DNA of 34,770 bases from a virus: positions 1-34,770 of the IMG/VR virus record IMGVR_UViG_3300044799_000718. One strand, written 5' to 3'. Below are positions 1 to 34,770 of the stretch, in pieces (within the stretch, counting starts at the first letter, position 1; every line of letters starts with the position of its first letter). Under the pieces are notes generated by a model. The model ran no database searches, was not told the origin of the DNA, and worked only from the letters and a program-made list of their open reading frames with translations. The position numbers and the translations under genes are program-made.

Positions 1-40
1 AACATTGTGCAAATGCTGACCCTGCTTGTTGTAGGGGGTT

Positions 41-199
41 ACATTAAACGCGCGACGAAGAAAACCCCCGAGTGCCCGCATCTGATTGCTTTCTAGCGAC
101 TTGCCGGAAATCGAGGTAGCACATTAAACGCGCGAAGAATGAGAAGAATGGGTAAAAAGTGAGGAATTTCGGGAACGAGGTAGCACATTAAACGCGCGA
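41..199. repeat. Three direct repeats in the non-coding left region (possible transposase-binding end sites)
   Basis: The 15-bp core ACATTAAACGCGCGA occurs at 41-55, 121-135 and 185-199, all in the same orientation and spaced 80 and 64 bp apart. Copies 2 and 3 also share the preceding nine bases (cgaggtagc). No further copy was seen in the window. The whole stretch 1-313 lies beyond the last gene of the leftward late operon and shows no convincing ORF. Mu-family phages carry several roughly 22-bp transposase-binding sites near each end, so these repeats may be such sites and the phage end may lie at or just left of position 1. That is inference; the partner end is not in the window. Confidence 0.5.
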
Positions 200-313
200 C
201 GAAAAACTAACCCATTGCAATTCAATCACTTAAAAATCGTCTTGCCATTTGCAATGCAGGCCTCTTTTGCGCTAAATTTGGCAGTACCAATCTGAAAATA
301 TTCTGCCGTACTG

Positions 314-1240
314 TCACAGATTGGCGTCAATCCACTGCTGAACGTCCGGCGTCAGGACCTCCCGCTTCGAATCCCTCCACTTCTCCCAGGATTTTCTGCT
401 CGTGAACCGGACAAAGTCTGGATCTCCCTCCCAGTCGGTAGGTTCAACACTCTCGGTCTGTGAGACGTGGAGGTAAATCGCCGTGCATCGGCAGTTGTAA
501 TCGATCGGGGGTACAGGCCCTTCACCAACCCTAAAGATCTCTCCGTCCAAAGCCAGATGATCTGGGCGGGTTCTGGAGTCCTTGATTGCTGAATAGCGCC
601 AGAGCGGGAAGCGGTCCGCCATCGACTGTGCCTGTTCCAGCTGGCCGACGGCATACGACGTAAAGAGATTGGTGCGGAAGACCGTTTCAAGATGCGCCGG
701 ATTCAGTGGGGTTACCCCATAACTCTCGAAGAGCGTGTTGACTTGATCCTTCAACTCATCGAAAGGAATACCCTCTTTGATGCCTTGGACGATTGTATCT
801 CTGACCTCATTGAGCAGCTCCTTGTATTCGACGCCGGCGATCGTCAGGGACTTCTCACGAAGGAACTTCAATGCCTCTTCCGGGATCAGATCAAAGGCCA
901 CTCGAACGACTTTGTCGTCGCAAATAAACCACCTTCCAGTCACCGGCTGAGAACTGAGGACCCGGTCCGTCTCGATGACCAGGCTTCTGCCAAGTGATTC
1001 AGCGGTCTCAAGTGATTCCAGGATGTGCTTGGAGAATTGAGTGAGGAATTGCTCGTCTAGACCATAACTGTCGACGAGTTCGATGGCCGCAGAAGAGTCC
1101 TTTGCCTCACCGATGCTTGATTTTAGCTGCTCGATGAGCGGAGCGTAGATTGGGACCGCCGCTTCGATTGCGTTGTCTGTGACAACGTCAACCCGGTCAG
1201 AGTAGGATTGTTCGTCTATCGCTTTATGAGAAGTTTTTTT
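314..1240 (-). CDS. MuF-type head morphogenesis domain, probably expressed as a -1 frameshift extension of the portal
   Basis: The C-terminal part is a clear MuF domain (Mu gpF/gp30, SPP1 gp7 family): an RTNLFTSYAVGQLEQ segment, then DSRTRPDHLALDG and the closing DYNCRC motif. The protein is a minor head component delivered with, or bound to, the portal. The first possible start is GTG at 943, but the same frame is open without a stop up to 1240. The extra 99 codons (residues such as AIEAAVPIYAPLIEQL and SLETAESLGRSL) read like the helical C-terminal domain normally found at the end of DUF935 portals. That stretch contains no ATG, GTG or TTG. The frame is -1 relative to the portal and joins it at a run of nine A. 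The likely product is a portal-MuF fusion of about 770 residues; a sequencing or assembly error in the homopolymer would give the same picture. Confidence 0.8.
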   Translation of the reverse strand, partial: KKTSHKAIDEQSYSDRVDVVTDNAIEAAVPIYAPLIEQLKSSIGEAKDSSAAIELVDSYGLDEQFLTQFSKHILESLETAESLGRSLVIETDRVLSSQPVTGRWFICDDKVVRVAFDLIPEEALKFLREKSLTIAGVEYKELLNEVRDTIVQGIKEGIPFDELKDQVNTLFESYGVTPLNPAHLETVFRTNLFTSYAVGQLEQAQSMADRFPLWRYSAIKDSRTRPDHLALDGEIFRVGEGPVPPIDYNCRCTAIYLHVSQTESVEPTDWEGDPDFVRFTSRKSWEKWRDSKREVLTPDVQQWIDANL

Positions 1241-2610
1241 TTACTCTCGCCGACGACGGCCGTCCCTTTAGCCTGGACCTGCGGACCGGGCAAGGGGATT
1301 GGCGTCAGCACTTCGTCTTCGGGATCGTTCGGGTTTGGCAATGGGATTCCAAACCGTTCCTTCATCCACTTCTTGCTGATTGGATAGCCAGTCTGTTGGA
1401 CTTTTATCACGAGGCCGGCCAGGTAATCCAGGTCCTCAGATGTGGCTGATGCAGTCTTGTAGTACGGATATTCCTCCTGCGGCCCAATGTTCAGGTCCAC
1501 GTAAGGAACAATGATGTCGTCTGTGATTGACTCATCGACGGCTTCGGCGAGCGCTTCGATGCGTTGCTGAAGGACGCTCTCGGCTGCGTTCTCGCTTCCG
1601 AGTTTTCCAGGTGTGCTCTGTGCAGTTCCTGTGTGTCCAAGGAAGACCTGCATCATCTCCTCAGAACAAAACTCTTTTATCTCTTTGTAAACCTGGTGAC
1701 TCGATGCCTTCTGCAGCATCTCTTCGAACTTGATCTCACTCTCTTTCGAGATGACGGCGGCCGCATCAGTTGCCAGGCCCCTGATCGCTTGCTCCAGGAG
1801 CGCTTTCTGCTCTGGTTGGTTCGAGTCGTATTTGCCAATCCGGTATCCGAGTTGGACCTCCGCGAACTGGATCCACCATTTGACGTCGAAATTCTTGAAC
1901 ATGAAGAGGTAACTGATCGGCCGGATGAGATTCGTTCGTGCCGGATCACCGGCTCGAGGACGGAACGAACAAACGATGAAACCCTGCCTCAATCGCGGAT
2001 CGGCATCGAGTGAGATTCCCTCCGACGACGCTCGGGTGAGCTCAGACTCGGGAACGATGCCCCGGAGGGCTTCCACCTGTCTTGGGTCCAGGATGAGACG
2101 CAGGTCGTCGGGATCGCTGTCGAACTCACTGAACTTGCCGAACCGGAACTTTTTCTGATGGATGAAGCGTAACCGATCAAAGGTATATTGGCGGTCGACT
2201 ACTTGCCAGGGAATTTGAAGTGCGGCAAAGCCTTTGAAGTAGCAGTCTGCAAGATCCCCGATGGAGTTCTTCCAGCCGCCGACCTTCTTTATCATCTTGT
2301 CGACCTTACCAGCGATGTCAACGTGGATTTTGTCATCGGAGGCCGGGATGATGCTGTAGGGCAACCTCGATACTGCTAAACGTAGGCCTGAGTTCAACGC
2401 GGTGAGCAACCCATCCTTCTCCAACATCTCCTCAGCCAGTTCCATCTGACGGGTAATGTCGCCGCTGTCGGCGTCACGCATCAAAGAGGCGAGCCGTTGC
2501 GGTGTGAGTCCCCGTGACGGATACGTCGAATAACGATCGAGGAGGCTGACGATCGAGATCGGATCGGTCAGCGGCGCTTGTCTTTTCTGTGATGCTTTTC
2601 TCTTTGCCAT
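1216..2610 (-). CDS. Portal protein, DUF935 / Mu gp29 family
   Basis: Forms the dodecameric portal vertex through which DNA is packaged and the tail is joined. The N-terminal half, with LTPQRLASLMRDADSGD followed by AEEMLEKDGLLTALNSGLR, is typical of DUF935 proteins, as is the central segment with FMFKNFDVKWWIQFAEVQ and LGYRIGKYD. ATG at 2610 (MAKRKASQ) is preferred over the upstream TTG at 2628, although no strong ribosome-binding site is seen. The upstream gene ends at 2616. The frame ends after GESKKKLLIKR, before the helical C-terminal domain usual for the family; that domain is found in the -1 frame just downstream. This supports a frameshifted portal-MuF fusion. Confidence 0.88.
   Translation of the reverse strand: MAKRKASQKRQAPLTDPISIVSLLDRYSTYPSRGLTPQRLASLMRDADSGDITRQMELAEEMLEKDGLLTALNSGLRLAVSRLPYSIIPASDDKIHVDIAGKVDKMIKKVGGWKNSIGDLADCYFKGFAALQIPWQVVDRQYTFDRLRFIHQKKFRFGKFSEFDSDPDDLRLILDPRQVEALRGIVPESELTRASSEGISLDADPRLRQGFIVCSFRPRAGDPARTNLIRPISYLFMFKNFDVKWWIQFAEVQLGYRIGKYDSNQPEQKALLEQAIRGLATDAAAVISKESEIKFEEMLQKASSHQVYKEIKEFCSEEMMQVFLGHTGTAQSTPGKLGSENAAESVLQQRIEALAEAVDESITDDIIVPYVDLNIGPQEEYPYYKTASATSEDLDYLAGLVIKVQQTGYPISKKWMKERFGIPLPNPNDPEDEVLTPIPLPGPQVQAKGTAVVGESKKKLLIKR
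1234..1242 (-). other. Candidate -1 frameshift site (A9 run) at the end of the portal frame
   Basis: The coding strand reads AGT AAA AAA AAA CTT in the portal frame and contains the classical A-AAA-AAA slippery heptamer. A -1 slip moves ribosomes from the portal frame (stop at 1216-1218) into the MuF frame, which has no start codon of its own until 943. No pseudoknot was worked out downstream. Confidence 0.55.
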
Positions 2611-2615
2611 GATAG

Positions 2616-3302
2616 TCAATCGAAGCAATAGTGAACGGTTAGTTTGACGGAGCGACTCAGATCTTTACCGCTCCAATGGGCCACAAGGCCGAGCATGAAT
2701 TTGTCGTATCGATAGCCGGCGCCGGCAGCGACGCCTTCAAAGTCTGCGCCGATAAGCGGCAATTGAACGTGACCAAGGACCTGCAGCGGAGCGATAGCGA
2801 GCAATGGAGAGACAACAACCTTATTCTCTCGTCTCGTGACCGTGATGCCGGCGGATCCGAATAAGTCGAATGCGAAAATAGGAGGCGTATAGTGCGTCTC
2901 CTGGACCGTTGTCGTTTTTCCTTCCTCTTTCGGCACGTATACTTGACCATCAAAAGTCTCGATGATCTGTGTCGTGTCGATGTGAACCGTGCCGGCGCTG
3001 TCGGCCGGGGTCTCCTTCGTGACCGTTATGAGGCGTTTCACGTCCCTCTCTGAGACACCTTTCGGCAACTTCACAACAGGCTTTGAAGGACGTTCAAACG
3101 GCGTTGAGGCCGGCCTGTAATCCTTTTTGACGACCTGGGCGAAATTGGAATCGGCGGGAGTGAAGACGGTATGCTCCCCGCTGTGATCGCCTTCGAAGAG
3201 ATTTACGATTCGTAGTCCAAAGACCAGCGCGACGACCGCAACAACAATCCACGCGCCATATTTGAGGACGTCTTTCACTTTCTTTGCCTCAACTGTATCC
3301 AT
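2616..3302 (-). CDS. Unknown membrane-anchored protein between terminase and portal
   Basis: I do not recognise the family. The 228-residue protein has a short charged N-terminus and one hydrophobic segment at about residues 15-31 (AWIVVAVVALVFGL). A Pro/Thr-rich linker and a C-terminal region rich in alternating hydrophobic residues and glycines (residues 140-228, with GAGYRYDKFMLGLVAHWSG) follow. This looks like an inner-membrane anchor with an extracytoplasmic beta-rich domain. A spanin-like or exclusion role is possible but not shown. It starts with ATG behind a GGAAG-type site and lies in the leftward head operon, which makes co-expression with packaging genes likely. Confidence 0.55.
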   Translation of the reverse strand: MDTVEAKKVKDVLKYGAWIVVAVVALVFGLRIVNLFEGDHSGEHTVFTPADSNFAQVVKKDYRPASTPFERPSKPVVKLPKGVSERDVKRLITVTKETPADSAGTVHIDTTQIIETFDGQVYVPKEEGKTTTVQETHYTPPIFAFDLFGSAGITVTRRENKVVVSPLLAIAPLQVLGHVQLPLIGADFEGVAAGAGYRYDKFMLGLVAHWSGKDLSRSVKLTVHYCFD

Positions 3303-3472
3303 ATTCTTCCGCTCCGCCTTTGCCGCATGTCATAGAAGAGAGAGAGAAACCAGAAAAGGAAACCTTTGTGGCTCGTTCCCTTAATCCATGCTCTTCCCCT
3401 CTTCTTCTTGATCTCCACAGGGCGGAAGAGAGAGATTACCCCGACACCGAAGGCTTTGAGGCGATTGGCCAT
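3275..3472 (-). CDS. Small basic protein translationally coupled to the terminase
   Basis: A 65-residue frame whose ATG overlaps the terminase stop codon as TGATG and whose end overlaps the start of the next gene by 28 bases. It is strongly basic with a short hydrophobic aromatic patch (GFLFWFLSLFYD). No family is recognised. The tight coupling at both ends is the main reason to list it; it could also be an artefact of the compact junction. Confidence 0.4.
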   Translation of the reverse strand: MANRLKAFGVGVISLFRPVEIKKKRGRAWIKGTSHKGFLFWFLSLFYDMRQRRSGRIWIQLRQRK

Positions 3473-5124
3473 CAGTACGTTCCCCCTTCGAAGACCGCTT
3501 CGCGTTTACGCAGGCTCTTGTATGTCACCTCGCCCGCGTGCGGATACTTCTCGATCAACTCGAGGCAGCCCGCAAGCGAGTCCGGACCGTCGTCACCAAG
3601 GCCCCCCTGGGCCACCTGACCGGCATTCGGAAACGCTTTGAGCTGTCGAATGAGGATCTCCTGGTCAGGATCGTCTAGATCGAACGAGACGGTTCCCTCC
3701 TTCACGAACGGCACGATCCGCTCGATGCGGCTCTCTTTGCTCTCTCCTTTGTGCTCGATTTCCTGGAACGGAAGAAGGCCATGCTTCTTCTGAAGTCGCA
3801 TATATTCCGGCTTGAGCAGGATCTGAAAGCCATTTGTCTCAACACCAACTACCTTCGAATTGAAGAGGTTTTTCTGTCGATATGTCTCCAGGATCATCTC
3901 ATCGATTGATTGTTGCTGTATCGATGCACGCCGGACTGGAATATGAATGTCGCCCTTGGCGTTGAGCCCCAAGCCGACGGTGACGACGGCTTTGTAATCG
4001 GCAGCTTCCTTTGCCGACGGGTCAACGAAGGTGTAGTTGACATACGTCCTGCCTGCGAGATCCTGCTTTGTGTGGTACCGGAAATAGTTGTCCTTGAATC
4101 GCTGGTCCTTCCGGTTCCGCGGGTGCATCATCATTTCGGGTTCGAAGACGTCCGGGTCGTTCTTCTTCTCCTGCAACAGCCGGAGAGTTGGATGGCGATA
4201 TTCCCATGCCGACTTTGCTTGATCGGAGAAGCCGGCCGAGCGGCATTGTTGGGCGATCTGCAGATCGCTCTTGCTCTCCAGTTCGTTCGGAACCAGTGCG
4301 CGGTAGATGTGCTTCTCATAGTGAGCGGTGTTCTTGCCGGCGATGAGTTCGTCGACCACATCTCCTTTGATCGTCCAGTTGCAGAGCAGCAGTGCACTCC
4401 AACGAGGAGAGTTGACTGATTTCAGGACATCCTGCTTGACGGAATCTACATATTTCTGCACAAGCGCCGGGCTGTCGGGCTTCGTCGGGTCGCTGATGTC
4501 GTTCAGGATGATATGGTCGAGCCGGTGGCCGAAGTTTTCCTGGCCCCGGAGGCTCTGCTCGCGACCATAACCCTTCATCTTCCTGCCGCTTTTCGTGATG
4601 AAGGACCCGGACTCCCACTCCATGTTTCCTTTGAGATTTCCGAAGTCACTTTTCAATCGCCGGTTCTCTTCGAACTCGAGGCGTACCGGGATGACCTTGC
4701 TCTCGGCGATGTCCTGGGTCTTCGAGATGACCGGGATAAACCAGCGCTCCTCGCAGACGATCTTGTGAGCGACGTCTATCTTGGCGAGCAATGTATCCTT
4801 GGCAGATTCCCTGAAGCCGGCAATGATGGAGAGGACCAGGAGGCGGTCGCTGAATTCGAAGAGTTCCTTATGGAAAGGAGCAAAGCCGGCGTCGACCCAG
4901 TCATATTTGCCGTCCGGGTCCTTCCAGCAGTCACGATACTCTTCCTTGACGTCGATGTAGTGAGGAAAGTAAGTGACGGCGAAGAAGAACTTGTCCGCCT
5001 TCGCTCGCTTCTTGCGCGCCTCGCGTTTAGTAATGCTGTCGTTCGGGAAAGAGGTCGTCTCCTGCCGGATGCGCTTGATCAGGTCGCCGTATTGTTTTTC
5101 AAAATCGCGCTGGCTTAAGGGCAT
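3472..5124 (-). CDS. terL: Terminase large subunit (Mu gp28-like packaging ATPase-nuclease)
   Basis: A 550-residue DNA-packaging motor subunit that docks on the portal and cuts the phage DNA. The ATPase half shows a P-loop variant GFRESAKDT at residues 103-111 and a Walker B-like strand HIILNDIS at 204-211. The C-terminal RNase H-like nuclease shows VDPSAKEAADYKAVV (Asp 368 and Asp 376), GVETNG (Glu 429) and GPDSLAG (Asp 515) as candidate metal ligands. Position and order (small terminase, terminase, portal, MuF) match Mu gp27-gp30. The P-loop has Asp after the Lys and the Walker B strand has Asn before the Asp, both departures from the usual consensus. The start is ATG at 5124. Confidence 0.9.
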   Translation of the reverse strand: MPLSQRDFEKQYGDLIKRIRQETTSFPNDSITKREARKKRAKADKFFFAVTYFPHYIDVKEEYRDCWKDPDGKYDWVDAGFAPFHKELFEFSDRLLVLSIIAGFRESAKDTLLAKIDVAHKIVCEERWFIPVISKTQDIAESKVIPVRLEFEENRRLKSDFGNLKGNMEWESGSFITKSGRKMKGYGREQSLRGQENFGHRLDHIILNDISDPTKPDSPALVQKYVDSVKQDVLKSVNSPRWSALLLCNWTIKGDVVDELIAGKNTAHYEKHIYRALVPNELESKSDLQIAQQCRSAGFSDQAKSAWEYRHPTLRLLQEKKNDPDVFEPEMMMHPRNRKDQRFKDNYFRYHTKQDLAGRTYVNYTFVDPSAKEAADYKAVVTVGLGLNAKGDIHIPVRRASIQQQSIDEMILETYRQKNLFNSKVVGVETNGFQILLKPEYMRLQKKHGLLPFQEIEHKGESKESRIERIVPFVKEGTVSFDLDDPDQEILIRQLKAFPNAGQVAQGGLGDDGPDSLAGCLELIEKYPHAGEVTYKSLRKREAVFEGGTY

Positions 5125-5145
5125 AAACTCTCAGGTCTTTGTGGG

Positions 5146-5439
5146 TCAGGCAATCTTTTCGAATGCGTCGGTTTGACCGTGCTCGATTGAGATAGTCGCG
5201 AGACCGATCGAGACGGTCTGCAGATTCGGATCTACCGGGTCCTGGTGGTAACCTGCCGTCTGATGCACGAAGCCTTGCAATTCTCGCGTTGCCGGGACCG
5301 CATGAGCCACGGATATGTTGCACGTCTCCTCACCCGGATTCAAGTTGACAACGACGCCTTGGATCTCATACTTCACATTGTATCCCTTACCTCGAACGAC
5401 ATCTCCGAGATTTGCCGGTGTTCCATCTTTGTAATGCAT
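5146..5439 (-). CDS. Small conserved-looking phage protein between the terminase subunits
   Basis: A 97-residue protein starting with ATG behind AAAGG. Its N-terminal half (DGTPANLGDVVRGKGYNVKY and IQGVVVNLNPGEE) looks like a small beta-barrel with an SH3-like rhythm, and the C-terminal half carries TVSIGLATISIEHGQ. No catalytic motif is seen and I do not recognise a family. It lies 21 bases upstream of the terminase and 26 bases downstream of the small terminase, so it is part of the head-packaging operon. Confidence 0.6.
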   Translation of the reverse strand: MHYKDGTPANLGDVVRGKGYNVKYEIQGVVVNLNPGEETCNISVAHAVPATRELQGFVHQTAGYHQDPVDPNLQTVSIGLATISIEHGQTDAFEKIA

Positions 5440-5465
5440 GCCGTTATCCTTTCAGTTGACGGTTG

Positions 5466-5936
5466 TTATTTCCTGCCGTATTTCTTACTCATCTCGTTGC
5501 CAAACTCAACGAGATAAGGATGAAGTTTCTGCAGCATGTCCGGATCGCGCGCTGCAAGGAAGTCTGTAAACTCCTGCATCATGAGCATGACGTTGCCGAG
5601 GGCGTCGACGTCCTTCTGAATTTCCTTCACGCTCTTTAAGAGTTGCCTCAGCGCGTATACCTCAGAAGGGTTGATCTTGTGCGTCTCGCCGATTTCTTTC
5701 ACCATCGAGTCCAACCTGGTGACGACGGCCCTGAGCATGCTCTTCGCCGCGCTGAAGGACGTCATCCGGATCTCCTCGCGCTCCTTGTCCCAATCGGTGC
5801 CCTCTTCCTTGTCCTCCGTCTTCCAGCGGTAGACGGTCTTCTCCGGGACGTTGAGCATCTTTGAGATCTCGGGGATCTCCTTCAGCTCCTCACAGTAGAG
5901 CCGCTTTGCATCGTGTCGCTCAAGTTTTCGTGCCAT
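5466..5936 (-). CDS. Small terminase-like protein with N-terminal HTH (DUF1804-like)
   Basis: First gene of the left late operon. The N-terminus has an HTH in which IPEISKMLNVPEKTVYRWK forms the recognition unit, followed by DWDKEREEIRMTSFSAAK and a long helical C-terminal half suited to oligomerisation. This is the layout of Mu gp26/gp27-type DNA-recognition subunits that bring phage DNA to the large terminase. The start is set at ATG 5936 (MARKLERHDAK) because GAGG lies 7 bases upstream; a longer frame to 6014 would run through the terminator hairpin of the leader. Confidence 0.78.
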   Translation of the reverse strand: MARKLERHDAKRLYCEELKEIPEISKMLNVPEKTVYRWKTEDKEEGTDWDKEREEIRMTSFSAAKSMLRAVVTRLDSMVKEIGETHKINPSEVYALRQLLKSVKEIQKDVDALGNVMLMMQEFTDFLAARDPDMLQKLHPYLVEFGNEMSKKYGRK

Positions 5937-5976
5937 CGGTGCCTCACTTGGGGACCGACACGAATGCCGGTCCGAC

Positions 5977-6052
5977 GAAAAAGAAAAAGCCCCGAACCAA
6001 TTCTCAATCGTCAATCGACAATTGAAAATTAATCCAGGGCTCCTAGTTGGAT
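5977..6052 (-). terminator. Late-operon leader L: shared 16-nt motif plus intrinsic terminator before the first gene
   Basis: Read on the minus strand, ATCCAACTAGGAGCCC (6052-6037) is followed by a long inner stem-loop (AATTTTCAATTGTC paired with GACGATTGAGAATT, with G-T wobbles), the closing GGGGCT (5993-5988) and a T-rich tract (TTTTTCTTTTT). The same 16-nt motif and outer AGCCC/GGGGCT stem occur at 22759-22826 in front of the rightward late operon. Upstream in the transcript, CGGCGTTAGCCG forms a small hairpin. The structure lies after the promoter and before the small-terminase gene, so full expression would need read-through or antitermination. Confidence 0.7.
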
Positions 6053-6093
6053 TGCCCCGAGGCGCCGGCTAACGCCGTGCCTTTGTTACTTGG

Positions 6094-6122
6094 AATCTAA
6101 CAATTTCTAACGCCCGAGTCAA
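6094..6122 (-). promoter_or_regulatory. Left late promoter P_L
   Basis: Minus strand: -35 TTGACT (6122-6117), 17-base spacer, -10 TAGATT (6099-6094). It matches the right late promoter at 22682-22710 in -10 sequence and spacing, with related spacers. It overlaps the last codons of the 6097-6315 gene. Confidence 0.7.
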
Positions 6123-6315
6123 TCTCATCTCCAGTCATTTCGCAAGGAGGGAGATTCTGACTCGGCGACCACTCTTCGGCGGCCAAACCTCCGATGGTCG
6201 CTCGCCATCGGAACCTCTTGCCGTCCCAATCAATACTGACTGCGATGTGCCGTTTCTGCTGCTCGATCTTCTGTAAGAGCGATATGAGTCGAGCGATTTT
6301 TGTGACGTCCGGCAT
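6097..6315 (-). CDS. Small protein of unknown function, last gene of the early operon
   Basis: A 72-residue protein whose ATG overlaps the stop of the preceding gene as TAATG. It has a helical N-terminus (PDVTKIARLISLLQKIEQQ) and a beta-hairpin-like middle (HIAVSIDWDGKRFRWRATI). No family is recognised. Its stop codon lies inside the -10 box of the late promoter P_L, so early and late transcription units abut here. Confidence 0.6.
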   Translation of the reverse strand: MPDVTKIARLISLLQKIEQQKRHIAVSIDWDGKRFRWRATIGGLAAEEWSPSQNLPPCEMTGDEIDSGVRNC

Positions 6316-6833
6316 TAAAGAAGTTCTCTCAGTTCCTTGGTTTTTCCAGATCGTTGCGATGAATTCGACAGCATCGATTGAATCCGGTTCATCCTTTCGG
6401 CAAACTCAGCGCAGTTGTCCTCAACTGCGTGTTGCTTGCCACATTTTTGGCAGATTGGGTAGCATTTCAAACAGATCCCGCCGCGTTCGACCGGGTTGCC
6501 GCAGTCTTGGCACACCGGCTCGGTAGTGTCGAAGCTGACCCGGTGAATCACCATTGCCTTCTTTGGAATCCATCGATGGAAGTGTCTGATGAAGACAGAA
6601 TAGTTATGCTTGCAGCTGACGAGCCAATCTTCCTTCGTGTTAAAGAACACCTCGAGTCGAGCGGTCATGTCGTTAGGCGTGTAGGCGTCGAAACCTGGCA
6701 CCGGACTCTTCAATAGCGTGAGCGTCTGCCCAATGTGTTCGCTTGTCGGCATCCATTTCTCGCCATAGACTTTGGCATAGAGATGGGCATACTTGACTAA
6801 GATCGGATAGATGGATTCGAGCTCAGAAGTCAT
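6315..6833 (-). CDS. Zinc-ribbon protein with helical N-terminal domain, unknown role
   Basis: A 172-residue protein starting at ATG 6833 (MTSELESIYPIL), with AAGGA five bases before it. The N-terminal 90 residues are helical and end in NYSVFIRHFHRW, a pattern seen in some phage replication-accessory proteins. The C-terminal half has cysteine pairs VCQDCG, GICLKC and ICQKCG and a further Cys in EDNC, so one or two zinc ribbons are likely. A long homologous replication factor is not recognised. It overlaps the neighbouring gene by 11 bases. A nucleic-acid-binding role is inferred. Confidence 0.62.
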   Translation of the reverse strand: MTSELESIYPILVKYAHLYAKVYGEKWMPTSEHIGQTLTLLKSPVPGFDAYTPNDMTARLEVFFNTKEDWLVSCKHNYSVFIRHFHRWIPKKAMVIHRVSFDTTEPVCQDCGNPVERGGICLKCYPICQKCGKQHAVEDNCAEFAERMNRIQSMLSNSSQRSGKTKELRELL

Positions 6834-7479
6834 AGGGTCCTTCGTGCTCAAGCATGTCGCTTTGCAGGCCGATCAGCTCACAGTACTCGAGGATCGGCTT
6901 GATGATTCTGTCATAACGCCAATAAACGACATTACAATGCCAGTTGCTCATCCCAAACCGGAAGGACTTCTCGAGACGTTGAAAGTACCAGCGAGGTTTG
7001 AATATCAGGAGCAGCCAGGAAAGTGCCCGATGGCCAACGATCGGATCTATGGACGGATGCTTCAACTTACCGTTGTAGTGAGCACGAATAGGCGCCAACC
7101 TCCATGGCTGCCACCATGCCGGTCGGTGATAGATGTCTCCCCAAAGGAGCCATCGCTCGAGAAGATACCATTTCACGGCGTAGACTCCGGTGCCGCGACA
7201 CTTGTAGCACCACTCTCCACCATCGTCGTACCAGTAGTGCCATCGGCCGGTGCCGTCGCAACTCCAGCACGGCTGCTTGATGCGCTGCGTGTCATAGCAG
7301 ATGAACTTTCCAAATCGTTTTAGCAGCCAGGCCTTGAGCGGATAGAAGTATCGCTCCTTCTCCTCGCCGAAGTAGTTCGCTGCATTCGCCGTGCGCATCA
7401 GGTGACGGAGCGGAGAGAGGAGTGAAAACAAAAGCTCTCCTCTGGTTTCCTCAAACAATTCAAGTTGCAGAGCACTCAT
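6823..7479 (-). CDS. DnaJ-type zinc-finger protein rich in Trp/Tyr, unknown role
   Basis: The 218-residue protein carries two CxxCxGxG motifs (CWSCDGTG at residues 71-78 and CYKCRGTG at 91-98), the signature of a DnaJ-like zinc module able to bind one zinc. The rest is very rich in aromatic and basic residues (for example YLLERWLLWGDIYHRPAWW) and has no J domain. It begins with ATG eight bases after a 35-residue gene and overlaps the next gene. No function is recognised; binding of protein or nucleic acid is inferred from the zinc module only. Confidence 0.6.
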   Translation of the reverse strand: MSALQLELFEETRGELLFSLLSPLRHLMRTANAANYFGEEKERYFYPLKAWLLKRFGKFICYDTQRIKQPCWSCDGTGRWHYWYDDGGEWCYKCRGTGVYAVKWYLLERWLLWGDIYHRPAWWQPWRLAPIRAHYNGKLKHPSIDPIVGHRALSWLLLIFKPRWYFQRLEKSFRFGMSNWHCNVVYWRYDRIIKPILEYCELIGLQSDMLEHEGPYDF

Positions 7480-7486
7480 CCTATGC

Positions 7487-7594
7487 TCAATTCCTATGGT
7501 CGATCGAGAATAAATACAAACCTAACCGTTTCAAAAGTTTATCGAAAGCCTCTCTATAGTCGAATCTGATTGAGATGCGAAGTCCCCGGTCCAT
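7487..7594 (-). CDS. 35-residue protein, copy 1 of a paralogous pair
   Basis: A very short gene with an excellent ribosome-binding site (AAGGAGGAG, 5 bases before ATG). The product begins MDRGLRISIRFDYREAF and ends LGLYLFSIDHRN. It is clearly homologous to the gene at 9525-9632, whose product begins MDGRIHISIRLEWKSAF and ends IGLYLFTVEHIN. The same length, many conservative changes and two separate ribosome-binding sites support real coding. The two copies flank the inserted plus-strand cassette. Function unknown; one amphipathic helix with a strand is plausible. Confidence 0.65.
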   Translation of the reverse strand: MDRGLRISIRFDYREAFDKLLKRLGLYLFSIDHRN

Positions 7595-7680
7595 TCTATC
7601 TCCTCCTTGCCGTTATAATAAGGCAATTATATACTTAATACACTGTGGTTTTGTAATCTTTACAATCCATGCGATTTAAC

Positions 7681-7709
7681 TTGACTTTGGTATTAAGGCG
7701 TATTATATT
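7681..7709 (+). promoter_or_regulatory. Promoter of the inserted cassette
   Basis: TTGACT (7681-7686), 17 bases, TATATT (7704-7709). The first ten bases (TTGACTTTGG) and the final TTATATTG are identical to the promoter of the leader at 12866-12894. Confidence 0.65.
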
Positions 7710-7749
7710 GTATGTGTAATCAATGAGCAACCAACCCAAGGAGACGACA

Positions 7750-8196
7750 ATGACAAAATCCAAATCCCAGACTTTCCGAACCCTCGAAATCGCCAACCAA
7801 TATGGAGCATCAATCTGCACGGCTCGCAGACTTACCGCAACCGAGGGTCGCCAATATCAGGCATGGTTCAGAAAAATCGGCATGGTCAGCGTTGACGACG
7901 CAGTTGACGTTAACGAGCGGATTGCACGCAAAATGGTCGATGGTCGTAAGAGTGACGGCCAGTTTATGGGTTGCGACAATCTGGCGTGGACAATCACCGA
8001 GGATGAGTACAATCAACTGAGTCAATCCGTAGCACAGCCCCGCAACAACGCCCCGTTGACAATCGAGGAGACGGCACAGTCCGAGCACAATAGCGAGACG
8101 CTTGCACTGCAAGAGCAAGACAAGCGCAACCGCGGGCACAACGGATATTGCCCAAAATGCCACACATACTGCTACGGCGATTGCGAGTCTAACTAA
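7750..8196 (+). CDS. Cassette passenger protein with Cys-rich C-terminus, unknown
   Basis: A 148-residue protein started at ATG 7750 because AAGGAG lies six bases upstream; an ATG at 7723 has no such site. The N-terminus is polar with a possible HTH-like stretch (FRTLEIANQYGASICTARRL), the middle is acidic and Gln/Asn-rich, and the end carries YCPKCHTYCYGDC, a likely zinc knuckle. Not recognised as a known family. It is the first gene of the cassette that ends in the transposase. Confidence 0.6.
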   Translation: MTKSKSQTFRTLEIANQYGASICTARRLTATEGRQYQAWFRKIGMVSVDDAVDVNERIARKMVDGRKSDGQFMGCDNLAWTITEDEYNQLSQSVAQPRNNAPLTIEETAQSEHNSETLALQEQDKRNRGHNGYCPKCHTYCYGDCESN

Positions 8197-8220
8197 CCAA
8201 CTATCATAGGAGATACAACC

Positions 8221-8487
8221 ATGACGCTCGTCTACACAGATTTGCTTGGCGATGGCAAAACGCATCGCATCAAGGCAACGATCACTACCGATCACCCCGC
8301 ATCCTCCTACAACCAACCCGTTATCGTACTGGAGGATGGCAACGGCCTCAACTGGGAGAGTCTTGTGTTGCTGCAATATCGCGTCATCAAGGCAACGCGT
8401 AAAGAGCTTGAGTTGCTCAATCGGATTATCCCGATCATCCAACAATCGACTGGATATACGCTGCCCATCGAGGCGCCCAATGCCTAA
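8221..8487 (+). CDS. Small cassette protein, unknown
   Basis: An 88-residue protein with AGGAG eight bases before ATG 8221. The N-terminal half looks beta-rich (LVYTDLLGDGKTHRIKATI, then PVIVLEDGNGLNWESLVLL) and the C-terminal half is helical (ATRKELELLNRIIPIIQQ). No family is recognised. It overlaps the next gene by eight bases, which suggests coupled translation. Confidence 0.58.
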   Translation: MTLVYTDLLGDGKTHRIKATITTDHPASSYNQPVIVLEDGNGLNWESLVLLQYRVIKATRKELELLNRIIPIIQQSTGYTLPIEAPNA

Positions 8488-8656
8488 CCCCGACACCGTT
8501 GTCATCGGCCCGTTCCGGGTCAAAAAAGAACTCAAGCGGGAGCTTGATCGCATAATCAGGGAGCGGTCTAAAAATCCAGAAACCGAGATCACACTGAATC
8601 GAATCGGCGAAATTGCCCTGACCCGATTTGTTAAGGACGAGAAATCCAATGACTGA
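8480..8656 (+). CDS. 58-residue protein overlapping its neighbours, possible small DNA-binding or accessory protein
   Basis: Starts at ATG 8480 inside the end of the preceding gene and ends inside the transposase start, so it is coupled on both sides. The product has a short strand (TVVIGPFRVKKEL), a basic helix (KRELDRIIRERSKN) and a second helix (EITLNRIGEIALTRFV). This compact strand-helix-helix plan recalls ribbon-helix-helix proteins, but the resemblance is weak and not claimed as a family match. Confidence 0.5.
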   Translation: MPNPDTVVIGPFRVKKELKRELDRIIRERSKNPETEITLNRIGEIALTRFVKDEKSND

Positions 8657-9194
8657 GCAGCCCCAAACACTCCAACAGGCCATCGTGTATTTTGCCGACA
8701 AAGCGGTCGCACATCAATATCTTGTCGATATACGTTGGCCTCATGGGGTGGTTTGCCCGCACTGTGGATGCAAAGAGCACTCATACGTTAGCACCCGCAA
8801 GATTTGGAGATGCAAAGCGTGTAGCAAACAGTTTTCGGTCAAGGTCGGGACGATCTTTGAGGACTCTCCAATCACTTTGGACAAATGGCTTGCGGCTGTG
8901 TGGATGATTGCCAATGCCAAAAACGGAATTAGCTCTCTCGAAATTCACCGAGCTATTGGCGTTACCCAAAAAACGGCATGGTTCATGCTCCATAGAATCC
9001 GCACGGCTATGCAATCGGGCACGTTTGAAAAACTCAAGGGTGCGGTTGAGGTTGATGAAACCTACGTGGGGGGCGAAGCCAAAAACATGCACATTGGGAA
9101 GCGCAAGGTTGCGGGGCGTGGTTCCATCGGCAAAGCTATCGTCGTTGGATTGCTTGAGCGCAATGGAGATGTGCGCGAGGATAGACCTTTTTAA
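8649..9194 (+). pseudogene. IS1595-family (ISXO2-like) transposase, 3' truncated
   Basis: The start at ATG 8649 overlaps the preceding gene. The N-terminus has the family's zinc ribbon (CPHCGCKEH and CKAC), then FEDSPITLDKWLAAVWMIAN and GVTQKTAWFMLHRIR, which are diagnostic of IS1595 transposases. The DDE domain begins with AVEVDETYVGG, giving the first Asp, but the frame ends about 45 residues later. The region that should hold the second Asp and the final catalytic residue is missing. The last residues before the stop come from flanking phage DNA. It should be inactive unless complemented. Confidence 0.85.
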
Positions 9195-9281
9195 TTCCCT
9201 TGCAATTGCCCTCGTGCGCGTCTCCGGGTATACCTGTCGCAGTCTCGCTATCTCATCTGACGTCCAGAAGTGGTGCTTCAC
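9190..9281 (-). pseudogene. N-terminal fragment of a Myb/SANT-like HTH gene, cut off by the cassette
   Basis: Starts at GTG 9281, placed by the third copy of the 40-bp gene-start cassette. The first 30 residues contain WTSDEIARLRQVYPE and TRAIARELKRS, the pattern of small phage Myb/SANT-like HTH proteins. At about 9185 the frame runs into DNA that is antisense to the transposase, and similarity stops. The 3' part is not found on the other side of the cassette, so insertion was accompanied by deletion. Confidence 0.55.
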
Positions 9282-9314
9282 AACAACTCCGCGATAATGT
9301 GGTTGTACACCTGG

Positions 9315-9491
9315 TCAAACTCCGTCATCTTCCGGGTCGTGGTTTTCGTAGTATGCTTCTGCTTCCCTTTGTGCCGCCAATCCGTGACAGAATCCGCAGC
9401 ACCGACCACCACAATCACAATCTTCGGATTGGCATCTTTCGCAACAGAACGGATCGTCTTGGATTTCTAGATCATCGTCATCTATTATCAT
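9315..9491 (-). CDS. 58-residue Cys-rich acidic protein
   Basis: Starts at ATG 9491 at the end of copy 2 of the gene-junction repeat and ends at 9315 inside copy 3. An acidic N-terminus (IIDDDDLEIQDD) is followed by a dense cysteine cluster (CCERCQSEDCDCGGRCCGFC) and a charged tail. Nine cysteines in about 20 residues suggest binding of one or two metal ions. No family is recognised. The overlap with the same start cassette as its neighbours supports translation. Confidence 0.55.
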   Translation of the reverse strand: MIIDDDDLEIQDDPFCCERCQSEDCDCGGRCCGFCHGLAAQREAEAYYENHDPEDDGV

Positions 9492-9524
9492 AGCAACTTC
9501 GCAATGATGTGATTGTAAACCTGG

Positions 9525-9632
9525 TCAATTTATGTGTTCAACGGTGAACAGGTAAAGGCCTATTCGTTTCGTGAGTTTGTCGAAAGCGCTCTTCCATTCG
9601 AATCTAATCGAGATATGAATTCTGCCATCCAT
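9525..9632 (-). CDS. 35-residue protein, copy 2 of a paralogous pair
   Basis: Its ATG (9632, or the adjacent ATG at 9635) overlaps the stop of the ATPase gene, with GGAG about five bases upstream inside the gene-junction repeat. The product matches the 7487-7594 protein over its whole length: HISIRLEWKSAFDKL here against RISIRFDYREAFDKL there, and IGLYLF against LGLYLF. Conservation of two such short genes in one phage argues that both are expressed. Function unknown. Confidence 0.62.
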   Translation of the reverse strand: MDGRIHISIRFEWKSAFDKLTKRIGLYLFTVEHIN

Positions 9633-11341
9633 CATAGCAACTCCGCGATGATGTGGTTGTACACCTGGTCGATCTCCTCGTCGGTCGCTTCGTGGAATCC
9701 GAGATCGTTTTTGATCTTCACTCTCAGGTTCGGGTAAGTGACGGCAACCCGATCGTCACGCCGGACAAGGCCCGCTTCGTGCAGCTCGCGGGAGAGAGCT
9801 TTCACCTTCGCCTGGTTGCCGCCGCTGGTCCCACTCATGTGGAGGCAGCGTTCGAGAAGGTCCTTCTGTGTTACACCTTTCTGCACGCTCTCGACAAACT
9901 TGATAACCTTCTTCTTGTCATCCGGCAGCTCGGCGATTTGTTGGAGGATCTTCTCTTTCGCTTCCTGGAGGAATGTGTTCTTCAACGCCTTCAACGGCTC
10001 GACGGCGGCCGTCGCTGACCCGGAGGCGATTCGCGTGCCCACGCGTGCGAGCACCGCATCGATGATCTCCTGCTTTGTGATCTCCGGATTGGGCAACTTT
10101 TGGAGCACGGCGAGAACGATCGCTTCGACATCGACTGAATCTCCTGACGGTGAATTCCGTTGGGACACCATCAAATCACCGACGCTGTCGGCCAATTTGC
10201 GCACATAGGCCATCACCTCATCCAGCTTATTGGAGAAATCCTTCCGGACAGTGACGATTTGCTTTTTCAATTCCTCGAGCGTCTTGAGCTTTTCGTCCGT
10301 CTCGGACGGCAGCGAGATCTTGGGCACTGCCGGCAGCATTGCAGAGAGAGGCTTCACCACCTCCTTTACGCTAATCTCACCCTTGGCGACACGCTTTGCC
10401 GTCTCCTCATCAAGCCAGGCCGGCTGCACGTAAACCTTCTTGCTCCCTTCCTGCGTGCATACGTAGAAGTGACCGATAGGCAAGCGCATCAACTCGTCTT
10501 CGCTTGGCCGAAGCTTCTTGGGAACCGGCATCTGCTCGAGCGTGTGGCGAACTTCATTGAGCTCCGACTGAAGGCCGAGGATCCAGGTGCTCACCGATTT
10601 CAACGGAGCCTTATCGACGCCGGCGACGTCCTGGGAGTCGATCCAGAGGAAATTGTGATTCGTTGCACCCTGGCGGATGAACTGTTCGGCCGACTCCTTG
10701 CACGGATTGCCCCGTCCCTGTGGCAGGAATTTCCATGCCTCCGGCATGACCACAATTGTATCGTGCATTTCCTTCAAGACGTTCTCGAGGACGCTGCGGA
10801 TGACCAGACTTTGGAGTTCATCCTTCAGTCGCTCAAGATCCATTACGTTGACGCCCGGCTGCAGCTCCAGGACCTGGCTGAAGGTGGTGACGGAGATCTG
10901 CGGGAGAATGAGGTTGAGATATTCATCGAGCGTTGTGTAGACGCTCCGATTCAGGCCACCAATCTTCGGATTAGCGAGCTGCTGCTCGATGTTCCGTTTC
11001 ACCTCCAGGAGGGAATTCGTGCCCTTGCAGGCGTTCATGATCCATGATCGCTCAAACTTCAGCTTCTCTTTGAGCGTCGCCTCGAGCAAACTGGCCACGT
11101 ACTGCCAGTCCGATTTCTCCTTGAAGTAGGGTGCAATGCGAGTGCCTTCACTGAACCCCCGCTCCCCAGGTTTGGTTCGGAAGACGATAGCTCTTAACCC
11201 ACTCCGCGTGATCAGTGCTTCCAGAGTTGTGGTCTTGCCGGAGAGTTGCGTCAGGCCGGTGACGATGATGTGCGAGGGCGGGATTCCGACTGGGTTGGCG
11301 CTACCGACTTCAAAGCCGAGATGGATGGTTTTTGTACTCAT
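9632..11341 (-). CDS. HerA/FtsK-like ATPase with coiled-coil and winged-helix-like C-terminus
   Basis: A 569-residue P-loop ATPase. Walker A is GLTQLSGKTT at residues 29-38, and a Walker B-like strand TIVVMPEAW with catalytic Glu lies near residue 201, followed by FLWIDSQDVAG, a sensor-like strand typical of HerA/VirB4/FtsK-class enzymes. Residues 340-410 look coiled-coil, and the C-terminal 100 residues include a possible winged helix (TQKDLLERCLHMSGTSGG, then KALSRELHEAGLV). Such enzymes usually form hexamers acting on DNA ends or ssDNA. I know of no equivalent in Mu, and the role here (replication, recombination or counter-defence) is open. It starts at ATG with AGAAGG upstream. Confidence 0.7.
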   Translation of the reverse strand: MSTKTIHLGFEVGSANPVGIPPSHIIVTGLTQLSGKTTTLEALITRSGLRAIVFRTKPGERGFSEGTRIAPYFKEKSDWQYVASLLEATLKEKLKFERSWIMNACKGTNSLLEVKRNIEQQLANPKIGGLNRSVYTTLDEYLNLILPQISVTTFSQVLELQPGVNVMDLERLKDELQSLVIRSVLENVLKEMHDTIVVMPEAWKFLPQGRGNPCKESAEQFIRQGATNHNFLWIDSQDVAGVDKAPLKSVSTWILGLQSELNEVRHTLEQMPVPKKLRPSEDELMRLPIGHFYVCTQEGSKKVYVQPAWLDEETAKRVAKGEISVKEVVKPLSAMLPAVPKISLPSETDEKLKTLEELKKQIVTVRKDFSNKLDEVMAYVRKLADSVGDLMVSQRNSPSGDSVDVEAIVLAVLQKLPNPEITKQEIIDAVLARVGTRIASGSATAAVEPLKALKNTFLQEAKEKILQQIAELPDDKKKVIKFVESVQKGVTQKDLLERCLHMSGTSGGNQAKVKALSRELHEAGLVRRDDRVAVTYPNLRVKIKNDLGFHEATDEEIDQVYNHIIAELL

Positions 11342-11342
11342 T

Positions 11343-11552
11343 TTATTCCCTTCTTCTTTCCGCCCTGATCAGTTCTATGATTTCAATCCTGGACATTGCG
11401 GGCAACTTCTTGGGATCAGTCTTCTTGAACCACCGAATTGCCCGCCGGATAAGAGGATCCCACTTGCTGTCCATGAAGCCAGGGGAGTGGTCGGCATTGT
11501 ATCCCTCTCGGACTATGTAGTAGAGCGCCCTCCTGAAGGTCGTTTCGTTCAT
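11343..11552 (-). CDS. Small helical protein upstream of the ATPase
   Basis: A 69-residue basic, helical protein (ETTFRRALYYIVREGYN, then DPLIRRAIRWFKKTD) ending next to the ATPase start and beginning just after the winged-helix gene. No known family is recognised. Its place in a tight series of genes with 1-2-base gaps supports translation in the same operon. Confidence 0.58.
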   Translation of the reverse strand: MNETTFRRALYYIVREGYNADHSPGFMDSKWDPLIRRAIRWFKKTDPKKLPAMSRIEIIELIRAERRRE

Positions 11553-11553
11553 C

Positions 11554-11964
11554 TTATTTCATTCGCCAGATGTGGCAAATGTTGCCGGTGATTTTGCACT
11601 TCCTCCGGCCGGCGTCGACCACAACCGTGTATTCCCTGAGCTCGAACGTGCGGCCGACGACCCGGTTGATCGGCCAGCCAAGGTGGTGTGCGATTTCCTC
11701 ATTCGTCGCTGGGCCGATTTGACGGATTGCGTCGAGCACCGTCAGTTGGATCTCCGTGAGCTTCACCTGATCATGTGTCAGGATCGTATACGCCAGGTTG
11801 CGCGTATCAGTCGCAATAGGCATCGACTTCTTGGCCGCTCTAAATCGGCTTCGAGTCGGCTCCGGAATGCGTTTCGAAACCCCCTCAAAGAGTGGCAACC
11901 CGGCAGTCATGCCATAGCGATTGATCGTTTCGATGCGCAGTCTATTTCGACGGTAAAGTGACAT
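11554..11964 (-). CDS. Winged-helix DNA-binding protein
   Basis: A 136-residue protein. The basic N-terminal half is likely flexible. The C-terminal half has a clear winged-helix plan: LTEIQLTVLDAIRQIG, then TNEEIAHHLGWPINRVVGR as the HTH and a hairpin ending near ITGNICHIWRMK. It is likely a transcription or replication-initiation accessory protein. No ligand-binding domain is seen. The start is ATG 11964 with only a weak ribosome-binding site, so translation may depend on the upstream gene, which ends 10 bases away. Confidence 0.62.
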   Translation of the reverse strand: MSLYRRNRLRIETINRYGMTAGLPLFEGVSKRIPEPTRSRFRAAKKSMPIATDTRNLAYTILTHDQVKLTEIQLTVLDAIRQIGPATNEEIAHHLGWPINRVVGRTFELREYTVVVDAGRRKCKITGNICHIWRMK

Positions 11965-11974
11965 TGAGACGGAT

Positions 11975-12457
11975 TCACCTCACAGGTTGTCTCAACTTAT
12001 TGCCTAACCAAGCCAGTCCTTTGTGCAACCAACGCAGCCATCCCAACAGGCGGTAACGCCAAACGCTAAACCGAATTCCAGATTTCTTTAGCGCAGCTTC
12101 GATCGACCCAAACCGGTGGATATATGTCGCGTAATCCGCCATCCCTTTTTGTCGATTGTTTTGGAGGTCGATCAACGTGGGCACATAGCCAAGATCGTGC
12201 ACAAATCCATTCAATCTCTGGAGCAAATCCTCATCCTTCCATTTTACATAGGGCCGCGGAGGACTTGAATTCGGCTCGTAACCCGCCGCTCTAATCGCAT
12301 TGTTAAACGATCCGAACCGCATCCAGAATGTTCTATGGTGAGACATTTTGTTGACGGGTCGGCATTCTCGTACTGTCGGAGGGCGACCATGAACCTGATA
12401 GAAACGTCTTATCTGCTCTAATAGTACCCTCTTTGTTAAGGGACGATTTGTCCGCAT
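11975..12457 (-). CDS. HNH-associated-repeat protein (two repeats), unit A
   Basis: The product has two copies of the repeat found next to HNH homing endonucleases: LLEQIRRFYQVHGRPPTVREC ending in MRFGSFNNAIRAAGYEP, and LLQRLNGFVHDLGYVPT ending in HRFGSIEAALKKSG. A basic amphipathic tail with several Trp follows. No HNH nuclease motif is present, so a DNA-binding role is more likely than cutting. ATG 12457 is preferred; a GTG at 12472 overlaps the stop of the 76-residue gene. It follows leader A and its small gene, exactly as the homologue at 16167 follows leader B. Confidence 0.72.
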   Translation of the reverse strand: MRTNRPLTKRVLLEQIRRFYQVHGRPPTVRECRPVNKMSHHRTFWMRFGSFNNAIRAAGYEPNSSPPRPYVKWKDEDLLQRLNGFVHDLGYVPTLIDLQNNRQKGMADYATYIHRFGSIEAALKKSGIRFSVWRYRLLGWLRWLHKGLAWLGNKLRQPVR

Positions 12458-12468
12458 CCCAAAGTTCC

Positions 12469-12699
12469 TCACTTTGCACCTCGCTTTCTTCGCAGCGATT
12501 GCTCTGCTTGGAAAAGCTCATGGCTCGCGCGTTCCAGCCAAGTGAATGCATTCGCGCAAAGCTGGCGATCGTCGCACAACCATATTGGGCAGTATCCGAT
12601 CGCAAAAGACAGTGACAAATCTTTGAGGGTGTCGCGCAGTAGGTGCAGATCGGCGCGAACCCGCACGATAGACGTGTGTACAGATGGTGACTTAGGCAT
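12469..12699 (-). CDS. 76-residue helical protein under leader A (paralogue of the 16673-16900 gene)
   Basis: ATG 12699 is set by GGAGG a few bases upstream. The product starts MPKSPSVHTSIVRVRADLHL, continues with DTLKDLSLSFAIGY and ANAFTWLERASHELFQAEQ, and ends in a basic tail. The paralogue of unit B has MPNPRSVRASLVRTRTNLYF and ANALTWLERASHELLEAEQ, so the whole protein is conserved. Longer frames upstream run through the structured leader and are not expected to be used. Family unknown; its start is predicted to be masked by the leader RNA. Confidence 0.75.
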   Translation of the reverse strand: MPKSPSVHTSIVRVRADLHLLRDTLKDLSLSFAIGYCPIWLCDDRQLCANAFTWLERASHELFQAEQSLRRKRGAK

Positions 12700-12859
12700 G
12701 TAGCCTCCATTGGATTGTTGGACAAAAAATAATAAGCCCCTGCGCGTCCAAAGGCTCCAATGGAGGCCTCCACCCCGACTGTTTCCAGCGGGATGACGCA
12801 GGGGCAAAAATGAAGATTCCGCCTGACGGGGCGGAGATTGCCGCCATAGGATTTTGGAC
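12700..12859 (-). ncRNA. Structured cis-regulatory leader RNA, copy A
   Basis: The predicted start is G at 12859, six bases after the -10 box. GTCCAAA at the 5' end pairs with TTTGGAC (12752-12746), and a second GTCCAA (12723-12718) lies after the terminator-like stem and could compete. Inside are GGCGG-CAATCT-CCGCC and the overlapping alternative CCGCC-CCGTCA-GGCGG, a hairpin CCCGCTG-GAAA-CAG-CGGG, and the stem GCCCCTGCG/CGCAGGGGC followed by a T-rich tract. CCTCCATTGG (12766-12757) is fully complementary to CCAATGGAGG (12713-12704), which contains the ribosome-binding site of the 76-residue gene. Copy B keeps the same plan with different bases. Confidence 0.72.
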
Positions 12860-12865
12860 AGCGGC

Positions 12866-12894
12866 AATATAAAACACTCACAAACCAAAGTCAA
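12866..12894 (-). promoter_or_regulatory. Promoter of leader A
   Basis: Minus strand: TTGACT (12894-12889), 17 bases, TATATT (12871-12866). The -10 box is followed by GCCGC, which with GCGGCAAT downstream makes a 16-base-spaced inverted repeat around the start site. This is also present in copy B and may be an operator. Confidence 0.7.
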
Positions 12895-12899
12895 GATAG

Positions 12900-13106
12900 T
12901 CACCGGTTTTTCTTTCTAAACCATTGGTTGTAACTATTAGCGATGAACGGCGCATATCCTCCCGAACTCGTTTGCCACACACAATACACACTACACACTA
13001 CCCCTACCGTCTCAGCACCTTCGATGATCGGCGTCCAGTCGTGCAATTGCGGGAGGCATTCCGGCGTTTTCCGCGGATCGACTGTCTCAGGTCCGTCGTT
13101 TTCCAT
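12900..13106 (-). CDS. Small protein of unknown function
   Basis: A 68-residue product with a strong ribosome-binding site (AAGGAG seven bases before ATG 13106). The start overlaps the end of the preceding gene by 20 bases. The sequence has a hydrophobic segment with two Cys (GVVCSVYCVWQTSSGG) and ends in a basic tail (SYNQWFRKKNR). Layout and residues recall small proteins that display a ligand-like beta-hairpin, but no family is recognised. It ends just before the promoter of leader A. Confidence 0.58.
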   Translation of the reverse strand: MENDGPETVDPRKTPECLPQLHDWTPIIEGAETVGVVCSVYCVWQTSSGGYAPFIANSYNQWFRKKNR

Positions 13107-13701
13107 CCCCTCTCTCCTTCTTGAATGAGTTCAACATCTCTCTGCCCTTCGCCGTCAGACTCCACCATGCTGTTTGGCTATATCTCCCTCCGGTCACTGC
13201 CGAGTTTCGCTTCAGGTAGTCGAGGGTGTTTGCAACAACTTGTTTTGACGTGACGATTTGGTTCACGAGCAACTCAGTATGGATCTCCTGCGTGCTGGCG
13301 TTGTCGCAACCAGGTGGGGTCAGCCGTTGAAGGGCTCTGAGAATCTCCAACCTCGGACTTGTGCCGATCGCTCGCTCGAATGCTGTGTGCAGATCTCCAA
13401 AACGGATGTAGAGCAACTTGGCAACACTGGAACTCTCGTTGTCAATATCTGTATGCGTCGGAAATCTCTTCAACCGCTCGTAGAGATTCCGGAGCCAAGC
13501 GAGAAGTTCCTCGTCGGTCCAGGCGTGCTGCACAGCGTCTTTTCCGATCGATTCCATCAGGTAAGCGCCCCAGCTCCCCCAACATTGGTACACCCGCTTG
13601 CGTGCACCGTTGCCGAGCTCGGTAGAGCGAGGGACACGCTTATGTTTCGCGTAAAAATCCTTCGCTTGCTGGATGAGTCGTTCTTTGGTCCAGATTCTCA
13701 T
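13087..13701 (-). CDS. HNH-associated-repeat protein with C-terminal winged-helix domain
   Basis: A 204-residue protein. Residues 1-55 and 60-113 are two HNH-associated repeats (LIQQAKDFYAKHKRVPRSTEL; ELLAWLRNLYERLKRFPT, ending YIRFGDLHTAFERAIG). The C-terminal part looks like a winged helix (LEILRALQRLTPPG, NQIVTSKQVVANTLDYLKRN, then a wing ending SLTAKGREML). It is the third repeat protein in this phage and the only one joined to a recognisable HTH, which favours a gene-regulatory role. The start is ATG 13701, inside the preceding gene's 3' end. Confidence 0.7.
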   Translation of the reverse strand: MRIWTKERLIQQAKDFYAKHKRVPRSTELGNGARKRVYQCWGSWGAYLMESIGKDAVQHAWTDEELLAWLRNLYERLKRFPTHTDIDNESSSVAKLLYIRFGDLHTAFERAIGTSPRLEILRALQRLTPPGCDNASTQEIHTELLVNQIVTSKQVVANTLDYLKRNSAVTGGRYSQTAWWSLTAKGREMLNSFKKERGDGKRRT

Positions 13702-13870
13702 GATGTTCTTTACCCGGTCCTGTTTCCTGATCGTGCATTTTTTGAAAACGGACTATCTCACGCGCCGCTGCTTGCGCTGCCTCGATCGCCACCTGATCGG
13801 GAATGCCGAAGGACCGCACTATGAACTTAATGGCGAAAAATATCTTGCTCTCAAGTTCGCTGGGCTTCAT
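13640..13870 (-). CDS. Small helical protein of unknown function
   Basis: A 76-residue product starting with MKPSELESKIFFAIKFIV, then a helical stretch (QVAIEAAQAAAREIVRFQK) and a polar tail. The start overlaps the previous gene by 20 bases and the end overlaps the next by 62 bases. The long overlap is unusual, but the chain of overlapping genes here makes it credible. No family is recognised. Confidence 0.5.
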   Translation of the reverse strand: MKPSELESKIFFAIKFIVRSFGIPDQVAIEAAQAAAREIVRFQKMHDQETGPGKEHHENLDQRTTHPASEGFLRET

Positions 13871-14111
13871 TCCTGGCCGAGTAGGTCTGCGTGTAAAAGC
13901 GAGAGATCATTCCGCTGCCGGCAAATCGCATTCTCGATTGAGCAAGTTTCAGGATCACGTTGAACTCCGTAAGGTCCTGCGGCTCCAGGACGTGTGAGCT
14001 CTGTGTCGCCGGATCGGTGAACCATACCAGCCCGGATCGTTCGCCGATCGGGTGAGCGCCTGCTCGCCTGATTGTTTGCGAGTGTGCCTCAACTCTGTCG
14101 AGTTCGATCAT
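13851..14111 (-). CDS. Small protein downstream of Gam, unknown
   Basis: ATG 14111 (MIELDRVEAHSQTIRRAG) is chosen because GGAGG lies six bases upstream; a longer frame starts at 14162. The 86-residue product is polar with a beta-like middle (SGLVWFTDPATQSSHVL) and a helical segment (DLTEFNVILKLAQSRMRF). No family is recognised. It is part of the same leftward operon as Gam. Confidence 0.55.
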   Translation of the reverse strand: MIELDRVEAHSQTIRRAGAHPIGERSGLVWFTDPATQSSHVLEPQDLTEFNVILKLAQSRMRFAGSGMISRFYTQTYSARNEAQRT

Positions 14112-14143
14112 TATCGGCCTCCAGACCGACGTTCCCGTTGGTC

Positions 14144-14665
14144 TTACTGGATGGTGTCCCACTTAATATCGTAGACGAACTCGTCTGTCGACTGGATCTT
14201 GATTCCCACGGCAGCCAGCTTCGAGTCGGTGATTTCCTTGGCCGCAACGTCCGCGAGGATTTTCTCTTTGTCTACCTCGAAGGCCTGGCGGAGATAGCGA
14301 ACGCCGAACCTCACGCGCTTCAGCAATTCGAGCACGGTCTCCCAGTTGTACTTTCGGTTGAGTAGTGCGACCTTCGGAGGCGAGGTTCTGAATCCCACTG
14401 TACCGTGCACCAGATCGCGTGCGCGCGGTTTCTCGAACTCGTCCTTGTGCTCGTTGCAGAAAAGCTCAATGTCAGTCTCAAGAGCTAGTTTGCGCTTTCG
14501 TGCATCGGCAGTAGCGTCGTCCGATAGTTGTCGGATCGTTTGAATCCTCTCGTTGAGCTTTGCCTCTTCCTTTTGCAGGAAAGCGGCCTCCTTGCCGAGA
14601 TCCAGGAGAGCCGCGTCGACTTCCTCGAAGTTTCGAAGCGTCGTCGTTTGAATCTTCTTTGCCAT
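14144..14665 (-). CDS. gam: Gam-like host-nuclease inhibitor
   Basis: Binds linear double-stranded DNA ends and shields them from host exonucleases; related to eukaryotic and bacterial Ku. The 173-residue length from ATG 14665 (MAKKIQTTTLRNFEEV, with AGAGG upstream) fits Mu Gam (about 174). Two long helices (residues 15-75) are followed by the family's beta core with HGTVGFRTSPPKVALLNRK and a C-terminal IKIQSTDEFVYDIK. The extra 30 codons upstream to 14755 come from a dispersed-repeat region and are not expected to be translated. It sits two genes downstream of GemA, as in Mu relatives. Confidence 0.9.
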   Translation of the reverse strand: MAKKIQTTTLRNFEEVDAALLDLGKEAAFLQKEEAKLNERIQTIRQLSDDATADARKRKLALETDIELFCNEHKDEFEKPRARDLVHGTVGFRTSPPKVALLNRKYNWETVLELLKRVRFGVRYLRQAFEVDKEKILADVAAKEITDSKLAAVGIKIQSTDEFVYDIKWDTIQ

Positions 14666-14790
14666 AAAGACCTCTTTTGATGTGAAGTTGGTCAACAGTG
14701 AATCGTGAATAGTAAACCGTTGCTTTGATCCCTCGTCCCGGCGCAGAGCTCCCACGGACTACGCCGGGATCGTCTCTATTCGGAGGCGCC

Positions 14791-15180
14791 CTATGCGGGC
14801 TGAGGCGGCTTGCGAGGGGTTGATGCTCCATGAATCACTCTGAAATAGCAAACGCCTTCTGTGGCAGCAAGACGAGAGTCTGCCTGTTCTCGCCAGATAC
14901 GCAGTCGCTCATTTGCGATGAGGGTCTGATCATGGATAAGTTTGTGGATGTCACCGCCTTGACGCTTTGTCCTCACCAAGTTTTTGTAGGTGAGCTCATA
15001 GAGTTTATCGAGCGCGTCGGTTGTCGTCAGCCCCGGATAGCATACCTGTGCGAGTCTGATGAGCTCGCGGGTTCTAACTTCATCCCTCCTCCTTGCTTTG
15101 CGGGCCAGCAGCTGCACGGCCGCACGCGCAAAGAGCAAGGCGGCAATAATGTAGATAATCACGAAGACGATGCCCGTCAT
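14791..15180 (-). CDS. Membrane-anchored protein between GemA and Gam
   Basis: The ATG overlaps the stop of GemA (ATGA type). The 129-residue product has one N-terminal membrane segment (IVFVIIYIIAALLFARAAVQLL) followed by a basic cytoplasmic region (ARKARRRDEVRTREL) and a helical tail. No family is recognised; a single-span membrane protein in the early operon could act in exclusion or host takeover. The 125-bp gap downstream holds an imperfect inverted repeat (TCCCGGCG at 14736 and CGCCGGGA at 14762) and a repeat-like segment, with no other gene seen. Confidence 0.55.
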   Translation of the reverse strand: MTGIVFVIIYIIAALLFARAAVQLLARKARRRDEVRTRELIRLAQVCYPGLTTTDALDKLYELTYKNLVRTKRQGGDIHKLIHDQTLIANERLRIWREQADSRLAATEGVCYFRVIHGASTPRKPPQPA

Positions 15181-15692
15181 GCTGCACTCCTTTCTCCCGT
15201 TGGGGTGCTGGATTCATCTTTCTGTCTTTCAAGTTTTGTGTGTCGATGATACCCGTCGGACTGATCCGGTGAGAGCTTGAGCAGCCCCTTGGCGATGCGA
15301 TCATCGATGATGCGGATGAGGCCAATGATCACCTTGCTTAGCTCGCCGGCATTGCAGTCTTTCGTCGATCTCTTGCCTGTCTGATGGAGACAGAATCTCG
15401 CAGTGTCTTTCCAGGTCCAGCCGAGATAGTCCATGAGCCGGGCGATGAATTTCTGCTGGCGCTGGTTTTTCAGGGTCACCGAAGTTGCGCCAATTGCACC
15501 CCCGGACACCATCCTCTCCAGCGCCAGCAGGACCAGGTTCGCATTCTCGTCGTTACAACGCGTGAGATGACCTTCGCTTTGCTCGTCAATCGATGAGACA
15601 ATCATCCGATACGTCTCTTCGTCAAGTTTCAGCCGGCCGAAGGCCAGAGCTCCGACGCGTTGATTCAACTTTTTGCGCTCTTGGCGGTCCAT
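15177..15692 (-). CDS. gemA: GemA / Mu gp16-like regulatory protein (DUF1018)
   Basis: The 171-residue protein has the DUF1018 plan: an N-terminal segment with LKLDEETYRMIVSSI, and a C-terminal segment with QRQQKFIARLMDYLGWTWKD followed by GKRSTKDCNAGELSKVIIGL. In Mu, GemA is an early protein that alters host gene expression and DNA supercoiling; its exact activity is not settled. The gene lies between MuA/MuB and Gam, as in other Mu-like phages. The start is ATG 15692, five bases from the preceding stop. Confidence 0.82.
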   Translation of the reverse strand: MDRQERKKLNQRVGALAFGRLKLDEETYRMIVSSIDEQSEGHLTRCNDENANLVLLALERMVSGGAIGATSVTLKNQRQQKFIARLMDYLGWTWKDTARFCLHQTGKRSTKDCNAGELSKVIIGLIRIIDDRIAKGLLKLSPDQSDGYHRHTKLERQKDESSTPTGERSAA

Positions 15693-15697
15693 CGGCC

Positions 15698-16102
15698 CTA
15701 TCCGTTCGCCTTGATGTAAGCCGCGAGCTTGCGAAGCGTCAGGTTGGCTGCTTCCAGGTGCGCCTGATGGAGATCAATGAGCTCCTCTTTTGTGAAGACG
15801 ATCGAGCCGGCTAACTTCGTCGGCACTGGATCGGCGGAACCGGCTGGCGGCTGGTGGAGAACAGGACCGCCTTTCCTCGTCGGCAGGATGGTCGTTGCTT
15901 TGCCGAAGTTGAAGGCACTTTCGTCGATCGTGTGGCGTGCGATTTTTTCCTGGCGCTTTCCTTCGCAGCCCTCATTGAAAATGACGGAAGAGATTTTTCC
16001 CTTCTGGACGACACGGAATTTCACAACCGAGAGCGTCGTTTCCTTCTTCCGGTCGGTGAGCATCTTGCCGTCCCGGCTGATGTAGAATCTTTTTTCGTCC
16101 AT
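15698..16102 (-). CDS. Unknown early protein with C-terminal helix
   Basis: A 134-residue protein with GGGAGAGG five bases before ATG 16102. The N-terminal half is beta-rich and basic (RFYISRDGKMLTDRKKET, TLSVVKFRVVQKG), a proline-rich linker follows, and the C-terminus is helical (TKEELIDLHQAHLEAANLTL). No family is recognised. The 64-bp gap upstream contains GTGAACCTTCAC at 16123-16134, a perfect inverted repeat that could be an operator. Confidence 0.58.
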   Translation of the reverse strand: MDEKRFYISRDGKMLTDRKKETTLSVVKFRVVQKGKISSVIFNEGCEGKRQEKIARHTIDESAFNFGKATTILPTRKGGPVLHQPPAGSADPVPTKLAGSIVFTKEELIDLHQAHLEAANLTLRKLAAYIKANG

Positions 16103-16166
16103 GTCTACCTCTCCCTAATAGTGTGAACCTTCACTTGACTCTGTTATTTACTTGATGAGACCGTTT

Positions 16167-16673
16167 CTACCCAAGGGATACCCTCTCTCTGAGCCGATCG
16201 TGCAAATTGGCCAACATGAATATCATGTGCCCCACGAAGGATCGTGATATGTACCGAAAACGATTGTAACGCATTCCAGATTTGCAGAGCGCCCTGCTCA
16301 AAGAGCCGAAACGCTTCTTGAATGTCGTTAAGGAGGGCAAACCGCCTCCGCCCGAAATAATCATGTCGTTTGCGGTTGGTATGTATCCAAGTCTCTGTGC
16401 GAACGCACGCAGAGCCGCGAGCAATTCTCCTTCTGTGTACTTGTTGGGTCCTGTGTACGCTCCGTCTCTGAGCGGTTGAAGTCCCGCCGCGAGAATTGCC
16501 TTGTTCCAAGATCCGAAGCGAACTAGATATGTGGTTGTAGAGGGGATTCCGTTCTTCCCTGCATTTCTGGCGGCGGGAGTCTTACCATGTCTCAAAGAGA
16601 ATTCTCGCAACAATTCGAGCAATCGCTTGTCGCTGAAGTGAGCCATCTCACACCTTCTCGATCCCCTTCTCAT
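16167..16673 (-). CDS. HNH-associated-repeat protein (two repeats), unit B
   Basis: Homologue of the protein at 11975-12457. It has two repeats (LLELLREFSLRHGKTPAARN ending LVRFGSWNKAILAAGLQP; LLAALRAFAQRLGYIPTAND ending KRFGSLSRALCKSG) and a basic amphipathic C-terminus. ATG 16673 overlaps the stop of the 75-residue gene as TGATG; a second ATG at 16646 (MAHFSDKRLL) has its own AGGTG and may be the real start. No nuclease motif is present. Together with leader B and the small gene it forms a unit duplicated as unit A. Confidence 0.72.
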   Translation of the reverse strand: MRRGSRRCEMAHFSDKRLLELLREFSLRHGKTPAARNAGKNGIPSTTTYLVRFGSWNKAILAAGLQPLRDGAYTGPNKYTEGELLAALRAFAQRLGYIPTANDMIISGGGGLPSLTTFKKRFGSLSRALCKSGMRYNRFRYISRSFVGHMIFMLANLHDRLRERVSLG

Positions 16674-16900
16674 CACACACCTCTCTTTCTTCGCAGCACT
16701 TGTTCCGCTTCGAGGAGTTCGTGACTCGCTCTTTCCAGCCAGGTCAACGCGTTCGCGCAGAGTTGCTGCTGGTTGCAGAGCCACACCGGATGAAACCCGA
16801 TAGCGACAGAGAGTGAAAGATCTTTGAGGGTTGACTGCAAGAAGTAGAGATTGGTTCTTGTGCGCACCAGGCTGGCACGCACGGATCTTGGATTAGGCAT
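16673..16900 (-). CDS. 75-residue helical protein under leader B
   Basis: Paralogue of the 76-residue protein at 12469-12699, conserved from the start (MPNPRSVRASLV) to the basic end (RRKRGV), with the core ALTWLERASHELLEAEQ nearly identical. ATG 16900 is preceded by AGGAGG. The ribosome-binding site lies in a segment complementary to an upstream loop of the leader. It is the first gene after MuB and is likely the start of the middle operon that contains GemA and Gam. Function unknown. Confidence 0.75.
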   Translation of the reverse strand: MPNPRSVRASLVRTRTNLYFLQSTLKDLSLSVAIGFHPVWLCNQQQLCANALTWLERASHELLEAEQVLRRKRGV

Positions 16901-17063
16901 AAAGCCTCCTACGTAAGTTTTTGGACTGGAAACAAGAAGGCGCCCGCGCGTCCAAGAGCCACGTAGGTAGCTCCGACCCGGTTGAGTACGGGTCACGCAG
17001 GCGCCATAAAATGAAGACGCCGCACTAACGGGGCGGTAATTGCCGCCTACGCAATTCTTGGAC
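16901..17063 (-). ncRNA. Structured cis-regulatory leader RNA, copy B
   Basis: Same plan as copy A. GTCCAAGA at the predicted 5' end (17063-17056) pairs with TCTTGGAC (16957-16950), and another GTCCAA lies at 16926-16921. GGCGG-CAATTA-CCGCC competes with CCGC-CCCGTTAGT-GCGG. Further stems are GACCCG/CGGGTC, GAGCTAC/GTGGCTC and the terminator-like GGCGCCTGCGT/ACGCGCGGGCGCC. CCTACGT (in 16967-16961) pairs with ACGTAGG next to the ribosome-binding site (16914-16905). Relative to copy A, base pairs are exchanged on both sides of several stems, the mark of selection on RNA structure. Confidence 0.72.
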
Positions 17064-17069
17064 GGCGGC

Positions 17070-17098
17070 AATGTAAGCAAGAGCAGTATGAATGTCAA
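17070..17098 (-). promoter_or_regulatory. Promoter of leader B
   Basis: Minus strand: TTGACA (17098-17093), 17 bases, TACATT (17075-17070). The -10 box is followed by the same GCCGC as in copy A. It begins nine bases after the MuB stop, so the middle operon can be transcribed independently of A-B. Confidence 0.7.
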
Positions 17099-17106
17099 GT
17101 CGTGCA

Positions 17107-18057
17107 TCAGTCGACCAACCATGCAAAACCGCCCTCAAGGCAGTCCGAATCGATCTTTCGCTTTCCGCGAAGCTGTTGTTCATCGTACGCTCTCGCCATC
17201 AGGGCAACGAGGCTCGCGACACCAAATCGCTTCACACTCCAATTCCAGGCTTCTTTTAATTCGTCCCGCTCCAGGGAGTTGGGCCACATCTCAGCTATGC
17301 GTCGTGCTTCCTCGAAAGAGATGTCACCGACGGAACGCTTGATGCGGATTCGACGACGCAGGTAGCCGAGCATTGGATCCTGGAGGACCTTGCTCAGTTT
17401 CTCAGTGCCGATGAGAACGATAGCGCATCGTTCTGCAGCCTCCCCACCATGAACATCCTTCAGAATAGCGAGAGTGCGGGGCTTCAGATTATCTGCCTCA
17501 TCTACAACCAACAGCCGGGGACGGCGTTGAAGGCTGCGGATAATTGAAAAGAGTTTATCGTCTTGCGAACCTATCATCGACCCCTCGATGTTGAGTGCCT
17601 CTGCGATGCGGTGCAAGAGAGAGGTGGGCGAGGTGGTGGAGAGCAACTCCACGTAGGCAGCGTACTCTGAATTCAATGCGACAAACCGTCCAGCCGCCTT
17701 TGATTTACCACAGCCGAAATGACCGACGATCTGACCGATCTCTTTACGTTTCCAGCAGAGCAACATTGTTCCGTGGATCTCTTTAACGACAGAGGTCTCG
17801 ATGATTGCATACTTCGCGATGTAACTGCGATAGAACCTCGCCAGAGCGTCATCGAGTTTCTCGGTGTCGCCTTCGTAGGTGCCAGAGAGAGCTTGCGAGA
17901 TTGTCGGGGCAGCGAAACTGGTGAACTTCGCGATCTCGCGGAGTTTAATCTCACCGTTTTCCAGAAGTCCTTTGATCGTACTCCGGACCTGGTCAGGTTT
18001 GTCGCTAGAGAATTTCGCTCGCTCGACGAGATCGAGTCGGCTTGTGGCGCCCGTCAT
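17107..18057 (-). CDS. muB: MuB-like AAA ATPase, transposition target activator
   Basis: Binds target DNA as ATP-dependent filaments and stimulates the transposase, giving target choice and immunity. The 316-residue protein has an N-terminal HTH (LREIAKFTSFAAPTISQALSG), Walker A GHFGCGKS at residues 112-119 and Walker B RLLVVDEAD with Asp 186 and Glu 187. It lies 10 bases downstream of the transposase gene, the usual A-B order. The start is ATG 18057. The C-terminal region is helical, as in Mu B. Confidence 0.92.
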   Translation of the reverse strand: MTGATSRLDLVERAKFSSDKPDQVRSTIKGLLENGEIKLREIAKFTSFAAPTISQALSGTYEGDTEKLDDALARFYRSYIAKYAIIETSVVKEIHGTMLLCWKRKEIGQIVGHFGCGKSKAAGRFVALNSEYAAYVELLSTTSPTSLLHRIAEALNIEGSMIGSQDDKLFSIIRSLQRRPRLLVVDEADNLKPRTLAILKDVHGGEAAERCAIVLIGTEKLSKVLQDPMLGYLRRRIRIKRSVGDISFEEARRIAEMWPNSLERDELKEAWNWSVKRFGVASLVALMARAYDEQQLRGKRKIDSDCLEGGFAWLVD

Positions 18058-18067
18058 AACAATCCTC

Positions 18068-20029
18068 CTATCGAATTCTATCGTTTACCAATGCGCTACT
18101 GATGGACATTACCTTCGCTCGCTTCTTTGCTTTCGTCTCGATCTCGACCGCTTCCTTCTCGGCCTCGATCTTCCGTTCGTTTTCTTTTGCCTGCTGCTCC
18201 ACGCCGGTGAGGAACGTGACCGGAGTTGAGTTTTTCATCGTCAGTTCTTTTCCAACCGGCGTCATGTTGAGCAGCTCACCCTCGAGTAACATCACCTTTG
18301 CATCCGTGTCCGAGAGTCCCCGACGATGTTCTTTCAATTGCACCTGCAATCCTTTCTCCGCGCGCTTCCGGTCCCGGAGTATCTTCAGCCAGCTGCGTTC
18401 GTCCTGACCGATCATCTCTTTATTGGAGGCGACCGCCGCAAACTTCCCGCCGACATAAATCGAAATGAATCCGAGATCTCGAGGATCGAAGTACACATCG
18501 GCCATCTGCTCGTTGAATGCAAGCAGCGAGTCGCTGTAGTATTCTCTACCAAAGAGTGTTACCTGGCAACGACGGATCCTCCGTCCTTGCTTCTTCATCA
18601 TCAGGAAGTCAAGGACGCGCAGATCGATCGTGCGCTGTTGCGTTTGATTGGTCAGATAGCATTGCAGAGGACTCTGTCCAGCGAGGTTTCGATGGATGCG
18701 GTTGTTGTACGTGTTGATCGCTACCATCACCAGGGCGTCGAACTGATCGACTGGCAGAATTCTTCCCGCCTTCAAATCCTCGGCGAGAGAATCCGGTTTG
18801 TTCCGATACTGGTTGCCTTTGTACCCCGGAAGGTATTTGAGCATCGTTTGAATCGTGCGATGCCATCGTTCGATTTGCGCTTTCGACTGTGCGTGGTAGC
18901 GGAGCGTGTAATGCAGGCGAGTCATTCGCTGAACGCTCAGTCGTGCGGCATCGTCAAAGTCGATTTTCCCGAACACGCGCCGCGTGTATTTGCTGCGATA
19001 GTCCTTACCGTTGTCGATCATCACCGTCTCGGGCACGTTGCTCATCGTCACGGGCTCGAACTTCTCGCCGGTGAATGCCTTGATCTGTGAGCCAAGAACG
19101 CCGTTGCGGAATGCGAGCGAGATTGTGTGCGATGAAGGTTGCCAGTCCAGATGCGTTCCGACAATGAGTCCCGTACGGAAGTCTATGAACGATGTGATCC
19201 ATCTTCGGTCGAGCTCGCCGCGTTCATTGAGCACCATGAAGTCGAGCTCAGTATGGTCACCGATCCACAGCTCGCCTGGGTGATACTGTGTCACGTCGCG
19301 CGTGACGTAAGGTTCCTGCATCGTCTCCCAATCATGCTTCCTTGAGCGTCCCCTCCGGACTGCGACGTATTCCTGGCGCCATTTGCGCAAGAACCTGATC
19401 ACGCTCGCTTCACTCGGCAAGTCCTCGAGGCTTGCCGGCGAGAGTCCCTCGCGTGTCTCGACGAAGACCTGTTTCTTCAGGCAGCGAGCCTTGATTGCGC
19501 GATAGCAACTCGTGGCATTCACGCCTTCGCGCGGGTAGAGTGATTTCAGAAACTCTTCAACAGAGATCTGCTCGCCCGTTGCCGGCACAACGACACTCAG
19601 CCGTTTTGCGCTTCGTAACGAGTTCCTGTCGGAGCGGTCGTCTCGCGTTAGAACAAATTCCAGTGCTTGCTTGATTTGCGGATGAGCCGCGATGAGCGCC
19701 AGAGGTGCGCGTGAAGGGAGTTTGAAGAGCTTTCGAAGTTCAGATTTGTAGCGCCTTTGTTGGCCAGGTGAGATGTCGAAAAGTTCGTCGATGCTGCGCT
19801 CGGCCTCGGAGATCTCAGCGGCGTTGAACGATGCCAGCAGGGCATCACACTTTCGTAACAGCTCTTCGGTGACACGATCGTGAGGGACTGATGGCAGTGA
19901 GACGTCTTGGTCGTGAGACGGAAGACGTGAGACGGAAGACGATTCGACGTCTGGCTTTTGGCTAACAGCTAACCCCTCGACTTCGCTCGGGACGGGTAGC
20001 TGTTGGCTGTTGGCTGATGATTCACTCAT
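18068..20029 (-). CDS. muA: MuA-like DDE transposase
   Basis: Catalyses strand cleavage and transfer in phage integration and replicative transposition. The catalytic triad is visible: Asp 258 in WIGDHTELDF, Asp 339 in MIDNGKDYRSK and Glu 387 in QSKAQIERWH, with spacing like Mu A (269, 336, 392). An N-terminal region with helical DNA-binding segments precedes the core, and a basic helical tail of about 70 residues, which in Mu contacts MuB, closes it. The first 50 residues are low-complexity and encoded by dispersed repeat-type DNA (VPSEVEG and SVSRLPSHDQDVSLPS). GGAG upstream of ATG 20029 supports the start. Confidence 0.95.
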   Translation of the reverse strand: MSESSANSQQLPVPSEVEGLAVSQKPDVESSSVSRLPSHDQDVSLPSVPHDRVTEELLRKCDALLASFNAAEISEAERSIDELFDISPGQQRRYKSELRKLFKLPSRAPLALIAAHPQIKQALEFVLTRDDRSDRNSLRSAKRLSVVVPATGEQISVEEFLKSLYPREGVNATSCYRAIKARCLKKQVFVETREGLSPASLEDLPSEASVIRFLRKWRQEYVAVRRGRSRKHDWETMQEPYVTRDVTQYHPGELWIGDHTELDFMVLNERGELDRRWITSFIDFRTGLIVGTHLDWQPSSHTISLAFRNGVLGSQIKAFTGEKFEPVTMSNVPETVMIDNGKDYRSKYTRRVFGKIDFDDAARLSVQRMTRLHYTLRYHAQSKAQIERWHRTIQTMLKYLPGYKGNQYRNKPDSLAEDLKAGRILPVDQFDALVMVAINTYNNRIHRNLAGQSPLQCYLTNQTQQRTIDLRVLDFLMMKKQGRRIRRCQVTLFGREYYSDSLLAFNEQMADVYFDPRDLGFISIYVGGKFAAVASNKEMIGQDERSWLKILRDRKRAEKGLQVQLKEHRRGLSDTDAKVMLLEGELLNMTPVGKELTMKNSTPVTFLTGVEQQAKENERKIEAEKEAVEIETKAKKRAKVMSISSALVNDRIR

Positions 20030-20363
20030 AGCAACTCTCCAGGGTTCGAAGCGGTTCAGAGAAAAGATTGAGTTGCTCCTTCTGTTGTTCTCTCCTTCGT
20101 TTCACCTCGTCTACCACATACTTCAGCAAGCGATAATCGTTCGTGATCGACATAATGATTGCGGCCTCTTCCAGTCCAAGTTTTGCAGCGTTCCCGCCGC
20201 GCCTACGAGGTTGACACATACCGCGCAGGGTGCTTGCATTCTTGTGGCCGATCTTCTCTGCAATGTAGTTCCAGGCATCGAAGGTAAAGTCATCACGGCG
20301 CAGTCGCTCCTGGATTTCCCATTCCGAGATCGTTGCATACAGGATTTTGTGCAGGTCAATCAC
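20022..20363 (-). CDS. Small early protein upstream of the transposase
   Basis: GTG 20363 is preceded by AAGGAG. The 113-residue product is helical with a basic patch (MCQPRRRGGNAAKLGLEE), and its last codons overlap the transposase start. The middle region (WNYIAEKIGHKNASTLRGM) could hold an HTH, so a DNA-binding regulator or transposition cofactor is possible, but no family is recognised. Confidence 0.58.
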   Translation of the reverse strand: MIDLHKILYATISEWEIQERLRRDDFTFDAWNYIAEKIGHKNASTLRGMCQPRRRGGNAAKLGLEEAAIIMSITNDYRLLKYVVDEVKRRREQQKEQLNLFSEPLRTLESCYE

Positions 20364-20691
20364 GCGGCACGTCTCCTTGGTTGCGAAATTCTTGCATCGT
20401 CATTCCGGTCTCACGTTTGAATATTCGAGATCCGACGTCTTCTCTGAGACCGAGCTCAAGACAGACAACTTTGCAGAGGGTGTCCCGGTCTTGCAGCATT
20501 TCCTTCATCCTGGCAACCTGAGCGCGGACGAGATAACGCTTGAGACTGAGCCTGTAGATTTTTTGGAAACGACGATTCAGTACTGCAAGCGAATAGCCCG
20601 CGTAATTCACCACCTGGCTCGCGCTCTGTACTTCGCCGAGGTTCGCATCGATATAGGAGGTCAACTGGCTTATGGGGACCGGCGTCATCAT
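20356..20691 (-). CDS. AraC-type double-HTH regulator without sensory domain
   Basis: The 111-residue protein is nearly all AraC-family DNA-binding domain. The first HTH lies around VVNYAGYSLAVLNRRFQKIY, and the second is DTLCKVVCLELGLREDVG followed by SRIFKRETGMTMQEFRNQG. It has no ligand-binding part. AraC-type regulators are not part of the Mu plan; this one may activate or repress the early, middle or late promoters. It is coupled to both neighbours (overlaps of 4 and 8 bases) in the operon with ner-like genes and the transposase. Confidence 0.75.
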   Translation of the reverse strand: MMTPVPISQLTSYIDANLGEVQSASQVVNYAGYSLAVLNRRFQKIYRLSLKRYLVRAQVARMKEMLQDRDTLCKVVCLELGLREDVGSRIFKRETGMTMQEFRNQGDVPRD

Positions 20692-20990
20692 AAATTCTTC
20701 TGAACCGTTTCTGATTGCGCATTCTTCTGCGAAGGTTTAGATTGCGTTTGAAGCTTGCGTGTGGGGTACTGCAGACCACAATTGCGGCAGGCCGGTGGCT
20801 TGCGTGGCTTTGGCTTCGGCAGCCAGCCCTGTTCAATGAAATACTGGCGGATCAAACGACGGCGGGCACGACCAATCTTGTGGAAACGACGATGGATGAA
20901 ATCGAGAACGTAAACGTGATGGATTTGCAGATGGCGGCCGATGCCCCGAATAGAGGTGTTCGAATCCTTAATTTTCTCACTCAAGACCAA
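20688..20990 (-). CDS. Small HTH protein with basic tail and one CxxC
   Basis: The best start is TTG 20990 (a longer frame to 21086 runs through a repeat-like gap). The N-terminal half looks like a phage Cro/Ner-type HTH (SIRGIGRHLQIHHVYVLDF, then GRARRRLIRQYFIEQGWLP), and the C-terminal half is basic and polar with CRNCG. Probable early DNA-binding regulator. The upstream gap (20991-21088) contains CCCTTCTTCAGGAAGGG, a palindrome of dispersed-repeat character. Confidence 0.58.
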   Translation of the reverse strand: MVLSEKIKDSNTSIRGIGRHLQIHHVYVLDFIHRRFHKIGRARRRLIRQYFIEQGWLPKPKPRKPPACRNCGLQYPTRKLQTQSKPSQKNAQSETVQKNL

Positions 20991-21088
20991 TGTATACCCC
21001 CCCCCTGGTGGGAAAAATCCACCGCCCTTTGCGGCTCGATAAACCCCCTTCCTGAAGAAGGGTCGGGATGACGCTGGCATTGCCATAT

Positions 21089-21289
21089 TCAGGCCGCCTG
21101 GCGGGAGGGTCTATAGGATCGCACGTACTTTGCTACACGCCTGAAAGCTTCCATACGTTGAAGCATGAAGGCCTTGGAGACGAGGTCCTCAGAGCATCCG
21201 AGGGCTTTGGCGATAGCCCTGTTCGTGAGCCCCTTTTTCATGGCCGTCACACGCAAATTGAAGGCTCTCTGTTGGAGTGTTCGCTTCAT
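21089..21289 (-). CDS. Ner-like small HTH regulator
   Basis: A 66-residue basic protein with an HTH (LTNRAIAKALGCSEDLVSKAF) at the expected place for Mu Ner, between the immunity region and the transposase genes. Mu Ner represses early transcription after the first minutes. The palindrome TGTCGAATGTTCGACA at 21317-21332 is close to its 5' end and is a candidate binding site. The start is ATG 21289. Confidence 0.68.
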   Translation of the reverse strand: MKRTLQQRAFNLRVTAMKKGLTNRAIAKALGCSEDLVSKAFMLQRMEAFRRVAKYVRSYRPSRQAA

Positions 21290-21609
21290 TGCCTTTCTTT
21301 CAGTTGTTCTTTAGATTGTCGAATGTTCGACAGGTGAAATCGAATGGACTGGACGATTATATCGGCGTTGGCCGTAGCGGCGACAAGCATTATGCAAACG
21401 GTGATTATGTTTATTTCATTGCGGATGGCCAAAGCGAATGCGCCCAATATCACAGTGAGCGCTCCGAAGAAACCCGCTGCGAAACGCTTTTTGTCCTTCA
21501 CGATCATGGTGATATGGGACGTCTTCGCCATTCTCTTGCTCGGTTGGATCCTCGTCACATCGGATGGCGGGGTTGCGGTTTTTGCTGCCATAGTTTTGGT
21601 GCTCATCAT
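21286..21609 (-). CDS. Alternative minus-strand gene at the head of the early operon (antisense to 21344-21670)
   Basis: The 107-residue frame starts at ATGATG with AAGAGG upstream, lies just downstream of the leftward early promoter, and ends in an ATGA overlap with the ner-like gene. It has two hydrophobic stretches (FFGALTVILGAFALAI and ITVCIMLVAATANADIIV) and a charged tail. Against it, a plus-strand frame with its own promoter and ribosome-binding site covers the same DNA. Which of the two is translated cannot be settled here. Confidence 0.35.
   Translation of the reverse strand: MMSTKTMAAKTATPPSDVTRIQPSKRMAKTSHITMIVKDKKRFAAGFFGALTVILGAFALAIRNEINIITVCIMLVAATANADIIVQSIRFHLSNIRQSKEQLKERQ
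21289..21332 (+). promoter_or_regulatory. Plus promoter with palindromic operator
   Basis: TTGCCT (21289-21294), 17 bases, TAGATT (21312-21317), followed at the start site by the inverted repeat TGTCGAA-TG-TTCGACA (21317-21332). The -10 box is the same as in the two late promoters. It would drive the small membrane protein at 21344. Confidence 0.5.
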
Positions 21610-21670
21610 CGTCCTCTTCGGTTCGACCGTCGCTTTGGAGATCGCTTCCAGACAGCAGCATCACGTGTAG
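21344..21670 (+). CDS. Small multi-span membrane protein
   Basis: The 108-residue protein has AGGTG seven bases before its ATG and three membrane segments: an N-terminal one (TIISALAVAATSIMQTVIMF), LSFTIMVIWDVFAILLLGWI and VAVFAAIVLVLIIVLFGSTV. It could be a lysogenic-conversion or exclusion gene expressed next to the repressor, but no family is recognised. It lies antisense to transcription from the leftward early promoter, so lytic growth would tend to shut it off. Codon choice fits the phage. Confidence 0.55.
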   Translation: MDWTIISALAVAATSIMQTVIMFISLRMAKANAPNITVSAPKKPAAKRFLSFTIMVIWDVFAILLLGWILVTSDGGVAVFAAIVLVLIIVLFGSTVALEIASRQQHHV

Positions 21671-21683
21671 AGTGTTCGACGGA

Positions 21684-21737
21684 AAGATAAACATTTGTTT
21701 AAGTCGTGTCAAGTGAAATTTTAGCATTTGTGTAAGT
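21684..21737 (-). promoter_or_regulatory. Leftward early promoter P_E with two operator-like repeats
   Basis: Minus strand: TTGACA (21712-21707), 17 bases, TATCTT (21689-21684). Two direct repeats CATTTGT(T/G)TAAGT lie at 21692-21704, inside the spacer, and 21725-21737, 33 bp apart or about three helical turns. They lie directly upstream of the repressor gene on the other strand and are the best candidates for its operators. Confidence 0.65.
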
Positions 21738-21746
21738 TGGTGAGGA

Positions 21747-22145
21747 TTGGAAAAACCGGACAAAATAGGCGAAAGAATACGAGAGTTCGGCCTCTCAAAA
21801 TTCTCGTCTTTGAAAGCTTTCTCAGAAGCGCTGGGCATAGCTCAATCTATGCTCAGCAATTACCTCGCTGGGGTCCGTCGACCTGGAAACGGGATGCAGT
21901 CCCGCCTCCGTGACCTTGGATGCGACATCGAATGGCTGATGACGGGGAAGAAAGGTGGAAGGCCGACTGCCGTTAAAAGGCAGGCGTACAGGGAACCTCT
22001 TTACGAATTGAACGCAACCGGGCCGCTGACCCCGGAGCAGAAGAAAAAGCTGACCCGCCTGGCCAAGAGGCTTCGGAAACTCAGTCCGACTCAGCTCGAC
22101 AAGATCGATGAACTTCTCAGAGTCTTCCTGAAGGATTTCAAGTAG
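21747..22145 (+). CDS. XRE-type repressor (immunity)
   Basis: The 132-residue protein has an N-terminal HTH (KFSSLKAFSEALGIAQSMLSNYLAG) followed by DIEWLMTGKKG, the usual end of the XRE/CI-like domain, and a helical C-terminal part (LSPTQLDKIDELLRVFL) that may dimerise. An in-frame stop lies two codons upstream, so TTG 21747 is the only reasonable start; its GAGG is unusually close. It would maintain lysogeny by blocking P_E. There is no self-cleaving LexA-like peptidase domain, which fits control by the metallopeptidase-like neighbour. Confidence 0.82.
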   Translation: MEKPDKIGERIREFGLSKFSSLKAFSEALGIAQSMLSNYLAGVRRPGNGMQSRLRDLGCDIEWLMTGKKGGRPTAVKRQAYREPLYELNATGPLTPEQKKKLTRLAKRLRKLSPTQLDKIDELLRVFLKDFK

Positions 22146-22165
22146 GGCGGCAATGTTGCTACTGA

Positions 22166-22699
22166 ATGGAATCGGTGTTGGCATTGGTGCGGTTGGTGAG
22201 GTCCTCGTACCGTCCCGCGTGTGCGGTGAGGATTTGTTTCGAGGAGAAGATCATCATCAGGGAGAAAGAACTCGGGAATAATGTGTGTGCACTCATTCTC
22301 CCGTTGAGAAATTCCAAGATGATTGTGGTAAACCACAGCCTGAGCCGCGTCGACAAATGCCGGGCGATCTACCACGAACTCTATCATTATTTCAACCATT
22401 CGACTTCGCGAGCACGAAACCCGTTCCACTTTTGTGAGCGCCGTGCTGATGTTTTCGCGAGCTTTATGCTTTTCGAGGGCGAGCGTTATAGGCGATGCTG
22501 TCAAAGAGGGGATTCTTCCGTTGAGGCAAAATTCATGCGACTGACGCTCAATCACGTCCTAAGAATAGAATACCCAACTTCGCGGCCCTTTTTCCAACGA
22601 GCATACGATCCCGTGCAGAGGCATGACGGGATGCGCAATTCCGCTACCGCTCACAAGGACGTTCGTGGGCGGAATTGGCACTTGACATTCGCTCGTTGA
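22166..22699 (+). CDS. ImmA/IrrE-family metallopeptidase, likely anti-repressor protease
   Basis: The 177-residue protein carries a zinc motif HELYH (His 70, Glu 71, His 74) and a downstream acidic helix (ERRADVFASFML) that supplies the third ligand in the family. ImmA in ICEBs1 cuts the repressor ImmR; the same order, repressor then peptidase, suggests regulated destruction of the XRE repressor at induction. The last 60 residues show little family likeness and the gene may have a late frameshift. The right late promoter overlaps its 3' end. Confidence 0.72.
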   Translation: MESVLALVRLVRSSYRPACAVRICFEEKIIIREKELGNNVCALILPLRNSKMIVVNHSLSRVDKCRAIYHELYHYFNHSTSRARNPFHFCERRADVFASFMLFEGERYRRCCQRGDSSVEAKFMRLTLNHVLRIEYPTSRPFFQRAYDPVQRHDGMRNSATAHKDVRGRNWHLTFAR

Positions 22700-22710
22700 A
22701 GTTGTAGATT
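22682..22710 (+). promoter_or_regulatory. Right late promoter P_R
   Basis: TTGACA (22682-22687), 17 bases, TAGATT (22705-22710). The spacer (with CGTTGAAGTTG next to the -10) resembles that of P_L (CGTTAGAAATTGT). It overlaps the end of the peptidase gene. Confidence 0.72.
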
Positions 22711-22724
22711 TGCATAGAGTTTTA

Positions 22725-22826
22725 CTCCTTGGTCCCTCTTTGGGATAGGAGACGGGTTATCCAACTAGGAGCCCCGATCTGGTGACAGACGAGAATGTCT
22801 GTCCGACCAGGTTGGGGCTTTTTTTT
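22725..22826 (+). terminator. Late-operon leader R: hairpin, shared 16-nt motif and strong intrinsic terminator
   Basis: After the start site a hairpin (CTCCT at 22725 with AGGAG at 22747) is followed by ATCCAACTAGGAGCCC (22759-22774), the same motif as in leader L. A very stable hairpin then forms: AGCCCC/GGGGCT outside, TCTGGT/ACCAGG in the middle, GACAGAC-GAGAAT-GTCTGTC at the tip, followed by eight T (22819-22826). It stands before the first late gene at 22851. The order hairpin, motif, terminator is reminiscent of antitermination leaders such as HK022 put sites, but no sequence match is claimed. Confidence 0.75.
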
Positions 22827-22850
22827 GTCTTCCTTCACACACGGCGATGA

Positions 22851-23528
22851 ATGAGAAAGTTTCTCCTCGCATTCTGTCTCGGACTTGTGGTCGCAAGCGC
22901 GGTCTGGATTGCGCTCCTGCAGATCGCACCGAGGGAGCAAGTGAACGCTCTTCAAACGCTCGATTATCTGATCGAGGAGTGGACAGCGGAGCGCGAGGAG
23001 GCGACTGATGAGGCACGACAAGCGCAGGTGCCGGCTCGCATCGAACTTTCGAACGCGCATCCGGGTTTTTTCCCGGACACGGTCAGGGCTCTCGCACGCC
23101 GCATCCAATTTCTTTACAGAATTCCGGGAGGAGTGACACTCGCACAATGGGCGATCGAGTCGAGTTGGGGACGAAACAATCTCTCGGCCAGCAACTACTT
23201 CGGCCATTCGCTGGCAGCGGTGAGACAATACATGGCACAGCCACGGTTTGTCATGCGACGGGAGAAGGCACTGCGGAACGGAGTGATTGTGACGGGGAAG
23301 CTCGTTGCGTTTGCATCGTACGCGAACATAGCAGAATGTTTTATCGTGCACGGGCTCTATGTCAGTCGATCAAGACGGTACGAGAAAGCGCTCGCACAGA
23401 ATTCCTCAGAACGTTTCGCTCTGGAATTATCTAAGGCGGGATATGCAGAGGACCCGGACTACGGGTTGAAGCTGATCGCAATCATGAGACGCTATAACCT
23501 GGGATCATCAAATGACACCGACAACTAA
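22851..23528 (+). CDS. Membrane-anchored glucosaminidase-type endolysin
   Basis: The 225-residue protein has an N-terminal membrane or signal-arrest segment (FLLAFCLGLVVASAVWIALL) and a glucosaminidase-family domain (PF01832 type): GVTLAQWAIESSWG with catalytic Glu 103, SNYFGH, and a C-terminal segment with AGYAEDPDYGLKLIAIMRRY. It is predicted to cleave peptidoglycan glycan strands from the periplasm and may be released from the membrane as in SAR endolysins. It is the first gene of the right late operon, followed by a coiled-coil protein and a holin candidate, so 22851-24104 is probably the lysis cassette. Confidence 0.82.
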   Translation: MRKFLLAFCLGLVVASAVWIALLQIAPREQVNALQTLDYLIEEWTAEREEATDEARQAQVPARIELSNAHPGFFPDTVRALARRIQFLYRIPGGVTLAQWAIESSWGRNNLSASNYFGHSLAAVRQYMAQPRFVMRREKALRNGVIVTGKLVAFASYANIAECFIVHGLYVSRSRRYEKALAQNSSERFALELSKAGYAEDPDYGLKLIAIMRRYNLGSSNDTDN

Positions 23529-23787
23529 TCGAACGATGAACATCGGCCGCGTTTCCGAACTGAAGGACCGCCTAACGTCGTTGCGCGTACTGTTGCACAA
23601 CAATTGTTCCGCGATCGTTTTGCATTTTGATCCGATGGATGCGGACCTGCAATATGTGCAGAACATCAAGGTCAACTGGCTGGAGACGACGGTAAAGGAG
23701 ATCAAACGGCTGAGGAAAGAATTCGATCAGGTAGCTCGTGAGATCGAGCGGCTCCAGGGGGAACTCGGTGACAATGGGATGGCATAA
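23512..23787 (+). CDS. Coiled-coil protein in the lysis cassette
   Basis: The 91-residue protein starts at ATG 23512, inside the end of the endolysin gene (an ATG at 23536 is possible), and ends in a TAATG overlap with the holin candidate. The C-terminal half is a charged coiled coil (ETTVKEIKRLRKEFDQVARE). The N-terminal half has SAIVLHFDPMDADLQYVQ. No family is recognised. Confidence 0.6.
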   Translation: MTPTTNRTMNIGRVSELKDRLTSLRVLLHNNCSAIVLHFDPMDADLQYVQNIKVNWLETTVKEIKRLRKEFDQVAREIERLQGELGDNGMA

Positions 23788-24104
23788 TGAGCACAAAGGC
23801 TTACGTCACCGGTCTCATGACACTCATCATGAGCATCTGGTTTGTGCCGGATTGGTCGGAGTTTTTCAAAGTGTATGTGATCTCGACGGTGGCCGTTACC
23901 ACGGTGCTCATGTATGCTCTTTTCCACATTCGACAGATTCGTGAAATGATCGTGAAGGCAGTGGTCGATGATGCGTTGCACCAGATCCTGAATGACCGGG
24001 ACGTGCAGAAACTGATCGACACCAGGTTGCATCGAACGGAATTCCGACAGAGAATCGAGGAGCTCCGAAAAGAAAGAGATGAAGAGCATGGGAGTCGTTC
24101 TTAA
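23787..24104 (+). CDS. Holin candidate with two membrane segments
   Basis: The 105-residue protein has two close membrane segments (VTGLMTLIMSIWFVP and FKVYVISTVAVTTVLMYALF) and a charged helical tail (TEFRQRIEELRKERDEE). Size, topology and position next to the endolysin fit a holin, but no family signature is seen. The start overlaps the previous stop. Confidence 0.6.
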   Translation: MSTKAYVTGLMTLIMSIWFVPDWSEFFKVYVISTVAVTTVLMYALFHIRQIREMIVKAVVDDALHQILNDRDVQKLIDTRLHRTEFRQRIEELRKERDEEHGSRS

Positions 24105-25341
24105 TAAAAAGGGACTCACTGCCGAAGGCGGATCCGCCTCTGGCGGAGATGCCGCCGAGAAGACGGCAGCGAAGGATCTCGGCATCCAGTCGGCCGAATG
24201 CTTCATCCTGGGAAACGTGCCGGACCTGGCAGATCTCCAGGCGCCGAAAGAGATCGACGTCCTGACAGAGACGACATATAAAGGATACATACAGCCGGGG
24301 ACCGGCGAAGTGACTCAGTTCACGGTCACAGGCAGCCATATCGATGCAGCTGTCGCACACTTCAACCAGCGCAAGCTTCTCAACCCCCAGCGCGATCTTG
24401 TCATCGATTACGACCATCAAACGTGGAAGACCGATGGTCCAGCGCCGGCGGCCGGCTGGATCGATGCACTCTATGCTGTTGTGCGGGACGGCAAGAAGGT
24501 GCTCCGCGCGAGCGTCCGGGAATGGACGGACAAAGCGAAGGAGTTTATCAAAAACAAAGAGTATCGCTACATATCGCCAGTGTTTGCACTCAACGCGCTC
24601 GACAAGAAATCGGGCAACATCCTTCCCTGCATCTTCTTTAATGCCGGCCTGACGAACGAGCCGCTTTTCGACGAACTGCAGCCGATCATATCAAGTCTCA
24701 ATTTCAATCCATCTACAAGAAAGGATACTCTCATGGACGAATTACTGGAACGCTTGCGCTATTTCCTCGGAGTGCCGATCACAGCGACGGCAACTGAAAT
24801 TGTAACCGAGCTGAACAAACTGATCGGTCAGATCAAAGATGCGATCGGATCCTCTGAGGCGACCGTCACGGCGAAGACGCTTCTCACGGAGCTCTCCTCC
24901 TGGAAGAACGCGATCACAGCCAAGAACGAAGTATTCACGATCCTCGGTGCGACGACGCTGGAAGAGGCGAAGGCAAAGCTTACCCTGGCCAATTCCACCG
25001 GGACGACGTTGCAGCAGGTGCAGACGGAATTGAACGCCGTGAAGGAACGCGAGACCACGCGGGAGTTTGGCCGTGTGATCGGCAAGGCGGTGCAGGAAGG
25101 CAGAGTGCTGCCGGCTCAAACGGCAGATGCCGGCTGGATGAAGATCCAGATGGACTGGGCCGCGAAGAATTTCGCCGGGTTCGAAGCGTATTTTGCGAAG
25201 GCAGCGGTGATCGGACCGGTCTTGGTGCCGGTGTTGGGTTCCGGCGCACAGGGCTCAGCGATCACGGATGTCGATCGCGAGATCATGATTCACCTGGGTG
25301 TGAAGGAGGAGGAGTTCAAGAAGTACAACACGGCGAACTGA
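24079..25341 (+). CDS. Prohead protease fused to scaffold (Mu gpI-like)
   Basis: The 420-residue protein is of Mu I type. The protease half contains LVIDYDHQTW, APAAGWIDALY, the segment EYRYISPVF and a closing AGLTNEPLF. It matures the prohead by cleaving scaffold and itself. The C-terminal half, from Met 219, is helical and Ala/Glu-rich (TTLEEAKAKLTLANSTG) and serves as scaffold; an internal start at 24733 would make it alone. The N-terminal region has a short Gly/Ala-rich insert. The start ATG 24079 overlaps the holin candidate by 26 bases. Confidence 0.88.
   Translation: MKSMGVVLNKKGLTAEGGSASGGDAAEKTAAKDLGIQSAECFILGNVPDLADLQAPKEIDVLTETTYKGYIQPGTGEVTQFTVTGSHIDAAVAHFNQRKLLNPQRDLVIDYDHQTWKTDGPAPAAGWIDALYAVVRDGKKVLRASVREWTDKAKEFIKNKEYRYISPVFALNALDKKSGNILPCIFFNAGLTNEPLFDELQPIISSLNFNPSTRKDTLMDELLERLRYFLGVPITATATEIVTELNKLIGQIKDAIGSSEATVTAKTLLTELSSWKNAITAKNEVFTILGATTLEEAKAKLTLANSTGTTLQQVQTELNAVKERETTREFGRVIGKAVQEGRVLPAQTADAGWMKIQMDWAAKNFAGFEAYFAKAAVIGPVLVPVLGSGAQGSAITDVDREIMIHLGVKEEEFKKYNTAN
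24733..25341 (+). CDS. Internal in-frame scaffold (Mu gpZ-like)
   Basis: ATG 24733 (MDELLERLRYFLGVP) is preceded by AAAGGA eight bases upstream and begins exactly where the protease domain ends. In Mu the scaffold Z is made from the 3' part of gene I; the same arrangement is inferred here. The 202-residue product is mostly helical. Confidence 0.6.
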   Translation: MDELLERLRYFLGVPITATATEIVTELNKLIGQIKDAIGSSEATVTAKTLLTELSSWKNAITAKNEVFTILGATTLEEAKAKLTLANSTGTTLQQVQTELNAVKERETTREFGRVIGKAVQEGRVLPAQTADAGWMKIQMDWAAKNFAGFEAYFAKAAVIGPVLVPVLGSGAQGSAITDVDREIMIHLGVKEEEFKKYNTAN

Positions 25342-25419
25342 GGCTTCGCGTCGTTGAAAAACGTTCGCTCAGAGTGACATTGAAATTGTAGTCAAACCAC
25401 TTTCAAAAGGAGCTTTACG

Positions 25420-26472
25420 ATGAACACAATTCTCGCATTACTTTTGCTGGCGCTGCTTGCTGCGCTGGCATACAAATTCAAGTTCGTGCCGTTCGGGTTG
25501 ATGGCGTTGACGGAGGATGCGGACGTGCCCTCACGCGAAGGGAAGAGCTTCTCATACAAAGTTTACCAAGCGACCAAAATCTACGCTGGTGCGCTCGTGA
25601 TGTTGAATGCTACCGGCTACGCCGTGTCGGGCGCAACAGCTACAGGCCAGGTCGCGGTAGGCCGTGCAGCGGAACAGATAGACAACTCGCTTGGAGCGAG
25701 CGGCGACCTCAACATTACGGTTGAGGAGGGCGTGTTCCGCTTCAACAATTCATCCGGCGGTGATGCAATCACCATTGCACAGATCGGGGACGCATGCTAC
25801 ATCGTGGATGATGCCACAGTCGCGAAAACGAATGGCGGAAGCACACGATCGGTCGCCGGTTATATTGTCGATGTCGACACTGACGGCGTCTGGGTGCACG
25901 TAAAAAATACGCTGTCATTCGATGGCGATGTTGTTGCAGCGAACAACCTCTCTGATCTCGCTGATGCCGCGACCGCCCGATCAAATCTTGGTCTTGGTAA
26001 TATGGCGGTTCAGGCTAAAACTGCGGTTGACATCACCGGCGGTACCGTCGTCGGCATCACTGACCTTGCTGTTGCCGATGGCGGAACAGCGTCATCCACT
26101 GCAGCCGCTGCGCGAGCCGCTTTGGGCGCGAACAAGGTCGTGCTCAGCGTCCGGGCGACCAGTCTGGTTGGCACGACCCTGTATGGCGTAGTCTCCCCGG
26201 TTGCCGGCACGATCACAAAGATCTATTCCGTGCTGAAAGGTGCTGCTCTTACAACCGGCGATGCGACGCTGACAGGGAAGATTGGTGGAACGGCCATCAC
26301 AACCGGAGCCATCACCATCACGCAAGCCGGCTCAGCGATCGGGGATAAGGATAACGTAACGCCATCAGCTTTGAACGTCGTCGCGGTTGGGGATGAGATC
26401 CAGTTCCTGGTCGGCGGCACGAATGACGCTGCGGCTGCCTTTGCTGAGATCTCTCTGGTGATCGAGACGTAG
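25420..26472 (+). CDS. Capsid decoration-like protein with membrane segment and tail-fibre-like C-terminus
   Basis: AAAGGAG fixes ATG 25420. Residues 3-19 (TILALLLLALLAALAYK) are a membrane or signal segment. Residues 35-165 look like the DUF2190/cement-type decoration fold (YKVYQATKIYAGALVMLN, GQVAVGRAAEQIDN, GYIVDVDTDGVWV). Residues 175-250 switch to a fibre-type sequence (NNLSDLADAATARSNLGLGN, VADGGTASSTAAAARAALG), and the last 100 residues are beta-rich. The gene lies between scaffold and capsid, where a decoration gene is common. The fusion suggests surface fibres on the head; the hydrophobic start is odd for a cytoplasmic capsid part. Confidence 0.7.
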   Translation: MNTILALLLLALLAALAYKFKFVPFGLMALTEDADVPSREGKSFSYKVYQATKIYAGALVMLNATGYAVSGATATGQVAVGRAAEQIDNSLGASGDLNITVEEGVFRFNNSSGGDAITIAQIGDACYIVDDATVAKTNGGSTRSVAGYIVDVDTDGVWVHVKNTLSFDGDVVAANNLSDLADAATARSNLGLGNMAVQAKTAVDITGGTVVGITDLAVADGGTASSTAAAARAALGANKVVLSVRATSLVGTTLYGVVSPVAGTITKIYSVLKGAALTTGDATLTGKIGGTAITTGAITITQAGSAIGDKDNVTPSALNVVAVGDEIQFLVGGTNDAAAAFAEISLVIET

Positions 26473-26489
26473 AACGAGTGAAGTATTCA

Positions 26490-26521
26490 CCCCTCTCCGC
26501 CAAAAGGACGGCGGAGAGGGG
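26490..26521 (+). other. 12-bp perfect hairpin between decoration and capsid genes
   Basis: CCCCTCTCCGCC (26490-26501), 8-base loop, GGCGGAGAGGGG (26510-26521). There is no T tract, so mRNA processing or stabilisation upstream of the capsid gene is more likely than termination. Confidence 0.6.
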
Positions 26522-26574
26522 CAGAAGTGCGGAGTCCAAGTTTGACAACAACAACCATTAGAGGAGAAGCGAAA

Positions 26575-27609
26575 ATGAACAAAAGGATTCTTTCGATTGC
26601 GATGCTGGTGCTGGTGCTATTCCTGGCGCTGCCGGCGTTCGCCGGCGTTGGGGGCGAGGGAAACCTCGATCCGACGTTGTGGCTTTTGGGCGCTGGAGCA
26701 CTCGGCCTGGTCATCAGCCCCGCCACGATCACCGGCCTCTACAAGAACTTCAACACGATCTTCAACGAGGCCATGTCTGCCGCCAAACCTCAGTACCCTC
26801 TCATTGCGATGGAAGTCCCGTCGACAACGAGGGAGAACGGATACATCTGGCTCGGCGCTTGGCCCAAGATGAGAGAGTGGCTCGGGGATCGGGACTTCCA
26901 CAAACTCACGGCTTCCGATTATGCCATCAAGAACAAAAAGTGGGAGACCAGCATCGAAATCCCCGAAGACGACATCGAGGATGACACCTACGGAGTCTAC
27001 AGGCCTCTCACTCAGAGCATGGGAGTCAGCGTGGCGATGCACCCGGATGAGATCACGTTTGATCTTTTGAACAATGCCTTCACCGGCAAGGGCTATGATG
27101 GCAAAACCTTCTTTGCTACTGACCACGCGAGCGGGTCCAACAAGTCAACAGCCGCGCTGAGTTTTGCCGTCGGCGGAAGTTATGGGCTGGCTAAGGCGGC
27201 TCTGGACAGAGTGAAAGATTCGCAAGGGAACCCGCTCTTCTCGGGTGCCGAGAGGGATGTCCTCGTTGTCGGTCCCGAACTGGAAGAGAAGGCGAGGGTT
27301 GGTCTGAACGCGGACTACATTTCAGTATCAGGCGGGAGCACCCAGGATAACCCCTGGAAAAACTCTGCAGATCTCATCAAGTCGCCGCGGATTACAAGCG
27401 CGACCGCCTGGTTCCTCCTGCGATCTTTCGGTGGATTGAAACCTCTCATCTACCAGAATCGGCGAAATCCCCGATTCGTTACGAAAAACGACCCGCAGCA
27501 AAGCGACATGGTTTTCCTGAAAGGCAAGTATGCCTTCGGGGCGGACCGTCGTGACAACGCAGGCTACGGACTGCACCAGCTGGCACACGGGAGCACTGGC
27601 TTAACCTAA
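26575..27609 (+). CDS. Major capsid protein, Mu gpT-like, with N-terminal signal peptide
   Basis: The 344-residue protein forms the head shell. From VISPATITGLYKNF (residue about 46) it follows Mu gpT, with YIWLGAWPKMREWLGDRDF, DDIEDDTYGVYRPL, GYDGKTFFATDH and a C-terminal NPRFVTKND. Before that lies an extra segment of about 45 residues with a textbook signal peptide (MNKRILSIAMLVLVLFL, then LPAFAG with a signal-peptidase I-like site) and a second hydrophobic stretch (LWLLGAGALGLVIS). ATG 26575 is supported by GGAG eight bases upstream. Mu gpT starts at the position of VISPAT. Confidence 0.88.
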   Translation: MNKRILSIAMLVLVLFLALPAFAGVGGEGNLDPTLWLLGAGALGLVISPATITGLYKNFNTIFNEAMSAAKPQYPLIAMEVPSTTRENGYIWLGAWPKMREWLGDRDFHKLTASDYAIKNKKWETSIEIPEDDIEDDTYGVYRPLTQSMGVSVAMHPDEITFDLLNNAFTGKGYDGKTFFATDHASGSNKSTAALSFAVGGSYGLAKAALDRVKDSQGNPLFSGAERDVLVVGPELEEKARVGLNADYISVSGGSTQDNPWKNSADLIKSPRITSATAWFLLRSFGGLKPLIYQNRRNPRFVTKNDPQQSDMVFLKGKYAFGADRRDNAGYGLHQLAHGSTGLT

Positions 27610-27617
27610 GCGTTCTT

Positions 27618-27682
27618 CCTTCGGGCTTCCTTATCTCCTTCTCCCGAAGGTTTGGTCCCGCCGTTGCGAGAGCACGGCGGGA
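27618..27682 (+). terminator. Two hairpins after the capsid gene
   Basis: CCTTCGGG/CCCGAAGG (27618-27625 with 27643-27650) and TCCCGCCGT/ACGGCGGGA (27656-27664 with 27674-27682). No T run follows either stem. They fill the gap between capsid and gp36-like genes and may reduce downstream transcription relative to capsid or protect the capsid mRNA. Confidence 0.45.
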
Positions 27683-27706
27683 TCACTAAAGATTGTCGAT
27701 TGAGCT

Positions 27707-28162
27707 ATGGCTTACTGCACACAAACTGGCGATACGGCTGGCGACATTGCACCGGCGAAGATTTCCATCGTGCAGCTCAAGAAGCTGACGAGCGAGGACG
27801 GCACGAGTGTTGTTCAGTCCGTGGTTGACGCTGCGATCGCCGATGCTGGTGCAGACATCGACTCGTATGCCGGCCGGCGCTACGTCGTGCCGTTTTCTCC
27901 GGTGCCGGCGAAGGTGAAACAACTCGCCGTTGCGCTTGCCGTTTATAACCTTCATGAAAAGCGACTCGCTGTATTTGGCGGCAAGATCCCGGAGTCGATC
28001 CGGGCTATGTATGACGATGCGATCGCTTTTCTCAAAGACGTCGCAAAGGGTCTAGCCGTGATCGACGGAGCGGTGACGCCAACCGCGAGCACGGCGAGGA
28101 CCGGAGGGAGTTTCCAAGCGAACGACCGGACGTTCACAAAAGATTCGATGGATGATCTGTGA
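27707..28162 (+). CDS. Head-completion/adaptor protein, Mu gp36-like (DUF1320)
   Basis: The 151-residue protein has the helical plan of gp36/adaptor proteins: SVVDAAIADAGADIDSYAGR, then VPAKVKQLAVALAVYNLHEK and a helix with AFLKDVAKGLAVIDG. In long-tailed phages such proteins sit below the portal and connect it to the tail. The C-terminal tail is disordered (TPTASTARTGGSFQAND). Position directly after the capsid matches Mu. Confidence 0.82.
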   Translation: MAYCTQTGDTAGDIAPAKISIVQLKKLTSEDGTSVVQSVVDAAIADAGADIDSYAGRRYVVPFSPVPAKVKQLAVALAVYNLHEKRLAVFGGKIPESIRAMYDDAIAFLKDVAKGLAVIDGAVTPTASTARTGGSFQANDRTFTKDSMDDL

Positions 28163-28192
28163 TCGTAAACCGCGAACAGTGAAGAGTGAATA

Positions 28193-28684
28193 GTGGCTCC
28201 ATTCGACGATAGCAGTCTTCAGCGAACACTCGGCGAGATGTTGCAGCGTGCGCAGAACACGGAAAAACCGCTGCGAGAAATCGGATTCCTGATGGCAAAC
28301 GAGATGAAGACAAACATCGATGTGGGCGGACGTCCGACTCCCTGGCCAAAGTCGATTCGCGCACAAAATACCGGCGGTCAGACGCTGCGCGATTCCGGCA
28401 CGTTGACGAACTCGATGACCTCCGAGGTCCAGGGCAACACTGTTGCAGCCGGACCGACGGCGGTCGGCAGGAAAAAGCTGAGCGATCCTCGTATTCTTGC
28501 GATTCTCGCTTTTGGTGGAACGATCAAGGCGAAGAACAAACCGTTCCTGCGTTTCCCGGTGCCTGGTGGAGGTTGGGCGAGAAAGAAGGAAGTGACGATC
28601 CCTGGACGTGATTACACATACATGCCGCCGGAGACAAGAGAAACGTTCGGCGAGATCGTGGAGAGGTATGTGGTGGGGACGTGA
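28193..28684 (+). CDS. Virion morphogenesis protein, Mu gpG-like
   Basis: GTG 28193 starts a 163-residue protein with family features MANEMKTNIDVGGRPTPWP, the segment LRDSGTLTNSMTSE, AILAFGGTIKAKNKPFLRFP and a C-terminal IPGRDYTYMPPETRE. Members act in head completion or tail-head joining. The gene overlaps the next by four bases. The spacer upstream is a dispersed-repeat-like GTGAAGAGTGAATAGTG. Confidence 0.85.
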   Translation: MAPFDDSSLQRTLGEMLQRAQNTEKPLREIGFLMANEMKTNIDVGGRPTPWPKSIRAQNTGGQTLRDSGTLTNSMTSEVQGNTVAAGPTAVGRKKLSDPRILAILAFGGTIKAKNKPFLRFPVPGGGWARKKEVTIPGRDYTYMPPETRETFGEIVERYVVGT

Positions 28685-29127
28685 TTGGCATAAAGAAAAT
28701 ATCGGATGCGTGGATTGCCGACATCGTCGCAAACCTGAAGACGAGTCTGGGTTTGCTCACCGTGGAGGCACATGAGCCGACGTATGACGACAAGACTCTC
28801 GCCGAGTTGATGATCCTGGCTCCCGCTGTGCTCGTCCGTTATGAAGGTCTGGCTCCGATCGAAAGTGAACGCCTGGCAGATGGTGCGAGCGGTTTGAACA
28901 AGGAGCAATTCAGTCTGGTTTTTATCGCACAGTCGCTGCTCAATCCGCAGGAAGGACCTGTCGGCTGCTATACGATGCTCGATGCATTTCGCGCTCGCTA
29001 CAATGGATATGCTCTCGCGATCCCTGGAGAAGGCCAAGTCGACCTGGCGCTTGGTCCACATGGATTTCTCCAGAGCGACGGCGGAGTCGTCGCGTACTAT
29101 CAGATGTATTCTTACGACGCTGAGTGA
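28681..29127 (+). CDS. Tail-terminator-like protein, Mu gp37-like (DUF1834)
   Basis: The 148-residue protein starts at GTG 28681 overlapping the gpG stop. It has the gp37 plan: a helical start (ISDAWIADIVANLKTSLG), LAELMILAPAVLVRYEG, and a beta core with QFSLVFIAQSLLN. In this position such proteins cap the tail tube or connect it to the neck. Length and place agree with Mu gp37. Confidence 0.8.
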   Translation: MIGIKKISDAWIADIVANLKTSLGLLTVEAHEPTYDDKTLAELMILAPAVLVRYEGLAPIESERLADGASGLNKEQFSLVFIAQSLLNPQEGPVGCYTMLDAFRARYNGYALAIPGEGQVDLALGPHGFLQSDGGVVAYYQMYSYDAE

Positions 29128-29140
29128 AAGGATGTGACCG

Positions 29141-29989
29141 ATGAAACCAAGTGGCGGCTTTTCGCTTGCTGAATATTGGTCGAACGATGACGAATCGCCT
29201 CTCGTAGAAATCACGATAGCTCTCAAAGACGGAACGAGCATCGAACCGAGCACGCCGAAGGAGGACCTCGCTGATGGCACCGATGGCGCCGCCGGCAAGG
29301 AATACACATTCAACATCCGGACGGCTGAGCTTTCCGATGACGTCCACGACGGCCTGGTAACTGCAGAGGAAGCCCAGACTCCGCTGAATTTCCGTCTGGC
29401 CGGCCTGGGCACGGAACAAGTAATCGAAGATTGCAACGACGCGTGGAATGAGCAAGTCGTGAGCGACGTGACGAGCGGCATCGATGAGACGGACTATAAA
29501 GTGGTCGGAGCTGTCAAACTCACAGTGGCAGAAAACTTCGCCACCGGCATACTGGCATCGGAGGCAATTAGCCCCGCGCTCGACCTCACGGCATACAAAT
29601 CAGTTTTGCTTTTCGTGAAGAGTTCGATCGATATGGCTGCGGGAGACCTACAGCTTTTGCTTGACAACTCGCAGAATTGCGGCTCGCCCCTTGAGACACT
29701 GAACCTTCCGGCACTTTCAGCTGGTCTCTGGACACGAGTCGCCCTGACGCTTGCCACTCCGGCAAATCTGACGGGCATCATTTCCGTCGGCATTAAACTG
29801 ACTGCCAACAAGGGCGCTTTCATTCTTTGGATCGACGACGTCCGGGCGCCGGTAACGAGCTGGATTCTCAAGAGGGCGATACCAACCCACGTCGACGATC
29901 CGAAAGTGATCGGAGCGTTCTTTGCGAAGAAGATCGCCGCAAAAGCAGCGGGCACGAAGGAGTCGGACATTCTCTTGTTCGTGCCGTAA
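29141..29989 (+). CDS. Tail-tube-type protein with inserted lectin-like domain
   Basis: The 282-residue protein shares its start and end with the next gene: TPKEDLADGTDGAAGKE and TAEEAQTPLNFRLAG near the N-terminus match TPTEDLADGTAGSAGKK and AAEEALTPLWFRFYH there. Between about residues 92 and 240 it has a separate beta-sandwich domain (VLLFVKSSIDMAAGDLQLLL, TRVALTLATPANLTGII, GAFILWIDDVRAP) of the galactose-binding or CBM type. After it the tube sequence resumes (KVIGAFFAKKIAAKAAG). A minor, decorated tube protein that binds host glycans is a fair inference. Confidence 0.7.
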   Translation: MKPSGGFSLAEYWSNDDESPLVEITIALKDGTSIEPSTPKEDLADGTDGAAGKEYTFNIRTAELSDDVHDGLVTAEEAQTPLNFRLAGLGTEQVIEDCNDAWNEQVVSDVTSGIDETDYKVVGAVKLTVAENFATGILASEAISPALDLTAYKSVLLFVKSSIDMAAGDLQLLLDNSQNCGSPLETLNLPALSAGLWTRVALTLATPANLTGIISVGIKLTANKGAFILWIDDVRAPVTSWILKRAIPTHVDDPKVIGAFFAKKIAAKAAGTKESDILLFVP

Positions 29990-30042
29990 GAATTTCACCA
30001 TTTGACCATTGTTCATCGCATCACTGACGAAAGGAACAGAGT

Positions 30043-30459
30043 ATGGGACATGCAAAAGCTGGTTGGTCGAAGATCGAGTTCGACGACAATGTCGGCTTCA
30101 CAACGCCGACGGAGATCACTGGGCTTCTGAAGGACTCGACGAATTTTGAGCCAACGACTCCGACAGAAGATCTTGCGGATGGAACTGCAGGTTCGGCCGG
30201 CAAGAAACTCACCGGATCGATCCTGTCGAAGGACATCAATCAAACGGCCTTCACTGAGCTCGCAGCTGCCGAGGAAGCGTTGACGCCCCTTTGGTTCCGG
30301 TTCTATCATCTGAATGGGACGGACTATTACACGTTGAAGAAATGCAAGGTTTGGGTGGAGCATGTACCGAAACCGGCCGGTGCGTTTCATGCCCGCAAGG
30401 TGACAATCAGCGGTTATGCTGCGACGGAAGCAGATGTTGTAGCCCTGACGCTGGCATAG
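30043..30459 (+). CDS. Major tail tube protein candidate
   Basis: The 138-residue protein with AAAGGA before ATG 30043 is the short version of the preceding gene without the inserted domain. It is beta-rich (AGWSKIEFDDNVGFTTPTE, KKLTGSILSKDINQ, RKVTISGYAATEADVVALT), as expected for a tube monomer. It lies directly before the chaperone pair and tape measure, the standard place of the tube gene. No sheath gene occurs between head and tape-measure genes, so a non-contractile tail is likely. Confidence 0.7.
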   Translation: MGHAKAGWSKIEFDDNVGFTTPTEITGLLKDSTNFEPTTPTEDLADGTAGSAGKKLTGSILSKDINQTAFTELAAAEEALTPLWFRFYHLNGTDYYTLKKCKVWVEHVPKPAGAFHARKVTISGYAATEADVVALTLA

Positions 30460-30493
30460 TCAAACGCATTCGATAAACGAAGGAGACGTCATA

Positions 30494-30865
30494 ATGCCAC
30501 AGAAATCGTATGACTTTCCCAACAAGCCGCGTTCTGATCAAGACACCCAGGGCCGACTCAACGGAAAGGTGACAAAGACGCTCGCCGCCCCGACGCTTCA
30601 GAGGATGGCAGATTTCTTGGACCTGTTCGGCGTGAAGAGCTTCGATGAGCTCAGAACACCCGACGGTCAAATCAACTATGCAATGTTCGTCCTGGAGAGC
30701 GGCAGGGATCCGGAGAAGTTGAAGAAGGCGCTTGACGTGTGCCTGATCGAAGGCAGCGTCGACGTAGACTTCGACGTTCTCGATCTCCGTCTGAGCGATG
30801 AGGTGATCCAGGATTTTTTCGAGCAGAGGAGCAAGACCTTACTCTCGCGAATGCAATTGTCTTAA
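30494..30865 (+). CDS. Tail assembly chaperone (G-type)
   Basis: A 123-residue acidic helical protein with AAGGAG before ATG 30494. It carries a segment FLDLFGVKSFDELRT and ends with LSDEVIQDFFEQRSKT. Position before the tape measure and the frameshift signal near the 3' end identify it as the G-type chaperone that coats the tape-measure protein during tail assembly. Most copies stop at 30865; a fraction should continue in the -1 frame. Confidence 0.75.
   Translation: MPQKSYDFPNKPRSDQDTQGRLNGKVTKTLAAPTLQRMADFLDLFGVKSFDELRTPDGQINYAMFVLESGRDPEKLKKALDVCLIEGSVDVDFDVLDLRLSDEVIQDFFEQRSKTLLSRMQLS
30814..30820 (+). other. -1 frameshift site T-TTT-TTC in the chaperone gene
   Basis: The slippery heptamer T TTT TTC is in the zero frame (codons GAT TTT TTC GAG). 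A -1 slip there gives DFF-RAEEQD and opens a frame without a stop to 31125. Such a site between the two chaperone frames is conserved in long-tailed phages. Confidence 0.75.
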
Positions 30866-31125
30866 AGTTCGCCGATCCCGGAGGACCCCCAGATGAGGCC
30901 GTGGAGGAGAAGTCGTTCGTCGATTCCCTTCACGACCTCGTGTTGTTTTGCTCCGAGCACGACGCAATAAACTGGAGAGAGATCTGGAGAACCTGGAAAT
31001 ACAGCGAGGCGGTAGAATTTGCTTTGCACCTGGCAAAACGAAAAGCCGAGCAGCGGCAGCAACTCGAAGGTATCGAGAATCCGCTGGCTTTTGTGATGAC
31101 TCTACTAATTCAAAGACTGAAATAG
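30820..31125 (+). CDS. Tail chaperone T part, made as G-T frameshift fusion
   Basis: The -1 frame is open from 30802 to 31125 and, after the slip, reads RAEEQDLTLANAIVLKF, then PGGPPDEAVEEKS, a segment EIWRTWKYSEAVEFALHLAKR and a helical end. A GTG at 30901 could start a shorter 74-residue protein, but the frame upstream looks coding. The predicted fusion has about 210 residues. The T part normally contacts the tape-measure protein, whose gene starts at the next base. Confidence 0.68.
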   Translation, partial: RAEEQDLTLANAIVLKFADPGGPPDEAVEEKSFVDSLHDLVLFCSEHDAINWREIWRTWKYSEAVEFALHLAKRKAEQRQQLEGIENPLAFVMTLLIQRLK

Positions 31126-33552
31126 ATGGCCCCACCCTCTGAAGTTCGAACCACGTTTACAATCGATCTGAATCCGTTTGCCGCGGGCCTAAAGACGATG
31201 TTGGCGATGACCCAGGCAGCAGGCAAACAGATCACTCCGCTTCTCAATATGCAGGTGAAGACGCCGAATTATGGAGTCTTCGACGAGCAGTTAAAGGGGC
31301 TTACAAAGACCGTTGATGACTACATCGCGGCACAGGTTGAGTCGGCAAAGGTAGCGACAACACAGACCGGAGCGATGGGAGATCTCGGTGGTAAGACCGA
31401 CGACCTCGAAAAGAAGACCAGGAAATCGAGCGCGGCCACAGAAGGCCATGCAACATCGCTCCGTCACATGAAGCGGGAGTCGATCGAGGTGTTCGGTGGA
31501 ATTTCTTTCCTAGTGCAGAGCATCATGCAACTCGCCAGTAGTTCCGGTCTTGGTGATCAAAAACTGCAGAAGATGAGCCAGTCGATGGCGCAAGGGATCT
31601 CAGCAGGCTTTGGTCTTGCCTCCATGATGATGCTGTTGAATCTCGCCAGTGGCGGGACTGCTGCGATCATCGGAGCCGTCGTCACCGTTGGGATCACGCT
31701 GCTGAATTTCTTTGCGAGCGCGGAAACGAGAGCCAAAATCGCCACCGCTGCGATGGAGTCCTTCAATCAGTCGCTCCGTGGGGCGTCTTCGAAGGACCTG
31801 CGAAACTACCGACAGGCACTCTTAGACAACATCAACGCGCTATCCAAAACTATCGCCGCTCTTGAGCAATCGCGCAAGGCTGCCGCCCTGACGTACGGCG
31901 GAATCATGGGCTACACGGAAGGCCTCGACGCATTGCTTGGGACAACGATGACGGGTTACGGGAAAATCAACAAAGTTCTGAATGACTACATAGAATTGCG
32001 CCGACAGGCTATTGAAAGGGTGCAAAAAATTGATGCGCAAGAGACTTCGAGCGAGATGACACAGGCTGAGATGCGCAACCGGGTGCGTGACCTCCAGATT
32101 CAATCGATTACCACCACGTATGAGCAACGCCGACAACAGGCGCTTCAGGATGCCGCCAAAGCCTTTGAGGAAAACGATAAAATGCTAAAGGGGTCAAAGG
32201 AATGGCTCGACGCCAATGTGCTGGTGCAGAAGGTTTACGAGAACAAGATCAAGCAGGTCCACGACGACGAGTTAAAGGAGAAAGAGGAACATCGCAAACG
32301 AATGCTGGACATGGATAAGGAGATGGCGCTTTCATCGATCGATATGGACGAGAAGAAGGCGCTATCGACCGCTAAAACGGAACTTGATCGGATTGCGATC
32401 ACCGAGACGTTCGCTTTGAAGCGCCTTGCGGTCGAGCAGGAATTCTCAAAACAGAGTCTCCTGATAGAGAAGGCGAGACTCGAGAAACTCGGCGGTCCGG
32501 ACCAGAAGCGTAGGATTGCCGAGATCGATGACGAACTTGCTAAACTGGCTGCTCGGGGCCAGGTGATGCAGCAGAAGATACTGAGCGAGAGCTCATCGCA
32601 GGTGATGGCAATACCGGGTATGCCTCCGGTGGGAACGATCGCACGCCAACTTCAGATCATCAAGCACCTTGAAGATGAGTTCAATGAAGAGACGAATGCC
32701 GGCCGGCGCCAGGCAATCCAGCAGTTGATAGCACTCGAGAATCACAAACTCGATGCGATGACCATGTCCGGACAGGAGCTGCTCAGGAAGGAAAGAGAAA
32801 CACAGGAACAGAGGCGCCAGGCATGGGCAGAGACGCATGGATTTGAAATGTCGCTTATCAATGGTCTCACCTCTGGCGTTCGGTCAATGTTCGGGGAATT
32901 GTTGATGGTTCACCGCCAGGCAGCCAACAGCTGGGATGCCGTTTGGATTTCGATGCAGAACACGGTGATCTCAGCGTTGTCAGAGATGGCTGCGAAGGCA
33001 CTTGAGAATTGGATCATCGATAAGGTATTGATGGCGGGGACGGTTGCGACGACGACGGCTGCAATGGAGATTATCACTGCGGCCGCCTCGGCCGCTGCTA
33101 CGCTCGTGTCGATCGCTACGTTTGGTGGAGCTGCGGCGATCGGGACCGGTGCAGTGCTGGCAGGCCTTGGAACAGTGAAGGTCGCGTCGATGGCCGGTTT
33201 CGAAAAAGGTGGGAAGAGCAAGAGGGGCGAAGCCGGATTCATCGAGGGCTTCAAGCCGGAGATCATCGCGCCGGAGGAAGATTTCTACAAGATCGCCCGG
33301 ACGGAAATGATCCCACGGATGCTAATCGAGCAGGATAGGCAACTGAATGTGCGCCTTGCCAAGAGTGTAGCAGAGACAGCGAAATCGAACGTGAGTGGCT
33401 TCGACCGGGAACTGATGACTCGTTTCGAGGATGCGATCACGAGACTCGAGAATATCGAATGGAAGGCGCGTGGCGATCAGTTGATTGCTGTGACGCGGGA
33501 GGCGAAGGTCAAAGGAAAACGGTCTGGATTGAGATACGACTCAGCGGATTAG
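31126..33552 (+). CDS. Tape-measure protein
   Basis: An 808-residue protein that sets tail length and is ejected with DNA. It has long helical or coiled-coil regions (about 320-480, with many Lys/Glu), hydrophobic segments at about 165-205 (FGLASMMMLLNLASGG, AAIIGAVVTVGITLLNFF) and another at about 635-690 (AAASAAATLVSIATFGGAAA). The C-terminal end has GGKSKRGEAGFIEGFKPEII, often seen in tape-measure proteins near the tip. With 1.5 angstrom per residue the tail would be about 120 nm, an estimate only. Confidence 0.88.
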   Translation: MAPPSEVRTTFTIDLNPFAAGLKTMLAMTQAAGKQITPLLNMQVKTPNYGVFDEQLKGLTKTVDDYIAAQVESAKVATTQTGAMGDLGGKTDDLEKKTRKSSAATEGHATSLRHMKRESIEVFGGISFLVQSIMQLASSSGLGDQKLQKMSQSMAQGISAGFGLASMMMLLNLASGGTAAIIGAVVTVGITLLNFFASAETRAKIATAAMESFNQSLRGASSKDLRNYRQALLDNINALSKTIAALEQSRKAAALTYGGIMGYTEGLDALLGTTMTGYGKINKVLNDYIELRRQAIERVQKIDAQETSSEMTQAEMRNRVRDLQIQSITTTYEQRRQQALQDAAKAFEENDKMLKGSKEWLDANVLVQKVYENKIKQVHDDELKEKEEHRKRMLDMDKEMALSSIDMDEKKALSTAKTELDRIAITETFALKRLAVEQEFSKQSLLIEKARLEKLGGPDQKRRIAEIDDELAKLAARGQVMQQKILSESSSQVMAIPGMPPVGTIARQLQIIKHLEDEFNEETNAGRRQAIQQLIALENHKLDAMTMSGQELLRKERETQEQRRQAWAETHGFEMSLINGLTSGVRSMFGELLMVHRQAANSWDAVWISMQNTVISALSEMAAKALENWIIDKVLMAGTVATTTAAMEIITAAASAAATLVSIATFGGAAAIGTGAVLAGLGTVKVASMAGFEKGGKSKRGEAGFIEGFKPEIIAPEEDFYKIARTEMIPRMLIEQDRQLNVRLAKSVAETAKSNVSGFDRELMTRFEDAITRLENIEWKARGDQLIAVTREAKVKGKRSGLRYDSAD

Positions 33553-33554
33553 CA

Positions 33555-34770
33555 ATGGATTACGGTGTGAAATATAGTGGTAGTGGCACATCGATCGACG
33601 GGTCGACCTACACTGCCGAGATCCTGAAGAACGGTTACTCCGGAGATGTCACGACGATCAAGCTTGGAAAGCCTGCTATTGTTCCGCGATGGGGGCAGCA
33701 AGGCGATGACGTCTACGAGCCGATCCTTCCTTCCAGTGTTGAAATCCTGGTTTTTGACAAAGCAAAAGCGTTGCAGGCCGAGATCTTCAATGCCGACGAA
33801 GAAATGTTCCGCCTTCGGATCAAGCAGGGATCGAACGTCTACTGGCTTGGCAAGATCGTCACTGACGGATTCGAGGACTCGCTGGATCTGGCTCCGGAGT
33901 CGACGAAGATCGTGGCGATCGACGGACTCGGTCAACTCGAAGGAATAGGCTTTGAGGAGATCGGCCGGGTTTCGATTGTCCAGTGTGCTGCCGACATCCT
34001 AAAGCAACTGGGTCTTGATCTCCACATCCGTTTTGCCAGCAACTGGTTCACACCCGACATCCTCGCATCGGAAGATCCTCTTTACAAGATATACACCGAC
34101 CGACTTGCCCAACGCGGAGACAACGAAGAGGTCTTGAACACGATCGACGTCTTCCGGGAATACCTTTCGCGATTCGGCCTGCAGCTCTACCAAGATAGCG
34201 GCATCTGGTGGGTGATACAGCGTGAGCTGCTGAAAGAAACGAACTACCATTATTTCGAGTATGACAAAGACGGTGTATATGTAGCCGATGACACCGAGAC
34301 ACCTGCTGTCACTATCGTCGAGGGTGACCAATACGGAAAGCGTTTGAAGGGCGGTCGAAAGCCGTTTAAGAAGGCCTTCAAGACAACGACATGCCGGTAT
34401 GTCCCAAAGAAATCCTCCGGCACAATTATCCAGAATGGCAGTTTCGAAGAGTGGAGTGGCGACCTGCCGGATGGATGGTCGGCAACGGAAGATCTCGGCG
34501 TCGTGTCGAAGTCTGAGGACAGTAGCGACGGCTATCAGTCGGCAAGCATCATTGCGCGCTACAACCTGGATCCCAACGCGCTTCCTACAGACTATCTCAG
34601 CCGAACGATGGATCTTGTCGGTGATGGAGTCGGTCGTCTTCATATCAGGGTAAGCGCACATGCTGTCAAGAATCCCAACCGGCCGTCTGGCCCGACGTCG
34701 AACAGCCCGCGCAAGGCATACCTCAAGGTCCTCTTCAATGGTTACTACCTCTACCGCGCATCTGATGGCA
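33555..34770 (+). CDS. Tail hub/tip protein with carbohydrate-binding-like domain, cut by the window end
   Basis: ATG 33555 follows the tape-measure stop immediately and the frame is open for 405 codons to the window edge. The first 120 residues (VKYSGSGTSIDGSTYTAEIL, SSVEILVFDKAKALQAEIF, KIVAIDGLGQLEGIGFEE) look like the distal-tail/hub module seen in tails of Bacteroidota-type phages. From about residue 290 a jelly-roll-like segment follows (IIQNGSFEEWSGDLPDGWS, LSRTMDLVGDGVGRLHIRVS), resembling carbohydrate-binding domains. It probably binds the host surface; the 3' part is not visible. Confidence 0.7.
   Translation, partial: MDYGVKYSGSGTSIDGSTYTAEILKNGYSGDVTTIKLGKPAIVPRWGQQGDDVYEPILPSSVEILVFDKAKALQAEIFNADEEMFRLRIKQGSNVYWLGKIVTDGFEDSLDLAPESTKIVAIDGLGQLEGIGFEEIGRVSIVQCAADILKQLGLDLHIRFASNWFTPDILASEDPLYKIYTDRLAQRGDNEEVLNTIDVFREYLSRFGLQLYQDSGIWWVIQRELLKETNYHYFEYDKDGVYVADDTETPAVTIVEGDQYGKRLKGGRKPFKKAFKTTTCRYVPKKSSGTIIQNGSFEEWSGDLPDGWSATEDLGVVSKSEDSSDGYQSASIIARYNLDPNALPTDYLSRTMDLVGDGVGRLHIRVSAHAVKNPNRPSGPTSNSPRKAYLKVLFNGYYLYRASDG

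Follow-up and report, generated by a model that had tools for sequence, protein, structure and literature searches.

Two diverged leader RNAs in a viral genome as probable C4-type antisense control elements of small-ORF and HNH_repeat operons

The window, that is, the whole 34,770-nt stretch analysed from the IMG/VR virus record IMGVR_UViG_3300044799_000718, carries two operons on its minus strand, each headed by a leader whose boundaries the first-pass annotation had placed correctly, with the 5′ target copy beginning at 17063 and 12859 and the start codons lying at 16900 and 12699. Both operons belong to a Mu-like phage. As had also been described, a conserved protein of 75–76 aa and a two-repeat HNH-associated protein are encoded 3′ of each leader:

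16673..16900, minus strand: 75-aa small protein, copy 1, a predicted two-helix hairpin, with its start codon at 16900
16167..16673, minus strand: 168-aa protein with two HNH_repeat units, copy 1 (PF18780, E 4e-25)
12469..12699, minus strand: 76-aa small protein, copy 2, 67% identical to copy 1, starting at 12699
11975..12472, minus strand: 165-aa HNH_repeat protein, copy 2 (two PF18780 units, E 1.4e-24)

The two reading frames overlap in both operons, the small-ORF stop and the HNH_repeat-protein start sharing TGATG in copy 1, and the HNH_repeat frame overlapping the small ORF by 4 nt (GTGA) in copy 2. Protein searches with the 75-aa protein returned a single viral relative and none among genome contigs or phage records, and protein comparison gave no relationship between the small proteins and Icd of phage P1. 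The HEARO/IscB and homing-endonuclease readings prompted by PF18780 were rejected, since an HNH nuclease domain was found in neither protein and no such RNA is matched in Rfam.

The leaders contain the following features, where A1 is the 5′ target copy, A2 the target over the Shine-Dalgarno sequence, A* the antisense segment formed by b′ and a′, and P1, P2 and P3 the stems of the core:

17070..17098, minus strand: putative sigma-70 promoter of leader 1, TTGACA-17-TACATT (consensus match 10/12), predicted +1 at 17063
17046..17063, minus strand: A1 of leader 1 (a1 GTCCAAGA, b1 GCGTAGG), covarying; A* duplex −23.4 kcal/mol
17020..17036, minus strand: hairpin H2 of leader 1, CCGC..GCGG, then the U-rich linker CGTCTTCATTTTAT, from the sequence and relatives
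16939..17005, minus strand: C4-like core of leader 1, with P1 GGCGCCTGCG/CGCGGGCGCC, the P2 hairpin, P3 displaying b′, then a′; P1 and P3 covary across 21 members
16950..16967, minus strand: A* of leader 1 (b′ CCTACGT, GGC, a′ TCTTGGAC), complementing its own A1 and A2
16927..16938, minus strand: U-rich tail of leader 1, 3′ of P1, intrinsic-terminator-like in sequence
16905..16926, minus strand: A2 of leader 1 (a2 GTCCAA, b2 ACGTAGG) over the Shine-Dalgarno AGGAGG; A* duplex −18.8 kcal/mol
12866..12894, minus strand: putative sigma-70 promoter of leader 2, TTGACT-17-TATATT (match 10/12), predicted +1 at 12859
12844..12859, minus strand: A1 of leader 2 (a1 GTCCAAA, b1 CTATGG); A* duplex −15.0 kcal/mol
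12818..12835, minus strand: hairpin H2 of leader 2 and the U-rich linker 3′ of it, from a terminator-like scan and relatives
12736..12805, minus strand: C4-like core of leader 2, with P1 GCCCCTGCG/CGCAGGGGC, P2 with a GAAA loop, P3/b′ and a′, from sequence and covariation
12746..12763, minus strand: A* of leader 2, complementing A1 and A2 of the same leader
12724..12735, minus strand: U-rich tail TTATTATTTTTT of leader 2
12704..12723, minus strand: A2 of leader 2 (GTCCAA, CCAATGG) over GGAGG; A* duplex −20.0 kcal/mol

Most of the elements named in the first-pass annotation are present. The 5′ strands pair as proposed (GTCCAAGA/TCTTGGAC and GTCCAAA/TTTGGAC), the GC-rich stems carry compensated changes between the copies, a loop segment complements the ribosome-binding site (RBS) in both leaders, a second GTCCAA follows the terminator-like stem in each, and the structured character of the leaders is borne out by folds more stable than those of shuffled sequences (z −3.4 and −4.4). 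The alternative GGCGG/CCGCC hairpins are not kept in relatives, where an adjacent hairpin, CCGN-loop-NCGG, and then UUYAUUUU are conserved instead; an H2-type hairpin with a U-rich linker is present in most of them. A hairpin of the 5′ GCCGCC/GCCGCT strand with GGCGGC is probably absent from the RNA, because that strand lies 3′ of the −10 box but still upstream of the predicted +1. A transcript start downstream of the pairing strands, which would have spoken against the proposal, is not what the sequence indicates: in both copies 6 nt separate the end of the −10 box from A1, the distance being 5–8 nt in 17/21 members, and A1 of leader 1 is probably the 5′ end of the transcript. The tail that follows P1 is U-rich in all members; that of leader 1 is interrupted, so that termination there may be partial.

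Covariation in homologous phages, set beforehand as the test of the proposal, was found in 21 distinct loci, collected by homology, pattern and covariance-model searches from IMG/VR phages and from genomes of Calditrichota, Fibrobacterota and the phylum containing Melioribacter. Standard pairs account for 98% of A1a:a′, 97% of A1b:b′ and, in the 17 loci with an A2, 96.5% of A2a:a′ and 100% of A2b:b′, while P1 and P3 reach 100% with double changes in the 21 members. With arms picked by eye and unedited sequences counted, double changes occur in 34 of 35 pairs, and none of 5000 arm re-pairings was as good. GTCCAA itself is not invariant and covaries with its partner (GTTCA, GCTAA, ACCTA, GGTAA and others). 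For each leader, the best matches of A* on the transcribed strand of the 34.8-kb window are its own A1 and A2, and the mean duplex energy of cognate pairs is −18.8 (A1) and −16.7 (A2) kcal/mol, compared with −6.9 and −8.6 for non-cognate ones (0/20000 permutations). The idea that A1 is energetically favoured over A2 was discarded, being inconsistent across copies. A1 is present in 20/21 loci (mismatched in L365), and because a good A2 is missing from L117, L120, L144 and L366, the predicted repression through A2 is not universal.

A covariance model confined to P1 and P2 (R1) retrieved 8 new loci, with both A1 and A2 in 6, A2 alone in 1 and A1 alone in 1; R1 was built from nine sequences, some lightly edited (by removing single bases or adding N), and thus leans towards structure. 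It gives the window leaders no score, and these are tied to the other members by a w1+w2+L003 profile that matches L109b (E 2e-7), by shared architecture and by the co-occurrence of both element types in one phage, L109. A single phage has up to three orthogonal copies, and one bacterial genome has four. When three of the elements were compared by BLASTN with 50,697 phage records, no matches were obtained; a descriptor scan based on energy alone was overwhelmed by chance GC-rich matches, where a stricter descriptor succeeded. The genes apparently controlled in relatives include ORF6N (phrog_4608, 8e-34) and Bro-N (phrog_5060, 8e-11) anti-repressors, RadC and unknown ones. Sequence and covariation together show the strands, the stems, the promoter placement, the ORF overlaps, the orthogonality of pairing and, in two relatives, the anti-repressor targets.

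These data point, with good likelihood, to C4-type antisense control elements that would block translation of the small ORF and of the coupled HNH_repeat protein, with a specificity orthogonal for each copy. Transcription would begin at A1, and the nascent RNA would fold into a compact core, with P1 around P2, P3 carrying b′ in its loop and a′ single-stranded; P1 and the U-rich sequence would terminate much of the transcription. In the read-through RNA, A2 over the RBS would be bound by b′ and a′, either in cis or via a separate core RNA in trans, and its occupancy would prevent the small ORF and, by way of the start/stop codon overlap, the HNH_repeat protein as well from being translated. A1 would be a target duplicate competing for b′ and a′, and each leader would control its own operon only, because the a and b sequences differ between the two copies. 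The earlier option of an autoregulated leader with a partner swap is supported by the competition of A1 and A2 for one antisense segment and by its covariation in the 21 loci. We further infer RNA production, termination, processing, action in trans, the repressive sign and a role in lysis–lysogeny or immunity.

A purely cis attenuator, in which A1:A* would leave the Shine-Dalgarno sequence free (ON), A*:A2 would sequester it (OFF) and P1 with the U-tail would set read-through, is the alternative that survives best and is nonetheless unlikely: all strands do lie within about 160 nt, and the A1:A* and A*:A2 energies are comparable (e.g., −20.6/−20.7 in L003 and −15.0/−20.0 in leader 2), but the same topology acts in trans in P1, P4 and Gifsy-1 (PMC5320573, PMC4825925), L117 and L366 retain a perfect A1/A* without A2, which a cis switch would not need, and divergent specificities within one genome would be required of trans-acting RNAs. 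We give somewhat less credence still to an IsrK-like activation, by which A1 of the terminated leader RNA would bind A* of the read-through mRNA and free the Shine-Dalgarno sequence; in Gifsy-1, translation of orf45-anrP is activated by IsrK acting in trans (PMC4825925), and A1 is the predicted RNA 5′ end with a complementarity to A* equal to that of A2, whereas the core structure is that of the repressor C4, with b′ shown in the P3 loop. A small-molecule riboswitch or protein-binding leader, its ligand stabilising an A1:A* pseudoknot, is highly improbable, for, despite the pseudoknot-like topology with P1 and the conservation, in one subgroup, of the P2 loop (GUGA/GCGA) and a GCG motif, few unpaired positions are conserved, P2 varies between subgroups, GCG is the covarying 3′ strand of P3 and the targets are functionally unrelated. 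The riboswitch suggested in the first-pass annotation likewise finds no support, given the lack of a conserved ligand-pocket-like core, the freely variable pairing arms and the unrelated controlled genes (HNH_repeat, ORF6N, Bro-N, RadC), and its put-like antiterminator, which would work on RNA polymerase in cis against downstream termination, finds neither positive evidence nor an Rfam match. An HDV-like ribozyme topology was dropped, as the P1 3′ strand follows A* with nothing in between.

The C4-type reading may be extended, tentatively and with the odds somewhat against it, to a self/non-self code that is portable. In this view a mobile cassette holds its 12-nt a/b sequence in triplicate, as decoy A1, antisense A* and target A2, and the three would drift together; a matching RNA alone would then silence the several cassettes of one genome and incoming relatives, the 5′-terminal A1 would set the threshold, and varied effectors (HNH_repeat, anti-repressors, RadC) would have been captured far beyond proteobacterial phages. 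C4, c4-2 and the unrecognised branch from Mu-like and other phages, Calditrichota and Fibrobacterota are joined by a single rule that can be tested, namely that the target sequence stands in identical form on both sides of the antisense core, and this rule of the duplicated target yields direct predictions for base-swap experiments. The small helical proteins and HNH_repeat proteins are candidate lysis–lysogeny regulators.

Among known systems, the CI RNA of satellite phage P4 (seqA-seqB-seqC) likewise uses one antisense segment for an upstream and a downstream copy, pairing with seqA upstream and seqC downstream (PMC4825925); it is likened to the leaders by layout, and acts via premature transcription termination. 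In Gifsy-1, the IsrK/orf45-anrP arrangement combines a leader RNA, IsrK, that ends at an intrinsic terminator with a read-through mRNA whose RBS is sequestered and whose small ORF is translationally coupled to the anti-repressor (PMC4825925); IsrK activates in trans, unlike the repression proposed for the window leaders.

C4 (RF01695) with c4-a1b1 (RF03163), from phages P1 and P7, has an element order identical to that of the window leaders, immI of phage P1 reading promoter, a1b1, C4 RNA (P1/P2/P3, b′, a′), a2b2 with the Shine-Dalgarno sequence, the 73-aa icd, a 4-nt overlap and ant1. C4 was first described from proteobacterial phages; P1 and P7 are those in which antisense immunity of this type was elucidated, and Rfam families have since extended it bioinformatically; the 5′ end of C4 is processed by RNase P, with a product of ~77 nt. 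C4 and the window leaders share two-segment pairing, with a specificity that varies between relatives. As in C4, stem P1 encloses P2 and P3, with a′ between P3 and the P1 3′ strand; b′ complements the RBS sequence and a′ the sequence just upstream (17 loci with A2); a second target copy, A1, lies upstream (20/21 loci), with a promoter before it; and the small ORF overlaps the next gene, here that of the HNH_repeat protein, a putative regulator in the position of ant. In C4 the b′ loop occludes the RBS and a′ confers specificity (PMC5320573). The window leaders differ in that a and b are almost contiguous instead of 7–22 nt apart, A1 coincides with the predicted 5′ end of the transcript, P1 leads into a U-rich tail, mature C4 being an RNase P product (PMC5320573), and HNH_repeat replaces Ant behind small proteins unlike Icd. 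The window matches no Rfam family at the gathering threshold, and permissive thresholds brought up none of relevance to the leaders; RF01695 gives no match in it at the gathering cut-off and none on either leader at E ≤ 10, P1 c4 itself scoring 68.8 with that model.

The c4-2 model (RF02944, clan CL00128; cut-off 41 bits) leaves the window leaders unscored, and scores the relative L362 exactly on the core at 38.5 bits (E 4.8e-7), below the cut-off. c4-2 has the same core, with P3 presenting b′, and the same A1 and A2 copies, which flank the core in L369, L370, L372, L373 and L377 (by script) and in L378, L379 and L382 (by reading). It occurs in many copies per genome. Its P1 is longer and contains an internal loop, and its a hardly varies (TCCTA in the loci read), whereas a is variable in the window branch. 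Layout and structure are those of the C4/c4-2 antisense RNAs, which overturns the earlier view that the leaders match no known class; judged by sequence, they are a diverged C4-like branch missed by the Rfam models, with a recognition sequence that differs between the two copies.

The gene content of the window, an IMG/VR virus record of 34,770 bases, is Mu-like, comprising a transposase, a MuB-like ATPase, a Gam-like protein and a large terminase, and both structured leaders lie on the minus strand, leader 1 after the MuB gene and leader 2 upstream of the gene of a 136-aa protein (11554-11964).

18068-20029, transposase (phrog_310)
17107-18057, MuB-like ATPase (phrog_296)
16901-17063, minus strand, leader 1
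12700-12859, minus strand, leader 2
13087-13701, minus strand, third HNH_repeat protein of the window (204 aa), without such a leader; its C-terminal part matches phrog_436
22771-22826, plus strand, terminator-like stem with eight consecutive T residues (GCCCCGATC...GGTTGGGGCTTTTTTTT), scoring weakly with R1, a covariance model of core stems P1 and P2 only

The leader features listed in the first-pass annotation, including 5′-end strands with later partners, terminator-like stems and a loop complementary to the ribosome-binding site, were all found where it had placed them. The region has two 10/12 promoter matches, exactly those of leaders 1 and 2, and in each the −10 box stops 6 nt short of GTCCAA, which makes this motif the predicted RNA 5′ end of the leader; the GCCGCC/GCCGCT strand that the annotation had noted is present, but upstream of this predicted end. 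In 5′ to 3′ order, the leaders consist of A1, the 5′ target copy (a1, short spacer, b1), a small hairpin CCGN..NCGG with a U-rich linker, the P1 5′ strand, P2, P3 with b′ in its loop, a′, the P1 3′ strand, a U-rich tail and A2, the downstream target copy (a2, spacer, b2), which overlaps the Shine-Dalgarno sequence and precedes the start codon of the 75-76-aa ORF, itself overlapped by the start of the HNH_repeat protein. The antisense A* (b′ + a′) is complementary to both A1 and A2, with duplex energies of −23.4 and −18.8 kcal/mol, respectively, in leader 1, and −15.0 and −20.0 kcal/mol in leader 2; within the window, nothing on the transcribed strand matches it better than its own A1 and A2. 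A two-helix hairpin is predicted for the small protein (pLDDT 80, from three sequences). Each of the nine related phage records searched has HNH_repeat matches, so the HNH_repeat genes of the cassettes and a core phage gene may be paralogous.

Related loci were found by protein search (L003), by a DNA pattern plus a three-leader profile (L010 and two copies in L109), by a six-leader profile (the third L109 copy), through terminase relatives and a structural descriptor (L117, L120, L127, L144), and by a second pattern (L231, plus L247 of Chitinispirillaceae and L324/L328 of Calditrichaceae from bacterial genomes). The small proteins of L109 and L010 are without clear similarity to that of the window, yet the HNH_repeat protein still comes next, indicating, on these sequences, that conservation is stronger for the RNA and for the HNH_repeat gene than for the small ORF sequence. 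The gene behind A2 encodes an anti-repressor in L127 (ORF6N) and L231 (Bro-N), as in phage P1. The controlled gene of L367 is for a RadC-like protein, and its prophage-like surroundings include integrases, a tape-measure protein and a DnaD-like loader. Several other elements were observed: A1 and core with a U-tail and without A2 in L117 (5562-5692) and L366 (1459-1563), both candidate stand-alone RNAs; an int-alpA RNA at 1315-1382 of L357 (Rfam, 37.2 bits, above the cut-off), about 1 kb downstream of a cassette; a phage-borne tRNA with a long variable-region insertion in L127 (14128-14218, minus strand; Rfam tRNA, 46.4 bits); and a GmrSD_N plus HNH protein between an integrase and the RadC cassette of a prophage-like region (L386, 5309-6859).

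In the 21 distinct members compared (near-duplicates L328 and L361 excluded), with arms picked by eye, the six helices have 96.5-100% standard pairs and 34 of 35 pairs show changes on both sides; re-dealing whole arms among loci gave at most 81%, the observed value being reached in none of 5000 trials, and duplexes between non-cognate arms are weak. The loci found with R1 are the fairer test, since this model contains neither A1 nor A2: eight further loci were obtained, six with both copies, one with A2 only and one with A1 only, and shuffle tests on single loci were significant for most but not all of them. Half of the eight share a single genome from the Fibrobacterota-phylum search (L384, which is G069 contig 480, and L362-L365); these four cassettes all differ in their a/b sequence, and each is followed by a 203-211-aa protein. 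Two such sequences scanned had no Pfam match. In L365 (minus strand), A* pairs with A2 (CAACAGG) and mismatches A1 (CCAATGG), perhaps reflecting a change of specificity in progress. P3, recognised only once the Rfam model c4-2 had aligned to L362, has jointly varying strands (AGC/GCU, GGC/GCC, GAG/CUC, CGC/GCG, ACU/AGU, UGC/GCA, ACC/GGU, CGU/ACG, UGU/ACA).

Neither the Rfam C4 and c4-2 models nor R1 give a score on the window's two leaders, the former two on none of the window. A stepwise bridge exists: the profile of both leaders and L003 retrieves L109b, one of the L109 copies (E 2e-7), this copy is included in R1, R1 retrieves L362, and c4-2 matches L362 (E 4.8e-7). In the phylum of G012, single genomes have as many as six c4-2 loci (L369-L383), often with an ATG after A1, as though the translation start were duplicated; A1 and A2 copies are present in most of the loci read, e.g., TCCTAAATTACAGA on both sides of a core with TCTGTAA and AGGA. 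The source paper of c4-2 may already mention flanking target copies. The leaders are therefore classed, by sequence, as a divergent form of the C4/c4-2 type, putatively C4-like in working and a member of neither Rfam family.

The best-supported reading is that b′ + a′ would bind A2 and repress the small ORF by antisense, and that downstream translation, coupled to this ORF, would be repressed along with it. A plausible place for cleavage would be the U-rich stretch that joins A1 to P1, and a cut there would release A* from A1. The least certain step is the role of A1, which may be a decoy, a folding partner or, as in IsrK, an activator strand; IsrK is the terminated leader of the orf45-anrP operon, and the P4 CI RNA pairs with seqA and seqC (PMC4825925). 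The leaders share both element order and structure with C4 of phage P1, whose record reads a1, b1, C4 RNA, a2, b2, icd (73 aa) and ant1, the last two overlapping by 4 nt, and in the Rfam C4 model P1 encloses P2, P3 and a′. Expression of ant apparently needs icd (PMC8201110). In C4, the ribosome-binding site is occluded by the b′ loop, specificity comes from a′, and the 77-nt RNA is produced by RNase P (PMC5320573), a length near that of the core in segmented members of the leader family (61-70 nt plus U-tail).
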